Assembly: GCF_004193175.1 (NCBI RefSeq)
Contig: NZ_SAUH01000001.1
Coordinates: 1,591,501-1,655,500 of the forward strand
DNA length: 64,000 nt
Source of the DNA: Streptomyces sp. RFCAC02
GTDB lineage: Bacteria; Actinomycetota; Actinomycetes; Streptomycetales; Streptomycetaceae
Reading direction: 5' to 3'
Part shown: in pieces, positions 1 to 64,000 of the stretch
Layout of the letters: each line of letters opens with the position of its first letter
Position numbering within the stretch: the first letter of the stretch is position 1
Position numbers and translations under genes: made by a program
The notes under the pieces: generated by a model
Database searches by the model: none
The model's input: only the letters and a program-made list of their open reading frames with translations
Told to the model about the DNA's origin: nothing

Positions 1-180
1 GAGATGCGCTGGTCGGCGCCGCCGCTGACGACCGTGCGCCAGCCGCTCGCCGACATGGGCAAGATGGCCGCGCGCACCGTGCTGCGGCAGGCGCGCGGCG
101 AGGAACTGGACACGCCGCGCCTCGAACTGGCGACGGAGCTGATCGTCCGCGCCTCCACGGCGCCGCCGGCCGCCGGCTGA
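1..180 (+). CDS. LacI/GalR-family regulator, C-terminal fragment (probably BxlR)
   Basis: The window begins inside this gene, so only the last 59 codons and a TGA are present. The fragment contains PLTTVRQPLADMGKMA followed by an amphipathic helix, a pattern typical of the end of the sugar-binding (periplasmic-binding-protein-like) domain of LacI regulators. The DNA-binding N-terminus lies outside the window. It is followed by a hairpin and then by a sugar importer plus GH3 hydrolase in the same direction. This is the arrangement of bxlR upstream of bxlEFGA in Streptomyces, so it is probably the local xylo-oligosaccharide-responsive repressor. That role is inferred from position. Confidence 0.8.
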   Translation, partial: EMRWSAPPLTTVRQPLADMGKMAARTVLRQARGEELDTPRLELATELIVRASTAPPAAG

Positions 181-183
181 CCC

Positions 184-216
184 GCCGGGCCGCCGGGGGG
201 ACGCCGGCGGCCCGGC
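184..216 (+). terminator. Hairpin terminator after the LacI gene
   Basis: Thirteen perfectly complementary bases (184-196 with 204-216) enclose a 7-base loop, four bases after the LacI stop codon. There is no U-tract, as is usual in high-GC actinobacteria. The hairpin suggests that the regulator and the following transporter operon are separate transcripts. From 217 to about 423 I see no gene or other recognisable signal. Confidence 0.65.
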
Positions 217-423
217 CGGGCGGGGACACGTCACGCCACCGCCTCCCGCGCGCCCGCCCAGGGGTCGGCGCGCCCTTCGGCATGCCCGGAATCCGTCCGG
301 CGGCCGGCTTCCGGAAGGCGCCGGCGCCGGCACGGGCGGAAACCGGCCACCACGGGCGCCGCGCGCGGCCGTCCGCGCCGTCCGCCGGGCGCGGGCGTAA
401 CCGTCTTGTTGTCATCCGGACCG

Positions 424-452
424 TTGACGCGCCCGCCGCACCCCCGTAACTT
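424..452 (+). promoter_or_regulatory. Candidate promoter of the bxl-type operon
   Basis: TTGACG at 424-429 and TAACTT at 447-452 are separated by 17 bases, a housekeeping-type -35/-10 pair. The expected transcription start is near 459, about 45 bases before the ATG at 505. The -10 is weak, which suits a regulated promoter. Confidence 0.45.
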
Positions 453-465
453 GCAACGCCATTGG

Positions 466-481
466 GCCGATAATTATCGGC
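466..481. promoter_or_regulatory. Perfect 16-bp palindrome, likely LacI-family operator
   Basis: GCCGATAATTATCGGC is a perfect palindrome with an AT-rich centre in very GC-rich DNA. It begins a few bases downstream of the predicted transcription start and ends 23 bases before the start codon, a normal place for a blocking LacI-type operator. Binding by the upstream regulator is an inference. The CG-containing arms fit the general form of LacI-family sites. Confidence 0.6.
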
Positions 482-504
482 GAGTTTCCGGAAGGTGTGC
501 GACG

Positions 505-1830
505 ATGCAAAGCCTCATTTCCCGGCGGTCCAGAGGGCCGGCCCGTCGGATACGGACCTCCCTCACGACCGCCGCCGTGTGCGCGCTCGCGGCGTCCGGT
601 CTCGCCGCGTGCGGCAGCGGCGGCCCCGGCGGCGACGGGGACACGCTCGAGGTCTGGGTCTACCAGGACGGCTCGACCGTCCTGCAGGAGGAACTCGTCG
701 AGCGGTTCAACGAGACCTCGGACATCGACATCGAGCTCGTCCAGATCCCCGGCGAGAACTACCAGGAGCGCATGCGCACCGCCATGGGCGGCGCCAACGC
801 GCCCGACATCTTCTTCAACTGGGGCGGCGGCAGCATCAGCGACTTCGTCGACGAGGACATGCTGGTCGACCTCACCGACACCCTCGCCGAGGACACCGAG
901 CTGAAGGAGTCCTTCATCCCGTCGATCCTCGACGCGGGCGCGGTGGACGGCCACTACTACGGCATCCCGATGCGCGGCGTGCAGCCGGTCATCCTCTTCT
1001 ACAACAAGACGATGTTCGCCGACGCCGGGCTCGAACCGCCGTCCGACTGGGACGCCTTCCAGACCGCGATCGACACGTTCCAGGAGCAGGACGTCACCCC
1101 GATCGCCCTCGGCGGCGCCGACTCGTGGACCGAGCTGATGTGGCTGGAGTACCTGCTCGACCGGATCGGCGGCTCGGAGATCTTCGACGCCATCCGCAAC
1201 GGCGACTCATCCCGCTGGGGCGACCCGGCCGTCCTGCAGGCGGTCGAGGAGGCGCAGGCACTCGTCGAGGGCGGCGCGTTCGGCAACGACTTCCGCTCCG
1301 TCAGCCAGACCAACGACGGCGTCTCGACGTTCTTCGCGCAGGGCGGCGCCGCCATGCACCTGATGGGGAGCTGGGAGTTCTCCAACCAGCTCACGAACCA
1401 GCCCGACTTCGCCACCAACGACCTCGCCTGGACGGCGTTCCCCGCCATGCCCGACGGCCAGGGCGACCCCGCGTCCGTCGTCGGCAACCCGACCAACTAC
1501 TGGTCGATCAACTCCGACGTGACCGGCGAACGGCTCGACGCCGCCCTCGAGTTCCTGCGGATGGGCGCCGACGACGAGTACGTCGGATCCCTCGTGGACA
1601 ACGGCGACATCCCCACCACCACCGACGCGGCCGAGCTGCTCGACGACGCCCCCGCCCCCGAGTTCGCCCAGTTCCAGTACGACATGGTGATGAACGCGCC
1701 GAGCTTCACGCTCTCCTGGGACCAGGCCCTCGTCTCCGGCATCGCCATCCCGATGCTCGACAACATCGAGAAGCTCTTCAGCGGCGACCTCGACCCCGAG
1801 GGCTTCGTCGCGGCCATGCAGGAACTCTAG
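505..1830 (+). CDS. bxlE: Sugar ABC transporter substrate-binding lipoprotein (BxlE-like)
   Basis: This is a 441-residue extracytoplasmic binding protein of the carbohydrate family (SBP family 1). The ATG at 505 was chosen because GGAAGG (490-495) lies 9 bases upstream and because it gives a proper signal peptide: a basic n-region, a hydrophobic stretch and the lipobox LAAC, with the lipidated cysteine followed by a Gly-rich linker. The mature part begins TLEVWVYQDG, typical of the fold. It is followed closely by two permeases and a GH3 hydrolase but no ATPase, as is usual for Streptomyces sugar importers that share MsiK. By comparison with the bxl operon the ligand should be xylobiose or another xylo-oligosaccharide. 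The ligand is inferred from gene order. Confidence 0.85.
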   Translation: MQSLISRRSRGPARRIRTSLTTAAVCALAASGLAACGSGGPGGDGDTLEVWVYQDGSTVLQEELVERFNETSDIDIELVQIPGENYQERMRTAMGGANAPDIFFNWGGGSISDFVDEDMLVDLTDTLAEDTELKESFIPSILDAGAVDGHYYGIPMRGVQPVILFYNKTMFADAGLEPPSDWDAFQTAIDTFQEQDVTPIALGGADSWTELMWLEYLLDRIGGSEIFDAIRNGDSSRWGDPAVLQAVEEAQALVEGGAFGNDFRSVSQTNDGVSTFFAQGGAAMHLMGSWEFSNQLTNQPDFATNDLAWTAFPAMPDGQGDPASVVGNPTNYWSINSDVTGERLDAALEFLRMGADDEYVGSLVDNGDIPTTTDAAELLDDAPAPEFAQFQYDMVMNAPSFTLSWDQALVSGIAIPMLDNIEKLFSGDLDPEGFVAAMQEL

Positions 1831-1842
1831 GCGGTTTTCCCT

Positions 1843-2745
1843 GTGAAGGAGACACCCTCCGTCACGCCGCGCGCGGGTCGCCCGGGCCTTGCCTGGGCGA
1901 TCCCCGGCGTGCTGTTCTTCGCGTTCTTCGCGCTCGTCCCGCTCGTCATGGTCGTCTACCTGTCGTTCACCGACTGGGACGGCCTCAGCGACCCGCAGTG
2001 GACCGGATTCGACAACTGGTCGCGCATGTTCGAGGACGACGGGATGGGCAACGCCATCTGGCTGAGCCTCGTCCTCACCGTCCTGACCTGGGTCTTCCAG
2101 ACCCCCATCACGCTGCTCCTCGGCGTGTGGGCGGCCGGCCGCCAGCGGCACCGCGCCGTCATGTCGGCCATCTTCTTCCTGCCGCTCCTCGCCTCCTCCG
2201 TGGCGCTCGCGCTGCTGTGGCGGACCCTGTTCGACCCGAACCTCGGGCTCGCCGCCGACATCGCCGAGTGGTTCGACCTCGACAGCGCCGACCTGCTCGG
2301 CACCGACCGGGGCGCGTTCGCCGCGATCCTGTTCGTCACCGGCTGGCAGTTCGTGCCGCTCCACATGCTGATCTACCAGGGCGGCGCCCGGCAGATCCCC
2401 AGATCGCTCTACGACGCCGCCTCCATCGACGGCGCGGGCACCGTACGGCAGTTCTTCAGCATCACGCTGCCCCAGCTCCGCAACACCATCGTCACCTCGA
2501 CCGTGCTGATGGTGGTCGGCGCCCTCACCTACTTCGACACCGTGCTCATCCTCACGCGCGGCGGCCCCGGCGACTCGACGGCGATCGTGCCGTACCTCAT
2601 GTACGAGACCGGGTTCCAGACGTTCGACCTCGGCTACGCCAGCGCCGTCGCCACCGCCCTGGTCGTCGTCGCCACCGCGACCTCACTGCTCCTGGTGCGC
2701 CTGACCGGCTTCAGCAGGATGCGCAGCACACGGGAGGGGTTGTGA
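1843..2745 (+). CDS. bxlF: Sugar ABC transporter permease (BxlF-like)
   Basis: A 300-residue inner-membrane permease of the MalF/UgpA type with about six membrane helices. The first begins near LAWAIPGVLFFAFFALVPLV. The cytoplasmic EAA-type loop is seen around ARQIPRSLYDAASIDGAGT, the site that docks the ATPase. It starts with GTG, 12 bases after the binding protein, preceded by only a weak ribosome site. Its stop overlaps the start of the next permease (GTGA), which indicates translational coupling. It should form a heterodimer with that protein. Confidence 0.88.
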   Translation: MKETPSVTPRAGRPGLAWAIPGVLFFAFFALVPLVMVVYLSFTDWDGLSDPQWTGFDNWSRMFEDDGMGNAIWLSLVLTVLTWVFQTPITLLLGVWAAGRQRHRAVMSAIFFLPLLASSVALALLWRTLFDPNLGLAADIAEWFDLDSADLLGTDRGAFAAILFVTGWQFVPLHMLIYQGGARQIPRSLYDAASIDGAGTVRQFFSITLPQLRNTIVTSTVLMVVGALTYFDTVLILTRGGPGDSTAIVPYLMYETGFQTFDLGYASAVATALVVVATATSLLLVRLTGFSRMRSTREGL

Positions 2746-3665
2746 CCCAGACCGACACCGCTCTCGCCGGCACCGAACCGGCACGCACGACCGGACCGCA
2801 GCACGACCGCACCCCGCGCGTACGCGCCACGGGCCGTCGCCGCATCCGCTGGACCCGCCTCAACTACCTCGGGTTCCTCGGCGCGTTCATCTGGCTGGTC
2901 ATCGTCGTCGTACCCCTGTACTCGATGGTCTCCTCGACGCTCCAGACCCGCGCCGAGTACCTCGACAACGGGCCGCTCCACCCACCGACCGACCCCACCT
3001 TCGACAGCTACCGCAACGTGCTGGAGGGCGACTTCCCCCGCTACCTCCTCAACACGCTGATCGTGACCGTCTCCTGCGCCCTGATCGTCGTCGTGCTGGC
3101 CGCCACCGTCAGCTACGTCATCGTCCGCAACCGGTCCCGGCTGTCGCAGCGCACCTTCCAGCTCTTCCTGATCGGGCTCGCCATCCCGGCCCAGGCGGTG
3201 ATCATCCCCGTCTACTGGATCATCACCCAGATGCAGCTCTACGACACGCTGCTCGCCATCATCCTCCCCACCGCCGCGTTCTCCCTGCCGGTGAGCGTCC
3301 TGATCCTCGTCGGCACCATGCGCGACATCGACGAGGAGATGTACGAGTCGATGGCCCTGGACGGCGCGAGCCCCACCCGGATGCTGCTCCAACTCGTCGT
3401 GCCGGTGTCCCGCGCCGGCATCTCGACGGCCGCGATCTTCTCGGCCCTGAACGCCTGGAACGGCTTCCTCTTCCCGCTGATCCTCACCCAGTCGCCGGAG
3501 ACCCGGGTGCTCACCCTCGGTCTGTACGACTTCGTCGGCGAGTTCCGCGTGGACGTCCCCTCGCTGCTCGCGGCCGTGGTCCTGTCCATCGTGCCGATCT
3601 TCACCGCGTACCTGTTCGCGCGCAGACAGCTCATCAGCGGCCTGATGGGCGTCGGCGGCAAGTGA
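2742..3665 (+). CDS. bxlG: Sugar ABC transporter permease (BxlG-like)
   Basis: A 307-residue MalG-type permease. The GTG at 2742 overlaps the preceding stop and is preceded by GGGAGGGG. A basic cytoplasmic tail of about 45 residues (RRRIRWTRLNY) leads into the first helix. The EAA motif region reads DEEMYESMALDGASPTRML. Six membrane segments can be counted. The tail end LFARRQLISGLMGVGGK is typical of this subfamily. It is the second half of the translocation pore for the sugar bound by the upstream lipoprotein. No ATPase gene is nearby. Confidence 0.88.
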   Translation: MTQTDTALAGTEPARTTGPQHDRTPRVRATGRRRIRWTRLNYLGFLGAFIWLVIVVVPLYSMVSSTLQTRAEYLDNGPLHPPTDPTFDSYRNVLEGDFPRYLLNTLIVTVSCALIVVVLAATVSYVIVRNRSRLSQRTFQLFLIGLAIPAQAVIIPVYWIITQMQLYDTLLAIILPTAAFSLPVSVLILVGTMRDIDEEMYESMALDGASPTRMLLQLVVPVSRAGISTAAIFSALNAWNGFLFPLILTQSPETRVLTLGLYDFVGEFRVDVPSLLAAVVLSIVPIFTAYLFARRQLISGLMGVGGK

Positions 3666-3726
3666 CCGGGTGACAGCGCCGCCGCCGCGGGCGGCGCAAC
3701 CACGAGCAGTGCAGACAAGGAGTCTC

Positions 3727-6078
3727 ATGCAGCACCACCCCTGGCAGGACGCCACCCTTCCGGCGCGCGACCGCGCGGCGGACCTCCTGGCCCGGCTCAC
3801 CCTGGAGGAGAAACTCGCCCAGCTCGTCGCCGTCTGGCCCGGCTCCGACGCCGGCGGCGACGAGGGCTCCGACGGCGAGAGTCCCGGCGACACCGAAGGT
3901 GCCGCCGACGCCAACGTCGCGCCCATGCAGGACGTGATCAACGCCTCAACGCCGCACCCCGACACCGTCACGGTCAACGGACTCGGCCAGTTCACCCGCC
4001 CGTTCGGCACCGCCCCCGTCGAACCGGACGTACGCGCGCGGCAGCTCGCCGACGACCAGCGCCGCATCGTCGCGCTCAGCCGCTTCGGCATCCCCGCCGT
4101 CGTCCACGAGGAGTGCCTGACCGGGTTCACCGCCTGGCGGGCCACCGTCTTCCCGACGCCGCTGGCGTGGGGCGCGTCGTTCGACCCCGGCCTGGTGGAG
4201 GAGGCGGCCCGGCTCATCGGCGTCTCGATGCGGCGCGTCGGCGTCCACCAGGGCCTCTCCCCCGTCCTCGACGTGATCCGCGACCCGCGCTGGGGCCGTA
4301 CCGAGGAGTCCATCGGCGAGGACCCCTACCTCGTCGCCACCATCGGCACCGGGTACGTCAGGGGCCTGGAGTCCGCCGGCGTCGTCGCCACCCTCAAGCA
4401 CTTCGCCGGCCACGCCGCGTCGCGCGGCGCCCGCAACCACGCGCCCGTCCCGATCGGCCCGCGCGAGATGGCGGACATCGTGCTGCCGCCGTTCGAGATG
4501 GCGCTGCGCGAGGGCGGCGCCCGGTCCGTCATGGCCGCCTACCACGACCTCGACGGCATGCCCGCGTCCGCCGACCCGTCGCTGCTGACCGGCCTGCTGC
4601 GCGACCGGTGGGGCTTCACCGGCACCGTCGTCTCCGACTACTTCAGCGTGTCGTTCCTGGAGCTGACGCACGGCGTCGCCGGCTCCCCCGCCGAGGCCGC
4701 GGGGGCCGCGCTCGCCGCCGGCATCGACGTCGAACTGCCCGCGCAGCGCTGCTACGGCGAACCGCTCCTCAAGGCCGTGCGCTCGGGCGAGGTGCCGGAG
4801 GAGCTGGTGGACCGCTCCGTCCTGCGCGTCCTGACCCAGAAGGCCGAACTCGGCCTCCTCGACACCGACTGGGACCCGACGCCCGCCGCGCTCGCCGACG
4901 GCGACACGACGATCGACCTGGACCCGCCGCACATGCGCGCCCTCGCCCGGCGGATGGCCGAGGAGTCGGTCGTGCTGCTGGCCAACCGCGACGGCGCCCT
5001 CCCCCTCGCCGCCGACGGGCGGATCGCCGTCGTCGGGCCGCTCGCCGACGCCGTCGCGCCCATGCTCGGCTGCTACACCTTCCCGCGCCACGTCGGCGTG
5101 CAGCATCCCGAGCTGCCCCTCGGCGTGGAGATCCCGACGCTGCTCGAAGCGCTGCGGGAGGAGCTGCCCGGAGCCGCCGTCGAGCACGTCGCCGGGCCGG
5201 CCGACGCCGCGGGCGCGGACGTCTGCGTGGTCGTCGCGGGAGACAGGTCGGGCCTGTTCGGACGCGGCACCTCGGGCGAGGGCTGCGACGCGCTCGACCT
5301 CGAACTGCCGGACGGACAGGGCGAGCTGATCGACGCCGCCCTCGCGACCGGCGTGCCCGTCGTCCTGGTGCTGCTGACCGGCAGGCCGTACGCGCTGGGC
5401 CGCTGGGCCGGCCGGCTGGCGGCCTGCGTGCAGGCGTTCTTCCCCGGCGAGGAGGGCGGCCCGGCCGTCGCCGGCGTGCTCGCCGGCCGCGTCAACCCGT
5501 CGGGCCGCCTGCCCATCGGCGTGCCCCGGCACCCGGGCGGCCAGCCCGCGCCGTACCTCGCTCCCCCGCTCGGTCAGCACGGCGGCGCGAGCAACCTCGA
5601 CCCGACGCCGCTCTTCCCGTTCGGGCACGGCCTGTCGTACACGACCTTCGCGTGGCACGGCGCGGACGGCGGCCACCCGGACGTGCCGACGGACGGCGGG
5701 GCCGACGTCACGGTCACCGTCACCAACACCGGTGACCGCGCGGGCACCGAGGTCGTGCAGCTCTACCTGCACGACCCGGTGGCCAGGACGGCGCGGCCCG
5801 TCGACCGGCTCATCGGGTACGCGCGGGTGCCGCTCGCGGCGGGCGAGTCGGCCGAGGTGACGTTCGGCTTCCACGCCGACCTGACCGCGTACACCCTGGC
5901 GCCGGGCGAGCGCGTCGTCGACCCGGGCGCGGTGGAGCTGCGGTTCGCCGCCGCCGTGGGCGATGTCCGGCACACCGTGCCGCTGACGCTGACCGGCCCC
6001 GCGCGGACCGTCGGCGAGGACCGCAGGCTGCGCCCGGAGGTGACCGTCCGCCGCACCGGGGAGGCCGCGGCGGCGTGA
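3727..6078 (+). CDS. bxlA: GH3 beta-glycosidase, probable intracellular beta-xylosidase (BxlA-like)
   Basis: A 783-residue glycoside hydrolase family 3 enzyme. The ATG at 3727 follows AAGGAG (3717-3722). A GTG 57 bases upstream has no such site. The N-terminal TIM barrel has IRDPRWGRTEESIGEDPYL and the lysine-histidine motif LKHFAGH. The catalytic nucleophile is Asp304 in VVSDYFSVSF, where the Tyr-Phe after Asp is more typical of beta-xylosidases than of the SDW of beta-glucosidases. The C-terminal half holds the alpha/beta sandwich and a fibronectin-III-like domain (near residues 660-760). There is no signal peptide, so it should hydrolyse imported disaccharides in the cytoplasm. An acidic Gly/Asp-rich insertion lies near residues 40-65. 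Confidence 0.85.
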   Translation: MQHHPWQDATLPARDRAADLLARLTLEEKLAQLVAVWPGSDAGGDEGSDGESPGDTEGAADANVAPMQDVINASTPHPDTVTVNGLGQFTRPFGTAPVEPDVRARQLADDQRRIVALSRFGIPAVVHEECLTGFTAWRATVFPTPLAWGASFDPGLVEEAARLIGVSMRRVGVHQGLSPVLDVIRDPRWGRTEESIGEDPYLVATIGTGYVRGLESAGVVATLKHFAGHAASRGARNHAPVPIGPREMADIVLPPFEMALREGGARSVMAAYHDLDGMPASADPSLLTGLLRDRWGFTGTVVSDYFSVSFLELTHGVAGSPAEAAGAALAAGIDVELPAQRCYGEPLLKAVRSGEVPEELVDRSVLRVLTQKAELGLLDTDWDPTPAALADGDTTIDLDPPHMRALARRMAEESVVLLANRDGALPLAADGRIAVVGPLADAVAPMLGCYTFPRHVGVQHPELPLGVEIPTLLEALREELPGAAVEHVAGPADAAGADVCVVVAGDRSGLFGRGTSGEGCDALDLELPDGQGELIDAALATGVPVVLVLLTGRPYALGRWAGRLAACVQAFFPGEEGGPAVAGVLAGRVNPSGRLPIGVPRHPGGQPAPYLAPPLGQHGGASNLDPTPLFPFGHGLSYTTFAWHGADGGHPDVPTDGGADVTVTVTNTGDRAGTEVVQLYLHDPVARTARPVDRLIGYARVPLAAGESAEVTFGFHADLTAYTLAPGERVVDPGAVELRFAAAVGDVRHTVPLTLTGPARTVGEDRRLRPEVTVRRTGEAAAA

Positions 6079-6085
6079 AAAGGGC

Positions 6086-6121
6086 GGCGCGGGCGCGGGG
6101 CGGCGGCCCCGCGCCCGCGCC
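6086..6121 (+). terminator. Strong hairpin terminator of the bxl-type operon
   Basis: A perfect 16-bp GC stem (6086-6101 with 6106-6121) with a 4-base loop lies seven bases after the stop of the GH3 gene. It should end the operon transcript. Confidence 0.75.
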
Positions 6122-6169
6122 GGTCCCGTCCGGGACGCGCTGTCGGCGGCAGCGACTACGCTGTGGGGC

Positions 6170-7114
6170 ATGGGCTGGACGGTACGTGACATCCCCGATC
6201 TGAAGGGCCGCTCCGTCGTGGTGACCGGCGCGAACAGCGGCCTCGGCCATGTCACCGCCCGCGAGCTGGCCCGCCGCGGCGCGCACACGGTCCTCGCGTG
6301 CCGCGACCGCGAGCGGGGCCAGGCCGCGCTGGACCGGCTGCGCGACGAAGTGCCCGAGGCCCGCCTCGAACTGCGGCTCCTCGACCTCGCCGAGCTGTCG
6401 TCGGTGCGGGCGTTCGCGGCCCAGTGGCGCGGCGAGCGGCTCGACCTCCTGATCAACAACGCGGGCCTCATGGCGGTCCCCCACGGGCGCACGAGCGACG
6501 GCTTCGAGACCCACTTCGGCGTGAACCATCTGGGCCATTTCGCCCTGACCGGGCTGCTGTTGCCTGCGCTGCTGGCCGCGCCGTCCCCGCGCGTGGTGAC
6601 GGTCTCCAGCTTCCTCCACCTCATGGCCAACGTCGATCTGTCCCGCCCGGCTCCCGGCGAGGATCCCGGCACCGGCGTCGGGCGCCGCCACAACCGCTGG
6701 GTCGCCTACGCGCGCTCCAAGTCGGCGAACCTCCTGTTCACCCATGAACTGGCCCGCCGCGCCGCCGGTTCCGGTCTGGTGGCGGTGGCGGCGCACCCCG
6801 GCTGGGCGGCGACCGAGCTGCAGACGAAGGGGCCGCGGCTCGCCGGCAGCGCCGTGCGGGAGCGCGGCATGCGCGTGCTCAACGGCCTGTTCGCCGCCCG
6901 CCCCGAGGCCGGTGCCGTCCCCCTGCTGTACGCGGCGACCGCGTCCGGGCTCCCGCCCGACGCGTACGCGGGTCCCCGCACGCCCGGCCGGCCCGGCGGC
7001 GGGCGGGCGTGGCGCGCGCCCTGGACGCGGGACGACGCCATGTCCGCGCGGCTGTGGGAGGTCTCCGAGCGGCTGACGCGCGTCCATTACGACTTCACGG
7101 GGGCGGCTTCCTGA
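6170..7114 (+). CDS. Short-chain dehydrogenase/reductase, retinol-dehydrogenase-like
   Basis: A 314-residue SDR oxidoreductase. The dinucleotide-binding motif TGANSGLG is at residues 19-26, the NNAG motif at about 101-104, and the catalytic Tyr180-x3-Lys184 pair is in YARSK. The C-terminal extension and the ACRDRERG segment after beta-2, where an Arg favours NADP, resemble the retinol dehydrogenase/protochlorophyllide reductase-like group common in Streptomyces. The substrate cannot be predicted. It stands alone between the bxl terminator and a membrane protein gene. Confidence 0.88.
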   Translation: MGWTVRDIPDLKGRSVVVTGANSGLGHVTARELARRGAHTVLACRDRERGQAALDRLRDEVPEARLELRLLDLAELSSVRAFAAQWRGERLDLLINNAGLMAVPHGRTSDGFETHFGVNHLGHFALTGLLLPALLAAPSPRVVTVSSFLHLMANVDLSRPAPGEDPGTGVGRRHNRWVAYARSKSANLLFTHELARRAAGSGLVAVAAHPGWAATELQTKGPRLAGSAVRERGMRVLNGLFAARPEAGAVPLLYAATASGLPPDAYAGPRTPGRPGGGRAWRAPWTRDDAMSARLWEVSERLTRVHYDFTGAAS

Positions 7115-7192
7115 GGGGGCCGCGCGGGTGCATGCCCGCTGCTAGGGTCTGTCCGGCGGGTCTTGTCACAAGTCGTCACCTCGGGGGGTCAG

Positions 7193-8260
7193 ATGAGTGC
7201 GCAGTGCGTCACCTGCCGGCAGCGGCCGGCCGCCGGACCGGACGGGAAGTGCTCGGTGTGCGCCCGGACGTCCCCTGACGTGGCGGGCGCGGCCACCCTC
7301 GGCAACGGCGTCCCCGTACCGCCCCCGCTCCAGGCCCCGCAGCCCCCGCCCCAGCCGCCGCGGCCGCCGCAGTCCCCGCCCGCGTACGGCTGGGCCGGCA
7401 CCACCGGCGGCGGCACGTACGTCCCTCCGCAGCAGGGCGCGCCCGCCCCCTACGGCTACCCGGCGCAGCCCGGCGGCCCCGTGCCGCCGCCCGGTGCCGC
7501 GTACCCCGTGCCGTACGTGGTGACCGGCCCCCCGGCCCACTTCTCCGGCGCGCAGGGCCTCTCGACGGCGCTGTCCGTGCTCCTCGGCATTGCCATCGCG
7601 ATCTGGGGCCTCGGCATCATCGGCGGCATCCGGATGGTCAACGTCGTCAACGACCTGCAGGACTACGGCGGCTGGGCCACGATCGACTGGGCGGAGGCCG
7701 ACGACGCCCTCGACTTCTGGCAGGGCACGGCGGCGTTCCAGGGGCTCGGCCTGCTGGCCATCGGCATCGTGTTCATCGTCTGGTTCCACCGCTGCCGGGT
7801 GAACGCCGAGGTGTTCGACCCGGTGGGGCAGCGGCTCGGGCGCGGCTGGGCCATCGGCTCGTGGTTCGTCCCCGTCGTCTGCCTGTGGTTCCCCAAGCAG
7901 ATCGCGAACGACATCTGGCGCTCCAGCACCCCCTGGGGCGGCGACCCGCGGCTCGGTCCCGTCACCTCGTGGTGGACGCTGTGGCTGTGCACGGCGCTCA
8001 CCAGCTTCGCGCCGTTCGCCGCCGGTGACGACGACGAGTACATCGACTGGGACGAGCTGGACAGCACGGAGTTCCTGTCCTACGTCTCCGTCCTCAACGG
8101 GATCAGCGGCATCGTCGCCTCCGTCCTCGCCATCCGGTACGTCCGGCAGCTCACGCTCCGTCAGTACGTCAAGTTCACGCAGGGTCCCGGCCCGCAGGGG
8201 CCCCAGCCGTACGGTCCGCAGGGAGGGATCGGCCCCGTCCAGCCCATGCCCTACCGTTGA
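7193..8260 (+). CDS. DUF4328 membrane protein with Pro-rich N-terminus
   Basis: A 355-residue protein starting at the ATG at 7193. In-frame codons upstream have no ribosome site. The N-terminus has a CxxC...CxxC zinc-ribbon-like pair (CVTC and CSVC) and then about 80 residues rich in Pro, Gly and Gln. The remainder is a DUF4328 domain with about five membrane helices and the family block WFHRCRVNAEVF...GSWFVPVVCLWFPKQI. DUF4328 proteins are widespread in Streptomyces and have no known function. A TAGGGT -10-like sequence lies about 50 bases upstream. Confidence 0.85.
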   Translation: MSAQCVTCRQRPAAGPDGKCSVCARTSPDVAGAATLGNGVPVPPPLQAPQPPPQPPRPPQSPPAYGWAGTTGGGTYVPPQQGAPAPYGYPAQPGGPVPPPGAAYPVPYVVTGPPAHFSGAQGLSTALSVLLGIAIAIWGLGIIGGIRMVNVVNDLQDYGGWATIDWAEADDALDFWQGTAAFQGLGLLAIGIVFIVWFHRCRVNAEVFDPVGQRLGRGWAIGSWFVPVVCLWFPKQIANDIWRSSTPWGGDPRLGPVTSWWTLWLCTALTSFAPFAAGDDDEYIDWDELDSTEFLSYVSVLNGISGIVASVLAIRYVRQLTLRQYVKFTQGPGPQGPQPYGPQGGIGPVQPMPYR

Positions 8261-8370
8261 CGGATCGTTGCCCCTCCCGGACCGCCGCGCGCTCGCGTGT
8301 GCGATAGTGTCCGCCGTTCGGAGGAAGCCGTGCGGGCCGTGCCGCGCGGACCCGATCGGTCACAGGGGGG

Positions 8371-9015
8371 ATGTCCATGGGGCTCGCGCTCGCCATCGTC
8401 GGAATCGTCGCGCTCGCGGCGGCGATCGTCGTCGCCGTACGGGCGGCACGCCGCGCCTCCGCGCGCCGTACGCCGCCACCGCCGGCCCCGGCCGACCCGT
8501 TCGCGCCCGGCCGTGACACCGGCGGCGACCCCCGCACGCTGAAGGCCGGCGACCTGGTCGAGTACCTCGGCGAACAGCTCTTCGTCCGGGGCTCGCTGCG
8601 GCTGAAGGAGGGCGGCTACACCTGGTCCGAGCACTTCGTGGACGCCATGAGCGGCGCCGACGGCAGTGACGGCCGCCGCCGCTGGCTGTCCGTCGAGGAG
8701 GACCCGGACCTGGAGGTCACCCTCTGGACCGGCCGCCCCGACGACGGCCTCGTCCCGAGCGCCCCGACCCTGACGGTCGACGGCGTCACGTACCGCCGCA
8801 CCGAGCACGGCACGGCTGCCTTCCGTACCGAGGGCACGACGGGCCTCGGCGCGACAGGCCGCGTGGAGTACGCCGACTACGAGGGTCCGAACGGCCGTTC
8901 CCTGTCCTTCGAACGGTTCCCCGGGGCCGGCGGCGAGCCGGGCGACTGGGAGTCGTCCCTCGGCGAGCGCGTCCCGGCCGGCACCCTCACGATCTACCCG
9001 GGCGGTGCCGCGTGA
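8371..9015 (+). CDS. DUF4178 domain protein
   Basis: A 214-residue protein with one N-terminal membrane anchor (residues about 1-27) and a cytoplasmic beta-rich DUF4178 domain. Family landmarks are GDLVEYLGEQLFVRGSLRLKEGGYTW and the following RWLSVEEDPDLEVTLW. It is the first gene of a tight four-gene operon, and its stop overlaps the next start (GTGA at 9012-9015). The function of DUF4178 is not established. Its constant company here is a DUF350 protein and an aminopropyltransferase, suggesting a shared membrane-associated process. Confidence 0.85.
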   Translation: MSMGLALAIVGIVALAAAIVVAVRAARRASARRTPPPPAPADPFAPGRDTGGDPRTLKAGDLVEYLGEQLFVRGSLRLKEGGYTWSEHFVDAMSGADGSDGRRRWLSVEEDPDLEVTLWTGRPDDGLVPSAPTLTVDGVTYRRTEHGTAAFRTEGTTGLGATGRVEYADYEGPNGRSLSFERFPGAGGEPGDWESSLGERVPAGTLTIYPGGAA

Positions 9016-9428
9016 CCGCCCGCGCCCGCGCGGGCGCCGCCGCGACGGCGGCCACGGCCGCCCTGCTGCTCACCGCCTGCGGCGCGGACGACCCCGACGT
9101 CCCGCGCAGTTGGATAGCCGACCACTACCGGCCCGCCTCGACGTCCGCCAGTTGGCAGGACACCGAGGACGCCCCGGACCGCGTCGCCGACGAGATCGAG
9201 GGCGAACGCGGCGCGATGGACCGCGAGACGGGCGACTCCATGGTGTTCCTGCGCTACGACGACGACATCGTGATCATCAGTCCGCGCACGGGCGGCGGCA
9301 GCGTCATCGCCATCGAGGACTACGCGACCGGCCGCAGCCACTACAGCAGCTACGTCAGCCACTGGCCGTCGTCGCAGAGCAGCAGCGGCGGCGACTTCCG
9401 GGGCGGCGGCCCCGGCTCGGGCAAGTAG
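9012..9428 (+). CDS. DUF4247 lipoprotein
   Basis: A 138-residue exported protein. The GTG start overlaps the stop of the DUF4178 gene, so translation is coupled. The signal peptide ends in a lipobox (LLTAC), so the mature protein should be lipid-anchored on the outer face of the membrane. The body matches DUF4247 (DRVADEIEGER...DDDIVIISP) and ends in a Ser/Gly-rich tail. The function is unknown. It is the only extracellular partner in this operon. Confidence 0.82.
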   Translation: MTARARAGAAATAATAALLLTACGADDPDVPRSWIADHYRPASTSASWQDTEDAPDRVADEIEGERGAMDRETGDSMVFLRYDDDIVIISPRTGGGSVIAIEDYATGRSHYSSYVSHWPSSQSSSGGDFRGGGPGSGK

Positions 9429-9514
9429 CGCACGACCGGGGCCGGTACGCCGGTACGCGATGACATGCAGGCAGACAGGGCACGCAGCCAGGGAAGGCAC
9501 GGAGGGACAGGGCT

Positions 9515-9952
9515 ATGGGGGACATATTCGAATCGGCCGGTGAGACGCTCGCGTACGGCGGCGTCGGCATCGTGGTCATGGCCGTCGCGTTCGTCGCGCT
9601 CGACCTGGTGACGCCGGGCAACCTCGCGAAGATCGTGTGGGGCGAGCGCAACAAGGGCGCGGCGATCGTGCTCGCCGGGCAGATGCTGGGCGTCGGCATC
9701 GTCGTGCAGCAGGCCATCCTGGCCTCCGAGTCCGAGGAGGGCCTCGACTACGGCCTCGTCAGCACCGCCGTGTACGGGCTCGCCGGCGTCCTCGTGATGA
9801 CGGTCGTGTTCGCGATCGTCGGCTTCATCACGCCGGGCCGGATGGGCGCCGCCGTGCTGGAGGACCGGGACGGGCGGGCGCACCCCGTGGCGTGGGTCCA
9901 GGGCGTGATGTACGTCGGCACCGCGCTGATGGTCGGCGCGGCGCTCTCGTGA
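9515..9952 (+). CDS. DUF350 membrane protein
   Basis: A 145-residue protein with four predicted membrane helices arranged as two DUF350 repeats. Each repeat begins with a Gly-rich helix and ends in a TPG motif (LVTPGNLAKIVW and FITPGRMGAAVL). DUF350 is the family of E. coli YjfL, which sits in an operon with a PspA-like protein. No PspA homologue is seen here. Its last four bases overlap the GTG of the aminopropyltransferase, which argues for coupled synthesis and perhaps a complex. Confidence 0.85.
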   Translation: MGDIFESAGETLAYGGVGIVVMAVAFVALDLVTPGNLAKIVWGERNKGAAIVLAGQMLGVGIVVQQAILASESEEGLDYGLVSTAVYGLAGVLVMTVVFAIVGFITPGRMGAAVLEDRDGRAHPVAWVQGVMYVGTALMVGAALS

Positions 9953-11499
9953 CGTCGCTGCGGCCCCGGCTGGCCCGGTTCCTCCTGCTGCTGACCGTGT
10001 TCGTGTGCGCGGCGTGCGGCCTGGTCTACGAACTGGCGCTGGTGGCCCTCGGCGGCTACCTGATCGGCAACACCATCACCCAGACGTCCGTCGTGCTGGC
10101 CATCATGGTCTTCGCGATGGGCATCGGCTCCCTCGCCGCTAAGCCGCTCCAGCGGCGCGCGGTCGGCGCGTTCGCCGTCGTGGAGGGCCTGCTCGCGCTC
10201 GTCGGCGGGCTGTCGGTCCTCGTCCTGTACGTGATCTTCGCGTGGGCCGGCATCTACACGCCGACGATGACGGTCGTCGCGTTCGTCGTCGGCCTCCTGA
10301 TCGGCGCCGAGATCCCGCTGCTGATGACGATGCTGCAGCGCATCCGCAAGCAGGAGGCGGGCGGCGCGGTCGCCGACGTCTTCGCGGTGGACTACCTGGG
10401 CGCGCTCGTCGGCGGGCTGTGCTTCCCGCTCCTGCTGCTGCCGACGTTCGGGCAGCTCAAGGGCGTGCTGGTCGTCGGCGTGGTGAACGCGGTGGCCGGC
10501 GTCGTGTCCGTGCTGTGGGTGTTCAGGGGGCGGCTGCGGCGGCTGGTGCAGGGCGCGCTCGCGGCCGGGCTCGCGGCGGTCCTCGCCGTGCTGACGGCGG
10601 CCTACGTGCTGGCCGACGACATCGAGGTGACGGCCCGGCAGAAGCTCTACCGCGACCCGATCGTGCACGCGGAGCGCACGCCGTACCAGGAGATCGTCCT
10701 CACCGAGTCGGTCGGCTTCACGTCGCGGACCGATCTGCGGCTCTTCCTGAACGGCGACCTCCAGTTCTCCTCGATCGACGAGTACCGCTACCACGAGGCG
10801 CTGGTGCACCCGGCGCTGGCCTGGTCCCGCGCGCACGTCCTGATCCTGGGCGGCGGGGACGGCCTGGCGCTGCGCGAGGTGCTGCGCTATCCGGACGTCG
10901 AGGACGTGACGCTGGTCGAGCTCGACCCGGCGATGACGGATCTGGCCGCCACCTACGGCCCGTTGCGGGATCTCAACGACGACGCCATGTCCGACCCCCG
11001 GGTGACGGTGCGCAACGAGGACGCGTTCACCTGGCTGCGGAACGCGGCCGGCCCCTACGACGCGGTGATCGTGGACTTCCCCGACCCGGAGGACACGGCG
11101 ACGGCGAAGCTGTACTCGGTGGAGATGTACGCGATGCTGGCGAACGTCCTCGCGCCGGACGCGCGGGTCGTCGTCCAGGCGGGGTCGCCGTTCTTCGCGC
11201 CGAGGACCTACTGGTCGGTGAACGCGTCGCTGCGGGAGGCCGGGTTCGCGGACCTGCCGTACCAGGTGGACGTGCCGAGCTTCGGGAACTGGGGCTTCGT
11301 GCTCGCGGAGTACGGCGACACGGCGCCCGAGCTGCAACTCGCGCCCGACGCGCCGCCGATGCGGTTCCTCGACGACTCGGTGCTCGCCGCGGCGACCGTC
11401 TTCCCCGTGGACCGGCGGCAGGCGGACGACGTGCGGGCGAGCACGCTGATGGACCCGGCGGTGCTGGAGTACGCGCGCGACGAGTGGCAGTTCGACTGA
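9949..11499 (+). CDS. Membrane-bound polyamine aminopropyltransferase (spermidine-synthase family)
   Basis: A 516-residue two-part protein. Residues 1-220 form about six or seven membrane helices (VCAACGLVYELALVALGGYLIGNT is a conserved start of this subfamily). Residues 240-516 are a spermidine-synthase domain with the nucleotide-binding motif LGGGDGLALRE, the acidic residue in LVELDP that would bind decarboxylated AdoMet or methylthioadenosine, and VIVDFPDPED at the active site. The GTG overlaps the DUF350 stop. The usual reaction is aminopropyl transfer to a polyamine, but membrane-fused members are poorly characterised, so a membrane-linked substrate is possible. Confidence 0.85.
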   Translation: MTSLRPRLARFLLLLTVFVCAACGLVYELALVALGGYLIGNTITQTSVVLAIMVFAMGIGSLAAKPLQRRAVGAFAVVEGLLALVGGLSVLVLYVIFAWAGIYTPTMTVVAFVVGLLIGAEIPLLMTMLQRIRKQEAGGAVADVFAVDYLGALVGGLCFPLLLLPTFGQLKGVLVVGVVNAVAGVVSVLWVFRGRLRRLVQGALAAGLAAVLAVLTAAYVLADDIEVTARQKLYRDPIVHAERTPYQEIVLTESVGFTSRTDLRLFLNGDLQFSSIDEYRYHEALVHPALAWSRAHVLILGGGDGLALREVLRYPDVEDVTLVELDPAMTDLAATYGPLRDLNDDAMSDPRVTVRNEDAFTWLRNAAGPYDAVIVDFPDPEDTATAKLYSVEMYAMLANVLAPDARVVVQAGSPFFAPRTYWSVNASLREAGFADLPYQVDVPSFGNWGFVLAEYGDTAPELQLAPDAPPMRFLDDSVLAAATVFPVDRRQADDVRASTLMDPAVLEYARDEWQFD

Positions 11500-11535
11500 C
11501 GGCGGCGGGACCGGCCGGCCGCACGGCCGGGAAGT

Positions 11536-11572
11536 GAGGGGCGGCTCCTTCCGCACAAAGGTGCCGCCCCTC
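11536..11572 (+). terminator. Hairpin terminator after the aminopropyltransferase operon
   Basis: A 10-bp stem (GAGGGGCGGC at 11536-11545 with its complement at 11563-11572) and 17-base loop follow the operon by 36 bases. It lies in the 311-bp gap between two convergent genes, which holds no gene. Confidence 0.6.
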
Positions 11573-11583
11573 TCGTGCCCCCA

Positions 11584-11634
11584 GGCCGCCGGGACCCCCC
11601 TCGGTGAGGGTGGGTGGGGGGAGTCCCGGCGGCC
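11584..11634. terminator. Second, larger hairpin between convergent genes
   Basis: A perfect 12-bp stem (11584-11595 with 11623-11634) is extended by a C-run facing a G-run in the loop. It lies in the same gap as the previous hairpin and could stop transcription from both sides, including that of the ROK gene. The rest of the gap to 11810 shows nothing recognisable. Confidence 0.5.
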
Positions 11635-11810
11635 CGACGGCGGCGCCCGCGCCGGTCGCACAACCGGCGGGGAGCGCCGCCGCTGCCGCCACGGCCGGGC
11701 GGCGGGGAGGTCAACGGTGCCCTCTCGCACGGGAGACTACCCCGCCCGACGCTCATCTGAGCTTCCGGCCCCTCATTTTGTTGCGCGCCTCACGGGAGCG
11801 CGCCGGCGCG

Positions 11811-13019
11811 TCAGGCGGCGCGGACCGCCGTCGCGAGGCGCGCGTCCGCGCGGTCCGGCGCGTACAGCGACTCCACCACCATCGCGGCCGCCCCCCGCAC
11901 CCCGGCGTGATCCCCCAGCCGCGACGTCACGACCTGCAGATACGCGGTGGTGCGCGGCATCGCCCGCTGGTACAGCAGCTCCCGCACTCCGGTCAGGAAC
12001 GGCGGTCCCGTCAGATCCCCGGCGATCATGAGGACGCCCGGGTTCAGCAGGGTGACGACGGTCGCGAGCACGCCGCCGACGAGCCGTCCGGCCTCGCGCG
12101 CGAGCCGTACCGCGTCGGGCTGCCCGATCGAGAGCTGATCCCGCACCCCCGACCCCGACGCCGTGGGCACACCCGCCGCCGTGAGCTGCTCGGCCAGCGC
12201 GCGCCCGCTCGCGACGGCCGCCAGGCAGCCGTACGAACCGCAGCGGCACAGCGCGTGCGGGTGCTCGCTCAGCCGGACGTGCCCTATGTCACCGGCGGCG
12301 CCGTCGAAGCCCCGGTACATCTCGCCGTTCACGACGACGCCGGCCCCTATGCCGGTGGAGACCTTCACGAGCAGGAACGCCGGGCAGTCGGAGAAGCCGG
12401 CGCGCTGCTCGGCGTACGCCATGAGGTTCGCGTCGTTCTCCACGAGGACGGGCACCCCGGCCGCGCCGGGACCCCCCACATGGGCGGCGTACGCCCGGCG
12501 CATGCCGTCCCGGATCGGATAGCGGTCCCAGCCGGGCATCATCGGCGGCTGCACGACGAGCGCGCTGGGCGCGTCCACGGGGCCGGGGACCGAGAGGCCG
12601 ATCCCGCACACCGCGCCCGCGCCGGGGCCCGTCTTCTCCAGCAGCAGCGCGAACCACTGCGCCAGGCGGTCGAGCGCCTGGTCGGGTCCCTGGTTGATGA
12701 GGAGCGACCCGGTGTGCTCGGCCAGCACCGTGCCGTCGAGGTCGAGGACGGCGGCGCGCGCGTGCCGGGTCTCCAGGTCGGCGGCGAGCACCACGGCGTG
12801 GGAGGCGTCGAACTCGAGGCGGACCGGCGGCCGGCCGCCCGACGACGACTCCACGGGCTCCGACGCCGTCTCCCGCACCCAGCCGGCGGTGAAGAGCTGA
12901 TCGAGGCGGTGGCCCACGGTGGAACGCGAGAGTCCCGTGACGCGCTGGAGCTCGCCCCGGGTGGTGGCCTGCCCGCTCCTGATCAGGGAGAGGAGGTGTC
13001 CCGCGCTCGCCTGGTTCAT
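11811..13019 (-). CDS. ROK-family transcriptional regulator
   Basis: A 402-residue regulator. Residues about 1-75 form a winged helix-turn-helix (GELQRVTGLSRSTVGHRLDQL). The rest is a ROK sugar-binding domain with the zinc-binding cluster CRCGSYGCLAAV and the DVGG-like nucleotide region replaced by ADLETRHAR. It therefore looks like a sugar-sensing repressor (NagC/XylR type) rather than a kinase. It is divergent from a GH63-type hydrolase across a 168-bp region, so the two probably share a control region. The inducer is unknown. Confidence 0.88.
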   Translation of the reverse strand: MNQASAGHLLSLIRSGQATTRGELQRVTGLSRSTVGHRLDQLFTAGWVRETASEPVESSSGGRPPVRLEFDASHAVVLAADLETRHARAAVLDLDGTVLAEHTGSLLINQGPDQALDRLAQWFALLLEKTGPGAGAVCGIGLSVPGPVDAPSALVVQPPMMPGWDRYPIRDGMRRAYAAHVGGPGAAGVPVLVENDANLMAYAEQRAGFSDCPAFLLVKVSTGIGAGVVVNGEMYRGFDGAAGDIGHVRLSEHPHALCRCGSYGCLAAVASGRALAEQLTAAGVPTASGSGVRDQLSIGQPDAVRLAREAGRLVGGVLATVVTLLNPGVLMIAGDLTGPPFLTGVRELLYQRAMPRTTAYLQVVTSRLGDHAGVRGAAAMVVESLYAPDRADARLATAVRAA

Positions 13020-13073
13020 GCCGACTCGCCTTCCCTGTGCCGGATTTCACGCCTCCTTCAGCTTGTGCCGCCG

Positions 13074-13125
13074 ATAGTACAGGGGTAGTTTTGCGTGTTG
13101 AACATACGTAACCTGGCGGTATCTT
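13074..13125. promoter_or_regulatory. Overlapping divergent promoters between ROK regulator and GH63 gene
   Basis: Rightward: TTGAAC (13098-13103) and TATCTT (13120-13125) with a 16-base spacer. Leftward: TACTAT (complement of 13074-13079) with a weak TTCAAC about 17 bases upstream (complement of 13097-13102). The two -35 regions overlap, so one bound regulator could affect both genes. The region is clearly richer in A/T than its surroundings. Confidence 0.4.
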
Positions 13126-13187
13126 CGACAAAACAAAGGACGCCGCCCGGGTGCGTGCGGCGAAGCCGACGTCCACTCGGAGCACAC

Positions 13188-14522
13188 GTGGAATGCGCTG
13201 ATCACCCACCCCTTCCGCCGACCCCGATCGCATACGACGGCGCCCGCCGCGTCCTCACCGGCAACTGGACCGGGTCCTCCACGGTCCCCTCCCGCGCGCT
13301 GTACCCGCACCAGTGGAGCTGGGACTCGGCCTTCATCGCGATCGGACTGCGGCACCTCTCGCCCGTCCGCGCCCAGCGCGAGCTGGAGACGCTGTTCGCC
13401 GCCCAGTGGGCCGACGGCCGCGTCCCCCACATCGTGTTCAATCCGGCCGTGCCCCTCGGCGCCTACTTCCCGAGCCCCGACTTCTGGCGGTCCTCCACGG
13501 CCGGCGCGGCGGCGGGCGCCCCGGCCGGCGCCGAGACGTCCGGCATCGTCCAGCCGCCGGTGCACGCGCTCGCCGCGCTGCTGGTGCACGAGGCGGACCC
13601 GGCGGCGTCCGAGCGGCGCGGGTTCCTCCGCGGGATCTACCCGCGGCTGGTCGCCTGGCAGCGGTACCTCACGGAGCGGCGCGACCTCGGCGGGCGCGGC
13701 CTCGCCGCCATCGTGCACCCGTGGGAGTCCGGCATGGACAACAGCCCGTGCTGGGACCCGCCGCTCGCCCGCGTCGAACCGGCCGCCGCCGGCTCGTTCC
13801 ACCGCGCCGACCTCGACCACGGCTGCCCCGCCGACCGGCCCACCGACCTCGACTACGGCCGCTACGTGCGCCTGGCCGCCGCCTACCGCGACCACGACTA
13901 CGCGGACGACGCCGGCGCGGCCCTGTTCGCCGTCGAGGACCCCGGTCTGAACGCCCTCCTCACCGCGTCCGAGCACGCGCTCGCCGGCATCGCCGCCGCC
14001 GTCGGGGCCGACCCGTCCGACCACCTGGTGCGCGGCGAGCAGCTCACGACGGCCCTCCTCAAGCGCCTGTGGAACGAGGACGCCGGCCTCTTCCTCGCGC
14101 ACGACGTCCTGCACAACGAGCCGGTCCCCGAGCGCAGCGCCGCCGGGCTCCTGCCGCTGATCCTGCCGGGCCTGCCGGAGGAGGTGGCCGGCCGGCTGCT
14201 GGCGACCGTGCGCGGGCGGCACTTCGGCCTCGGCTCGGTGACGGACCTGGTCCCGAGCTACGACCTGTGCGGGGCGTCGTTCGACCCGGCGCGCTACTGG
14301 CGCGGCCCCGCCTGGTTCAACGTGAACTGGCTCCTGGAACGCGGCCTGCGCCGCCACGGGGCGACCGCCACGGCCGACGCGCTGCGCGCCCGGATGGTGC
14401 GGGCGGCCGAGTCGTCCGGGTACGCGGAGTACGTCGACCCGGTCACGGGCGAGGCACGCGGGACCCGCGACTTCAGCTGGACCGCGGCCCTGACCCTCGA
14501 CCTGCTGACCCGCCCCGCCTGA
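13188..14522 (+). CDS. GH63-like glycoside hydrolase (MGH1-type, mannosylglycerate-hydrolase-like)
   Basis: A 444-residue cytoplasmic (alpha/alpha)6-barrel glycosidase. The GTG at 13188 follows GGAG (13179-13182). The frame extends further upstream but without a ribosome site and with a composition unlike coding DNA. Signature segments are YPHQWSWDSAFIAIGL near the N-terminus, HPWESGMDNSPCWD in the middle and ARYWRGPAWFNVNWLL near the end, all typical of bacterial GH63 enzymes acting on glucosyl- or mannosylglycerate or related alpha-glycosides. The exact substrate is not predictable. Control by the divergent ROK protein is likely. Confidence 0.82.
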   Translation: MECADHPPLPPTPIAYDGARRVLTGNWTGSSTVPSRALYPHQWSWDSAFIAIGLRHLSPVRAQRELETLFAAQWADGRVPHIVFNPAVPLGAYFPSPDFWRSSTAGAAAGAPAGAETSGIVQPPVHALAALLVHEADPAASERRGFLRGIYPRLVAWQRYLTERRDLGGRGLAAIVHPWESGMDNSPCWDPPLARVEPAAAGSFHRADLDHGCPADRPTDLDYGRYVRLAAAYRDHDYADDAGAALFAVEDPGLNALLTASEHALAGIAAAVGADPSDHLVRGEQLTTALLKRLWNEDAGLFLAHDVLHNEPVPERSAAGLLPLILPGLPEEVAGRLLATVRGRHFGLGSVTDLVPSYDLCGASFDPARYWRGPAWFNVNWLLERGLRRHGATATADALRARMVRAAESSGYAEYVDPVTGEARGTRDFSWTAALTLDLLTRPA

Positions 14523-14561
14523 CGTCCCCCGGACGCCGGAAGGGCCGGGCGCGCCGGGGTC

Positions 14562-15701
14562 TCAGCCGCCGGAGGTGTCGTCCTCGGCCGCCGCGCCCGG
14601 GACGGCGCAGTCCAGCGGGTCGTCGAGCCAGCCGTCGGGGAGGGCGACGCGGTTCTTGCCCGAGGTGCGGCCGCGGGGGCCGTCCGCGCCGGGCGGCCAC
14701 GGCTGGTCGAGGTCCAGGCCGGCCAGCAGCTCGGCCAGCTCGTCCAGGGACGAGGTGACGGCCAGGCGGCGCCGGAGGTCCGAGCCGACGGAGAAGCCCT
14801 TGGTGTACCAGGCGACGTGCTTGCGGAAGTCGATCACGCCGCGCGACTCGTCCTCCAGCCACTCCCCCAGCAGCCGCGCGTGCCGCAGCATGACGTCGGC
14901 GACCTCGCGCAGCGACGGCCGGGCGTACGCCTCCTCGCCGCGCCCGTCGAACGCCGCCACGAGGTCGGCGAACAGCCACGGCCGCCCCAGGCAGCCGCGC
15001 CCGACGACCACGCCGTCGCAGCCGGTCTCGCGGACCATGCGGACCGCGTCGGCGGCGGACCAGATGTCGCCGTTGCCGAGGACGGGGATCTCCGGCACAG
15101 CCTCCTTGAGGCGGGCGATGGCGGACCAGTCGGCCTCGCCGCCGTAGTGCTGGGCGGCCGTGCGGCCGTGCAGGGCGATGGCCGTGACGCCCTCGTCGAC
15201 CGCGATGCGCCCGGCGTCGAGGTGGGTGAGGTGATCGTCGTCGATGCCCTTGCGCATCTTCATCGTGACCGGGAGGGCACCCGCGTTGCCCACGGCGGCG
15301 CGGAGGATGGCGCGCAGCAGGGGCCGCTTGTACGGCAGCGCCGAGCCGCCGCCGCGCCGGGTGACCTTGGGGACGGGGCAGCCGAAGTTCAGGTCGATGT
15401 GGTCGGCGAGGTCCTCGTCGGCGATCATGCGGACCGCGCGGCCCACCGTCTCGGGATCGACGCCGTAGAGCTGGATGGACCTGGGCTTCTCGGTGTCGTC
15501 GAAGTGAATGAGCCGCATGGTCTTGTCGTTCCGCTCGACCAGGGCGCGCGAGGTGATCATCTCGCTGACGAACAGCCCGCGGCCCCCGGCGAACTCCCGG
15601 CACAGCGTCCGGAACGGGGCGTTGGTGATCCCCGCCATCGGCGCGAGGACGACGGGCGGATCGACGGAGTGCGCTCCGATCTGCAACAGGGGTGCGGCCA
15701 T
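14562..15701 (-). CDS. dusB: tRNA-dihydrouridine synthase
   Basis: A 379-residue FMN-dependent enzyme that reduces uridine to dihydrouridine in tRNA D-loops. The N-terminal TIM barrel has LAPMAGITNAPFR and the catalytic cysteine in LNFGCPVPKVTRRGGGSAL, with FMN phosphate-binding sequences such as GNGDIWS and VVVGRGCLGRPWLF. The C-terminal third is the helical tRNA-binding domain. The ATG at 15701 was chosen because GGGAGA lies about 9 bases upstream. An ATG at 15710 is too close to that site. DusB-type is a subfamily assignment by overall similarity. Confidence 0.92.
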   Translation of the reverse strand: MAAPLLQIGAHSVDPPVVLAPMAGITNAPFRTLCREFAGGRGLFVSEMITSRALVERNDKTMRLIHFDDTEKPRSIQLYGVDPETVGRAVRMIADEDLADHIDLNFGCPVPKVTRRGGGSALPYKRPLLRAILRAAVGNAGALPVTMKMRKGIDDDHLTHLDAGRIAVDEGVTAIALHGRTAAQHYGGEADWSAIARLKEAVPEIPVLGNGDIWSAADAVRMVRETGCDGVVVGRGCLGRPWLFADLVAAFDGRGEEAYARPSLREVADVMLRHARLLGEWLEDESRGVIDFRKHVAWYTKGFSVGSDLRRRLAVTSSLDELAELLAGLDLDQPWPPGADGPRGRTSGKNRVALPDGWLDDPLDCAVPGAAAEDDTSGG

Positions 15702-15816
15702 GCGTCCCATTCTCCCCCATCCCGGAGGGGCCGATCGGGCGGTCCCCGGGCCGGTGTCAGTGGCGGACCGTAGGGTTCCTCACACCAGCCGGGTTCGAGA
15801 AAAAAGGGGGGACGGG

Positions 15817-17181
15817 ATGAGGACTCCGCTGTCGGGCGAGGTCTACATCGACTACGGGCAGATCTACGTGGAGAGCGACTTCGAGTCGTCGGGCCTCGTC
15901 ATGGAGGACGCGTTCGCGGGCCAGGAGCAGGGTCTGTGCGGCGCCGGGACCCCCGGGGGCCTGTTCCTCCTCACCGGCCTGGACTGCGGCACGGTCGGGT
16001 TCACCGTCGAGGTCCACGATTCCGAGCCGCCGCTCGCCGGCCTGCGGGAGGAGTGGGAGGAGATCGTCGAGGTCTCCTTCCGTCCTCTCGGGAGCCGTAC
16101 GGTGCTGGCGGAGTGGGGCGGCGGGAACACGCACGGTCTCGGGCTCGCCGAGACGGACCACCGTGTCCGGTACTGCGCCTCCGGCATGGACCTGAGCCGC
16201 ACACCCGGCACCGGCACGGAGGATGCGCGGGCCGAGCTCTACCTGCTCCAGTTCTGGCCGGCCCCGCCCGCGCCGCAGCGCGTCGTGAAGGAGACCAGTG
16301 AGCAGGCGGCCTACTGGCACGCCTGGGCCCGTGAGCTGCCGCCGCCACCGCCGCCTGCGCCGGTGGGGCGTGCGGCCGGTGAGGAGGAGGAGCGCCACGC
16401 GGCCAAGGGCCTGCGCCGCCACCAGGAGATGCTCCAGCGGGCCGAGCTGCAGCGGTGGGGCGGCCGGGAGCCGAGCCAGACCCTGCGCCGCGCGAAGAAC
16501 AGCAACGTCCTCGGCGTCCTCGAATTCGACAGCGCCCTGGTGCACGCCCTCGACGCCGCCGGTACCGGAGGGCAGCGTGCCGTCGCGAGGCTGGCCGCCC
16601 ACCGGGCCTGCGCGGAGGCCGGGCTGACCGGCGTGGACTGGATCGCCGCCGCCCTCGACGCCCTGGACGGGGACCGGCCCCTGCCGCCGCCGTTCGACGA
16701 CTGGGGCCGGGCGTTCCAGCGGCTGGGGAGCGATCCGGCGGTGCCGGACCGCGCGGTGGGCAGGCCGGTTCCCCCGCCGCCCCCGCCGGCCGCTCCGGCG
16801 CAGCGGATCGAGGAACGCCCGGAGGAGTCGGTCTCCCGGCCGGCCGCGGATGCCGCGCCCCCGTCCGACCCGATGGGCGAGAAGCTCAGGGCGGCGGGGT
16901 GGACGTTCGCCGGAACGGTGCGGCTGGACGAGCCCGCTCCGCCGAAGCCGGTCGTCGTGACGGAGGCGGTCGTCGTCACCACCGGTACGCCCGTCCCCGA
17001 CGGGCCCGTGTCCCAGCCGCACATGGCCCTGCCCGCGGTGTTCGCCGCCGCGCGGGACAATCCGCTGGCCGCCGCGCTCGATGCCGTCCACGCCGCGATC
17101 CACACCTACGGCGAGGACTGGCAGCGGCTCACCGGCGAGATATGGGCACTCCTGCGGGCCGCCCCCGCCGACCCGGCCTGA
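15817..17181 (+). CDS. Hypothetical actinobacterial protein with Pro-rich linkers
   Basis: A 454-residue protein of unknown function. The ATG at 15817 follows an A6-G6 run that serves as a ribosome site. Residues 1-150 look like a compact beta-rich domain (GEVYIDYGQIYVES, WEEIVEVSFRP, YLLQFWPAPPAP) that I recognise only as a conserved uncharacterised Streptomyces domain. It is followed by proline runs and a charged helical segment (EEEERHAAKGLRRHQEMLQRAELQRWGG). The C-terminal half is low-complexity with a short final helix. There is no signal peptide or membrane helix. It is flanked by dusB (divergent) and a LysR gene (convergent). Confidence 0.65.
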   Translation: MRTPLSGEVYIDYGQIYVESDFESSGLVMEDAFAGQEQGLCGAGTPGGLFLLTGLDCGTVGFTVEVHDSEPPLAGLREEWEEIVEVSFRPLGSRTVLAEWGGGNTHGLGLAETDHRVRYCASGMDLSRTPGTGTEDARAELYLLQFWPAPPAPQRVVKETSEQAAYWHAWARELPPPPPPAPVGRAAGEEEERHAAKGLRRHQEMLQRAELQRWGGREPSQTLRRAKNSNVLGVLEFDSALVHALDAAGTGGQRAVARLAAHRACAEAGLTGVDWIAAALDALDGDRPLPPPFDDWGRAFQRLGSDPAVPDRAVGRPVPPPPPPAAPAQRIEERPEESVSRPAADAAPPSDPMGEKLRAAGWTFAGTVRLDEPAPPKPVVVTEAVVVTTGTPVPDGPVSQPHMALPAVFAAARDNPLAAALDAVHAAIHTYGEDWQRLTGEIWALLRAAPADPA

Positions 17182-17184
17182 TCC

Positions 17185-17325
17185 CCGGCCGCACGCGCGC
17201 GATGCGGCGGCGCGGCAGGGCACCGAGGCCGGCGCCATCAGACAGGCAGGCTCCGCCGGACGGACCCGCAGGTGCGCCGGATCGCGGCCCGCGCCGGCCG
17301 CACGCGCGCGATGCGGCGGCGCGGC
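17185..17325. repeat. Direct 32-bp repeat, remnant of a ~109-bp tandem duplication
   Basis: An identical 32-base sequence (core GCACGCGCGCGATGCGGCGG) occurs at 17185-17216 and 17294-17325, 109 bases apart. The bases after each copy also align without gaps, with roughly two thirds identity over the next 50 positions, which suggests an old tandem duplication of a ~109-bp unit. It occupies the 342-bp gap between two convergent genes, where I see no coding sequence. Confidence 0.7.
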
Positions 17326-17523
17326 GAGGTGCCGTGGCCGGGTCCGTCCGGTAGGCCAGCGCAGCCGGCCGGGCGCCGCGCCTGCGGGCCGCCGGGGGCG
17401 AGCTGGAGAACCGGGGCAGCGCCGCCGACCGCCCGTGGCCCGGGAAGATGTGGAACGGCGTGGACCGGCCCCACACTCCCTGAGCCGCGCCGGGGGTGAG
17501 CCGGTCCCCGGCGTGCGCGCCGC

Positions 17524-18435
17524 TCAGCCGAGGCGGGCCGAGCGGCGGGCGATGTCGGCCAGGGTGCGGGCGGCGCCGGTCAGGGCGCGGCCCGCCGGGT
17601 GGATCACCCGGAGCACCCGGGCCAGCTCCAGGTCCCGCACCGGGACGCGCACCAGCGTGCCGGCGGCCAGCTCCCCGGCGACCGCCAGGGAGCTGAGGAC
17701 GGCGGGCGCCACGCCCTCGGCGACGGCCGCCTTGATCGCGGTCGTGGAGGACAGTTCGAGCAGAGGATCGGCGGGCCTGCGCGCGCCCAGGGCGCGCTCC
17801 AGGGAGCGCCGGGTGCCCGAGCCGCGTTCCCGGCTCGCGAGCGGCGTCGCCGCCAGCTCGTCGGCCGTGATCCCCGACCGCCGCCGCGCCCACGGGTGCC
17901 CCGGCCGCACGATGACGGTCAGCGTGTCCCGCCCCACCGGGTGCGCCGTCAGCCCCTCGGGCACGTCGGGGCCCTCCACGAAGCCGAGGCGCGCCGCGCC
18001 GGACCGCACCGCCGCGGCGACCTCGTCCGAGTTGCCGGTGGTCAGCGCGACGGAGGTGCCCTCTGCCGCCGGGCGCAGGGCCGCCAGCCAGTGCGGCAGC
18101 AGGTACTCGGCCACCGTGAGGCTGGCCGCGACCGGCACCCGGCTCTCGCGGGTCGCCCGCAGCGAGGTGATGCCCTCGTCCAGGGCCGCGGCGGCGGTCA
18201 CGGCCGTCCGCGCCCAGTCCACCACCAGGGCGCCGTCCCGGGTGAGCGTCGAACCGCGCGCCGAGCGGTCGAGCAGGGCGAGGCCGAGGGACCGTTCGAG
18301 GCCGCTCAGCCGCGCGCTGGCCGTCGGCTGGGTGACGCCGTGGGCGCGGGCCGCCGCCCCGATGCTGCCCAGCTCCGCCACGGACAGCAGCAGGTCGAAG
18401 GCCGACAGGTCGGACACTCGGTACGGGAGGGGCAT
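17524..18435 (-). CDS. LysR-family transcriptional regulator
   Basis: A 303-residue LysR-type protein. The winged helix-turn-helix at residues about 8-70 reads LLLSVAELGSIGAAARAHGVTQPTASARLSGLE, followed by the linker helix and a two-lobed effector domain. It is divergent from a TDT-family transporter with only 70 bases between the start codons. Its own start codon lies inside a perfect palindrome, so autoregulation and control of the transporter are likely. The effector is unknown. Confidence 0.88.
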   Translation of the reverse strand: MPLPYRVSDLSAFDLLLSVAELGSIGAAARAHGVTQPTASARLSGLERSLGLALLDRSARGSTLTRDGALVVDWARTAVTAAAALDEGITSLRATRESRVPVAASLTVAEYLLPHWLAALRPAAEGTSVALTTGNSDEVAAAVRSGAARLGFVEGPDVPEGLTAHPVGRDTLTVIVRPGHPWARRRSGITADELAATPLASRERGSGTRRSLERALGARRPADPLLELSSTTAIKAAVAEGVAPAVLSSLAVAGELAAGTLVRVPVRDLELARVLRVIHPAGRALTGAARTLADIARRSARLG

Positions 18436-18449
18436 AGACGCAGTCTATG
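18433..18449. promoter_or_regulatory. LysR-type operator (palindromic T-N11-A box)
   Basis: CATAGAC-GCA-GTCTATG is a perfect 7-3-7 palindrome that contains ATAGACGCAGTCTAT, a textbook T-N11-A LysR box. Its first three bases are the (complemented) ATG of the LysR gene. It sits 57 bases before the transporter ATG, so one site can serve both genes. Confidence 0.65.
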
Positions 18450-18505
18450 GACGCATCGGGAATCGGGCTCTGCCGCCCCGGAGAGCCCCGCGCGACCCTG
18501 GGAGC

Positions 18506-19708
18506 ATGCTCCACCGGACCGCTCCCCCCGCTCCCCCGCCCACCGGCCCACGCGCCTCCGTACCGGCCCCCGCACCGCCCGGGCGCCGGCTGCTCCCCGC
18601 GCTCGACCGGCCGGCCGACGCGTTCCGGCACCTGGGTCCCAACTGGTACGCCTCGATCATGGGCACCGGCATCACCGGCGCGGCGGCCGCCACGCTCCCC
18701 GTGCACGTCCCGGGCCTGCGCACCGCCGCCACCGTCGTGTGGGCGCTGGCCGCCGCGCTGCTGGTCGCGGTCACCGCCGCGTGGACCTTGCACATCACGC
18801 GCCACGGCGACCGGTTCCGCGCGCACGCCGACCACCCGGTGATGGCGTACTTCTGGGGCGCGCCGCCCATGGCCCTGATGACGGTCGGCGCCGGCGCCGT
18901 CTCGCTGGGCCGGGACTGGATCGGCCCCGGCACGGCCGTCGCGGTCGGCGCCACCCTGTGGGCGGCCGGCACGGCCCTCGGCCTCGGGGTGTGCGTGTGG
19001 ATCCCCTACCGGGTGATCACCCGGCACGGCCCCGCGGGCGGCGACGCGGCGTTCGCCGGCTGGCTGATGCCCGTCGTCCCGCCCATGGTCTCCGCCGCCA
19101 CCGGCGCGCCGCTGGTGGCGCACGTCCCGGCCGGGCAGGCCCGGCTGACGCTGCTGCTCGCCTGCTACGCCCTCTTCGGCGTCAGCCTGCTCGCGGCCCT
19201 GCTGGTCATCGCGCAGGTGTGGAACCGCCTCACCCACCACGGCCCGGGTGCGGTCGGCATGCTGCCGACGCTGTGGATCGTGCTGGGGCCGCTCGGCCAG
19301 TCGGTGACGGCCGCCGGTGTCCTCGGGGACGCGTCGCGCGACGTCCTGCCGGGTCCGTACGCGACGGGCGCACGCGTGTTCGGCGTGCTGTACGGGCTGC
19401 CCGTGTGGGGCTTCGCGATGGTCTGGCTGGTCCTCGCCACGGCGGTGACCTGGCGCACGGTGCGCGCGGACGGCGGCGGGCGCCTGCCGTTCTCGCTGAC
19501 CTGGTGGAGCTTCACCTTCCCGGTGGGCACCTGCGTGACCGGCACGGCGACACTCGCCGACCACACCGGTTCCGACGCACTGGGAGCGGTGGCGGTGGTG
19601 CTGTACGTACTGCTCGCCGCCGCCTGGCTGGTCGTCCTGTCCCGCACGGTGCGGGCCGGCACGCGCGGCACGCTGTTCCTGCCGGCGCCGGCGCCGGCCC
19701 GCGCCTGA
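18506..19708 (+). CDS. TDT-family (TehA/SLAC1-like) transporter
   Basis: A 400-residue membrane protein with about ten helices. The first helix region, FRHLGPNWYASIMGTGITGAA, carries the PNW...MGTGI signature of the tellurite-resistance/dicarboxylate transporter (TDT) family, whose members include TehA, Mae1 and SLAC1 anion channels. The ATG at 18506 has a GGAG only one base away, so the start is uncertain. About 45 poorly conserved residues precede the first helix. Substrates in the family include C4-dicarboxylates, sulfite and chloride. None can be chosen here. Regulation by the divergent LysR protein is likely. Confidence 0.8.
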   Translation: MLHRTAPPAPPPTGPRASVPAPAPPGRRLLPALDRPADAFRHLGPNWYASIMGTGITGAAAATLPVHVPGLRTAATVVWALAAALLVAVTAAWTLHITRHGDRFRAHADHPVMAYFWGAPPMALMTVGAGAVSLGRDWIGPGTAVAVGATLWAAGTALGLGVCVWIPYRVITRHGPAGGDAAFAGWLMPVVPPMVSAATGAPLVAHVPAGQARLTLLLACYALFGVSLLAALLVIAQVWNRLTHHGPGAVGMLPTLWIVLGPLGQSVTAAGVLGDASRDVLPGPYATGARVFGVLYGLPVWGFAMVWLVLATAVTWRTVRADGGGRLPFSLTWWSFTFPVGTCVTGTATLADHTGSDALGAVAVVLYVLLAAAWLVVLSRTVRAGTRGTLFLPAPAPARA

Positions 19709-19722
19709 CGGCCGGCGCGGGC
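19697..19722. terminator. Bidirectional hairpin between convergent genes
   Basis: A perfect 9-bp stem (19697-19705 with 19714-19722) spans the stop of the TDT transporter and ends just before the stop of the gene on the other strand. It can act on both transcripts. Confidence 0.55.
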
Positions 19723-19724
19723 GT

Positions 19725-20147
19725 TCAGTCCGCGGGGGGCGGCTCCTCCGCCTCGCCCATCTCCCGGTACCGCCGGTAGGCCGGGCGCTGCATCAGGATG
19801 CGCTGGACGACGTGCACGGCGTCCACGACGTCGGGGGTCTCGGAGGGATGGACTTCCGGGAGGGCGAAGAACGCGGCGCCCGCCCGCGCGACGAGCAGCC
19901 AGCAATCGGCCTCCGCCGCGGTGAAACCGAGGGCCAGGACCCGGCGGCGGTCCCGCAGCTCCGCCTCGGTCCACCCCGTGGCGCCCCGGCCGTCCACCGC
20001 GCCGGCACCCGGGCCGTCGTCGCCGCCCGCCCGCCCCGAGTCCTCCTCGGCCGAGGCGCGGGCGGGAGCGGCATGGGCGGCCAGGGCGGAGGCGCCGGCG
20101 AATGTGGCGGCCCCGCGTACCGCGGCCCGCCTGCTCATGGGTGTCAT
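19725..20147 (-). CDS. Small exported protein with Tat-type signal
   Basis: A protein of about 140 residues. The N-terminus MTPMSRRAAVRGAATFAG followed by an Ala-rich stretch resembles a twin-arginine (SRRxxxRG) signal peptide. The mature part has an acidic Gly-rich linker, then a helical domain (EAELRDRRRVLALGFTAAEADCWLLVARAGAAFFALPE and VVDAVHVVQRILMQRPAYRRYREM). I recognise the helical part only as a conserved Streptomyces domain without known function. The start is uncertain, since several ATGs lie within 20 bases and none has a clear ribosome site. It lies 115 bases downstream of glyS on the same strand. Confidence 0.55.
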   Translation of the reverse strand: MTPMSRRAAVRGAATFAGASALAAHAAPARASAEEDSGRAGGDDGPGAGAVDGRGATGWTEAELRDRRRVLALGFTAAEADCWLLVARAGAAFFALPEVHPSETPDVVDAVHVVQRILMQRPAYRRYREMGEAEEPPPAD

Positions 20148-20262
20148 GCCCATCACCATGGCAACGGTGCGAGACACGGGCAAGGGGGCGGAGAACAGGA
20201 GGCGGCGACCGGCCCCCGGGATGCGCGGTACCCGGGGGACCGGCCGCCGCCGGCCGGAAGGC

Positions 20263-21645
20263 TCAGCAGCCGATGAGGCGGCCGGCGAGGTAGGACTCGA
20301 CCTGGTCGAGGGAGACACGCTCCTGCTTCATCGTGTCCCGCTCGCGGACGGTGACCGCATTGTCCTCCAGCGTATCGAAGTCGACGGTGACGCAGAAGGG
20401 CGTCCCGATCTCGTCCTGCCTGCGGTAGCGGCGGCCGATGGCGCCCGCGTCGTCGAACTCGATGTTCCAGTGCTTGCGGAGCGCCGTGGCGAGGTCCTTC
20501 GCCTTCGGGGAGAGCTGCGGGTTGCGCGACAGCGGGAGGACGGCGACCTTCACCGGCGCGAGCCGCGGGTCGAGCGCCATGACGACGCGCTTCTCCATCT
20601 TGCCCTTGGCGTTGGGCGCCTCGTCCTCGCGGTAGGCGTCCAGCATGAACGCGAGCATCGCCCGCCCGACACCGGCCGCCGGCTCGATGACGTACGGGGT
20701 CCAGCGCTCGCCGGCCTCCTGGTCGAAGTAGGTGAGGTCCTGGCCGGACGCCTTGGCGTGGGCGGAGAGGTCGTAGTCCGTGCGGTTGGCGACGCCCTCC
20801 AGCTCACCGAACTCGGAGCCGGCGAAGTTGAAGCGGTACTCGATGTCGGCGGTGCGCTTCGAGTAGTGGGACAGCTTCTCCTTCGGGTGCTCGTACCAGC
20901 GCATGTTGTCCTCGGAGAGGCCGAGGTCGCGGTACCAGTTCCAGCGCTGCTCCATCCAGTAGGTCTGCCACTCCTCGTCCTCGCCGGGCTTGACGAAGAA
21001 CTCCATCTCCATCTGCTCGAACTCGCGGGTGCGGAAGATGAAGTTGCCGGGCGTGATCTCGTTGCGGAAGGACTTGCCCATCTGGGCGATGCCGAACGGC
21101 GGCTTGCGGCGCGAGGTCTGCCGGACGGAGGCGAAGTTCGTGAAGATGCCCTGCGCCGTCTCCGGGCGCAGGTAGGCGATGGAGCCGGAGTCCTGCGTCG
21201 GGCCGAGGTGGGTGGCGAGCAGGCCGGAGAACTGCTTGGGCTCGGTGAAGACGCCCTTGTTGCCGCAGTTGGGGCAGTTCAGCTCGCTCAGGCCGCCGGG
21301 CGGGAGGTGGCCGTGCTTCTCCTCGTACGCCTCCTCCAGGTGGTCGGCGCGGAACCGCTTGTGGCAGGAGGTGCACTCGGTCAGCGGGTCGGTGAACGTC
21401 GCGACGTGGCCGGACGCCTCCCACACCTCGGTGGCCAGGATGACCGAGGAGTCGATGCCGACCACGTCGTCCCGGGAGGTGACCATCGCGCGCCACCACT
21501 GGCGCTTGATGTTCTCCTTCAGCTCCACGCCGAGCGGTCCGTAGTCCCAGGCGGCGCGCTGCCCGCCGTAGATCTCGCTGCAGGGATAGACGAAGCCACG
21601 GCGCTTGCTGAGGCTGACGATGGTCTCGATCTTGTCGGCGGCCAC
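20263..21645 (-). CDS. glyS: Glycyl-tRNA synthetase (dimeric class II type)
   Basis: A 460-residue aminoacyl-tRNA synthetase that charges tRNA-Gly. The GTG at 21645 follows GAAGAGAG and gives the conserved N-terminus [26 protein letters not shown]. Class II motifs are visible: motif 2 region [25 protein letters not shown], motif 3 near [15 protein letters not shown], and the C-terminal anticodon-binding domain ([11 protein letters not shown] to the end). A CxxC zinc-like pair is also seen (CTSCHKRF and CPNC). No T-box leader was found upstream. Confidence 0.95.
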
Positions 21646-21807
21646 GGTGCTCTCTTCGGGACGAAGGACGACGATGGAATTGCCACAGGTTACCGGCGCC
21701 CGTGGGGGCGGCGGCAAATCGGTTCGGGGGGTCACCGGCCGCTCCCGGCCGCCGTCCCGTCACCCCCGCGCGCCCCCGCCCGCCGGAAGATCGTCCACCG
21801 GATCATT

Positions 21808-21844
21808 TGACAATCGTTTCCATTTAATCTGAAAATGGCTGTCA
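21808..21844 (+). promoter_or_regulatory. Tandem Zur-box-like sites over the znuA promoter
   Basis: Two 15-mers resemble the actinobacterial Zur consensus TGAAAATnATTTTCA: TGACAATCGTTTCCA (21808-21822) and TGAAAATGGCTGTCA (21830-21844), with centres 22 bp apart. The first overlaps a consensus -35 (TTGACA, 21807-21812). The second covers a GAAAAT -10 (21831-21836, 18-base spacer) and the expected transcription start. Zinc-bound Zur, encoded three genes downstream, would block transcription here. The consensus is from memory and should be rechecked. Confidence 0.55.
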
Positions 21845-22860
21845 TGATCGCTCGACACCGCATACATGCCCATTCCCGTTCACGCTCCCGCTCACGGATA
21901 GGCGGCTCCGCCCTCACCGCCGGGGCGGCCGCGCTGGGCCTGCTGGCCCTGACCGCCTGCGGCAGCGACGACGAGGGCGGAGGCAGCGCGGACGGGAAGC
22001 TGGACGTGGTCGCCTCGTTCTACCCGCTGCAGTTCCTGGCCGAGCGGATCGGCGGCGACCAGGTGGACGTCACCTCGCTCACCGAGCCCGGCGTCGAGCC
22101 CCATGATCTGGAACTGTCGCCCCGGCAGACGGCCTCGCTGACCGAGGCCGACCTCGTGGTGTACCTGGAGGGCCTCCAGCCCACCGTGGACGACGCGGTC
22201 GAGCAGTCGGGCGCCGAGCACGTGGCGGAGGCCACGTCGTTCACCACGCTGGAGACGCACGGCGACGACGTCGAGGGCGACGAGCACGCCGAGGACGAGC
22301 ACGCCGAGGAGGAGTCGGGCGACGGCCACGACCACGGCACCGAGGGCAAGGACCCGCACATCTGGCTCGATCCCCTGCGGTACGCCGAGGTCGCCCAGGG
22401 CGTCGGCGACGCCCTCGCGGACGCCGACCCCGACCACGCCGACACCTACGCGGCCAACACCGAGCAGCTCGTCTCGGAGCTGAACGAGCTGGACGAGGAG
22501 TTCACGACCGGGCTGGCCGATCTCCCGTCCAACACGTTCATCACGACGCACGCCGCGTTCGGCTACCTCGCCGAGCGCTACGGGCTGCACCAGGAGGCCA
22601 TCAGCGGCCTCGACCCCGAGTCCGAGCCCAGCGCGGCCCGCATGCGCGAGCTCCAGGAGATCGCGGAGGAGGACGGCGTCACCACCGTCTTCTTCGAGAC
22701 ACTGGTGAGCGACGACACGGCGCGTACCCTCGCGGGGGACCTCGGTCTGGAGACGGCGGTGCTCGACCCGCTCGAGGGCATCACCGACGACTCGGCCGGC
22801 TCGGACTACTTCGAGGTGATGCGCGCCAACCTGGACGCCCTCCGGGCGGCCCTGGCCTGA
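21844..22860 (+). CDS. znuA: Zinc ABC transporter substrate-binding lipoprotein
   Basis: A 338-residue ZnuA-type (cluster A-I) metal-binding lipoprotein. It has a long basic His/Arg/Ser n-region, a hydrophobic core and lipobox LTAC. The metal-site residues include the His in GVEPHDLEL. An acidic, His-rich loop spans about residues 138-165 (DEHAEDEHAEE, GHDHG), typical of zinc rather than manganese transporters. There is no ribosome site. With the promoter elements described, transcription should begin at or next to the ATG at 21844, so the message is probably leaderless. An in-frame ATG at 21835 is the alternative. It starts the znuA-znuC-znuB-zur run. Confidence 0.9.
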   Translation: MIARHRIHAHSRSRSRSRIGGSALTAGAAALGLLALTACGSDDEGGGSADGKLDVVASFYPLQFLAERIGGDQVDVTSLTEPGVEPHDLELSPRQTASLTEADLVVYLEGLQPTVDDAVEQSGAEHVAEATSFTTLETHGDDVEGDEHAEDEHAEEESGDGHDHGTEGKDPHIWLDPLRYAEVAQGVGDALADADPDHADTYAANTEQLVSELNELDEEFTTGLADLPSNTFITTHAAFGYLAERYGLHQEAISGLDPESEPSAARMRELQEIAEEDGVTTVFFETLVSDDTARTLAGDLGLETAVLDPLEGITDDSAGSDYFEVMRANLDALRAALA

Positions 22861-22917
22861 CGCGTCCGCCCGGGGAACCGGCCCACGGCACGACTGAAGG
22901 AAGAAGCGGAGAGCAGC

Positions 22918-23673
22918 ATGGAGCCCGTCATATCGCTGACCGGGGTGACCGCCGAGCTGGGCGGCCGACCGGTGCTGCGCGGCATCGACCTGACCGTGGG
23001 CCGGGGCGAGGTGGTGGCCCTGCTCGGCGCCAACGGCTCGGGGAAGTCCACGGCCGTGCGCGCGACCGTGGGCCAGGTCCCGGTCACCGACGGCGACCTC
23101 ACGCTCTTCGGGACGCCGGTGCGGCGGTTCCGCGAGTGGCGGCGCGTCGGGTACGTGCCGCAGCGCTCCACGGCGGCCGGCGGCGTACCGGCGACCGTGC
23201 GCGAGGTCGTCACCTCCGGGCGGCTGGCGCGGCACCGGCTGCGGCCGCTCGGCAGGGCCGACCGTGCGGCGGTGGACCGCGCGCTGGACCTGGTGGGTCT
23301 CGCCGACCGGGCGCGTGACCCGGTGGGGGCGCTGTCGGGCGGCCAGCACCAGCGGGTGCTGATCGCGCGGGCGCTGTCCGTCGAGCCTGAGCTGCTGATC
23401 ATGGACGAGCCGCTGGCCGGCGTCGACCTGGCGAGCCAGCGGGTCCTGGCGGACACGGTGCGGACGCTGGCGGCGGCGGGGACGTCCGTCCTGCTGGTGC
23501 TGCACGAGCTGGGGCCGCTCGAACCGCTCATCGACCGGGCCGTGGTCCTCGCGCACGGGCGCGTGGAGCGGACGGTGGACCACCCGGCGCAGTTACCGGA
23601 GAGCCACCCCTGCCACCCCGAGGACGAGCTGCCGCCGTCCGCCGAGCCGTCTCTCCAGACCGGGATGCTGTGA
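22918..23673 (+). CDS. znuC: Zinc ABC transporter ATP-binding protein
   Basis: A 251-residue ATPase subunit. It has Walker A LLGANGSGKST, Q-loop VPQRST, signature LSGGQHQRV and Walker B LLIMDEPLAGVD, with a downstream switch His in LHELG. The start is preceded by GGAAGAAGCGGAGAG. The C-terminal tail contains several His and acidic residues (ESHPCHPEDEL). Its stop overlaps the start of the permease gene, so it is coupled to it. It powers zinc import with ZnuA and ZnuB. Confidence 0.93.
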   Translation: MEPVISLTGVTAELGGRPVLRGIDLTVGRGEVVALLGANGSGKSTAVRATVGQVPVTDGDLTLFGTPVRRFREWRRVGYVPQRSTAAGGVPATVREVVTSGRLARHRLRPLGRADRAAVDRALDLVGLADRARDPVGALSGGQHQRVLIARALSVEPELLIMDEPLAGVDLASQRVLADTVRTLAAAGTSVLLVLHELGPLEPLIDRAVVLAHGRVERTVDHPAQLPESHPCHPEDELPPSAEPSLQTGML

Positions 23674-24554
23674 TCGCCATGTTCGAACTGCTGGATTACG
23701 CCTTCATGCAGCGGGCGCTGCTGGCCGCGCTGCTCATCGGCATCGCGGCGCCCGCCGTCGGGATCTACCTCGTGCAGCGGCAGCAGGCGCTGATGGGCGA
23801 CGGGATCGGGCACGTGGCGCTCACGGGCGTCGCGCTCGGCTTCCTCCTGAACGCCGACCCGGTGTGGGTGGCGGTGCTGGTGTCGGCGCTCGGCGCGATC
23901 GTGATGGAGCTGCTGCGGTCGTCCGGGCGGGCGCGGGGCGATGTGGCGCTGGCGATGCTGTTCTACGGCGGCATGGCGGGCGGTGTGATGATCATCAACC
24001 TGGCGCCCGGGGGGTCGACGGCGAACCTGACGTCGTACCTGTGGGGGTCGGTGACGACGGTCTCGCCGTCCGACATCGTGGCCATCTGCTGGCTCTCGGT
24101 GTTCGTGCTGGTCGTGGCACTGGGCCTGCGGCGGCAGCTGTTCGCCGTCTGCCAGGACGAGGAGTTCGCGCGGGTGACGGGCCTGCCGGTGCGCGCGCTG
24201 AACCTGCTGCTCGCCGTGACGGCGGCGGCGACCGTCACCGTGGCGATGCGGGTGGTCGGGCTGCTGCTGGTCAGCGCGCTGATGGTGATCCCGGTGGTGG
24301 CGGCGCAGCAGGCGACGCGCGGGTTCGCGATGACGCTGGTGCTGGCCATGGTGTTCGGCGTGCTGGTGTCGGTGTCCGGAACGGTCACCTCGTACTACGT
24401 GGACGTGCCGCCCGGCGGGACGATCGTGCTGCTGGCGCTGGGGCTGTTCATCGTGGTGACGCTGGCGTCCCTGCCACTGGCACGGCGGCGCGCGCGGCGG
24501 CGTGACGCGGAGGAGGCGCTCGGGGGCGCGCGAGTGCCCGCGACGCGCCCGTAG
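23670..24554 (+). CDS. znuB: Zinc ABC transporter permease
   Basis: A 294-residue membrane protein of the ABC-3 metal permease family with seven or eight helices. The conserved cytoplasmic segments QRQQALMGDGIGHVALTGVALGF and QDEEFARVTGLPVRALNLLL are present. The GTG at 23670 overlaps the znuC stop. An ATG nine bases later is an equally good start. The basic C-terminal tail (LARRRARRRDAEEA) lies in the cytoplasm. Confidence 0.92.
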   Translation: MIAMFELLDYAFMQRALLAALLIGIAAPAVGIYLVQRQQALMGDGIGHVALTGVALGFLLNADPVWVAVLVSALGAIVMELLRSSGRARGDVALAMLFYGGMAGGVMIINLAPGGSTANLTSYLWGSVTTVSPSDIVAICWLSVFVLVVALGLRRQLFAVCQDEEFARVTGLPVRALNLLLAVTAAATVTVAMRVVGLLLVSALMVIPVVAAQQATRGFAMTLVLAMVFGVLVSVSGTVTSYYVDVPPGGTIVLLALGLFIVVTLASLPLARRRARRRDAEEALGGARVPATRP

Positions 24555-24657
24555 GGCCTTCCCGGCAGACGGGCGGAGATCGGGAAACGAGCGAGGAGAG
24601 GCTACCCTGACCGAGAGAGTGTCGGGGGTCACGGAACGGCGAGGCGAGGAGAACGAC

Positions 24658-25077
24658 GTGGAGACGGCAGGACCGCCGGTGCGCGGCCGTTCGACGCGTC
24701 AGCGCGCGGCGGTCGCGGCGGCGCTGGCGGAGGTCGACGAGTTCCGCAGCGCCCAGGAGCTGCACGACATGCTGAAGCACCGGGGCGACTCGGTCGGGCT
24801 GACGACGGTGTACCGCACCCTCCAGTCCCTCGCCGACGCGGGCGAGGTCGACGTGCTGCGGACCGTCGAGGGCGAGGCGGTGTACCGCCGGTGCAGCACC
24901 GACGACCACCATCACCACCTGGTGTGCCGTGCCTGCGGCAGGGCCGTGGAGGTGGAGGGGCCGGCCGTGGAGAAGTGGGCCGACTCCATCGCGCGCGAGC
25001 ACGGCTTCGTGGACGTGGGTCACACGGTGGAGATCTTCGGGACCTGCGGGGACTGCGCGGCATCCGCCGACTCCTGA
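24658..25077 (+). CDS. zur: Zinc uptake regulator (Fur family)
   Basis: A 139-residue Fur-family repressor. The GTG at 24658 was chosen because GAGGAG (24646-24651) lies 6 bases upstream. The N-terminal winged helix reads TRQRAAVAAALAEVDEFRSAQELHDMLKHRGDSVGLTTVYRTLQSL. The dimer domain has the His cluster DDHHHHLVC and two CxxC pairs (CRAC and CGDC) for the structural zinc. With zinc bound it should repress znuA-znuC-znuB through the boxes upstream of znuA. Its place directly after znuB suggests a co-regulated unit, although about 100 bases separate them. Confidence 0.93.
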   Translation: METAGPPVRGRSTRQRAAVAAALAEVDEFRSAQELHDMLKHRGDSVGLTTVYRTLQSLADAGEVDVLRTVEGEAVYRRCSTDDHHHHLVCRACGRAVEVEGPAVEKWADSIAREHGFVDVGHTVEIFGTCGDCAASADS

Positions 25078-25191
25078 CCCGGTCGGCCGTCCCGCGCCAA
25101 CCTCCTTGCGGCACAGGGCAGTCGGTGCGCCTCATGCGTTACGGTGAGCCTTCACTGGCCGCACCCGGCAGTGTCGCGCAGGGAGGGAAAC

Positions 25192-26025
25192 GTGCCGAAC
25201 GACTCCATCGACGCCATGCAGGACCTGGGGCTCGACCGTGCCCACACGGCCCGGATCTACGACTTCCTGCTCGGCGGCAAGACGAACTACGCGCCCGACC
25301 GTGAGGCCGCCGCGCAGGCGCTGCGCGTCAATCCGCGCATCGGGACCGTCGCGCACGCCAACCGCGCGTTCATGCACCGGGTCACGCGGGTGCTGGCCGT
25401 CGAGCACGGCATCCGCCAGTGGCTGGACATCGGCACGGGCATCCCGACCTCGCCGAACCTGCACGAGGTCGCGCAGTCCGTCGCGCCGGACGCCCGCGTC
25501 GTCTACGCGGACAACGATCGCATCGTCCTGCGGCACGCCGAGGCGCTGCTGACCAGTTCCCCCGAGGGGCGTACGGCGTACATCCACGCCGACGCGTCGC
25601 GGCCGGAGACGATACTGGCCGCGCCCGAGCTGGCGGAGACACTCGACCTGACCCGGCCGGTCGCCCTCAGCCTGAACGCGCTCCTGCACTTCCTGGCGGT
25701 CGAGCCGCGCGAGGTCGTCGGGCCGCTGCTGGACGCGCTGCCGTCGGGGAGCGCCCTCGCCCTCACGCACGTGACCGGCGACCTGGACCCGGAGATGTGG
25801 GACGGGATCGCCCGCGTCTACCGCGACGCGGGGAACCCGGTGCATCTGCGCGGCCGTGAGCAGGTGGCGGCGCTGTTCGACGGCTTGGAGCTGCTGGACC
25901 CCGGCCTCGTCGTGGCACACCGCTGGCGGCCGCAGGACATCGGCGTCGGCTCGGGGGGCACGGACGACGAGGAGCTGACGGACGCCGATGTCAGCCTGTG
26001 GGCGGGTGTGGCGATCAAGCCGTGA
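25192..26025 (+). CDS. SAM-dependent methyltransferase, DUF574 family
   Basis: A 277-residue protein of the S-adenosyl methyltransferase family (DUF574) that is highly expanded in Streptomyces. The GTG at 25192 follows GGAGGGAA. Family landmarks are ARIYDFLLGGKTNYAPDREAA, the SAM motif LDIGTGIPTSPNLHEVAQ and VVYADNDRIVLRHAEALL. Substrates are not known for most members. Its stop overlaps the start of a second methyltransferase (GTGA at 26022-26025), so the two are made together. Confidence 0.9.
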   Translation: MPNDSIDAMQDLGLDRAHTARIYDFLLGGKTNYAPDREAAAQALRVNPRIGTVAHANRAFMHRVTRVLAVEHGIRQWLDIGTGIPTSPNLHEVAQSVAPDARVVYADNDRIVLRHAEALLTSSPEGRTAYIHADASRPETILAAPELAETLDLTRPVALSLNALLHFLAVEPREVVGPLLDALPSGSALALTHVTGDLDPEMWDGIARVYRDAGNPVHLRGREQVAALFDGLELLDPGLVVAHRWRPQDIGVGSGGTDDEELTDADVSLWAGVAIKP

Positions 26026-26753
26026 GCGGGGCCGGTGCGCAGCCGCCCGGTCCCGGGAACGCGTACCACGGCGCGCTCGGTGACGCCTTCGCCCGGCACT
26101 CGGGCACCAGCCCGTACAACGCGTACATCGACCGCCCGGCAGTGCTCGAACTCGCCGGGGACGTCACCGGCGCCCACGTCCTGGACGTGGGCTGCGGGGC
26201 CGGGTACTACGCGGCGGAGCTGCTGGCCAGGGGCGCGCGCGTCACCGGGGTCGACGGCAGCGCCGCGCTGCTGCGGCACGCGGCGGAACGGGTCGGCGGC
26301 CGGGCCGAGCTGCGGCTGCACGACCTGGAGACGCCACTGCACTTCGCGGCGGACGCCTCGTTCGACGGGGCGGTGTGCGCGCTGGTCCACGCGCACGTCG
26401 AGGCGCGGGACCGGCTGCTCGCGGAGATCCGCCGGGTACTGCGGCCCGGCGGCTGGCTGGTGCTCTCGGCGTCCCATCCCACGGCCGACTGGCGGCACTT
26501 CGGCGGCTCGTACTTCGACGGGAGCTGGGTGGATCTCCCGCTCCCCGGCTCGTCGGAAGCCATCCGGTACCGGCGGCTGACGCTGGAGACCCTCATGACG
26601 GAGTGGCTCGCCGCCGGCTTCACGGTGGAGCGGCTGACCGAGCCGCGTCCGCTGCCGGCGCTGCGGGAGATCGACGCTGCGCTCCATGAGCGGCTGTGTG
26701 CGGAGCCGTCCTTCCTGGCCGTGCGGCTCCGCAATCCCGCCGGGCCTGGCTGA
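26022..26753 (+). CDS. Class I SAM-dependent methyltransferase
   Basis: A 243-residue methyltransferase translationally coupled to the DUF574 gene. SAM-binding motif I is VLDVGCGAGYYAAELLARGARVTGVD, and a post-motif segment ILRVLRPGGWLVLSASHP-like (RRVLRPGGWLVLSASHPTADW) marks the UbiE/small-molecule methyltransferase group. The sequence AYHGALGDAFARHSGTSPYNAYIDRPA precedes the Rossmann fold. The substrate is unknown. The gene ends 33 bases before a 17-bp terminator hairpin shared with the small peptide gene on the other strand. Confidence 0.88.
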   Translation: MSGAGAQPPGPGNAYHGALGDAFARHSGTSPYNAYIDRPAVLELAGDVTGAHVLDVGCGAGYYAAELLARGARVTGVDGSAALLRHAAERVGGRAELRLHDLETPLHFAADASFDGAVCALVHAHVEARDRLLAEIRRVLRPGGWLVLSASHPTADWRHFGGSYFDGSWVDLPLPGSSEAIRYRRLTLETLMTEWLAAGFTVERLTEPRPLPALREIDAALHERLCAEPSFLAVRLRNPAGPG

Positions 26754-26785
26754 CGGCTCCGGCGGCCGTTTCCTTTCCGGCGAAA

Positions 26786-26824
26786 CGATGGGGCGCGCGG
26801 CCACGGAGGCCGCGCGCCCCATCG
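26786..26824. terminator. Strong bidirectional hairpin terminator
   Basis: A perfect 17-bp stem (26786-26802 with 26808-26824) with a 5-base loop lies between the methyltransferase stop (26753) and the stop of the minus-strand peptide gene (26845). It can end both transcripts. Confidence 0.75.
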
Positions 26825-26844
26825 GTGCGACGCATGGAACCAAG

Positions 26845-26913
26845 TCAGCCGATGATCAGGATGTCCAGGTCGGCGCCGATGATGAGGATGTCGAGGTCAC
26901 GGGACTTGTTCAT
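26845..26913 (-). CDS. Unrecognised 22-residue hydrophobic repeat peptide
   Basis: A short gene encoding 22 residues: a charged head (MNKSR) followed by two copies of DLDILIIG joined by one Ala, ending directly after the second copy. AAGGAG (complement of 26921-26926) lies 7 bases before the ATG. A 17-bp hairpin follows the stop by about 20 bases. The two 24-base repeat units differ at two positions, both the third base of a Leu codon (CTC against CTG), so the peptide sequence appears to be under selection. No Cys, Ser/Thr or aromatic core is present beyond the single Ser near the start. I do not recognise the peptide. Possibilities are a membrane-active or type I toxin-like peptide, a precursor, or an assembling structural peptide. 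None is established. Confidence 0.75.
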   Translation of the reverse strand: MNKSRDLDILIIGADLDILIIG

Positions 26914-27501
26914 GGTAACTCTCCTTAAATGCACGACATTTGGGCGAGCTGTGGTGCGGGTGTCACGGTAGTTGGTCGAGTGACGACCACACCAGACCGT
27001 ATGGGACCGGTTTTCGGTCGTCCCTGTGTGTCCGCGCCATTCGGGAGGTGTTACGCGATCCCCGCACGTCCGGCGCACGGCCGACCACGTCGCGGTCCCG
27101 GCGGCCGACGGCGCATTCACACCCGCGCCCGGATCTCACGACCCGTCAATCGGTCTTCTGAACAAGGCGAATGCACAGCAACTCGCACGTCGTTCCCGCT
27201 TCGGGTGCACCGCACTCCGGTCGCCCGCCGGGTACCGCGCCGGTGACGGTCCGGCGTCCTTTCGACAGCCGTTCGACGGCCGAAAAATGACCCCTCCTCG
27301 TGCACACGACACAACGAGTGCGACTGAAATGCGACCCTCACCGATCGAAATGCCACTTCTTTTAACGCAATGGTCATGAAGCGAAAGCCACGCACAAGCG
27401 ATCTCCCGGGGTGAGCCGCGCACAACGCCCACCTCCCGCGTTCCCTCCCGTGCCCGTACAGACTGGACGGGCAGCCAGCACGCCGTCCCCCGGAGCAGCG
27501 C
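26914..27501. other. Non-coding, less GC-rich region upstream of the small peptide gene
   Basis: This 588-bp stretch holds no convincing gene. Open frames crossing it lack ribosome sites and use codons (TTA, ATT, AAA, TTT) unlike the neighbouring genes. Its composition is visibly poorer in G/C, especially 27290-27400. It contains two short dyads, TGGTCG/CGACCA (26973-26989) and GACCG/CGGTC (27005-27019), upstream of the minus-strand peptide gene, and must also carry the promoter of the rightward reductase-deaminase gene. I could not assign a clear -35/-10 pair to either gene. Confidence 0.5.
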
Positions 27502-28632
27502 ATGACGACCCCCGACCTGCCGTCCGTCCTGTTGTCCGTCGCCATGTCCGTCGACGGGCGCATCGACGACGCGACACCCGACCGCCTCGTCCTCTCGGGC
27601 GCCGACGACCTCGACCGGGTGGACGAGGTGCGCGCCGCGCACGACGCGATCCTCGTCGGCGCCGGCACGATCCGCGCCGACGACCCGCGCCTGCTGGTCC
27701 GCTCGGCCGCGCGCCGCCGCGCCCGCGTCGCGGCGGGGCTGCCGGAGAACCCCCTCAAGGCCGCCCTCAGCGGCTCGGGCGACCTCGACCCGGCCGCCGC
27801 GTTCTTCACGGCGGGACCGGCCGACAGGGTGGTCTACTGCCCGACCCCCGCCGTCCCCCGCGCGCGGGCGCGCCTCGGCGGCGCGGCGCCCGTCGTGGAC
27901 GGCGGCGACCCGTTCGACCTCGCCCGCGTCCTCGCCGACCTGCGCGGGCGCGGCGTGCGGCGGCTGATGGTCGAGGGCGGCGCGACGGTGCACACGCGGT
28001 TCCTCGAAGCGGGCCTCGTGGACGAACTGCACCTGGTGATCGCGCCGTTCCTCGTCGGCGACGCGACCGCGCCCCCATTCACGCGCCCGGGCCGCTTCCC
28101 GTACGGGCCGGGGAACCGCCTGACCCTCACGGAGACGCGCCCCGTCGGTGACTGCGTCCTGCTGCGCTACACGGCCACCCGGCCGGGCCACGACCACGAC
28201 CGCTGGATGGCGTTCGCGACCGCCCTGGCACGCCGCTGCCCGCCGTCCTCCTCCGCCTACTCGGTCGGCGCGGTGATCGTCGGCGAGGCGGGGGACGTCC
28301 TGGCGACCGGCTGGTCCCGCGAGGGCGACCCGCACGACCACGCGGAGGAAGCGGCCCTGGCCAAACTCCCCCCGGACGACCCGCGCCTCACGAAGGCGAC
28401 GCTCTACACATCGCTGGAACCCTGCACGACCCGCGCATCACGCCCGCACTCCTGCACGGACCTGATCCTGCGCGCGGGCATCCCCTCCGTGGTCCTGGCA
28501 TGGCGCGAACCACCACTGTTCGCGGACTGCACAGGCACAGAGACACTGCGGGAAGCGGGCGTACACGTGACAGAACTCCCCTCCCACACCCCGGCAGCCC
28601 GCCACCCGAACACCCACCTCCCCACCGTCTGA
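27502..28632 (+). CDS. Reductase-deaminase fusion, RibD-like with reversed domain order
   Basis: A 376-residue protein. Residues 1-235 are a RibD-C/dihydrofolate-reductase-like domain (LLSVAMSVDGRIDDATPDR, DAILVGAGTIRADDPRL, RRLMVEGGATVHTRFL). Residues about 240-376 are a cytidine-deaminase-fold domain with the zinc site His280-Ala-Glu282 and Cys308/Cys318 (EPCTTRASRPHSC). Standard riboflavin RibD has the deaminase first, so the order is reversed and the Cys spacing is one longer than usual. It could catalyse both steps on a riboflavin-like pyrimidine or act in specialised metabolism. No other rib genes are nearby. GGAG lies 8 bases before the ATG. Confidence 0.82.
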   Translation: MTTPDLPSVLLSVAMSVDGRIDDATPDRLVLSGADDLDRVDEVRAAHDAILVGAGTIRADDPRLLVRSAARRRARVAAGLPENPLKAALSGSGDLDPAAAFFTAGPADRVVYCPTPAVPRARARLGGAAPVVDGGDPFDLARVLADLRGRGVRRLMVEGGATVHTRFLEAGLVDELHLVIAPFLVGDATAPPFTRPGRFPYGPGNRLTLTETRPVGDCVLLRYTATRPGHDHDRWMAFATALARRCPPSSSAYSVGAVIVGEAGDVLATGWSREGDPHDHAEEAALAKLPPDDPRLTKATLYTSLEPCTTRASRPHSCTDLILRAGIPSVVLAWREPPLFADCTGTETLREAGVHVTELPSHTPAARHPNTHLPTV

Positions 28633-28701
28633 GCCCCCCGGTCGGCGGAGTGGGGTAGCTTCTCGGGTGGTGTGTACACCTATCCGTGGAAGGTGGCCGG
28701 T

Positions 28702-29496
28702 ATGGAGCGGTCCGTCGTCGTCGAGCTCGACGATGTCAGTGTCCGGCGGTACGTGACCGGGCAGGTCATCCTCGACCGGGTCGGGCTGCGTATCGGCGCC
28801 GGTGAGCACTGGGCGCTCCTCGGCGCGAACGGCGCGGGGAAGACGTCGCTCCTGCGGGTCGTCGGCGCCGTCACGCATCCCACGTCGGGCACCGCCCGCA
28901 TCCTCGGGCACCGGCTCGGGCGGGTGGACGTGCGGGAGCTGCGCGCGCGGCTCGGGCACGTCTCGTCGTCGCAGCGCGTCCCGCAGGACCAGACCGCCAC
29001 CACGGTCGTGCTGACCGGGGCCAGCGGCACCGTGCAGCCGCTGTGGCGCGCCTACGACGACGCCGTCCGCGAGCGTGCCCGCGCGCTGCTCGCCGAGCTG
29101 GACTGCAAGGACTTCGCCGACCGGCCCTTCGGCGTCTGCTCGGGCGGGCAGCGGGCACGCGTCCTCGTGGCGCGCGCCCTCATGCCGGACCCGTCGCTGC
29201 TGCTGCTCGACGAGCCGTTCAACGCCCTCGACCTGCCGTCCCGCGAGGACCTGGTGGACGCCCTCGCCCGCCTCGCCACGACACGGCCGGACCTCACCAC
29301 CGTCACCGTGACCCACCACCTGGAGGAGCTGCCGCCCACCACCAGCCACGCCCTGCTGCTGCGCGAGGGCCGGGTGCTGGCGAGCGGGCCGGTCGGGGAC
29401 GTCCTCACCGGCGAGGCGCTGAGCGCCTGCTTCGGCCGCCCCGTCGAGGTGACGCGGCAGCACGGCCGCTGGTACGCGCGCTCGGGGCGGCCGTAG
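28702..29496 (+). CDS. Stand-alone ABC transporter ATP-binding protein
   Basis: A 264-residue ABC ATPase. The ATG at 28702 follows GGAAGG by 9 bases. The frame extends upstream to a GTG at 28672 without a ribosome site. It has Walker A LLGANGAGKTS, Q-loop region SSSQRVPQDQTATTV, signature CSGGQRARV, Walker B LLLLDEPFNALD and the switch His in VTHHLEELP. The family resembles ModF/YlmA-type ATPases. No permease or binding protein is adjacent, so its partner or an alternative role (for example regulatory or translation-related ATPase) is unknown. Confidence 0.85.
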   Translation: MERSVVVELDDVSVRRYVTGQVILDRVGLRIGAGEHWALLGANGAGKTSLLRVVGAVTHPTSGTARILGHRLGRVDVRELRARLGHVSSSQRVPQDQTATTVVLTGASGTVQPLWRAYDDAVRERARALLAELDCKDFADRPFGVCSGGQRARVLVARALMPDPSLLLLDEPFNALDLPSREDLVDALARLATTRPDLTTVTVTHHLEELPPTTSHALLLREGRVLASGPVGDVLTGEALSACFGRPVEVTRQHGRWYARSGRP

Positions 29497-29523
29497 GCCG
29501 GTGCCGCCCCGGCCGGGCGCGGG

Positions 29524-30354
29524 TCAGCGGGCCTGCGGCGGGATCTCGTTCGGCACGGCGCCGCCGAACCGCCGGTCGCGCGACGCGTACTCGACGCACG
29601 CGTCCCACAGGTTGCGCCGGTCGAAGTCCGGCCACAGCACGTCCTGGTAGACCATCTCCGCGTACGCGCTCTGCCAGATCAGGTAGTTGGACGTGCGCCG
29701 CTCCCCGGAGGGACGGAGGAACAGGTCGACGTCCGGCATGTCCGAGAAGTAGAGGTAGCGGGCGAACGTCTTCTCGTTCACCTTGTCCGGCGATATGCGG
29801 CCGGCCCGCACGTCCTCGGCGAGACGGGCCGCCGCGTCGGCGATCTCGGCGCGGCCCCCGTAGTTGATGCACATGTAGAGGGTCATCACGTCGTTGTCGC
29901 GGGTGCGCTCCTCGGCGTACTGGAGCTTGCGGACGACCGATTTCCACAGCTTCGGCTCACGCCCCGCCCAGCGGATGCGGACCCCCATCGCGTCCAGTTC
30001 GTCGGTGCGGCGGTCGATGACCTCGCGGTTGAACGCCATCAGGAAGCGGACCTCGTCCGGGGAGCGCCGCCAGTTCTCCGTGGAGAAGGCGTACAGCGAC
30101 AGGTTCCTGACCCCCAGCTCGATGCAGCCCTTGACCACGTCGAGGACGACGCTCTCGCCGATCTTGTGCCCCTCGGTGCGCGGCAGACCGCGCTGCTTGG
30201 CCCAGCGACCGTTGCCGTCCATGACGATGGCGACGTGCCCCGGCACCAGCTCGCCGGGCAGTTTGGGGGGCTGCGCGCCGGACGGGTGCGGGTCGGGGGC
30301 GCGGTACGCGCGACGCTGCCGGGGACGGGTGGGCAGCATTCCGCGGGGGGCCAT
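29524..30354 (-). CDS. uppS: Isoprenyl transferase (undecaprenyl diphosphate synthase family)
   Basis: A 276-residue cis-prenyltransferase that condenses isopentenyl diphosphate to make long-chain polyprenyl diphosphates for cell-wall lipid carriers. The catalytic Asp46 is in [13 protein letters not shown], and the C-terminal block [22 protein letters not shown]...W supplies diphosphate and magnesium contacts. The ATG at 30354 has GGAG 7 bases upstream. A basic Pro-rich N-terminal extension of about 35 residues precedes the fold. It lies directly downstream of recO on the same strand, an order I remember from other Streptomyces. Confidence 0.93.
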
Positions 30355-30404
30355 AGGGGAACTCCAGGGGGTCCGTTTCGATCCTGCCGCCGAGGGTAGT
30401 CCTC

Positions 30405-31153
30405 TCAGCCCTTCTCCACGAACCGCAGGGAGCGCAGTCCGCGCTCCAGATGCCAGTGGAGATACGCCGACACGAGGCCGCTGCCCTCCCGCACGTGCCG
30501 GGCCTCGGCGGCGTCGGCGGTGTCCCAGTCGCCGGTGAGGAGCGCGCCGAGCAGCCGCAGCGCCTCCCCCGACGGCACGACGCTGCCCGGCACACGGCAG
30601 TCGCCGCACACCGCGCCGCCCGCGGAGACCGAGAAGAACCGGTTCGGCCCCGGCATGCCGCAGCGCGCGCAGGCGTCGAAGCTGGGCGCGTAGCCGCCGA
30701 CCGCGAGGGACCGCAGCAGGAACGCGTCGAGGACGAGCCCCGGCGCGTGCGACCCGGCGGCGAGGGTCCGCAGGCCGCCGACGAGGAGGAGGTACTGCTG
30801 GACGTTCGGCTCGCCCTCGTGGTCCGTGAACCGTTCCGCCGTCTCCAGCATGGCTGTGCCGGCGGTGTAGCGGGGGTAGTCCCCGACGAGGGGCCGGCCG
30901 TAGGGGCGATGGTCTCGGCCTGGGTGCACAGCGGCAGCCCGCGCCCGACCAGCGCGCTCCCCCGCGCGAAGAACTGCACGTCGACGTGTGTGAACGGCTC
31001 CAGGCGCGCGCCGAACTTCGACTTCGTCCGGCGTACGCCCCGCGCCACCGCGCGCACCCGTCCGTGACCGCGCGTGAGGAGGGTGATGATCCGGTCCGCC
31101 TCGCCCAGCTTCTGGGTGCGCAGCACGATGCCGTCGTCGCGGAACAGGGTCAT
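30405..31153 (-). pseudogene. recO: DNA repair protein RecO, interrupted by a single-base frameshift
   Basis: RecO helps load RecA onto gaps by acting with RecR. Residues [39 protein letters not shown] to [13 protein letters not shown] are encoded from 31153. The rest ([26 protein letters not shown] to [10 protein letters not shown] at 30405) is in another frame. The break is in a run of four G on the plus strand (30903-30906). Five would restore the family sequence TIAPYGR. The downstream part keeps the zinc cysteines (CARCG...CGDC) and normal codon use, so the lesion is recent or a sequencing error in a homopolymer. As read, the protein would be truncated after about a third. Confidence 0.85.
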
Positions 31154-31280
31154 GCGTCCATTCTGGCGCACGCGCCGCGCGCCGCCCGTGCCCCGGTGTG
31201 CCTCCCCTGTGTGCCCTGGACGGCCGATGCGCGCGGCGGCCCGCCGGGCGTACGGGGGCGGGGTGGCCGAAGGTGGAGAG

Positions 31281-32552
31281 GTGAAGCCCACTGCGAGTCT
31301 CCGGGTCGCGCGGTGGCGCCGCCGCAGGCGGGACGACCGGGCGGTCAGACCGCTGCGCGCCGGGCGCCGCGCGCCGTTCTGGCTGCTGCCCGCGCTGCTG
31401 CTGGTGGCCATCGTGGTGGGTGACTGGAACTCGTCGGGCGAGCTGCGGATCGTGACGTGGATCGTGCTGGTGCCCGGCATCGCGGCGGCGCTGTGCGGGG
31501 TGGTGATGACGGCGCTGTTCGCCGCGGCCGCCGCCGTCTGCTACTACCAGCTCGACCGCGCCTGGGGGTACCAGTACGCGGAGGGTCCGGCGGACTTCTG
31601 GCTGGTGGTGGCGGGCGGGCTGCTCGCCGTGCTGGCGTCGTGGCTGCGGCGGCGCGCACAGCACCGGCTGCTGGGCCTGGAGAACGGGGCGGAGGCGACA
31701 CGGCTCGCGGTGCTGCGCCCGCTGCCGCGCCGTACGGGGAACCTGTCGCTGGCCAGCGCCTACCTGGCGGCGGACGCGGACGCGCGGGTCGGCGGCGACT
31801 TCTTCGACGTGCAGCCGTCGCCGCACGGGACGCGGGTGCTGCTCGGCGACATCCAGGGGAAGGGCACGACGGCGGTGGACGCGGCGTCCGCGCTGCTCGG
31901 GACGTTCCGCGAGGCCGGGTACTACGAGGAGCTGGGGACGGTCGCCGAACGGCTCGACAACCGGATGCGGCGGCACAACCAGTACAGCGCCGACCTCGGC
32001 CAGCCGTTCGAACGTTTCGCGACGGCGGTGCTCATCGGCTTCCCGGCGGAGGACGAGGGGTGGATCGACATGGTCAATTTCGGTCATCCCGCGCCGCTGG
32101 TCCTCGGCCGGTCCGGGGTGCGTCCCCTGCCGGAGGGGAACGGCCCGCCGGTGGGCCTCTCGACGTTCGCCGGGGAGCTGCCCCCGGTGGTGCGGGTGCC
32201 GTTCGAGCGGTCGGAGACGCTGCTGCTGTTCACGGACGGGGTGACCGAGGCCCGCGACCGCGCCGGGCGGTTCCTGCCGGTGGCGGCGCGCCTCGCGGCG
32301 TACCTCGCGGACGACGGGGACACCGCGCCGCTGAGCGTGGTGCGCGCCGTGGAGGACGCGGTGATCCTCCACACGCACGGCCGGCTCCAGGACGACACCG
32401 CGATCCTGGCCGTACGGGCGGAGCCGGGCGCCGGTACCGCGCCACCGGCCGAACTGGCCCCGGACGCGCTCCCCAGGGACCACGGCCCGGCCGGCCCCGA
32501 CCTGACCGGCGGCCCCCGCCCGGCCCGCCGCGACGACCGCAGGGGCGGCTGA
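31281..32552 (+). CDS. SpoIIE/PP2C-type membrane serine phosphatase
   Basis: A 423-residue protein. The GTG at 31281 follows AAGGTGGAG. Three or four membrane helices occupy residues about 30-125 ([42 protein letters not shown]). The cytoplasmic part is a PPM-type phosphatase with the metal-binding acidic residues in [29 protein letters not shown] and [10 protein letters not shown]. Such proteins usually dephosphorylate anti-sigma-factor antagonists in partner-switching cascades. No anti-sigma or antagonist gene is adjacent. It is divergent from recO with about 130 bases between them. Confidence 0.88.
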
Positions 32553-32557
32553 GCCCG

Positions 32558-32908
32558 TCAGCGCGCCGCAGCGAGGACCAGCGAGGCGACGGCCAGCGCC
32601 AGGTAGGCGGCGGGGAAGGCCACGTTGTGCAGGACGCGGGCACGCAGGTGCGCCGCGACGGCGCCGACGTAGAAGAGGACGAGACCCGCGGCCGCCGCGA
32701 GGCCGACGGGCCGAAGCCCGAGCAGCCCGAGGACCAGCCCGGCCGCGCCCGCCGCCTTGAGCGCCGCGAGCCACGGCAGCCAGGGACGGGGGACGCCCAC
32801 CTCCGCCGAGTTGGCGAGGACGAAGCGCGCCCGCGCCAGGTCCGCCGCCGCGATGCCCCCGTTGGCCGCCGCGGTGATGACCGTGACCGCCACGTACGCC
32901 GTGCCCAT
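32558..32908 (-). CDS. DoxX-family membrane protein
   Basis: A 116-residue protein with four predicted helices, matching the small DoxX-like group (GTAYVAVTVITAAANGGIAAADLARARFVLANSAEVGVP, then LKAAGAAGLVLGLL). The ATG at 32908 was chosen because the region upstream is the shared control region of a divergent LysR gene. Members of this family are implicated in redox or quinone-related membrane functions but mostly uncharacterised. It is the likely target of the LysR regulator 103 bases away. Confidence 0.82.
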   Translation of the reverse strand: MGTAYVAVTVITAAANGGIAAADLARARFVLANSAEVGVPRPWLPWLAALKAAGAAGLVLGLLGLRPVGLAAAAGLVLFYVGAVAAHLRARVLHNVAFPAAYLALAVASLVLAAAR

Positions 32909-33011
32909 GCTGTCCGCCTTCCGGTCGGGCGGCGGCCCGTCCGCCCCCTCGCCCGCAGCCTTCCGGCGTCCCGGGGACAGCGTCCAATACCCGCTTCCAT
33001 AGCCTGGCCGC

Positions 33012-33932
33012 ATGGATCTCGACACCCGGCTGCTGCGCTACTTCGTCGCCGTCGCGGAGGAGGGCACCATCACCCGCGCGGCGGCCCGGCTCTTCGTCTC
33101 GCAGCCGTCCCTCACCCGGCAGATCAGGCAGTTGGAGGACCGGCTTGGCACGCCGCTGTTCGACCGTTCCCGCACCGGCATGACGCTGACGGAGCCGGGG
33201 CGCGCCCTGGCCCGGCGGGCGCCCGCGCTGCTCGACGGGCTCGACTCGGTGCTGCGCGAGACGCGGGAGGCCGCCGCCCGCGCGGCCAGGACGCTGCGGG
33301 TCGGATTCCTGGCGAGCGCGGCCAACGAGGCGACCCGGTGGATCGTCGCCGAGTTCGCCCGGCGGCGGCCCGGCTGGCGGGCGGAGATGCGGCAGGCCCC
33401 CTGGTCGGACCCGAGCGCCGGGCTCGCCTCGGGAGCCGTCGACGTGGCGCTGGTGCGGCTGCCGTTCCCCGGCCAGGAGGCGCTGCGGACCACGGCACTG
33501 TTCGTCGAGCCCCGCTGGGTCGCGCTGCCCGCCGGGCATCCGCTCGCGGGGCGGGAGGTGATCCCGTTCCGCGACCTGTGGGACGAGCCGTTCGTGGCGG
33601 CCCCGGCCGGGACCGGCGAGTGGCGGGACCACTGGCTGGCCGCCGGCGAACGCGACGGCCGCCCCGTCCGCGTCGGCGCCGTCACCGAGCTGCCGGACGA
33701 CTGGCTGAGCGCCGTCGCACACGGCCACGGCGTCGCGCTCGCCCCGGCGTCCGCCGCCCGCTTCTACGCGCGCCCGGGCGTCACGTACCGGCCCGTGCGC
33801 GGGGTGAGCCCCAGTGGCGTCGGGGTCGCCCGGCCCTCGGTTGATGGTCCCGGCGCGCCGGTCGTGCGGGACTTCGTGCGCTGCTGCCTGGACGCGGCCG
33901 GCGTCACGGTGCCCCGTTCGCGCCGGGAGTGA
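33012..33932 (+). CDS. LysR-family transcriptional regulator
   Basis: A 306-residue LysR protein starting MDLDTRLLRYFVAVAEEGTITRAAARLFVSQPSLTRQIRQLEDRLGTPLFDR, an ideal N-terminal helix-turn-helix. The effector domain follows from about residue 90. It is divergent from the DoxX gene and probably controls it. Its 3' end overlaps the 3' end of the convergent response-regulator gene by 29 bases, so there is no room for a separate terminator. Confidence 0.9.
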   Translation: MDLDTRLLRYFVAVAEEGTITRAAARLFVSQPSLTRQIRQLEDRLGTPLFDRSRTGMTLTEPGRALARRAPALLDGLDSVLRETREAAARAARTLRVGFLASAANEATRWIVAEFARRRPGWRAEMRQAPWSDPSAGLASGAVDVALVRLPFPGQEALRTTALFVEPRWVALPAGHPLAGREVIPFRDLWDEPFVAAPAGTGEWRDHWLAAGERDGRPVRVGAVTELPDDWLSAVAHGHGVALAPASAARFYARPGVTYRPVRGVSPSGVGVARPSVDGPGAPVVRDFVRCCLDAAGVTVPRSRRE

Positions 33933-34602
33933 TGAGGCCCGACTCGTACGCGAGGATCACGAGCTGCGCGCGGTCCCGTGCGGCGAGCTTGCCCATGATG
34001 CGGCTGACGTGCGTCTTCGCCGTCAGGGGCGACAGGGACAGGGCCGCCGCGATCTCCGCGTTGTTCAGGCCCCGCGCCACCAGCGCGAGGACCTGCCGTT
34101 CGCGCCCCGACAGGCGGTCGAGCGCCGCCGGGAGCGCGCCGTCCGCCGCCGGGACCGCGGGAGCCCGCAGCGCGCGGGCGATCAGGCGGGCCGTCGGCCC
34201 CGGGGAGAGCAGCGCGTCCCCCGCCGCGACGGTGCGGATGCCGTCGAGCAGGTCGGCCGGGCGGGTGTCCTTCACCAGGAAGCCGGACGCGCCCGCCCGC
34301 AGCGCCTCGACGACGTGCTCGTCCGTGTCGTACGTCGTGAGGACGAGGACCCGCACCCCCGCGAGGTCGTCGTCGGCGGCGATGCGGCGGGTGGCCTCGA
34401 TGCCGTCCAGGTCGGGCATGCGGATGTCCATCACGACGAGGTCGGCGCGGCAGGAGCGGGCGCGTTCGACGGCCTCCCGGCCGGTGCCCGCCTCGCCGAC
34501 GACCGTCATGCCGGGCGCCGAGTCCACGAGCATCGCGAACGCCGAACGCACCAGCGTCTGGTCGTCCGCGAGCAGCACCCGTATCTCCGTGTCCCCGTTC
34601 AC
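33904..34602 (-). CDS. NarL/LuxR-type response regulator
   Basis: A 232-residue two-component regulator. The receiver domain has the acidic pair in LLADDQTLVRSAF and the phospho-acceptor Asp in LVVMDIRMPDLDG. The C-terminal LuxR helix-turn-helix reads LSGRERQVLALVARGLNNAEIAAALSLSPLTAKTHVSRIMGKL. Its start overlaps the kinase stop (ATGA), so the pair is made together. The likely target is the MMPL transporter at the head of the operon. Confidence 0.92.
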   Translation of the reverse strand: MNGDTEIRVLLADDQTLVRSAFAMLVDSAPGMTVVGEAGTGREAVERARSCRADLVVMDIRMPDLDGIEATRRIAADDDLAGVRVLVLTTYDTDEHVVEALRAGASGFLVKDTRPADLLDGIRTVAAGDALLSPGPTARLIARALRAPAVPAADGALPAALDRLSGRERQVLALVARGLNNAEIAAALSLSPLTAKTHVSRIMGKLAARDRAQLVILAYESGLITPGANGAP

Positions 34603-35879
34603 GCCTTCTCCCCGTTCCGCCGATCGCCGTGCGCCGCCCGTTCCCCGTCCTCGCCGCCGGGCGGCAGCGGGAGCCGTGCCTCGACCCGGAAGCCGCCGGC
34701 CGGGGCGGGGGCGGCCGTGAACGTACCGCCGATGCTGCGGGCGCGCTCCCGCATGCCGGTGATGCCGTAGCCGGGCGCGGTACGGGCCGCGGGCACGGCG
34801 GCCCGCCCGCCGTCGTCGGTGACGGCGATGCGCAGCGCGTCGCCGTCACGGACCACGCCGACGTCGACGGCGACGCCGGGACCGGCGTGACGGACCGCGT
34901 TCGTCAGCGCCTCCTGCACGATCCGGTACGCCGCCGCGCCGACGACCGGCGGCACGCCGCCCCCGGCCGCGACGGTGAGGCCGACGCGCGCCCCCGCCTC
35001 CTCCGCCGTACGGGCCAGGTCGGCGATGCCGTCCAGGTCCGGCGGCGGCGCGCTGTCGTCCGGCTCCTCGTCCCCCGACGCGCCGCCGCGCAGGACCCGC
35101 AGGGTCGTGCGGAGTTCGGCGCGCGCCTCGCGGCAGGTGTCGGCGATGCCGTCGAGCGCCGCCGCCACGGCACCCGGGTCCAGGCGTCCCGGGTCGTGCG
35201 TGATGAGGTGCGAGGCGACGGAGACGCGGACGCCGATGACGGTGATGCTGTGCGCGATCAGGTCGTGCAGGTCGCGGGCGATGCGGAGGCGTTCCTCCGC
35301 GACGCGGCGGGCGGCCTCCTCCTCCCGGGTGCGCTCGGCCCGTTCTGCGCGCTCGCGGATCGCGAGGACGTACTGGCCGTGCAGCCGCATGACCTCCCCG
35401 AGGATGACGCACGCCAGCACCCAGCCGGTGACGCGCAGCGTCTCCAGGCTGGTTTCCTCACGCGTCATCAGGAACACGGCCACGACCGCGAACACCAGGA
35501 CGTGGCTCAGCACCACCGTCCGCCAGCGCGGTCCCGCCACCGCGACCGAGTAGACCGCGAGGGCCGTGGCGGCGAACGGTGCGATGTGGTCGTAGTCGAG
35601 GCCGTGGTAGAAGATGTCGGCCGCCAGGTGGACGAGCAGCACGCGGAACGGCGCGCGCCGCCGCCACACCAGGGGCACGACGGTGGCGGCGAGAAGCAGC
35701 CAGCCCCGCGCGTCGAGCGCGACGCCGTCGGGCGCGCGGACCAGCGTCGTCACGGCGCACACGACCCCGACGACGGCGGCGACCAGGGCGTCCTCCCGGA
35801 GGGGCGGAACGGTGTCCGCCTCCTCCGGGAGGAACGGGCGTATCAGCGGGTGTGCGGGCACGGCGCCATCATCGGTCAT
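34599..35879 (-). CDS. Membrane sensor histidine kinase (HisKA_3 type)
   Basis: A 426-residue kinase. About five N-terminal helices (residues 25-170) form the sensor region with hardly any extracellular domain. The phospho-accepting His is in RIARDLHDLIAHSITVIGVRV, followed by an HATPase domain with YRIVQEALTNAVRHAG (N box) and GYGITGMRERA (G box). This intramembrane-sensing layout is common for kinases responding to membrane stress. It overlaps the MMPL gene upstream by 11 bases and the regulator gene downstream by 4. Confidence 0.92.
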   Translation of the reverse strand: MTDDGAVPAHPLIRPFLPEEADTVPPLREDALVAAVVGVVCAVTTLVRAPDGVALDARGWLLLAATVVPLVWRRRAPFRVLLVHLAADIFYHGLDYDHIAPFAATALAVYSVAVAGPRWRTVVLSHVLVFAVVAVFLMTREETSLETLRVTGWVLACVILGEVMRLHGQYVLAIRERAERAERTREEEAARRVAEERLRIARDLHDLIAHSITVIGVRVSVASHLITHDPGRLDPGAVAAALDGIADTCREARAELRTTLRVLRGGASGDEEPDDSAPPPDLDGIADLARTAEEAGARVGLTVAAGGGVPPVVGAAAYRIVQEALTNAVRHAGPGVAVDVGVVRDGDALRIAVTDDGGRAAVPAARTAPGYGITGMRERARSIGGTFTAAPAPAGGFRVEARLPLPPGGEDGERAAHGDRRNGEKA

Positions 35880-37974
35880 CCGCCCGGCGCGCCATGGGGC
35901 CGGGCCACCACACGCGGCGGCCGAGCAGCCAGGTGACGGCGGTCAGGATGTAGGGCCGGACGAGGAACGTGTCGAGCAGTACGCCGACCGCCACGACGAA
36001 GCCCATCTGGAACATCATCACCATGGGCAGCGACATGAGGACGCCGAACGTCGCGGCGAGCACGAGACCTGCGGAGGCGATCACGCCGCCCGTCGTCCGC
36101 AGCGCCGTCAGCGATGCCTGACGTGTCGTCAGCCCGCCGAGGGTCTCCTCGCGCAGCCGGTGCATCAGGAAGATGCCGTAGTCGACGCCGAGCGCGACGC
36201 AGAAGACGAACGTGATCAGCGGGACGCCCGGGTCCATGCCCTCCAGCCCGAACACCGGCCCGTAGACCAGCGCGCCGAGGCCGAGCGCGGCGCCCCACGA
36301 CGCGACGACCGCGCCCAGCAGCAGCACGGGTGCGACGACGCCGCGCAGCAGGGCGATCAGGATGAGCAGGACGACGCCGAGGACGAGCGGGATGACGACG
36401 CGCTGGTCGTCGGCGCTGACGCGGGCCAGGTCGAGCTGCTCCGCCGTCGAACCGCCGACGACGGCGTCGGCCCCGGACACCGTGTCGAGACCGCTCCGCA
36501 GGGCGTCCACGGTGTCCTTCTCGCCGTCCGACTCGGGCGGGTCCGTGGCCCACACGGCGATCTCGGTCCAGCCCTCGCCGGACCGTCCCTCCTCGGCGCG
36601 GTCCACGCCCGCCGTCTCCTCGGCCCGCGCGACGACGTCCGCCGCCGACCCGGTGCGGGCCATCACGGTGAGGGGCTGCGTTCCGTGGCCGGGGAACGCC
36701 TCGGCCAGGTCCGTCATCGCGGTGATGGACTCGGGTGTGTCGGTGAACGTGTCCTCGCTGCGGGGCGCGCCGGGCAGGTCGAGGACGCCGAGGGCGAGGC
36801 CGCCGAGCAGGACGGCGCCGGCGGCGAGGACGGCGACCGGGCGGCGGCTCACCGAGCCGCCCATGCGGGCGAAGTAGCCCCGGCGGCCGTTGTCCTCCGT
36901 CGTGGTGTCGCCGTACGCGGGCACCAGCGGCCAGAAGACCTTCCGGCCGCACACCACCAGCAGGGCCGGGAGCAGTGTCGTCATCGCGGCGAGCGAGCAG
37001 GCGACGGCGACCGCGCCGACCGGGCCGAGGCCGCGGCTGGAGTTGAGGCCGGCGGCCAGCAGGCACAGCAGGCCGGCGGCGACGGTGCCGGACGAGGCGA
37101 TGAGGGCGGGACCGCAGCCGCGCAGGGCGCGCAGCATGGCGTCGGCCGGGGCGTGGTGGCGGCGCAGTTCCTCGCGGTAGCGGGCGGTCAGCAGCAGCGC
37201 GTAGTCCGTGCCCGCGCCGAAGACGAGCACGGTCATGATGGAGCTGCTCATGGTCGTGACCGTGAAGCCGAACGCCTCGGCCAGCAGGTACAGGGCGGCC
37301 ATGGACGTCATGGCCGCCACGCCCACCGACATCAGCGGCAGCAGCCACAGGACGGGACTGCGGTAGGTGAGGACGAGGAGGACAGCGACGACGGCGACGG
37401 TGGCCAGCATCAGCGTCCTGTCGGCCGACTCGAAGACCGCCTCGCTGTCGTACCCGAGTCCCGCGGGGCCGCCGACGTTGACGGTGAGGCCGTCGGGCAG
37501 GCCGTCGCGGACGCGTTCGCGGAAGTCCTCGACGGCGGCGCTCGCGGCCTCCTCGTCGAGGCCGAGCAGGGTGAACGAATACAGGGCGGTGGTGCCGTCG
37601 TCCGAGACGGCCGCCTCGGGCGCGGGTCCCGCGTCGTGGGCGGCGGCCAGGCCGGCGGTCAGCTCGTCGGCCCGCTCGCGGTCGGCGGCGGTCAGTCCGC
37701 CGTCGCGCCGGTAGACGACGCCGATGTCGGTGGTGTCGCCGCCGGGCATCCGTTCCTGGAGGGTGACGACCCGGGTGGACTCGGCGTCGCCCGGCAGGTA
37801 GTCGGTGGTCTCGTCGCGCGTGATGCCGCCGAGCTTCCCGGCGAACGGCAGGGCGAGCGCGAGCACCGCGATCCACAGGCCGATGACGGCCCAGGGCAGC
37901 GCGCGGCGGCGTCCCGGTGAGCGCGGCGGCGCCGGCGGTGGCGTGGGCGGTCGGTCGGTGAGCGTGGCCCCCAT
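35869..37974 (-). CDS. MMPL/RND-family membrane transporter
   Basis: A 701-residue transporter with about twelve helices in two halves, each starting with a helix and a large extracytoplasmic loop (DTTDIGVVYRRDGGLTAADR and its counterpart after LGVLDLPGAPRSEDTFTDTPES). The internal LVFGAGTDYALLLTARYREELRR and FCVALGVDYGIFLMHRLREETL are the MMPL motifs with the proton-relay acidic residues. The ATG at 37974 has GAGGAG about 9 bases upstream. It is first in an operon with a kinase and response regulator. Drug or lipid export is the usual role. The substrate is unknown. Confidence 0.9.
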   Translation of the reverse strand: MGATLTDRPPTPPPAPPRSPGRRRALPWAVIGLWIAVLALALPFAGKLGGITRDETTDYLPGDAESTRVVTLQERMPGGDTTDIGVVYRRDGGLTAADRERADELTAGLAAAHDAGPAPEAAVSDDGTTALYSFTLLGLDEEAASAAVEDFRERVRDGLPDGLTVNVGGPAGLGYDSEAVFESADRTLMLATVAVVAVLLVLTYRSPVLWLLPLMSVGVAAMTSMAALYLLAEAFGFTVTTMSSSIMTVLVFGAGTDYALLLTARYREELRRHHAPADAMLRALRGCGPALIASSGTVAAGLLCLLAAGLNSSRGLGPVGAVAVACSLAAMTTLLPALLVVCGRKVFWPLVPAYGDTTTEDNGRRGYFARMGGSVSRRPVAVLAAGAVLLGGLALGVLDLPGAPRSEDTFTDTPESITAMTDLAEAFPGHGTQPLTVMARTGSAADVVARAEETAGVDRAEEGRSGEGWTEIAVWATDPPESDGEKDTVDALRSGLDTVSGADAVVGGSTAEQLDLARVSADDQRVVIPLVLGVVLLILIALLRGVVAPVLLLGAVVASWGAALGLGALVYGPVFGLEGMDPGVPLITFVFCVALGVDYGIFLMHRLREETLGGLTTRQASLTALRTTGGVIASAGLVLAATFGVLMSLPMVMMFQMGFVVAVGVLLDTFLVRPYILTAVTWLLGRRVWWPGPMARRADDR

Positions 37975-38230
37975 CGGGCGGTCTCCTCGCGGTGTCGGTG
38001 CACGGGTGTGCCGCACGGCTGTGCGGACACCGACAAGGCTTCCGGCGGGCGGTGGCCCGCGCGTCGGTCGCCGGAGCGAAGTCCCGGATACGCCCGGCGG
38101 CGTGCCGTACGGGGGGCTACTCCCCCGGGCGTACGCCCGGCGCGGGCAGGGGCGCGACCCCTGTGACGTGCGTCTCGGATGCTGATACGGCGCGGGCGGC
38201 CGGGACGGGCGGGGTTAGGCTGGTCCAGCG

Positions 38231-40122
<1,892 letters not shown>

Positions 40123-40241
40123 TCCCCGCACCTCACCGGGTACGGCGGCCGGTTGGTGCGGACGCACTACTGACGCCGTGCCCGGTGTGTGGTTAACATC
40201 ACGCCCACGGCAATGTTGCCAGCGGGTAACGGAGGTACGGC

Positions 40242-40892
40242 GTGGTGCTCTCCAGCGGAGCGCGGATCGCAGGGGTCCGCACGTCCTGGCGCGTGATCGA
40301 CGACGGCGACTTCTGGTGCGACGGCTGCGGTGGTGACCGCTGCTACCAGCTCCTCAGCGGCAGACGGCGGTTCGCGCTGCTCGGGGTGCCGCTCGTGCCG
40401 CGCGGCGCGGTCGGGCCGGTCGTGGAGTGCGCCGCCTGCCGCCGCCACGCCCCGCCGTCCGTGCTGGACACGCCCACGACGACGCGGCTGTCCGGGCTGC
40501 TGCGGGAGGCCGTGCACGCCGTGGCGCTCACGGTGCTCTCCGCCGGCGGGTGCGAGGCGCCGGCCCGCCGCGCCGCCGTCGCCGCGGTGCGGGACGCCGG
40601 CTTCGCCGACTGCACGGAGGAGCGCCTCCTCACCCTGCACGCGGCGCTGGCGTGCCGGCAGGCGCCGCTGCTCGACCGCGAGGTCCACGAGACGCTGGCC
40701 GCGATCGCGCCGCACCTGGCCGGGCCGGGGCGGGAGTCGCTGGTGCTGGGCGGCGCGCGGATCGCGCTCGCCGACGGCCCCTACCGTGCGGCGGAACGCG
40801 CGGCGCTCACCGCCGCGGGCCGCGCCCTGGGTCTCGGCCCCGACGAGACGGAACACCTGATGGCGGTGGCCGCCGCGTCCGCGTCGAACTGA
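40242..40892 (+). CDS. TerB-like protein with N-terminal zinc ribbon
   Basis: A 216-residue cytoplasmic protein. The GTG at 40242 follows GGAGG by 6 bases. Residues about 15-70 hold a zinc-ribbon-like pair (CDGCGGDRC and CAAC). Residues 85-210 form a helical TerB-type domain (LLREAVHAVALTVLSAGGCEAPARRAAVAAVRDAG and a second half ALADGPYRAAERAALTAAGRALGL). TerB domains are linked to tellurite resistance and metal stress, but stand-alone proteins of this form have no defined role. The gene is monocistronic and ends at a hairpin. Confidence 0.75.
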   Translation: MVLSSGARIAGVRTSWRVIDDGDFWCDGCGGDRCYQLLSGRRRFALLGVPLVPRGAVGPVVECAACRRHAPPSVLDTPTTTRLSGLLREAVHAVALTVLSAGGCEAPARRAAVAAVRDAGFADCTEERLLTLHAALACRQAPLLDREVHETLAAIAPHLAGPGRESLVLGGARIALADGPYRAAERAALTAAGRALGLGPDETEHLMAVAAASASN

Positions 40893-40911
40893 CCGCGCCG
40901 CCGGGGCGCGG
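40893..40911. terminator. Short hairpin between convergent genes
   Basis: CCGCGCC (40893-40899) pairs with GGCGCGG (40905-40911) around a 5-base loop, immediately after the TerB-like gene and just before the end of the convergent MarR gene at 40921. Confidence 0.45.
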
Positions 40912-40920
40912 CGCCCGGGG

Positions 40921-41439
40921 TCAGCCCATGCCGCCGATCCAGCCGGCCGCGTCGAGGCGGAACGCTCCGGGCGCCGCCACGGCGTGCAGGTCGTCCTCGA
41001 TCGCGCGCAGGCGTTCCTCGCCGAGGGCGGCGGCCCACTCCGCGCGCAGCCGGTCGAAGGACGCGGCCGAGCGGGCCAGGAAGTCGCGGCCCCGCCCGGT
41101 CAGCCGTACGAGCCTGCGGCGGGCGTCGGCGGGGTCGTCGGCGCGTTCGGCGTAGCCGAGGGCGACCAGGCGGTCGACGGTCTTGCCGGCCGCCTGTTTG
41201 GAGATCCCGAGGCGGCGGGCGATGTCGCTGGCGGCGCTGCCGTCGGGGCCGATCGCCTGCAGGGCGAACCCGTGCGCGGGACGCGCGTCCGGGTGGCCCT
41301 GCCGGGACAGCTCCGCGTGCACCTCGTCGATGAGCGTGCGGAACCCCGCGAACAGCAGGAGCGGCAGCTCGTAGCCGGGCCTCGCCCGGTCATCCTTGAC
41401 CGAATGGTCAATCTGGTTTACCTTCTGGTCGTCAACCAT
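40921..41439 (-). CDS. MarR-family transcriptional regulator
   Basis: A regulator of about 172 residues. The winged helix region reads ASDIARRLGISKQAAGKTVDRLVALGYAERADDPADARRRLVRLT. The start is uncertain: ATGs at 41439 and 41448 are in frame, neither has a ribosome site, and both lie within a large dyad that is probably the regulator's own operator. It is divergent from an AhpD-like gene 24 bases away, so the pair is likely co-regulated in response to oxidants or a phenolic ligand. Confidence 0.82.
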   Translation of the reverse strand: MVDDQKVNQIDHSVKDDRARPGYELPLLLFAGFRTLIDEVHAELSRQGHPDARPAHGFALQAIGPDGSAASDIARRLGISKQAAGKTVDRLVALGYAERADDPADARRRLVRLTGRGRDFLARSAASFDRLRAEWAAALGEERLRAIEDDLHAVAAPGAFRLDAAGWIGGMG

Positions 41440-41448
41440 ACTGACCAT
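41404..41448. promoter_or_regulatory. Nested dyad, probable MarR operator
   Basis: ATGGTCA (41404-41410) is mirrored by TGACCAT (41442-41448), and inside it GGTT (41415-41418) by AACC (41434-41437), each four bases further in. The 45-bp symmetry is centred at 41426 between the divergent MarR and AhpD-like genes and overlaps the MarR start. It ends four bases before AGGAGG of the rightward gene. Confidence 0.6.
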
Positions 41449-41462
41449 TTTAGGAGGGTGCC

Positions 41463-41972
41463 ATGTTCGCCGCACTCAGCGTGGAGAACGCCCCGGAGGC
41501 GTCGCGTCCCGCCATGCGGTCCGTGGCCGAGGCGTGGGGCGGCGCGGTGCCGGACGCCGTCGCGCGACTCGCCGCGTCGCCCGAACTGCTCAACGGATTC
41601 CTGGCCATGAGCGCGAGTTTCGAGAACTGCACGCTCGACCCGCTGGCCAGGGAGGTCGTCATCATGACGGTCGCCGTGCGCAACGACTGCCACGTCTGCG
41701 TCGCCATCCACACCGGCAGACTCCGCAAGCTCGGCGCGGACCAGGACCTCGTCACCGCCCTGCGCGAGGGTCGCGCCCCGTCAGACGAACGGCTCGCGGC
41801 GGTCCGGACATTCACCCTGGACGTCCTGGCCACCACCGGCGGCGTGGCCGACGACGCGGTCGAGGCCCTGCTGGCACACGGCTACACCGAGCGCAACGCC
41901 CTGGAGGTCGTCCTCGGCATCGGCGCGTACACGATGTCGACTTTCGCCAACCGCCTCGTCCGGGCGGCGTGA
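41463..41972 (+). CDS. AhpD/carboxymuconolactone-decarboxylase-family protein
   Basis: A 169-residue all-helical protein. The catalytic motif is Cys76-x2-Cys79-x3-His83 (NDCHVCVAIH), which is the AhpD alkylhydroperoxidase pattern, preceded by the family sequence EVVIMTVAVRN. It probably reduces peroxides or acts as a disulfide oxidoreductase. AGGAGG lies 5 bases before the ATG. It is divergent from and probably repressed by the MarR protein. No AhpC is adjacent. Confidence 0.87.
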   Translation: MFAALSVENAPEASRPAMRSVAEAWGGAVPDAVARLAASPELLNGFLAMSASFENCTLDPLAREVVIMTVAVRNDCHVCVAIHTGRLRKLGADQDLVTALREGRAPSDERLAAVRTFTLDVLATTGGVADDAVEALLAHGYTERNALEVVLGIGAYTMSTFANRLVRAA

Positions 41973-42108
41973 GGCTCGCGGAAATCCTTCGCACCCGGCC
42001 GCCCCACCGGGTACGGTCTCCGGGCGCGTCGCCGCCGCGGGGTCTTCGAGGCCCCGCGCGCGGCCGGCCCGAAGTCCCCCGACGGAAGACGGAAAGCAGG
42101 TCCCCTCC

Positions 42109-42489
42109 ATGGCGTGCCGTATCAGTGAGCTCGTCCTCGAATGCCGCGACCCGGAACTGCTGGCGCGGTTCTGGTGCGAGGTCCTGGACTTCGTCGTCCT
42201 CGGCGAGGAGGAGGGCGGCGCCCTGGAGATCGGCCCGCGCGAGGGGTTCGGCGGCGCGCAGCCCACGATCATCCTCAGCCCCAGGGACGAGCCGCGGCAG
42301 GGAAAGTCCCGGCTGCACTTCGACGTCAACGCCTCCGACCGCGACCAGGACGCCGAGCTGGAACGCCTCCTGGCCCTCGGTGCGCGCCGGGCCGACATCG
42401 GCCAGACCGGCGAGGAGCAGTGGCATGTGCTCGCCGACCCGGAGGGCAACGAGTTCTGCCTGCTCAAGGCCCGTCTGAGCCCGCTCTGA
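42109..42489 (+). CDS. VOC (glyoxalase/bleomycin-resistance) family protein
   Basis: A 126-residue protein built of two beta-alpha-beta3 repeats. It begins CRISELVLECRDPELLARFWCEVLDF and ends HVLADPEGNEFCLLKA, both typical of the VOC superfamily. The length corresponds to one full domain. No metal-ligand set can be assigned confidently, so glyoxalase, dioxygenase-like or antibiotic-binding roles are all possible. It stands alone and ends in a strong shared hairpin. Confidence 0.85.
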   Translation: MACRISELVLECRDPELLARFWCEVLDFVVLGEEEGGALEIGPREGFGGAQPTIILSPRDEPRQGKSRLHFDVNASDRDQDAELERLLALGARRADIGQTGEEQWHVLADPEGNEFCLLKARLSPL

Positions 42490-42520
42490 CGGGGACGGGC
42501 ACCAGGGTCCCGGTCAGAGC
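42483..42520. terminator. Bidirectional hairpin overlapping two gene ends
   Basis: Arms 42483-42496 and 42507-42520 pair at 13 of 14 positions around a 10-base loop. The structure covers the last bases of the VOC gene and of the convergent hypothetical gene, so both coding ends contribute to the terminator. Confidence 0.65.
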
Positions 42521-42864
42521 CACCGCCGCGCCGCCTCGACGCTGTCCCCGCCGTTCGTGTTGAACGCGATGGCGGCGCCGGGCGCGTGGCGGCGGATCAG
42601 GTTCACCATCCGCTCGAACAGCGGAAGCAGCGGTTCGGTCTTCCGGACCCCGGCGCCGATGACCACCACGTCCCACGGGCGCTCGCCCAGGGACCGGGCG
42701 AGGACGGATTCGGCGGCGGCGTCGAAGGCGACCAGCGTCATGGCCGCGTCGATGCCGTGCTCGCCGAACCGGGCGAGTTCCGCGTCGAGAGCCGCGCGCA
42801 GCGCCTCGGCGTCAACACCGGGTATCGCCTGCGGGTCGTACCCCAGGACAAGTGCGGAAGCCAT
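42514..42864 (-). CDS. Hypothetical protein
   Basis: A 116-residue protein I cannot assign to a named family. It looks like a small alpha/beta fold: MASALVLGYDPQAIPGVDAEALRAALDAEL, a strand WDVVVIGAGVRKTEPLLPLFERMVNLIRRHAPGAAIAFNTNGGDSVEAARRWL. The alternating strand-helix pattern and the GAG turn suggest a Rossmann-like nucleotide or cofactor site, but this is weak. There is no signal peptide. It is monocistronic and convergent with the VOC gene. Confidence 0.7.
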   Translation of the reverse strand: MASALVLGYDPQAIPGVDAEALRAALDAELARFGEHGIDAAMTLVAFDAAAESVLARSLGERPWDVVVIGAGVRKTEPLLPLFERMVNLIRRHAPGAAIAFNTNGGDSVEAARRWL

Positions 42865-43000
42865 GCGCCCAGCCTATCGGCGCGTGGAACGGCTCTGTAA
42901 CGGTCCCCTCCGCAGAGGTTCGAACGGCCGCCCGCTGTCGCATCATCCCTGGGTCGGCCTGACCGACCGGCCATGGAATGAACGCACTTGGGGGGTCACC

Positions 43001-43543
43001 ATGCGCACTGTCCGAATCAGCCGGAGTACCGGCGTCCTGACGGCGGCGGCGCTCGCCGCCGTCCTGTCCACCACGGCCTTCGCCCCGTCCGCCCCATCCG
43101 GCGCCCCCGTCGCCGCCTGCACGGACACGACGGTCGAACTCACCACGACGCTCTACGAGAACGACTCCGCGCAGCACATGCTGCTCACCGCCACCAACAC
43201 CGGCGACGAGACCTGCGCGCTCTACGCCTATCCGCTCGTCATCTTCTACGACCGCGACGACTACATCGGCCCGCTGGAGTCCGCGATGGAGGACGTGACG
43301 ATCGCACCGGGCGATGAGGCGTACGCGGGCCTGCTCCTGTTCCGGATCGACGCGCCGACCGACGCGGTGCCGTCGATGTCCGTCCTCCTCCAGGGCCGCA
43401 CGGCGGAGGACGACCCGGCCGCCCCGCCGATCGAGGTCCCGATGCCCGGCGGCTTCGTGAACATCGACGACAACCCGCTCGTCACGTACTGGAACACCAG
43501 CAGGGAGTCCGTCGAGGACCACCTGTTCCCCGACAACGCCTGA
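43001..43543 (+). CDS. Secreted DUF4232-like protein
   Basis: A 180-residue exported protein. The ATG at 43001 follows GGGGGG. Residues 1-38 are a Sec signal peptide (RSTGVLTAAALAAVLSTTAFA). The mature protein is beta-rich with a Cys pair (AACTDTTVEL and DETCALYAYPLVIFYD), which matches DUF4232, an uncharacterised domain frequent in Streptomyces secretomes. No lipobox is present. It is not part of an operon. Confidence 0.75.
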   Translation: MRTVRISRSTGVLTAAALAAVLSTTAFAPSAPSGAPVAACTDTTVELTTTLYENDSAQHMLLTATNTGDETCALYAYPLVIFYDRDDYIGPLESAMEDVTIAPGDEAYAGLLLFRIDAPTDAVPSMSVLLQGRTAEDDPAAPPIEVPMPGGFVNIDDNPLVTYWNTSRESVEDHLFPDNA

Positions 43544-43549
43544 CCGGCG

Positions 43550-43999
43550 TCACTCCACGGTGGGCGGCGGCATCGGGGACTCCCGGTTGCGCATCGGCCT
43601 GGTGACCTGTTTCGCCACGCACGCCGGCAGCCCCGCGCCGCCGTCCGCCGCCCGGCTCCGGTAGACGCTGGGCGGCATGCCGACCAGCTCGCTGAACCGG
43701 GTGCTGAACGTGCCGAGCGACGAGCAGCCGACCTCGAAGCACACCTCCGTGACGCCGAGGTCGCCGCGGCGCAGCAGCGTCATCGCGCGTTCGATGCGCC
43801 GCGTCATCAGGTAGCTGTAGGGCGATTCGCCGTACGCGGCCCTGAACCGGCGGCTCAGATGCCCGGCCGACATGTTCACGCCGCGGGCGAGCGCCTCCAC
43901 GTCGAGCGGCTGCGCGTACTCCCGGTCGATGCGGTCACGGACGCGGCGCAGCCGCGCGAGGTCGCGCAGGCGTTCGGTGTCGGCGGTTCTGCTGGTCAC
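43550..43999 (-). CDS. AraC-family transcriptional regulator (DNA-binding domain only)
   Basis: A 149-residue single-domain AraC protein: the double helix-turn-helix reads LDVEALARGVNMSAGHLSRRFRAAYGESPYSYLMTRRIERAMTLLRRGDLGVTEVCFEVGCSSLGTFSTRFSEL-like, followed by a short C-terminal tail. No ligand-binding domain is present. The GTG at 43999 overlaps the stop of the LysR gene upstream (GTGA), so both regulators come from one message and are coupled in translation. The pair is divergent from an MFS-SIP operon. Confidence 0.85.
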   Translation of the reverse strand: MTSRTADTERLRDLARLRRVRDRIDREYAQPLDVEALARGVNMSAGHLSRRFRAAYGESPYSYLMTRRIERAMTLLRRGDLGVTEVCFEVGCSSLGTFSTRFSELVGMPPSVYRSRAADGGAGLPACVAKQVTRPMRNRESPMPPPTVE

Positions 44000-44943
44000 C
44001 CGCGCGATGATGCCACGCCGTCGTCCCCGCCGTCGGGGAGCGAGGCGGCGATCCGCCGCACGCAGGCCCGCAGCCAGCGGTGCGCCGGGTCGGCGTCGAA
44101 ACGCGCGTGCCACGCCTGCGAGATGACGAGGCCCGGCAGGTCGAGCGGGATCGGGAAGGTGGCGAGGCCGAGCCGCCGCGTCTGGTCGCCCGGCAGGCGG
44201 CGGGCCGTGCGGGCCACCAGGTCGGTGCTCGACGCCAGCAGCAGGGCGGACGTCAGCGTGGGGACGGATGCCACGACGCGGCGGCGCAGCCCCCGTTCGG
44301 CGAGGAGGTCGTCGATGGGGCCGTGCAGCCTGCCGCGCCGCGACGCCGTGATGTGGTCGGCCGCGGCGTACCGCTCCACGGTGACCGGGCCGTCGAGCAG
44401 CGGGTGCCCGCACCGGACGACCCCCACGTTCTCGTCGCGGAACAGCATCTCCGCCCGCGTCCCGGGCGCCGGGTCGGACACGACTCCGATCTCCAGGTCC
44501 ACGGCGCCCTCCCGCAGCAGCAGCGAGTCGCCCGGCCCCTCGGGGACGAGCCGCAGGACGACGCCGGGGGCGGCGGTGCGCACGTGCTCCAGGAGGCGGC
44601 GGCCGACGGTCGTGTGCAGCGCGTCGTCGGCGAGGAGTGTGAAGGTGCGCTCCAGGGTCTCGGGGCGGACGGCGCCGGCCGGGGTGAGGACGGCCTGCGC
44701 GCGCTCCACCAGTTCCCGCACCTCGGAGCGCAGGGCGATCGCGCGGGGCGTCGGCACCATGGCGTGCCCGGACCTGACGAGCACCGGGTCGCCCAGCGCC
44801 TTGCGGATGCGGCCGAGGGCGCGGCTCATCGCCGGGCTGGACAGGCTCAGCCGGTGCGCGGCGCCCGCGACGCTCCGCTCCTCCAGCAGCGCGTCGAGGG
44901 CGATCAGGAGGTTGAGATCGAGCCGCCCCGAAGTCGATTGCAT
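43996..44943 (-). CDS. LysR-family transcriptional regulator
   Basis: A 315-residue LysR protein starting MQSTSGRLDLNLLIALDALLEERSVAGAAHRLSLSSPAMSRALGRIRKALGDPVLVRSG, typical of the NodD/LinR-like group. The ATG at 44943 has AAGGGGAAA about 9 bases upstream. The effector domain is complete. It overlaps the AraC gene downstream and is divergent from an MFS exporter 67 bases away. Confidence 0.88.
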   Translation of the reverse strand: MQSTSGRLDLNLLIALDALLEERSVAGAAHRLSLSSPAMSRALGRIRKALGDPVLVRSGHAMVPTPRAIALRSEVRELVERAQAVLTPAGAVRPETLERTFTLLADDALHTTVGRRLLEHVRTAAPGVVLRLVPEGPGDSLLLREGAVDLEIGVVSDPAPGTRAEMLFRDENVGVVRCGHPLLDGPVTVERYAAADHITASRRGRLHGPIDDLLAERGLRRRVVASVPTLTSALLLASSTDLVARTARRLPGDQTRRLGLATFPIPLDLPGLVISQAWHARFDADPAHRWLRACVRRIAASLPDGGDDGVASSRG

Positions 44944-44946
44944 GAC

Positions 44947-44977
44947 GTGCACTTTCCCCTTGTCCAGAGTGCATTTG
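44947..44977. repeat. Two direct repeats in the LysR/MFS intergenic region
   Basis: GTGCACTTT (44947-44955) and GTGCATTTG (44969-44977) share GTGCAYTT and are 22 bp apart, two helical turns on the same face. They lie in the 67-bp gap between the divergent LysR and MFS genes and may be activator half-sites. Confidence 0.4.
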
Positions 44978-45010
44978 AAGTCAATCCGCAGCGGTGCCAC
45001 GGTACCCGGT

Positions 45011-46414
45011 ATGACCGTTCTCGCACCGCCCAGGACCTCGCCGCCGGACGCCCCGGCCACCGCGCGGCGCGGCGTCCTGCCGCTGATGTACGCCTCCGTG
45101 ATCCTCTGCGTCGCCCTCGTGGCGGCCGTGAACCTGGCCCTGCCCGAACTGGCCGCCGACTCCCTCCGCCCCACGTCCACCCAGCTCCTGTGGACCGTGG
45201 ACGCCTACGTCATCGTCTTCGCCTGCCTCCTCATACCGGCCGGTGCCCTCGGGGACCGGCGGGGCCGCAAGGGGGCGCTGCTCACCGGCCTCGGCGTCAT
45301 GGCGGCCGGCTGCCTGCTGTCCGCGCTGGCCCCGGGACCGTGGTTCCTCGTCGCGGCCCGTGCCCTGACCGGCGCCGGGGCCGCGCTCGTCATGCCGGCG
45401 ACCCTGTCGCTCGCGCTCCAGGTCTCGCCCGGACGCAGGCCGCAGACCATCGCGGCGTGGACGGCCGCCACCGGCGTCGCCGGGATGGTGGGCAACCTCG
45501 GCGGCGGACTCGTCCTGCAATACCTGCCCTGGCGCGGCCTGTTCTGGTGCGCCGCGCCGGTCGCGGCCGTCCTGCTGGTGCTGACGGCCCGCCTCGCGCC
45601 GCCCGGCGAGCGGCACCCGGCCGACGCCGACCCGATCGGGACACTGCTGCTGTGCGCCGGGTTCGTCGCCCTGCTCGTCGGCGTCTTCGAGGGGCCGGAA
45701 CGCGGCTGGGACTCGCCCCTCGTGCTGGGGGCGTTCGCCGTGGCCGCCGTGCTGCTGGCCGTGTTCTCGGCGCACGCGCTGCGGTCACCGCACCCGCTGA
45801 TCGACCTGCGGCTGTTCGCGATCCCCGGAGTGCGCGCGGGCGCGCTGGGCGTCGGCCTGACGTTCTTCGGCCTGTTCGCCCTCTTCTTCGTCAACGCGCA
45901 GTACCTGCACTACGCGAAGGACTACGGCCCGGCGCTCACCGGCGTCGCCATAGGGCCGCTGGCCCTCGGCATGCTGATCGTCGCACGCCGCAGCATCGGC
46001 CTGGCGCGACGTTTCGGCACCCGGCCGCTCGTCGCCACGGGGCTGCTGTCCCTCACGACCGGCCTCGCGCTGCTGTCCCTGATCGACCGGGACACGCCCT
46101 ACCCGCTGTACGCCCTGCTGCTGCTCGTCATGTCGGTCGGCATGGGCCTGTCGATGCCGGTGCTGTCCGCCGGGATCGTCGGCGCCCTGCCGCCGGCCCG
46201 CGCGGGCCTCGGCTCAGGTCTCAACAGCGCGGTCCGCGAACTCGGCAGCGCCCTCGGCGTCGCCACGATGGGCACCGCGCTCGCCGGCACCGGCGACTTC
46301 ACCGGCGGCATGGCGGTCGGCTTCCGCGTCACCGCCGCGGCCGTCGCGGTACTCGCCGTCCCGGTCCTGCTGTGGCTGCGCCCGGGCACGGACGGACGGG
46401 GCGCGGCCTCGTGA
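45011..46414 (+). CDS. MFS transporter, DHA2 (14-helix) type
   Basis: A 467-residue major-facilitator protein. The first helices read LMYASVILCVALVAAVNLALPELA and motif A is LGDRRGRKGALLTG. The overall pattern of about 14 helices and the ALPELAADL-like first helix place it among DHA2 drug/proton antiporters. The start ATG lacks a clear ribosome site. The stop overlaps the start of a siderophore-interacting-protein gene (GTGA). Export or uptake of a siderophore-like compound is possible but only inferred. Confidence 0.87.
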   Translation: MTVLAPPRTSPPDAPATARRGVLPLMYASVILCVALVAAVNLALPELAADSLRPTSTQLLWTVDAYVIVFACLLIPAGALGDRRGRKGALLTGLGVMAAGCLLSALAPGPWFLVAARALTGAGAALVMPATLSLALQVSPGRRPQTIAAWTAATGVAGMVGNLGGGLVLQYLPWRGLFWCAAPVAAVLLVLTARLAPPGERHPADADPIGTLLLCAGFVALLVGVFEGPERGWDSPLVLGAFAVAAVLLAVFSAHALRSPHPLIDLRLFAIPGVRAGALGVGLTFFGLFALFFVNAQYLHYAKDYGPALTGVAIGPLALGMLIVARRSIGLARRFGTRPLVATGLLSLTTGLALLSLIDRDTPYPLYALLLLVMSVGMGLSMPVLSAGIVGALPPARAGLGSGLNSAVRELGSALGVATMGTALAGTGDFTGGMAVGFRVTAAAVAVLAVPVLLWLRPGTDGRGAAS

Positions 46415-47082
46415 GCGTACGGGACCTCCTGCCGGTCACCGGCACGGTCACGGCCGTCGCCCCCTCGGCCGCCGGCCGCATCCGGGGCGTCCGGATCGTG
46501 TGCGGCCCGCTGCGCTGGACGCCGGGCCAGGAGGTCGAGGTCCTGACCGGCGGCCTGCTGGGACCGCGCCGCACGTACTCGGTCTGGGACCGCACCGACG
46601 ACGGCATCGACCTGCGGATCCTGGACCATGGCGGCGAGGGACCCGGCGCACGCTGGGCGCGCGCCGTACGCCCCGGCGACCGGGTGCTGCTGAGCAGGCC
46701 GAGCGGCCGCCTCGTCGCGCGCCCGGCGCCGTATCACCTGTTCGCCGGGGACGAGACGGCGTCCGTCGCCTTCGGGCCGATGCTGCGGGCGCTGCTGGCC
46801 GAGGGCGCCACGGTGCGCACGGTCGTGGAGGTCGCGTCCCCGGCCGAACGGCTGCCGCTGCCGGGGCCGGTGACCTGGCGCTTCCGCGACGGCGCGTCCG
46901 CCGTCGCCTCCCCCGGCCTGCTCGCGGCCGTGGCGGACCTGCCGCTGCCGGACGGACCGGGCGCGGCGTACATCGCCGGCGAGGCACGGACGGTCCAGGC
47001 CGTACGCCGCCACCTGACACACGACCGCGGCTGGCCACGCGCGGCGGTGACGGCAAAGGCGTTCTGGCACACCCGCCGCTGA
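46411..47082 (+). CDS. Siderophore-interacting protein (FAD reductase family)
   Basis: A 223-residue flavoprotein of the SIP/ViuB family, which reduces ferric siderophores in the cytoplasm. The FAD-binding sequence RRTYSVWD, the Gly-rich DRVLLSRPSGRLV, and the C-terminal YIAGEARTVQAVRRHLTHDRGWPRAAVTAKAFWHTRR are diagnostic. The usual N-terminal segment is shortened compared with ~270-residue members. Translation is coupled to the MFS gene. No siderophore biosynthesis or uptake ABC genes are in the window. Confidence 0.85.
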   Translation: MSVRDLLPVTGTVTAVAPSAAGRIRGVRIVCGPLRWTPGQEVEVLTGGLLGPRRTYSVWDRTDDGIDLRILDHGGEGPGARWARAVRPGDRVLLSRPSGRLVARPAPYHLFAGDETASVAFGPMLRALLAEGATVRTVVEVASPAERLPLPGPVTWRFRDGASAVASPGLLAAVADLPLPDGPGAAYIAGEARTVQAVRRHLTHDRGWPRAAVTAKAFWHTRR

Positions 47083-47091
47083 TCCCGTCCG

Positions 47092-48126
47092 TCACACAGG
47101 AACGGCGCTGCGGAGGGCCAGGCCGCGCAGCTCCGGCGTCGTGGGGCCCGAGGCCAACAGGCTGCTGACGAGCGCTTTCGTCGCCGGCCGGGCGCGGGTC
47201 TCCTGCGGGGCGCAGCGTTCGGCGACCAGCAGCGTGCGCACGCACTCGTCGCGCAGGCCGAGCCGGTCGTAGGTGACCGCGAGATCGCCGAGCGCGCGGG
47301 AGCGGCGTTCGACACTCGGCAGCGCCTTCAACGGGAGTGCCCGCGCCGCGGCGAGCGCCGCTGACGGATCGCCCGCGTGGTTCTCTGCGGAGATCCGGTG
47401 GAGTTGCACGGTGAGCGGGCTGAATCCGTCGGCGTCCGCACGCGGCGGGTTCCCGCCGACGAGCCCCTGTGCGAGGGCCGCGGCCTCATCGGTGAGCGCC
47501 CGCATCCCATCCCGGTCCCCCCGCCGGGCCAGCGTGTAGGCCGCGCTCTGCACGAGGAGCCCCCGGAGGGCGACCCCGGCCCGCCCGGCCCGCCGCAGAC
47601 CCGGATCGTCGGCGCCGGCCAGCGCGAGTGACAGTGCCTCCCGGTGCCGGCCGGCCTTCCTGGCGAGCACGGCCATCTGGCGGGCCGACTCGGCGACGGC
47701 GAGGACATCCTCCGCGTGTTCGGCGAACTGACGCGCGCGATCGGCCGCCAGCCGGCCGAGTTGCTGCTCGTCCATCTTCACCAGCATGCGCGTGGCCAGC
47801 AGATAGCTCCTCGCCAGCAGGCCGTGCCGTCCCGCCGTCGCACCGTCCGCGGTGAGCGCGTGCCCGGTTCTGATCAGGCGCGGCAGCCGTACGGCGAGAC
47901 CGCTGTAACGGCACGCGTCGAAGTCGGCGAGCGCGGCGGTGACTTCGGCCCCGAGGGACTCGGCCGAGGTCGCGACGGGAGCCTCGCCGAGCCCGAGCAT
48001 CGCGTCCCGCAGCCCGGCGACCAGCAGCTCACCGACCGGAGGCCCACCCGGCCGCGCGAGGGCACCGAACGGTGCCCCGACGGCGGCCGAGACCGCGAGC
48101 CCGGCCAGCACCTCACGTCGCCGCAC
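47092..48126 (-). CDS. Helical-repeat protein resembling the effector half of Streptomyces HTH regulators
   Basis: A 344-residue protein starting MRRREVLAGLAVSAAVGAPFGALA, followed by an all-helical region of TPR-like repeats (LLARSYLLATRMLVKMDEQQLGRLAADRARQFAE, AESARQMAVLARKAGRHREALSLA, LGDLAVTYDRLGLRDECVRTLLVAE). In Streptomyces this RRRE-VLAG block and repeat region usually follow an N-terminal helix-turn-helix. Here the DNA-binding part is missing because the gene begins 28 bases after the era stop. The N-terminus could alternatively be read as a Tat-like signal. The function is unknown. Confidence 0.7.
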   Translation of the reverse strand: MRRREVLAGLAVSAAVGAPFGALARPGGPPVGELLVAGLRDAMLGLGEAPVATSAESLGAEVTAALADFDACRYSGLAVRLPRLIRTGHALTADGATAGRHGLLARSYLLATRMLVKMDEQQLGRLAADRARQFAEHAEDVLAVAESARQMAVLARKAGRHREALSLALAGADDPGLRRAGRAGVALRGLLVQSAAYTLARRGDRDGMRALTDEAAALAQGLVGGNPPRADADGFSPLTVQLHRISAENHAGDPSAALAAARALPLKALPSVERRSRALGDLAVTYDRLGLRDECVRTLLVAERCAPQETRARPATKALVSSLLASGPTTPELRGLALRSAVPV

Positions 48127-48154
48127 CGCGTCCTCACCGTCCTCCGGCCCTCGG

Positions 48155-49114
48155 TCAGAAGCCGAGGCGGCGCAGTTGTTTCGGGTCGCGTTGCCAGTCC
48201 TTGGCCACCTTCACGTGCAGGTCGAGGAAGACCGGGGTGCCGAGCAGCGCCTCGATGTGGCGGCGGGCCGTCGTGCCGACATCCTTGAGGCGCTTGCCCT
48301 TCGGGCCGATGACGATGCCCTTCTGGCTCGGGCGCTCGATGTAGAGGTTGGCGTGGATGTCGAGCAGCGGGCGGTCGGCGGGGCGGTCCTCGCGGGGCAG
48401 CATCTCCTCGACCACGACCGCGATGGAGTGCGGCAACTCGTCGCGCACACCCTCGAGCGCCGCCTCGCGGATCAGCTCGGCGATCATGACCTGCTCCGGC
48501 TCGTCCGTCAGGTCGCCCTCCGGGTACAGGGGCGGCCCCTCCGGCAGCAGCGGGACGAGCAGGTCGGCCAGCAGCCCGACCTGCCGGTCCGCCACGGCCG
48601 ACACCGGCACGATCTCGGCCCACTCGAAGCCCGCCGAACGGCCGAGCTGGTCGATGGCGATGAGCTGCTCGGCCAGCGCCTCGCTGGTCACCAGGTCCGT
48701 CTTGGTGACGACGGCGATCTTCGGGGTGCGGGTGATCGCGGCCAGTTCCTTCGCGATGAAGCGGTCGCCCGGGCCGATCTTCTCGTTCGCCGGGAGGCAG
48801 AAGCCGATCACGTCGACCTCCGCCCACGTGGTGCGCACCACGTCGTTCAGCCGCTGACCGAGGAGGGTGCGCGGACGGTGCAGGCCCGGGGTGTCCACGA
48901 GGACGAGCTGCGCGTCGGGCCGGTGCACGATGCCGCGCACCGAGTGCCGCGTGGTCTGCGGCCGGTTCGAGGTGATCGCGATCTTGGTGCCGACCAGGGC
49001 GTTGGTCAGCGTGGACTTGCCGGCGTTGGGGCGGCCGACGAAACAGGCGAAGCCGGAACGGTGGTCCGCTCCGTCGCGCGCCGGGGTGCTGGGGGTGCTC
49101 GGGCTGCTGCTCAT
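48155..49114 (-). CDS. era: GTPase Era
   Basis: A 319-residue GTPase that assists 16S rRNA maturation and 30S assembly. The P-loop is GRPNAGKS at residues 27-34, with DTPGLH (G3) and TKTDLV (G4). The C-terminal KH domain contains the family GxxG loop in IVIGPKGKRLKDVG. Its start overlaps the stop of the small CDA-like gene upstream (ATGA at 49111-49114). Confidence 0.96.
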   Translation of the reverse strand: MSSSPSTPSTPARDGADHRSGFACFVGRPNAGKSTLTNALVGTKIAITSNRPQTTRHSVRGIVHRPDAQLVLVDTPGLHRPRTLLGQRLNDVVRTTWAEVDVIGFCLPANEKIGPGDRFIAKELAAITRTPKIAVVTKTDLVTSEALAEQLIAIDQLGRSAGFEWAEIVPVSAVADRQVGLLADLLVPLLPEGPPLYPEGDLTDEPEQVMIAELIREAALEGVRDELPHSIAVVVEEMLPREDRPADRPLLDIHANLYIERPSQKGIVIGPKGKRLKDVGTTARRHIEALLGTPVFLDLHVKVAKDWQRDPKQLRRLGF

Positions 49115-49479
49115 GACGCGGGGATCGTCGCACGGACCGCGCCGTCCGGGCCAGCCAGCAGCACGGGAGTGCCCGCGCCGCCGAGGTCCCGCACGGCCGC
49201 CAGGTCGTCGTCCGGCAGGGCGTCGGCCGCCGTCACGACGGCCGCGGCCTCCAGCGAGGCGGCGCCGCTGGCGACCGCCATCGCGACGGCCGTCCGCAGG
49301 GCGCTCAGCCGCAGCGAGTCGAGGGCGACGGTCGCGGCGACATAGGTGCGGCCCGTCTCGTCCCGTACGGCGGCGCCCTCCGGGACCCCGGTGCGGGCAC
49401 GCGCGCTGCGCGCCAGGGTGATGATCTTGCGGTCCTCGGGGTTCGGGCCGGGACGGGCGTCGGTCGGGGCTTCACTCAT
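49111..49479 (-). CDS. Catalytically degenerate cytidine-deaminase-like protein
   Basis: A 122-residue protein with the length and strand-helix pattern of a cytidine deaminase (IITLARSARARTGVPEGAAVRDETGRTYVAATVALDSLRLSALRTAVAMAVASG). It has no Cys at all and no HAE/PCxxC zinc site, so it cannot work as a deaminase. It sits between era (overlapping by 4 bases) and a secreted protein gene, a position I have seen annotated as cytidine deaminase in Streptomyces. A structural or regulatory role is possible. Confidence 0.75.
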   Translation of the reverse strand: MSEAPTDARPGPNPEDRKIITLARSARARTGVPEGAAVRDETGRTYVAATVALDSLRLSALRTAVAMAVASGAASLEAAAVVTAADALPDDDLAAVRDLGGAGTPVLLAGPDGAVRATIPAS

Positions 49480-49515
49480 GCGGCCGAGCCTAAGCCCTCC
49501 GCCGCCCGGCCCGGG

Positions 49516-50229
49516 TCACAGGTCGGTCGTGCCGGGCTGGCCGGCCGGCGGCAGCGGGTCCTGGCCGTCCGCGACCTGTTCGAGCTTCTCGACGGCGCGG
49601 TCCGCCATGGCCGCGAGATCGCCCGCGCCCCGGTCGGCCCGGCCGGCCTGCGCGACCCGTACGACCTGCGCGCCGACCCGGGCGATCACCACGTCGGCGA
49701 CCACCGGCGCACCGTGCGCCGGGCCGTCCACGCGGCGCTCGAAACGGACGGCGGTGCTCTCCTCGCCGAGCCGCCCCACGTCCAGCTCGGCCGCGTGGTA
49801 CGAGACGGTGGCCGCGCCGCCGCCGGGACCCTCGCGGGTGTGGAAGGTGCGGCAGCGCTCCGCCGTGTCGTCGAACGCGTCCAGCGCCGCGCGCGCCGCC
49901 GCCGCGCTCTCGTGCGCCGCCAGCACGGTCGTGACGAACGGGCCGCTCTCCGTCCGCGCGAACCCGGCGCGCGCCGTCGTCTCCTCGGCGCTGTCGAACA
50001 GGCCGCGGCAGTCCCGTTCGCTCGGCTCCGGCACCCCGAAGCCGCGCTCGGCGGCCGAACGGGCGCTGTCGCCGGCCCAGCCCTCGGGGAAGTCCATGGT
50101 GTCCAGCAGCGCGGCGCGCAGGCGGGGCTCCGGGAGGGCGCCGGAGCCGGCGGAGCGCTCAGCAGGCAGCACGGTCAGTCCCAGGAGGGCGACCCCCGTG
50201 ACGGCTGCCGCCCGAAGATGCGTGTACAT
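49516..50229 (-). CDS. Secreted protein of unknown function
   Basis: A 237-residue exported protein. The N-terminus YTHLRAAAVTGVALLGLTVLPAERSAG is a Sec signal peptide without a lipobox. The mature part has a single pair of Cys (RDCRGLF and ERCRTFH) and an alpha/beta arrangement reminiscent of sensor domains of PknH type (LLDTMDFPEGWAGDS, LAAMADRAVEKLEQVADG). An ATG nine bases upstream is an alternative start. It lies in the same direction as era and the CBS protein. Confidence 0.68.
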   Translation of the reverse strand: MYTHLRAAAVTGVALLGLTVLPAERSAGSGALPEPRLRAALLDTMDFPEGWAGDSARSAAERGFGVPEPSERDCRGLFDSAEETTARAGFARTESGPFVTTVLAAHESAAAARAALDAFDDTAERCRTFHTREGPGGGAATVSYHAAELDVGRLGEESTAVRFERRVDGPAHGAPVVADVVIARVGAQVVRVAQAGRADRGAGDLAAMADRAVEKLEQVADGQDPLPPAGQPGTTDL

Positions 50230-50315
50230 GCCTCCCATGGCGCCATCAGGACGCCCGTACGGCCATGCGCGGCCCCCCGTTCGGGTGACCGCGCACGGTG
50301 AGGGCGGGGCTCGGG

Positions 50316-51659
50316 TCAGTCCTCGGGTTCGCGCTCCGTGGCGGCGGACGCGGGTTCGGGCGCGAGCGGTTCGACCAGGACGCGGTCGATGCGGTTGCGC
50401 CGCCCGGCCGTCGACTCGGCGGTCAGCCGCAGCGCCGCCGGCACCGGCCCCTGGTGGTGCGGCGCCGCCTGCTCGGACGTGACCTCCACGACCGCGCTCG
50501 CGCCCGGGATCGGCACGCGCCCCAGGGCCTTGGCGAGCAGCCCGCCGACGGTCTCGACGTCCTCGTCCTCCAGCAGCAGTCCGTACAGCTCGCCGAGGTC
50601 GCCGATGTCGAGCCGGGCGGTGACGCGGCGCGTGCCGTCGCCGAGGTCCTCGACGGGCGGCAGCTCCGTGTCGTACTCGTCGGTGATCTCGCCGACGATC
50701 TCCTCCAGGATGTCCTCGATGGTGACGAGACCCGCCGTGCCGCCGTACTCGTCGATGACGACGGCGACATGGATGTGGTCGCGCTGCATCTCCCGCAGGA
50801 GGTCGCCCGCGTTCTTCGTGTCGGGGACGAACGTCGCGGGCCTCGCGACCGTCTCGACGAGCCGGGTCTCCGCCTCCCGGCTGACGTGCACGCGCCGCGC
50901 GAGGTCCTTCAGGTAGACGATGCCGACGATGTCGTCGTCGCTCTCCCCGGTGACCGGGATGCGGGAGAACCCCGACCGCAGCGCCAGGGTGAGGCCCTGC
51001 CGCAGCGTCTTGTGCCGGTCGATGGACAGGACGTCGGTGCGCGGCACCATGACCTCGCGCACGAGCGTGTCGCCCAGCTCGAAGACGGAGTGCACCATGC
51101 GGCGCTCCTCGTCCTCGATGAGGGACTCGCGCTCGGCCAGGTCGACCATGGCCCGCAGCTCCGCCTCGGACGCGAACGGGCCGCGCCGGAAGCCCTTGCC
51201 GGGCGTGAGGGCGTTGCCCACGAGGATGAGGAACTGCGTCAGGGGGCCGAGGACGCGCGCCAGCGGCACCAGGACGTAGCTCGCGGCGGCCGTCGTGGCG
51301 ACCGGGTGCTGCCGCCCGATGGTGCGCGGCGACACGCCGACCGCCACGAACGACAGCAGCACCATCACGGCGAACGCCACGAGCACCGCCTCCCACACCT
51401 CGCCGAACTCCTGGAGGCACGCGTGGGTCACCATGACGGCGGCCAGCATCTCGCTGCACACGCGCAGCAGGAGCGCCAGGTTCAGGTAGCGGGTGGAGTC
51501 GGCGGCGACGAGCGCGAGCCGGGCCGCGCCGCGCCGGCCGGCCCGTTCGGCCTCCTCGGCGCGGTAGGACGTGATGACGGCGAGCCCCGCCTCCGCGCAG
51601 GAGGCGAGCCACGCCAGGGCCAGCAGGCCGACGACGCCGAGCAGCAGGGTGGCCGTCAT
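50316..51659 (-). CDS. CBS-domain membrane protein (CorC/HlyC family)
   Basis: A 447-residue protein: an N-terminal DUF21/CNNM domain with three or four helices (residues 1-150), two CBS repeats ([38 protein letters not shown] and [49 protein letters not shown]), and a C-terminal CorC/HlyC domain. Relatives act in magnesium or cobalt efflux. Its ATG overlaps the ybeY stop (ATGA). The phoH-ybeY-CBS order is widely conserved. Confidence 0.9.
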
Positions 51660-52153
51660 GTCGTGGTGGGGGCCGGGGACGGACCCGTGAGGCCGCGTGC
51701 CTCGCGCCAGCCGTCCACGATGGCCTTCTGCAGGCCGAACATCTCGGCCTTCTCGCCGGGCTCCTCGTGGTCGTAGCCGAGGAGGTGGAGGACCCCGTGG
51801 ACGGTGAGGAGCTGCAGCTCGTCGTCCATGGAGTGCCGCGTCGGCGCGTCGGCGCCCTGCCGCCGGGCCACCTCGGGGCACAGCACGATGTCCCCGAGGA
51901 GACCCGGCACGGGTTCCTCGTCGTCCTTGGCGGGGGGGCGCAGCTCGTCCATCGGGAACGACATCACGTCGGTCGGTCCCGGGAGGTCCATCCACTGGAG
52001 GTGGAGCTGCTCCATCGCCGCCTCGTCCACCGCGATCACCGACAGCTCGGACAGCGGGTGGATCCGCATCCGGGCGAGGGCGTGCCGCGCGATGTCGAGG
52101 ACGGCCTTCTCGTCGAAGTCCGTGCCGGACTCGTTGTTGACCTCGATCGCCAT
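51656..52153 (-). CDS. ybeY: Endoribonuclease YbeY (rRNA maturation factor)
   Basis: A 165-residue single-strand endoribonuclease involved in 16S rRNA 3'-end processing and ribosome quality control. The zinc-binding motif [13 protein letters not shown] is intact. The gene starts 12 bases after phoH and overlaps the CBS-protein gene, so the three form an operon. Confidence 0.95.
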
Positions 52154-52165
52154 GGTGGTGGGCGG

Positions 52166-53179
52166 CTACTTTCCGTGCCGGTCGTCGTAACGGTCGTACG
52201 CGTCCACGATGCGGCCGACGAGCTTGTGCCGCACCACGTCCTGCGAGGTGAGGCGCGCGAAGTGCACGTCGTCCACGCCGTCGAGGATCTCCTGGACCTG
52301 CCGCAGGCCGCTCTTGGTGCCGCCGGGCAGGTCGACCTGCGTGACGTCGCCCGTGATGACGATCCTGGACTCGAACCCGAGGCGGGTGAGGAACATCTTC
52401 ATCTGCTCGGGGTTCGTGTTCTGCGCCTCGTCGAGGATGATGAACGCGTCGTTCAGCGTCCGGCCGCGCATGTACGCCAGCGGCGCGACCTCGATCGTCC
52501 CCGCACTGAGGAGGCGGGGGATGGAGTCGGGGTCGAGCATGTCGTGCAGCGCGTCGTAGAGGGGCCGCAGGTAGGGGTCGATCTTCTCGTAGAGCGTGCC
52601 CGGCAGGAAGCCGAGGCGCTCGCCGGCCTCGACGGCGGGCCGGGTGAGGATGATGCGGTTGACCTGCTTCGACTGGAGGGCCTGGACGGCCTTCGCCATG
52701 GCGAGGTAGGTCTTGCCGGTGCCGGCCGGGCCGATGCCGAAGACGATCGTGTGGGTGTCGATCGCGTCGACGTACCGCTTCTGGTTGAGGGTCTTCGGGC
52801 GGATGGTCTTGCCGCGGTTGGAGAGGATGTTCTGCGTGAGGACCTGGGCGGGGCTCGCGCCCTCGCCCTCGCCGGAGCCGCGCAGCATGGCGATGGAGCG
52901 TTCCACCGCGTCCTCGGTGAGCGGCTGGCCGGTGCGCAGGACGAGCATCATCTCGTCGAAGAGGCGCTGGACCAGGGCGACCTCGGCGCGGTCGCCGGTG
53001 GCGCTGATCTCGTTGCCCCTGACGTGGATGTCGGTGGCGGGGAAGGCGTCCTCGATGACGCGCAGCAGCGCGTCCCCCGAACCGAGCACCGTGACCATGG
53101 GGTGCTTGGCGGGCACGGTGAACCGCGCGGTCGCCTCGGCGGCACCTGCCGCCGGCTGGTGTGTGGGTGTCTGGGTCAT
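52166..53179 (-). CDS. phoH: PhoH-family ATPase
   Basis: A 337-residue protein. Residues about 25-110 form a small KH-like N-terminal region, and the remainder is a P-loop ATPase with Walker [13 protein letters not shown] and Walker [10 protein letters not shown]. PhoH proteins are thought to be RNA-linked ATPases or helicases, which suits the ybeY neighbour. The ATG at 53179 gives the conserved MTQTP start but has no ribosome site. An ATG at 53206 is in frame, preceded by GAGAGGG almost without spacing. A -10-like TACCCT (complement of 53236-53241) lies upstream. Confidence 0.92.
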
Positions 53180-53361
53180 GGGTGGCCGCGGGACCGGCCT
53201 GCTCATCCCTCTCTGCACTGGACTGCCGGGCCTCCAGGGTACGACGCGGCGCCCGGACCGCCACAGGGAATACGGGGCGAACGGCCGCCGCCGCCCCGGA
53301 CGTCGGCCCAGGCCCCGCCGTCTTGACACACGGCTTGACCCACGGCCGGGCGGGCAGGGCG

Positions 53362-54510
53362 TCAGCCGCGGAAGCCGAGAGTGGGGACGGCACGGCGGCG
53401 CGGCCAGGCCGGGGCGGGTCCCGGCAGCAGGGAGGCGAGGAACGCGTACCGCTCCCGCTCGCGCCCGAACGGCCCGGCGCCGGCGTCCGGCCCGGCCGAC
53501 CGCACCAGCCGCCACCACGCGGCGACCTCGCCCCAGCCGGGCGCGGACAGCGACCCGCCGAACTCCTGGACGGACAGCGCCGCCGTGAGGCCGGCCAGGG
53601 CCAGCCGGTCGGCCAGCGGCCAGCCGGCGAGCGTGCCCGTGACGAAGCCGGCGGTGAACACGTCGCCGGCGCCGGTGGTGTCCAGGGCGTCCACCACGAT
53701 CGCGGGGACCTCGGCGATCTCGCCGGTCCGGCCGTCGGCGGCGACCGCGCCGTCGGCGCCCATGGTGACGACGGCGAGCGGCACCCGCTCCGTCAGGGCG
53801 CGGGCCGCCGCGGCCGGGCTGTCGGTGCGGGTGTAGCGCATGGCCTCGGCCGCGTTCGGCAGGAACGCCTCGCAGTGCGCCAGGTCGGGCAGGGCGGCCA
53901 GGTCCCAGGCGCCGGTGTCGTCCCACCCGACGTCGGCGAAGACCAGGCTGCCCGCGCGGGCGGCCTCGCCGATCCACTCCTGGGGGCGCCCCGGCGTCAG
54001 CGAGGCGACGCAGGAGCGGGCGGGCGGCGGGCCGCCGGCGCCGAGCGGCGTGCCCGCGGGGGCGGCCGGGGCGTCGTGCCCGTGGGTGACCATGGTGCGC
54101 TCGCCCTCGTACGCCATGGAGACGGTCACCGGGGAGTGCCAGCCGGGGACCACGCCGGAGCGCGACAGGTCGATGCCCTCGCCGCGCTCCAGCGTCTCCC
54201 AGCAGTACTCGCCGTACTTGTCGTCGCCGAACGCGGCGGCCAGCGACGTGCGCAGGCCGAGGCGCGCGAGGGCCGTCGCCATGTTGGCGACACCGCCGGG
54301 GCTGGAGCCCATACCGCTCGCCCACGTCTCGCTGCCGCGCTCGGGCGCGGCGCGCAGGCCGGTGAAGACGATGTCGAGGAAGACGGTGCCGGTGAGGAAG
54401 ACGTCGAACGGCGGCCCGTCCGGCGTCCTGACGGCGGCGAGCGGGTCGATCCCGCGGCACGGGCGCCGCCGGTCGGCGGCCGGCGGGTGGTCGGCGTTCC
54501 TGTCGGTCAC
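53362..54510 (-). CDS. PfkB-family carbohydrate kinase
   Basis: A 382-residue ribokinase-fold sugar kinase. The first PfkB signature region is GMGSSPGGVANMATALARLGL and the second is DALDTTGAGDVFTAGFVTG with the catalytic Asp. The GTG at 54510 follows AGGAGA. An N-terminal extension of about 30 polar residues precedes the fold. The sugar is not identifiable. It is divergent from a GH4 glycosidase with 27 bases between start codons, which suggests joint regulation and perhaps a shared sugar pathway. Confidence 0.88.
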   Translation of the reverse strand: MTDRNADHPPAADRRRPCRGIDPLAAVRTPDGPPFDVFLTGTVFLDIVFTGLRAAPERGSETWASGMGSSPGGVANMATALARLGLRTSLAAAFGDDKYGEYCWETLERGEGIDLSRSGVVPGWHSPVTVSMAYEGERTMVTHGHDAPAAPAGTPLGAGGPPPARSCVASLTPGRPQEWIGEAARAGSLVFADVGWDDTGAWDLAALPDLAHCEAFLPNAAEAMRYTRTDSPAAAARALTERVPLAVVTMGADGAVAADGRTGEIAEVPAIVVDALDTTGAGDVFTAGFVTGTLAGWPLADRLALAGLTAALSVQEFGGSLSAPGWGEVAAWWRLVRSAGPDAGAGPFGRERERYAFLASLLPGPAPAWPRRRAVPTLGFRG

Positions 54511-54537
54511 CGTCTCTCCTGCGGTAGCTTCCGGCTC

Positions 54538-55866
54538 ATGAGGCTTGTGATCATCGGCGGCGGTGGGTTCCGCGTACCCCTGGTATACAGGGCGCTTCTG
54601 ACAGGCGGTCCCGATCGGCCCGGCGGTCGCCCGGACGAGGTGGTGCTGCACGACACGGACCCGGCGCGGGCCGGGGTGATCGCCGCGGTGCTCGCGGAGC
54701 TGGCGGCGGGGGTGCCGGGCGCGCCGCGCGTCCGGGTCGCGGAGGGCCTGGACGACGCGCTGCGCGGCGCGGACTTCGTGTTCTGCGCGATGCGGGTCGG
54801 CGGCACGGCGGGCCGCATCGCGGACGAGCGGGGGCCGCTGGCCGAGGGCCTGCTCGGGCAGGAGACGGTGGGCGCCGGCGGTGTCCTGTACGGGCTGCGG
54901 ACGGTGCCCGAGGCCCTGCGGATCGCCGAACGGGTGGCCGCGGTCGCGCCGGACGCGTGGGTCATCAACTTCACCAACCCGGCGGGCATGGTCACCGAGG
55001 CCATGTCGGGTGTGCTGGGGCACCGGGTCATCGGCATCTGCGACTCGCCGGTGGGTCTGGTGCGGCGTGCCGCGCGGGCGGCGGGCGCGGACCCGGACGA
55101 GGTGGCGTTCGCCTATGTCGGGCTGAACCACCTCGGGTGGCTGCTGTCGCTCACGCACCGGGGGAACGACCTGCTGCCGGGGCTGCTCGCGGACGACGCG
55201 GCGCTGGCGTCGTTCGAGGAGGGCCGGCTGTTCGGCGGCTCCCTGCTGCGGGCGCTGGGGTCGCTGCCCAACGAGTACCTGCACTACTACTACTTCGCGC
55301 GGGAGACGCGGGCGGCCGCGGGCTCGGCGGAACGGACGCGCGGGGAGTTCCTGGACCGGCAGCAGGGCGCGTTCTTCGCCGCGGCGGCGCACGAGCCGGG
55401 GCGCGCGCTGGAGTTGTGGGAGCGTGCGCGCCGGGAGCGGGAGGAGACGTACGGCGCGGAGGCGCGCGCCGCCGGGGGTGACACCCGGCCGCGCGACGCG
55501 GCCGATCTCGAGGGTGGCGGGTACGAGCATGTCGCGCTGGCGCTGATGCGGGCCATCGCCGGGGACCGCAGGACCCGGCTCGTCCTCAACGTCCGCAACG
55601 GCGGCACGGTCCCCGCGCTGCCGGTCCAGTCCATCGTGGAGACGGTGTGCGAGGTGGACGGCCAGGGCGCGCACCCGGTGCCGTGCGTGATGCCGGGGCT
55701 CGGCGAGACGGGCCTGATGCTCCAGGTCAAGGCCGTGGAGCGGGCCACGATCGACGCGGCGGTCACCCGTTCGCGTGACGCCGCGCTGCGCGCGCTGGCG
55801 CTGCACCCCCTGGTCGACTCGGTCACGGCGGCGGACCGCCTCCTGACCCGCGCCGGCTTCCGCTGA
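54538..55866 (+). CDS. Family 4 glycosidase (6-phospho-beta-glucosidase-like)
   Basis: A 442-residue GH4 enzyme, a family that uses NAD+ and a divalent metal in a redox-assisted hydrolysis. The NAD-binding loop is IGGGGFRVPLVYRAL, then NFTNPAG, the metal ligands Cys168 in GICDSP and His198 in NHLGW. The protein ends in the usual helical domain. No ribosome site is visible before the ATG. A TAGCTT -10-like sequence (54525-54530) ends eight bases upstream, so the mRNA may be leaderless. No PTS genes are adjacent, so the source of a phosphorylated substrate is unclear. Confidence 0.88.
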   Translation: MRLVIIGGGGFRVPLVYRALLTGGPDRPGGRPDEVVLHDTDPARAGVIAAVLAELAAGVPGAPRVRVAEGLDDALRGADFVFCAMRVGGTAGRIADERGPLAEGLLGQETVGAGGVLYGLRTVPEALRIAERVAAVAPDAWVINFTNPAGMVTEAMSGVLGHRVIGICDSPVGLVRRAARAAGADPDEVAFAYVGLNHLGWLLSLTHRGNDLLPGLLADDAALASFEEGRLFGGSLLRALGSLPNEYLHYYYFARETRAAAGSAERTRGEFLDRQQGAFFAAAAHEPGRALELWERARREREETYGAEARAAGGDTRPRDAADLEGGGYEHVALALMRAIAGDRRTRLVLNVRNGGTVPALPVQSIVETVCEVDGQGAHPVPCVMPGLGETGLMLQVKAVERATIDAAVTRSRDAALRALALHPLVDSVTAADRLLTRAGFR

Positions 55867-55903
55867 CGCGGGCGTCCGGCGAACGCGCCACCACTCGGCC
55901 GAT

Positions 55904-55934
55904 GGTCCCGCTCCGGTACGTCGGGAGCGGGACC
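55904..55934. terminator. Bidirectional hairpin between GH4 and MFS genes
   Basis: A perfect 11-bp stem (55904-55914 with 55924-55934) with a 9-base loop lies between two convergent genes. Confidence 0.65.
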
Positions 55935-55961
55935 GCGCACCCACGGCGGCCGTGACCGGCC

Positions 55962-57206
55962 TCAGTCGAGCACCATCGCCGTCGCCAGGGCGGGTCCCAG
56001 GGCGCCGCCCATCAGGTAGACGAGGGTGAAAAGACCGAGGGCGGTGGCGCGTTCGCGCCCGGGGACGGACGAGGCGGCCTCGGCGCCCTGGATCCCGTTG
56101 GCAGAGGTCGCCGTGAAGACGGCTGCGCCGATGGCGAGGAGCAGTGCGACCGCCCCGTGAGCGAGGGCGGCCGTGAGCGCGGCCAGCGCGCCCGCCGTGA
56201 GCAGGACCGCGCGTATCGCGTTCCGGCTCATGCGGGCCGCGTGCGCGGCGAAGGCCAGGGTGAGCGCCGAGCCGGCGAGCATGGCCGTCATCTGGCCCGT
56301 CGCCACCGCGCCGGCCGACCAGCCCGCCCGGTCGCCCAGCAGGTCCGGGATCGCGTAGAGCAGGGTGAAGTACGACGTGGACAGGCCGATGGTGACGAGG
56401 ACTGCGCCACGGAACCGGGGGGAGCGCAGGGCGACCGCCGGGACGGAGCCCTCCGGGCGGCGTCGGACGTGTACGGCCAGCAGGATCGTGGCGAGTACCG
56501 CCGGCACCATGGCGGGCAACGGGTTCGACGGCAGCAGGACGAGTCCGCCGGACAGCACGGCCAGCAGGACCGCGCCCCGGGTGTCGAAGCGCTCCTCCGG
56601 GGGCCGCGCGTGCCGGGCGCCGCGGCTCACCGCGGGCACGGCCAGGAGTGTGACCGCGAGGACGGACAGCGCGGCCCGCCAGGAGATCGCGCCGGTCAGA
56701 TGCTGGCCGAGCAGCGGTCCCACCGCGCCCAGCATCCCGGACCCAGCGCTGATCACGCCCATCCGGCGGACGGTGCCCGCCAGGTTCAGCGCGACGGCCA
56801 TCATGCCCGCGCCGCCCGCGGCCTGCGCGACACGGCCGGCCAGGGTGAGCGGCAGCCACGGGGACGTGGCGACCACCAGGGTGCCGGCGAGCACGAGCGC
56901 GGCTCCCAGCCACAGCGCCGGGCGGGTGCCGCGCCGGCGGATCAGCGCGCCCATCAGCGGTGTGGCGACGGCCAGGGCGAGCGCCGACAGGGTGACCAGC
57001 CACGACGCGGTCTCCGTGGACACCCCGAGCGACCGGCTCATGTCGCCGAGGATCAGGACCGGCGCGTTGTTGGCCGCGGCCACCGGAGTGGCCAGCAACG
57101 CCAGCCAGAGGACGGGGATCCGCGGGACGGCCTCACCGTGCCCGGCCGGCAGGCGCCGGCCGGGCGTGTCCGATCCGACTCCGGCCGTGCTGTCGGTGGC
57201 GCTCAT
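55962..57206 (-). CDS. MFS transporter
   Basis: A 414-residue major-facilitator protein with about 12 helices. The first helix begins VLWLALLATPVAAANNAPVLILGDMSRSLG and motif A is replaced by LIRRRGTRPALW. It ends abruptly after helix 12 (GGALGPALATAMVLD). It is translationally coupled to the nitroreductase gene upstream (ATGA at 57203-57206), and the pair is divergent from a MarR regulator. Drug or metabolite export is likely. The substrate is unknown. Confidence 0.85.
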   Translation of the reverse strand: MSATDSTAGVGSDTPGRRLPAGHGEAVPRIPVLWLALLATPVAAANNAPVLILGDMSRSLGVSTETASWLVTLSALALAVATPLMGALIRRRGTRPALWLGAALVLAGTLVVATSPWLPLTLAGRVAQAAGGAGMMAVALNLAGTVRRMGVISAGSGMLGAVGPLLGQHLTGAISWRAALSVLAVTLLAVPAVSRGARHARPPEERFDTRGAVLLAVLSGGLVLLPSNPLPAMVPAVLATILLAVHVRRRPEGSVPAVALRSPRFRGAVLVTIGLSTSYFTLLYAIPDLLGDRAGWSAGAVATGQMTAMLAGSALTLAFAAHAARMSRNAIRAVLLTAGALAALTAALAHGAVALLLAIGAAVFTATSANGIQGAEAASSVPGRERATALGLFTLVYLMGGALGPALATAMVLD

Positions 57207-57793
57207 ACGGCGGTCACGACCTCGTCGTAGCTGAGCCTCGGCAGCCGCGGGAACCAGGCGTCGGGGCCCGGGCGGCCTATGTTGACGACCATCAGCGGGA
57301 CGTGGTCCTCGTCCAGGAACTCCTTGCGCAGCCCTTCGGCGTCGTAGCCGGTCATCGGCCCCGCCGCGAGCCCGGCCGCCCGGACGCCGATCAGGAAGTA
57401 CGCGGCCTGCAGGGCGCCGTTCAGCGCGGCGGTCCGCTCACGCACCGGCCGTTCGGAGAAGTACGCGTCCTTCGCCTGCGGGGCATGGGGCACCAGCCGG
57501 GGCAGCTCCTCGTGGAACTCGTGGTCGGTGGCGAGCAGCGCGACCAGCGGAGCCGACCCGGTCTTGGCGCGGTTCCCCTCGTCCATGTGCGGCAGCAGCC
57601 GTGCGCGCGCCTCGGGCGTGCGGATGAGGACGACGCGCAAGGGGGCCGTGTTGAACGCGGTCGGACCGTACTTGACCAGGTCGTAGACGGCCCGCATCTG
57701 CGCGTCGGACACCGGCTCGGCGGTGAACGTGTTCGCGGTGCGGGCCGTGCGGAAGAGGAGGTCCTGGGCGGCGGGATCGAGCAGCAGGGGCAT
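57203..57793 (-). CDS. Nitroreductase-family protein (RutE/HadB-like)
   Basis: A 196-residue FMN-dependent reductase. The sequence VYDLVKYGPTAFNTAPLRVVLIRTPEAR and DEGNRAKTGSAPLVALLATD are typical of the malonic-semialdehyde-reductase/NAD(P)H nitroreductase subgroup. GGAG precedes the ATG at 57793. It could detoxify quinones, nitro compounds or semialdehydes. Together with the exporter downstream and the MarR gene opposite, it looks like a ligand-inducible stress unit. Confidence 0.87.
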   Translation of the reverse strand: MPLLLDPAAQDLLFRTARTANTFTAEPVSDAQMRAVYDLVKYGPTAFNTAPLRVVLIRTPEARARLLPHMDEGNRAKTGSAPLVALLATDHEFHEELPRLVPHAPQAKDAYFSERPVRERTAALNGALQAAYFLIGVRAAGLAAGPMTGYDAEGLRKEFLDEDHVPLMVVNIGRPGPDAWFPRLPRLSYDEVVTAV

Positions 57794-57842
57794 CGTGGGG
57801 CTCCAGACAGGCGGGCGACCGAGCAAATATTTCAATACTAGG

Positions 57843-57895
57843 TCTCTTAACGTTGAAGGAGATCACTCTTGCCCTTTCAACGTCAAGTCTCTTAA
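57843..57895. promoter_or_regulatory. Probable MarR operator region (inverted and direct repeats)
   Basis: TTAACGTTGAA (57847-57857) is mirrored by TTCAACGTCAA (57876-57886) at 10 of 11 positions. TCTCTTAA occurs at 57843-57850 and again at 57888-57895, 45 bp apart. The region is distinctly A/T-rich and lies between the divergent nitroreductase and MarR genes, so it probably carries both promoters and the regulator's sites. Confidence 0.6.
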
Positions 57896-57930
57896 GGTGA
57901 AATCAATTGAGCGCAGGAGGAGGTCCGTAC

Positions 57931-58437
57931 GTGGCCGATGCGGTGGATCTGATCGTCGGGCAGTGGCGCGAGGAACGGCCGGACCTGTCCGCCGCGCTGG
58001 AACCGATGGAGGTGATGGGGCGCATCCAGCGGATGCAGCGCGTCCACGAGCAGCACTTCAGGAAGCTGCGCGACGCGTTCGGCCTCGCCATGGGCGAGAT
58101 CGACATGCTCTTCACGCTGCGCCGCTCAGGGCCGCCCTACACGCTCACGGCCGGCGCCTTCCTCAAGGCGGCCATGGTGACCGCGGGCGCCGTCACGAAC
58201 CGGATCGACCGCCTGGAGGACAAGGGCCTGGTCGAGCGGGTGCGCGAGAGCGCCGACCGGCGTTCCGTGCAGATCCGCCTCACCGAGCACGGCAAGGCTG
58301 TCGCGGACGACATGATCACGACACATCTGCGGGAGTACGAGCGGATCCTCTCGGCGCTCGGCGCGCGGCAGCGCGAGCAGATCGCCTCGGGACTGCGCGC
58401 GATCCTCGAAGCACACGACGACACCACCCTCGCCTGA
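57931..58437 (+). CDS. MarR-family transcriptional regulator
   Basis: A 168-residue regulator. The GTG at 57931 follows AGGAGGAGG. The winged helix reads AGAFLKAAMVTAGAVTNRIDRLEDKGLVERVRESADRRSVQIRLTEHG, flanked by dimerisation helices. The N-terminus (VADAVDLIVGQWREERPDLSAALEPMEVMGRI) is typical of a Streptomyces subgroup. It should bind the repeat region upstream and control both itself and the nitroreductase-MFS unit. Confidence 0.9.
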   Translation: MADAVDLIVGQWREERPDLSAALEPMEVMGRIQRMQRVHEQHFRKLRDAFGLAMGEIDMLFTLRRSGPPYTLTAGAFLKAAMVTAGAVTNRIDRLEDKGLVERVRESADRRSVQIRLTEHGKAVADDMITTHLREYERILSALGARQREQIASGLRAILEAHDDTTLA

Positions 58438-58458
58438 CCGCCGACCGCACGTGCGGGA

Positions 58459-59370
58459 TCAGCGGCGGGGCGGTACCGGGACGCGTGCCAGGTCCTCCGC
58501 GACGGTGAGGTCGCCGTCGTAGCCGGCCTCGCGGGCCTCCCGCGCGAACGCCCCGGGGTCCGTGTAGCGCTGCGAGAAGTGCGTCAGCACCAGGTGCCGC
58601 ACGCCGGACTCGCTCGCCACGCGGGCCGCCTGGCCCGCCGTCAGGTGGCCGTACTCCCTGGCCAGCGCCTCGTCGGCGGCCAGGAAGGTGGACTCGATGA
58701 CCAGCAGGTCGCAGCCTTCGGCCAGCGCCCACACGCCGTCGCACAGCCGCGTGTCCATGACGAACGCGAACCGCTGGCCCGGCCGCGTCTCGCTGACCTC
58801 CGCCAGGGTGACGCCGCGCAGACTGCCCGCGCGGCCCAGCCGGCCCACGTCCGGGCCCGCGATGCCGTGCGCCGCGAGCCGGTCCGGCAGCATGCGGACG
58901 CCGTCCGGCTCGGTGAGCCGGTAGCCGAAGCACTCGACGGGGTGGGACAGCCGGTGCGCGGTGAGCGTGAAGCCGGCGATGCCGCTGACGGCCTGCGGCC
59001 CCTCCTCCGTGACCGGGGCCGGAACGACCTCGGCCGTCTCGTGGTACGGGGTGGCGTACCGCAGGCGGTCGAGGAACTCCCGGCCGCTCGCCGGGTGGTG
59101 GATCGGCACGGGGTGCGGGACGCGGTCGAGGTTGATGCGCTGGATCACCCCGGCGAGGCCGAGCGCGTGGTCGCCGTGGAAGTGGGTGACGCACACGCGG
59201 GTGAGGGAGGTCGCGGTGACCCCGGCGAGGGTCATCTGCCGCTGCGTGCCCTCGCCCGGGTCGAAGAGGATCGTCTCGCCGTCCCAGCGCAGGGCGTAGC
59301 CGTTGTGGTTGCGGTGCCGGGTCGGTACCTGGCTGGCGGTGCCGAGGACCACCAGTTCGCGGGCGGACAC
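58459..59370 (-). CDS. rnz: Ribonuclease Z
   Basis: A 303-residue metallo-beta-lactamase-fold endonuclease that matures tRNA 3' ends. The zinc motif HFHGDH is at residues 63-68, with further ligands in the region HLSHP-like ([12 protein letters not shown]), FVMDTRL and LTHFSQRY. The N-terminus [23 protein letters not shown] matches the family. The gene is on the same strand as the HIT protein gene upstream but is separated from it by a MITE. Confidence 0.92.
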
Positions 59371-59421
59371 GGGCGCCGTGCACCCTTCCTGCGGATCGCG
59401 TACATACGGGCGCGGGCAGCG

Positions 59422-59590
59422 CTAGTGCCGCGTCAGGCAAGGTTCGCCCCGTCGCGTCGCCCGGCACGGCACCTCGCTGCGTTGCCGAATCGCGCGAATA
59501 CGACGGGTATGAGCTTCGATCCGGCGCCTTGCGATGCACCGCACCGGACGCCGCTCCTTGACGGGCAAACCTTGCCTGACGCGGCACTAG
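59422..59590. mobile_element. 169-bp MITE with perfect 23-bp terminal inverted repeats
   Basis: The element begins CTAGTGCCGCGTCAGGCAAG (59422 onward) and ends with the exact 23-bp complement at 59568-59590. It carries no gene. The CTAG at each end may be a target duplication or part of the repeats, as the palindrome makes the two indistinguishable. The inner sequence shows partial symmetry for a few more bases. The form fits a non-autonomous derivative of an insertion sequence, perhaps of the IS5 group, though that is a guess. Its right end touches the stop codon of the HIT gene (59591-59593). Confidence 0.85.
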
Positions 59591-59950
59591 TCAGCCGGGA
59601 GGCCACTCCAGGCCGCGTCCGCCGAGCACGTGCGCGTGGACGTGGAAGACGGTCTGCCCGGCGCCGCTGCCCGTGTTGAACACGACGCGGTAGCCGGTGC
59701 CCTCGATCCCGTCGCCTGCGGCGATCTCGCGGGCCTCGCGCATCATCACGGCCAGGACGTCGGGCGCGGCCTCGGCGAGGGCGGCGGCGTTCGGGTGGTG
59801 GGCGCGGGGGATCACGAGGACGTGCGTCGGTGCCTGCGGGTTGATGTCGCGGAAGGCGACGGTGGTGTCCGTCTCGCGGACGACGGTGGCGGGGACGTCA
59901 CCGGCCACGATCTTGCAGAACAGGCAGTCGGCCTGCGGTTCTCCCGCCAT
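59591..59950 (-). CDS. HIT-family nucleotide hydrolase
   Basis: A 119-residue histidine-triad protein. The catalytic motif His103-Val-His105-Ala-His107 is in VFHVHAHVLGGRGL, and the N-terminus CLFCKIVAGDVPATVV is typical of Hint/PKCI-type purine nucleoside phosphoramidases. A GTG at 59959 is an alternative start closer to AGGAGG. The coding sequence appears complete, and the MITE starts at the very next base after the stop. Confidence 0.92.
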   Translation of the reverse strand: MAGEPQADCLFCKIVAGDVPATVVRETDTTVAFRDINPQAPTHVLVIPRAHHPNAAALAEAAPDVLAVMMREAREIAAGDGIEGTGYRVVFNTGSGAGQTVFHVHAHVLGGRGLEWPPG

Positions 59951-60051
59951 CGGGTGCACGCCCTCCTCGGCGTCGGCGTCCGGAACGTTCTGCCGGGGAT
60001 GCTACCGCCTGCCGACGGCGTCCCCCGGGGGAGGACGCCGTCGGGCGGCCG

Positions 60052-61641
60052 TCAGGACGCGGCGGCCGGGGACGGGGTGATGACGCGGCCGGCGCGGTGC
60101 GGGGTGAGGGCGCCGTCGAGGAGGGCGGCGACGCCGTTCACCAGCACCGTCGAGAAGCCCGTGGAGAGCTGCCACGGCTCCTCGTACGTCGCGCGGTCGG
60201 TCACCGTCGCCGCGTCGAACACGGCGATGTCGGCCGCCGCCCCGACCCGCAGCACGCCCCGGTCCGCCGCCCGGATGCGCGCGGCGGGCAGGGACGTCAT
60301 CCGCCGCACCGCCTCCTCCAGCGGGAGCACGCCCCGCTCCCTGACGTACCGGCCCAGGACGCGGGAGAACGTGCCGAAGCTGCGCGGGTGCGGGCGGCCG
60401 GTGCGTTCGGCCGTCATCACCCAGCCGTCGCTGGCGACCGACACCCACGGGTGCCGCAGCACCGTCTCGACGTCCGCCTCGCTCATCGCGTGGTTGACGA
60501 TGCCGACGCCGAGGCGGTGGTGCTCCAGCACCCGCAGCGCCGCCTCCGCCGGGTCGGTGCCCTCGGCGCGGCCGATGTCCGCGAGGGAGCGGCCGACGCT
60601 GCCGCTGTAGCGGCCCTCGGGGAGCGCGGCGATGACGACGCCCTCCGGGTCGATGTCGCGGCCGAACCGCGCCCGCAGCTCGGCCGCGATCTTCTCCCTG
60701 ACCGGCGGGTCGGCGAGCCGGGCGAGTGTCGGCTCCACGCCGCCGTCGACGGCCCAGGCGGGCAGGCGGGACACGAGGCCGGTGCTCGACGCGGTGTACG
60801 GGTACACGTCGGCGGTGACGTCGACGCCGCGCTCGCGTGCGGCGTCGATCAGGGCGAGCGCCTCGGTGACGGCGCCGTGGTTCTCCGGCCCCATGGCCTT
60901 CAGGTGGGAGATCTCCAGGCGGGCGCCGCCGGCCTCGGCGGCGCCGATCGCCTCGCGCACGGCGTCGATGACGTGGAACGTCTCGTTCCGTATGTGTGTG
61001 GAGTAGAGCAGCCCGGCGGACGCGGCGGCGGCGACCAGCGCCCGCACCTCCTCGGGCGACGCGAACACGCCGGGCATGTAGATCAGGCCGGTGGAGAACC
61101 CGACCGCGCCCTGCCGGGCGGCCTGCGTGACGAGGTCGCACATGCGGCGCAGTTCGTCCTCGTTCGGCGGGCGGTCGTCCATGCCGAGGACGGCGAGGCG
61201 GATCGCGTTGTGCCCGACCTGGAGGGCGAGGTTCACGGCCGGGGCGACGCGCGTCATGGCCTCCCCGAAGCCGGCCGCGTCCCGCCACGTCCAGCTCAGC
61301 GCCGAGCCGTCCAGCACGCCGGAGCGCGGGCGTGTCCCGTCGGCGTCGAGCGGGAACGGCGAGTGCCCGCAGTTGCCGGTGACGAGGGTGGTGACGCCCT
61401 GCGTGATCTGCGTGTCGGCGCCCGGGTCGGGTTCGACGGCGAAGTCGGCGTGCGAGTGCAGGTCGATGAAGCCGGGGGTGACGGTCTGCCCGGTCGCGTC
61501 GATCTCGCGCCGCCCGGTCAGGCGGCCGGGGGACAGCGCGGAGATCCGGCCGCCCGTGACGCCCACCGACAGCCGGCGGCCCGGGGTCCCGGTGCCGTCG
61601 ACGACCGTGCCGCCGTTGATGACGATGTCGTGGTCGGTCAT
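60052..61641 (-). CDS. N-acyl-D-amino-acid deacylase (D-aminoacylase)
   Basis: A 529-residue amidohydrolase-superfamily enzyme that removes acyl groups from N-acyl-D-amino acids. The metal-binding HxH lies in TPGFIDLHSHADF, with further features GNCGHSPFP, YSTHIRNE, LEISHLKAMG and the catalytic Asp region SVASDGWVM. It is 13 bases downstream of a permease gene on the same strand with GGGGAGG before the ATG. The operon appears dedicated to uptake and use of D-amino-acid derivatives. Confidence 0.9.
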   Translation of the reverse strand: MTDHDIVINGGTVVDGTGTPGRRLSVGVTGGRISALSPGRLTGRREIDATGQTVTPGFIDLHSHADFAVEPDPGADTQITQGVTTLVTGNCGHSPFPLDADGTRPRSGVLDGSALSWTWRDAAGFGEAMTRVAPAVNLALQVGHNAIRLAVLGMDDRPPNEDELRRMCDLVTQAARQGAVGFSTGLIYMPGVFASPEEVRALVAAAASAGLLYSTHIRNETFHVIDAVREAIGAAEAGGARLEISHLKAMGPENHGAVTEALALIDAARERGVDVTADVYPYTASSTGLVSRLPAWAVDGGVEPTLARLADPPVREKIAAELRARFGRDIDPEGVVIAALPEGRYSGSVGRSLADIGRAEGTDPAEAALRVLEHHRLGVGIVNHAMSEADVETVLRHPWVSVASDGWVMTAERTGRPHPRSFGTFSRVLGRYVRERGVLPLEEAVRRMTSLPAARIRAADRGVLRVGAAADIAVFDAATVTDRATYEEPWQLSTGFSTVLVNGVAALLDGALTPHRAGRVITPSPAAAS

Positions 61642-61654
61642 GTGAGCCTCCCCG

Positions 61655-63121
61655 TCAGACCGTCTCGCCGAACAGGATCGCCGCGTACATCAGGCAGGCG
61701 GGGACCAGGACGAGGAAACCGGTGAGCATCATGTTGTTGAGCCGGTCGGAGCGGGCCAGGCCCATGGCGCCGACCATGTTGGCGTTGGGGAAGGGCCCGT
61801 ACGTGTCGGCCTTCGACGCGAAGAGCAGCACGATCACCCACGCCCCCGCGCCGACACCGACGTCGGCGGCCAGCCCTCCGAAGACCTGGTCGAGGAGCAC
61901 GACCTGCGCGGCCGTCGCGCCCGGCACGCCGACCCAGCCCAGCAGGCCGATGACCAGGGCGAACAGGAACGGCGGCATCCCGCCGAGGTCGTCGCCCCAG
62001 GTGTCGAGGACGACCTGGAACGGCGCGAGGTCGTCCACCACCTTGAACAGGGCCGCCAGCAGCCAGAACAGCAGGAACACGTCCACGAGCCGCGCCGCGC
62101 CCCGGTAGACCGTCCGCGCAGCCTCGGTCGGCGTCATCCCGCCGGCCAGGGCCGCCGCCACGCCCATCACCGGCAGCGCGAGCAGCGGGAACGCCGTGCC
62201 GGCCTCGGCCATCACCGCGTACACGACGCTCGCGACCAGGACCAGCGCGAACACGGCGGTCGCCCGCCTGCTGCGGCCGTCGGGCACGGCGTCCTCGGAG
62301 TCGCCGGTGATCTCCTCGTCGTGGAGGTCGCCGGTGCCCTCGGTGCGCCGCTGCATCCAGGGCACGATGAGCAGGCCGGCGACGACGGACAGGACGGCGA
62401 GCGGCCCGGCGCCGTGGATCAGGTAGGTGAGGTAGCCGACGTCGGCGGCGTCCATGATCGCGACGTTGGACCCGGCGAACGGCGCGAGGGCGAGCCCCGC
62501 GCAGCCGCCGATGAACATCATGGCGGCCGTCGCCGACCGCGTGAACCCGAGCCGCGCCACGATGGGCAGCAGCAGGGGCGCGGCGATGGCCAGGGCGCCG
62601 GCGAGGGTGCCGAGGCTCGCGACGAGCAGCAGACAGGACAGCATGACGCCGAGCGTCACGGCGGTGCGGTTCCGCTCGCCGACGACGCGCATCACGCCGC
62701 GCACGATCGTGGCCGCGACGCCGGTGGCGCGCAGGACCTCGCCGACTCCGGCGCCGAGCATGATGATGAGGCCGATCATCGTCACCTGGTCGGCGAGGGA
62801 CGCGCCGAGCATGTCGGCCGTCGCGCTCGGGCTCGGGTGGACGATCAGCAGCGCCGACACGATGGCCACGACGGTGGCGACCATGATGTCCATGCCGAGC
62901 AGGGCCAGGACGGCGTACAGCACGATCGGGACGAGGCCCCACAGGGTGGGGGCGTCGACGAACGGGCCGAGTACGGCCGACAGGACGAGTCCGGCGGCGG
63001 CGCAGACGGCGACCGCCCGGCGGCGGACGGCCGTACGTCCCGAGGGGGCGGGGGCGGGCCCTGGCGTGCCGGCCGGTGCGGTGGGCGGCCGGCCTGCGGG
63101 GACGAGATCCACGTCGCTCAT
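61655..63121 (-). CDS. Ion-coupled permease (GntP/DcuC/ArsB-NhaC-like superfamily)
   Basis: A 488-residue membrane protein with about 12 or more helices. The first cytoplasmic region is Pro/Ala-rich. Segments such as MIGLIIMLGAGVGEVLRATGVAATIV, GGCAGLALAPFAGSNVAIM and LLFASKADTYGPFPNANMVGAMGLA resemble carboxylate or amino-acid permeases of the ion-transporter superfamily. It sits between a PLP-enzyme gene and D-aminoacylase, so it probably imports an acyl-D-amino acid or D-amino acid. The substrate is inferred from context. Confidence 0.8.
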   Translation of the reverse strand: MSDVDLVPAGRPPTAPAGTPGPAPAPSGRTAVRRRAVAVCAAAGLVLSAVLGPFVDAPTLWGLVPIVLYAVLALLGMDIMVATVVAIVSALLIVHPSPSATADMLGASLADQVTMIGLIIMLGAGVGEVLRATGVAATIVRGVMRVVGERNRTAVTLGVMLSCLLLVASLGTLAGALAIAAPLLLPIVARLGFTRSATAAMMFIGGCAGLALAPFAGSNVAIMDAADVGYLTYLIHGAGPLAVLSVVAGLLIVPWMQRRTEGTGDLHDEEITGDSEDAVPDGRSRRATAVFALVLVASVVYAVMAEAGTAFPLLALPVMGVAAALAGGMTPTEAARTVYRGAARLVDVFLLFWLLAALFKVVDDLAPFQVVLDTWGDDLGGMPPFLFALVIGLLGWVGVPGATAAQVVLLDQVFGGLAADVGVGAGAWVIVLLFASKADTYGPFPNANMVGAMGLARSDRLNNMMLTGFLVLVPACLMYAAILFGETV

Positions 63122-63225
63122 GGGGTGTTCCTTCGGTGCGTGTGCTTGGTGCTGTGCGGTGGGGCTGTCGTTCGTTCCGTGCTTCCGTACGGCGGCGGGT
63201 GCGGGTGCCGGGGCGGGTGGGCCGG

Positions 63226-64000
63226 TCAGCCGGCGGGGACGGCGGCCTCCGTGCTCGGGCCGGTGGGGGTGGTGGTGCGGGCGAGGATGTCGGCGACGGT
63301 CTGGGCGGTGCGGAGGGTCTCGAAGACGGGCTCCGTGCCGTCGCCGCCGCCCCTGGCTCCGTGAACGGCCGGCTCGGGCAGGCTGTTGTACTGGAACGGG
63401 GTGGAGAAGTAGTAGGCGCCGGTGTCGAGGACGGCGACGAGGTCGCCCGGTTCGAGGAGGGGCACCTCGCAGCCGTGGGCGAGGACGTCGCCGGCGAAGC
63501 AGCAGGGTCCCGCGATGTCCTGGGCGGTGGCGGGGCCGTCCTTCGCGGCGCCGGTCGCGTCGTGTGCGGTGACCCGCAGCGGCCAGGACGCGGGCGCGAA
63601 CACGGTGCGGGTGGCGACCTGCGCGCCGGCGTGGGTGATGGCGATGGGACGGCCGCCGGCGCTCTTCGTGTACTCGACGTAGGCGGCGATGAAGCCGTTC
63701 TTGGCGAGCAGGGACCGGCCGAACTCGGTCGTGATCGCGTAGCCGCCGGTGAAGAGGCCCGGCGCGTGGCGGCGGAGCTGCCCGACGTACTCGTCGTAGG
63801 TGGGGGTCACGGTGTCCCCGCCGAAGTTGACGGGCAGGCCGCCGCCGATGTCGATGCCGGTGACCTGCCGGCGGCCGGCCGTGGCGTTCACGGCGTCGGC
63901 GAACGCGACGGCCCGCGCGACCGCCTGGGCGATCAGCTCCAGCGGCACGCCCTGCGACCCGGCGTGGACGTGGACCTGGGTGAGGTAGGGGCGCTCGCGG
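63226..64000 (-). CDS. Fold-III PLP enzyme (amino-acid decarboxylase/racemase-like), C-terminal part
   Basis: The gene enters from the right edge; about 258 residues are visible. The motif HVHAGSQGVPLEL (just inside the edge), the phosphate-binding IDIGGGLPVNF, and the C-terminal PCCFAGDVLAHG with GAYYFSTPFQYNSLPEPAVH are those of ornithine/diaminopimelate-decarboxylase-fold enzymes. The active-site Lys near the N-terminus is outside the window. With D-aminoacylase and a permease downstream, a D-amino-acid decarboxylase, dehydratase or racemase is likely. The 104 bases to the permease start hold nothing recognisable. Confidence 0.82.
   Translation of the reverse strand, partial: RERPYLTQVHVHAGSQGVPLELIAQAVARAVAFADAVNATAGRRQVTGIDIGGGLPVNFGGDTVTPTYDEYVGQLRRHAPGLFTGGYAITTEFGRSLLAKNGFIAAYVEYTKSAGGRPIAITHAGAQVATRTVFAPASWPLRVTAHDATGAAKDGPATAQDIAGPCCFAGDVLAHGCEVPLLEPGDLVAVLDTGAYYFSTPFQYNSLPEPAVHGARGGGDGTEPVFETLRTAQTVADILARTTTPTGPSTEAAVPAG

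Follow-up and report, generated by a model that had tools for sequence, protein, structure and literature searches.

The 64,000-nucleotide stretch of Streptomyces sp. RFCAC02 DNA that we analysed (the window) holds, in an intergenic region, a reading frame of 22 residues on the minus strand, most of which consists of two copies of the octapeptide DLDILIIG. This raises the question of whether so short a frame is a gene at all and, if it is, what kind of product it would encode. The reading that we favour, at about even weight, is that of a genuine translated single-gene microprotein, which would be young, lineage-restricted and probably cytosolic, and which would act by β-strand pairing.

The reading frame and its internal repeat

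A preliminary description of this DNA had reported the minus-strand ORF, an AAGGAG sequence 7 nt from its ATG and a 17-bp hairpin about 20 nt downstream. All of these were confirmed by reading the sequence, and the proper spacing of ribosome site and start codon with them. The intergenic region contains the following features.

26845..26913, minus strand: peptide ORF MNKSRDLDILIIGADLDILIIG followed by TGA (ATG, 21 codons, TGA; sequence reading and coding-frame likelihood)
26875..26898, minus strand: first 24-nt unit, DLDILIIG, with CTC Leu codons (repeat comparison)
26848..26871, minus strand: second 24-nt unit, DLDILIIG, with CTG Leu codons, 27-nt period (repeat comparison)
26921..26926, minus strand: Shine-Dalgarno (SD) sequence AAGGAG, 7-nt spacer (AGTTACC) to the ATG
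26786..26824, either strand: perfect 17-bp hairpin between two convergent genes (stem 26786-26802 / 26808-26824, 5-nt loop)
26927..27501, minus strand: remaining upstream intergenic region, divergent from a RibD-like gene; the 100 nt preceding the ATG have a GC content of 0.56, compared with 0.74 over the whole window
26973..26989, either strand: palindrome TGGTCG-TCACT-CGACCA, roughly 60 nt ahead of the peptide's start codon, with flanks ACGGT...ACCGT
27321-27352, minus strand: direct repeat CATTTCNNTCG, occurring twice at a distance of 21 bp (two helical turns)

Coding potential was scored against a null of local composition, with codon frequencies taken from 20 genes of the window (7501 codons). 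The log-likelihood ratio of the peptide frame was +22 bits on all 21 codons and +10.1 bits on the 13 non-duplicated ones, while the other five frames over the site scored between -12 and -50 bits. The peptide frame is hence the only one of the six with the codon use of the host, which supports the earlier proposal of a gene too short for annotation. ORFs on the plus strand across the site were rejected because of their negative coding score. Third codon positions are G or C in 20 of 21 codons, and in 12 of 13 among the independent codons; the chance probability of the latter value is 0.007 at the local GC of 0.565, 0.03 at 0.65 and 0.11 at 0.74.

A strong SD sequence with an ATG and an ORF of at least 10 amino acids arose by chance in 67 of 2000 shuffles (3.4%) of the 748-nt region. 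Such a combination is therefore expected many times per genome, and SD, ATG and stop alone are weak evidence on a genome-wide scale. When at least 20 amino acids and a GC3 of at least 0.95 were required in addition, criteria chosen after the ORF had been seen, none of the 2000 shuffles qualified. Codon use is better coding evidence than the SD, start and stop signs, and we consider it likely that a real gene is translated at 26845-26913.

The two 24-nt units are identical at 22 of 24 positions, with a period of 27 nt. As described before, the differences lie at two Leu positions and are synonymous, both being CTC/CTG exchanges. Exact matches to the unit in the window are confined to the two copies in the ORF. 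One further match with 3 mismatches lies at 61612-61635; with up to 3 mismatches allowed, shuffled sequence averaged 0.00 matches. The preliminary description had concluded from the synonymous differences that the peptide itself is under selection. This conclusion is weakly supported, as the probability that both changes are synonymous is 0.05 for changes to any base and 0.03 for C<->G changes (n = 2), so that the pattern is suggestive of selection and nothing beyond that.

The strongest competing explanation is a chance or neutral ORF, in which the locus would give a non-coding or small RNA, or no transcript, and the start, the SD sequence and a 27-bp microduplication would coincide without a selected product. 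The rate of SD-plus-ORF combinations among the shuffles is in line with it, and so is the presence of two changes only between the copies. However, the codon use of window genes appears in the peptide frame only, with +10 bits on codons that owe nothing to the duplication. We regard a chance ORF as a distinct, though minor, possibility.

Flanking signals and neighbouring genes

The hairpin begins 20 nt past the stop codon of the peptide ORF and also 32 nt past that of the convergent methyltransferase gene, and the 62 nt around it have a folding energy of -45.7 kcal/mol (z -5.3). It had been taken for a terminator. The 17-bp stem is perfect; a real U-tract is lacking, the peptide strand reading UUUCG, and a scan for consensus terminators reported none at the hairpin. 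With the stops of both convergent genes so near, no U-tract and no terminator from the consensus scan, the hairpin may serve either transcript or both; it is probably a shared (bidirectional) terminator of the peptide gene and the converging methyltransferase gene. So strong a hairpin would suit an RNA equally well, as a chance ORF would have it, but no Rfam family scored above its gathering score in the peptide intergenic region. The sole Rfam match at E<=1, to a snoRNA model, reached 17.4 bits where the gathering score is 49.

Two observations upstream count against a gene. Part of the AAGGAG may be engaged in a weak 5' hairpin (z -0.35), and no match to a sigma-70-type promoter was found in the upstream intergenic region. 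The palindrome at 26973..26989 is a possible operator. The direct repeat CATTTCNNTCG, of which the window holds no other copies on either strand, may serve as a regulator site between the two divergent genes, the RibD-like one and that of the peptide. Elsewhere in the window, at 53322-53346, there are two head-to-tail copies of CTTGACACACGG, each with a TTGACA-like hexamer.

The genes around the peptide ORF are the following.

25144..26025, plus strand: MT1, Methyltransf_19 (PF04672) gene, first gene of an inserted-looking block (family search)
25998..26753, plus strand: MT2, convergent class I methyltransferase, Methyltransf_11 (family search)
27502..28632, plus strand: divergent RibD_C + deaminase fusion gene (family search)
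28672-29496: ABC ATPase between zur and uppS (locus comparison)

MT1, MT2, the peptide gene on the opposite strand and the RibD_C-deaminase fusion form a block of about 3.5 kb between zur and the ABC ATPase. The genes that we call znuA, znuB, znuC, zur and uppS are presumed to be such from their translations, without a family search. In the fusion at 27502-28632 the order of RibD_C and deaminase is the reverse of the usual RibD order. A leader peptide or uORF was rejected, since immediately downstream of the ORF the called genes (21835-26753) lie on the plus strand, behind the hairpin.

A comparison of 32 Streptomyces zur loci placed uppS after zur in 27, at a varying distance; of the remaining five, two end at the contig end at or soon after zur (including the closest, S. 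hainanensis) and three have uppS on the other side. MT1, MT2 and RibD had no match at E<=1e-10 in these 32 loci, two of which end as just described, and for MT1 and MT2 none was found at E<=1e-8 in a wider set of fetched loci. Streptomyces sp. SBT349 has, directly after zur, an ABC ATPase 77% identical to that of the window (locus L036). The best matches to the latter in the other 31 loci reach at most 37% identity, and there it is znuC that matches. Thus, judging by gene order, the block from MT1 to RibD looks like a lineage-specific insertion.

Its members are found elsewhere in other company. RibD homologues occur in 188 of 392 genus genomes including the source, the non-own ones being 55-60% identical among the matches listed, and the 29 non-own RibD loci that were fetched contain neither a methyltransferase nor a peptide-like motif. 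MT2 homologues (E<=1e-50) occur in 21 of the 392 genomes, again including the source. In the 19 of 20 non-own MT2 loci that were examined, the sole motif match lies inside a 513-codon frame of one locus (L128), and neither MT1 nor RibD adjoins the MT2 homologues.

Search for relatives of the peptide

The preliminary description had named the lack of a homologous short ORF in related genomes as something that would speak against its reading. No such ORF was found in any set searched, although genomes very near the source may be missing from these. No relative was detected in 391 other genomes of the genus (E<=0.1), where the source genome alone matched. The same holds for 292 other genomes of the order (E<=0.5), apart from two weak matches in long frames, and for 393 other genomes of the class (E<=0.1), if three weak matches with E-values of 0.01-0.09, whose frames span 345-1167 codons, are set aside; the three samples overlap in membership. 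A search of 60 relatives and the source genome at E<=10 gave three weak non-own matches (E 1.2-6.2), all in long frames. There was no match at E<=10 in 18 named relatives, a manual selection from those represented by the 32 Streptomyces zur loci that includes the four highest in ZnuA identity; the same query recovers the source genome in the search of the 60 relatives and in the genus, order and class searches. Plasmids, phages and viral contigs (the viral ones by pattern) yielded no relative. In a scan of contigs from 84,980 species, whose query was the 91-codon frame containing the peptide and whose pattern misses peptides with changed residues, 146 stretches matched the pattern and none passed tblastn at E<=1e-3.

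The eight weak matches from the 60 relatives, the order and the class all lie in frames of 319-1604 codons, for which we presume protein names from the translations and from no family search. Among the 60 relatives these are a FAD monooxygenase-like start, MNSSRPLDVLVVGAGPTGL (E 1.2), a 353-codon frame and an amino-acid-kinase-like frame. In the order, one match is an N-terminus like that of GlpD and the other runs antisense to an ABC binding protein, and the class matches are a sugar-kinase-like frame, one frame without a name and another GlpD-like start. The preliminary description knew of no described family like the peptide. This agrees with the absence of any Pfam family at E<=10 (HMMER filters drop most matches above 0.1), of any match in the PDB and of the exact string DLDILIIG from the main text of 5.39 million papers.

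A motif scan over 112 loci not holding the peptide (1.57 Mb) gave two chance matches only, one in a 382-codon frame (L049) and one in a frame of 14 codons that runs from stop to stop and has no start (L090). When the 248-nt DNA at 26753-27000 was compared with the 18 named relatives and the source, every genome gave matches at E<=1, which are taken as chance. Seven non-own loci matching this DNA with E-values of 5e-5 to 2.4e-3 were examined, and all match within the hairpin or the repeat; one (L186) reads as an LCP-type protein, another (L188) as a flavoprotein start, and the other five show nothing peptide-like.

Since no relative appears in the genomes searched, the peptide gene looks young and lineage-specific; a chance ORF would equally be expected to lack homologues in these sets. 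Of the named species, the nearest (S. hainanensis, S. sp. SBT349, S. specialis and S. sp. 8K308) share 70-76% identity in ZnuA. Because genomes very near the source may be missing, absence from these searches does not equal non-conservation within the species group.

A further explanation is a remnant: a flavoprotein gene would have lost its body on arrival of the methyltransferase genes, leaving its 5' end with the start, the SD sequence and the first strand, and the strand would then have been duplicated. The stretch MNKSRDLDILIIGA resembles flavoprotein N-termini, and with the N-terminal strand of FAD-dependent proteins (FAD_binding_3, PF01494; GlpD) the peptide shares D-[VIL]-LI-[IV]-G-A near the start codon. 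Besides MNSSRPLDVLVVGAGPTGL, which comes from a genome of the genus, two of the other weak matches are GlpD-like starts, and the insertion-like appearance of the block would fit as well. In contrast to FAD-dependent proteins, the peptide has no protein body and a doubled unit, and the GxGxxG expected after the first strand is absent, the sequence reading GAD and G-stop. Furthermore, the strand motif is generic, and a search of the 29 fetched non-own RibD loci with one regular expression revealed no flavoprotein-type motif. Within the source genome, the intergenic DNA matched at 42 places, its own locus among them. Of the matches covering the ORF, five were read, and none is a flavoprotein start; one of the five (L148, G000:C1:2851100-2851700) reads GDLDILIGYDL inside an open frame, a one-unit likeness in both DNA and protein. 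Nor did DLDILIIG occur in any motif line from 27 of 30 fetched PF01494 loci of the source genome. Taken together, a remnant is unlikely.

Properties of the product and a proposed role

The peptide carries a net charge of -2 with four Asp residues, is not cationic and has a GRAVY value of 0.84. Its longest uncharged run, ILIIGA, comprises 6 residues, so that, with this charge, it has no membrane span.

In a precursor of a processed or modified peptide (a RiPP or a secreted signal), an idea of the preliminary description, the two identical units after a short head would be core copies, and two methyltransferase genes do adjoin. Biarylitide precursors (PMC13417212), like other minimal RiPP precursors, are reported to be encoded by similarly small genes missed by gene finders, which shows that genes of this size can be real; in contrast to these, the neighbours scanned here include no P450 and the peptide has no aromatic residues. 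The idea found no support, in that no typical RiPP enzyme domain was detected in the 24 of 53 called window ORFs that were scanned, and the repeat DLDILIIG offers no Cys, Ser, Thr, Lys or aromatic residue for modification, although Asp-directed chemistry is conceivable. The head counts 5 residues only, acidic residues would rule out a classical Sec signal, and the methyltransferase genes are on the opposite strand. A precursor role is thus very unlikely. A small membrane toxin or antimicrobial peptide, akin to the membrane-active or toxin-like peptide suggested before, is most improbable of all: the peptide is short, hydrophobic and orphan, has its own hairpin and is alike in size and hydrophobicity to type I toxins and small membrane proteins, but it is acidic and cannot span a membrane.

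The unit is amphipathic as a strand. Its hydrophobic moment reaches 0.44-0.46 at 160-180 degrees but is 0.05 at 100 degrees, and the mean Chou-Fasman value over LDILII is 1.32 for β and 1.11 for α. The strand moment of the whole peptide is lower (0.14-0.24, against 0.10 as a helix). The assembling β-strand peptide that had likewise been suggested before would be compatible with the analysis. With an amphipathic unit, no membrane span and no leader role, a cytosolic strand-forming peptide was therefore chosen. Given translation, a strand-pairing mechanism, judged by composition only, can be put forward tentatively.

For the favoured microprotein, we infer transcription, translation, the youth of the gene, strand pairing and any function. 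A single-gene transcript with a strong ribosome site would end at the hairpin common to the converging methyltransferase gene, and a 27-bp in-frame tandem duplication would have doubled an 8-residue strand. The acidic (net -2), hydrophobic product, having neither a membrane span nor the usual modifiable residues, would stay in the cytosol. There it may pair with itself, with a Gly-Ala turn between two amphipathic strands of the same sequence, or, alternatively, add a strand to a partner protein. It is a long shot that we are looking at a newborn gene just after duplication, with its own transcription unit and no known family, whose doubled 8-residue strand would be self-assembling (amyloid- or surfactant-like) or partner-binding.

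A comparable case is provided by the Streptomyces smORF peptides of the S. xinghaiensis peptidogenomic set (PMC10654065), which are likewise encoded by unannotated intergenic short ORFs with a ribosome site and coding-type codons. The gene described here differs from that set in its internal tandem duplication and is known from sequence alone.

If the frame is not translated, it would be a useful caution that SD, ATG and stop often coincide by chance and that little can be concluded from two synonymous differences. If it is translated, it would show cleanly how a gene is born in a high-GC bacterium, with one strand duplicated in frame and equipped with its own ribosome site and terminator within a lineage-specific block, and this is testable through the synthesis of a 22-mer.
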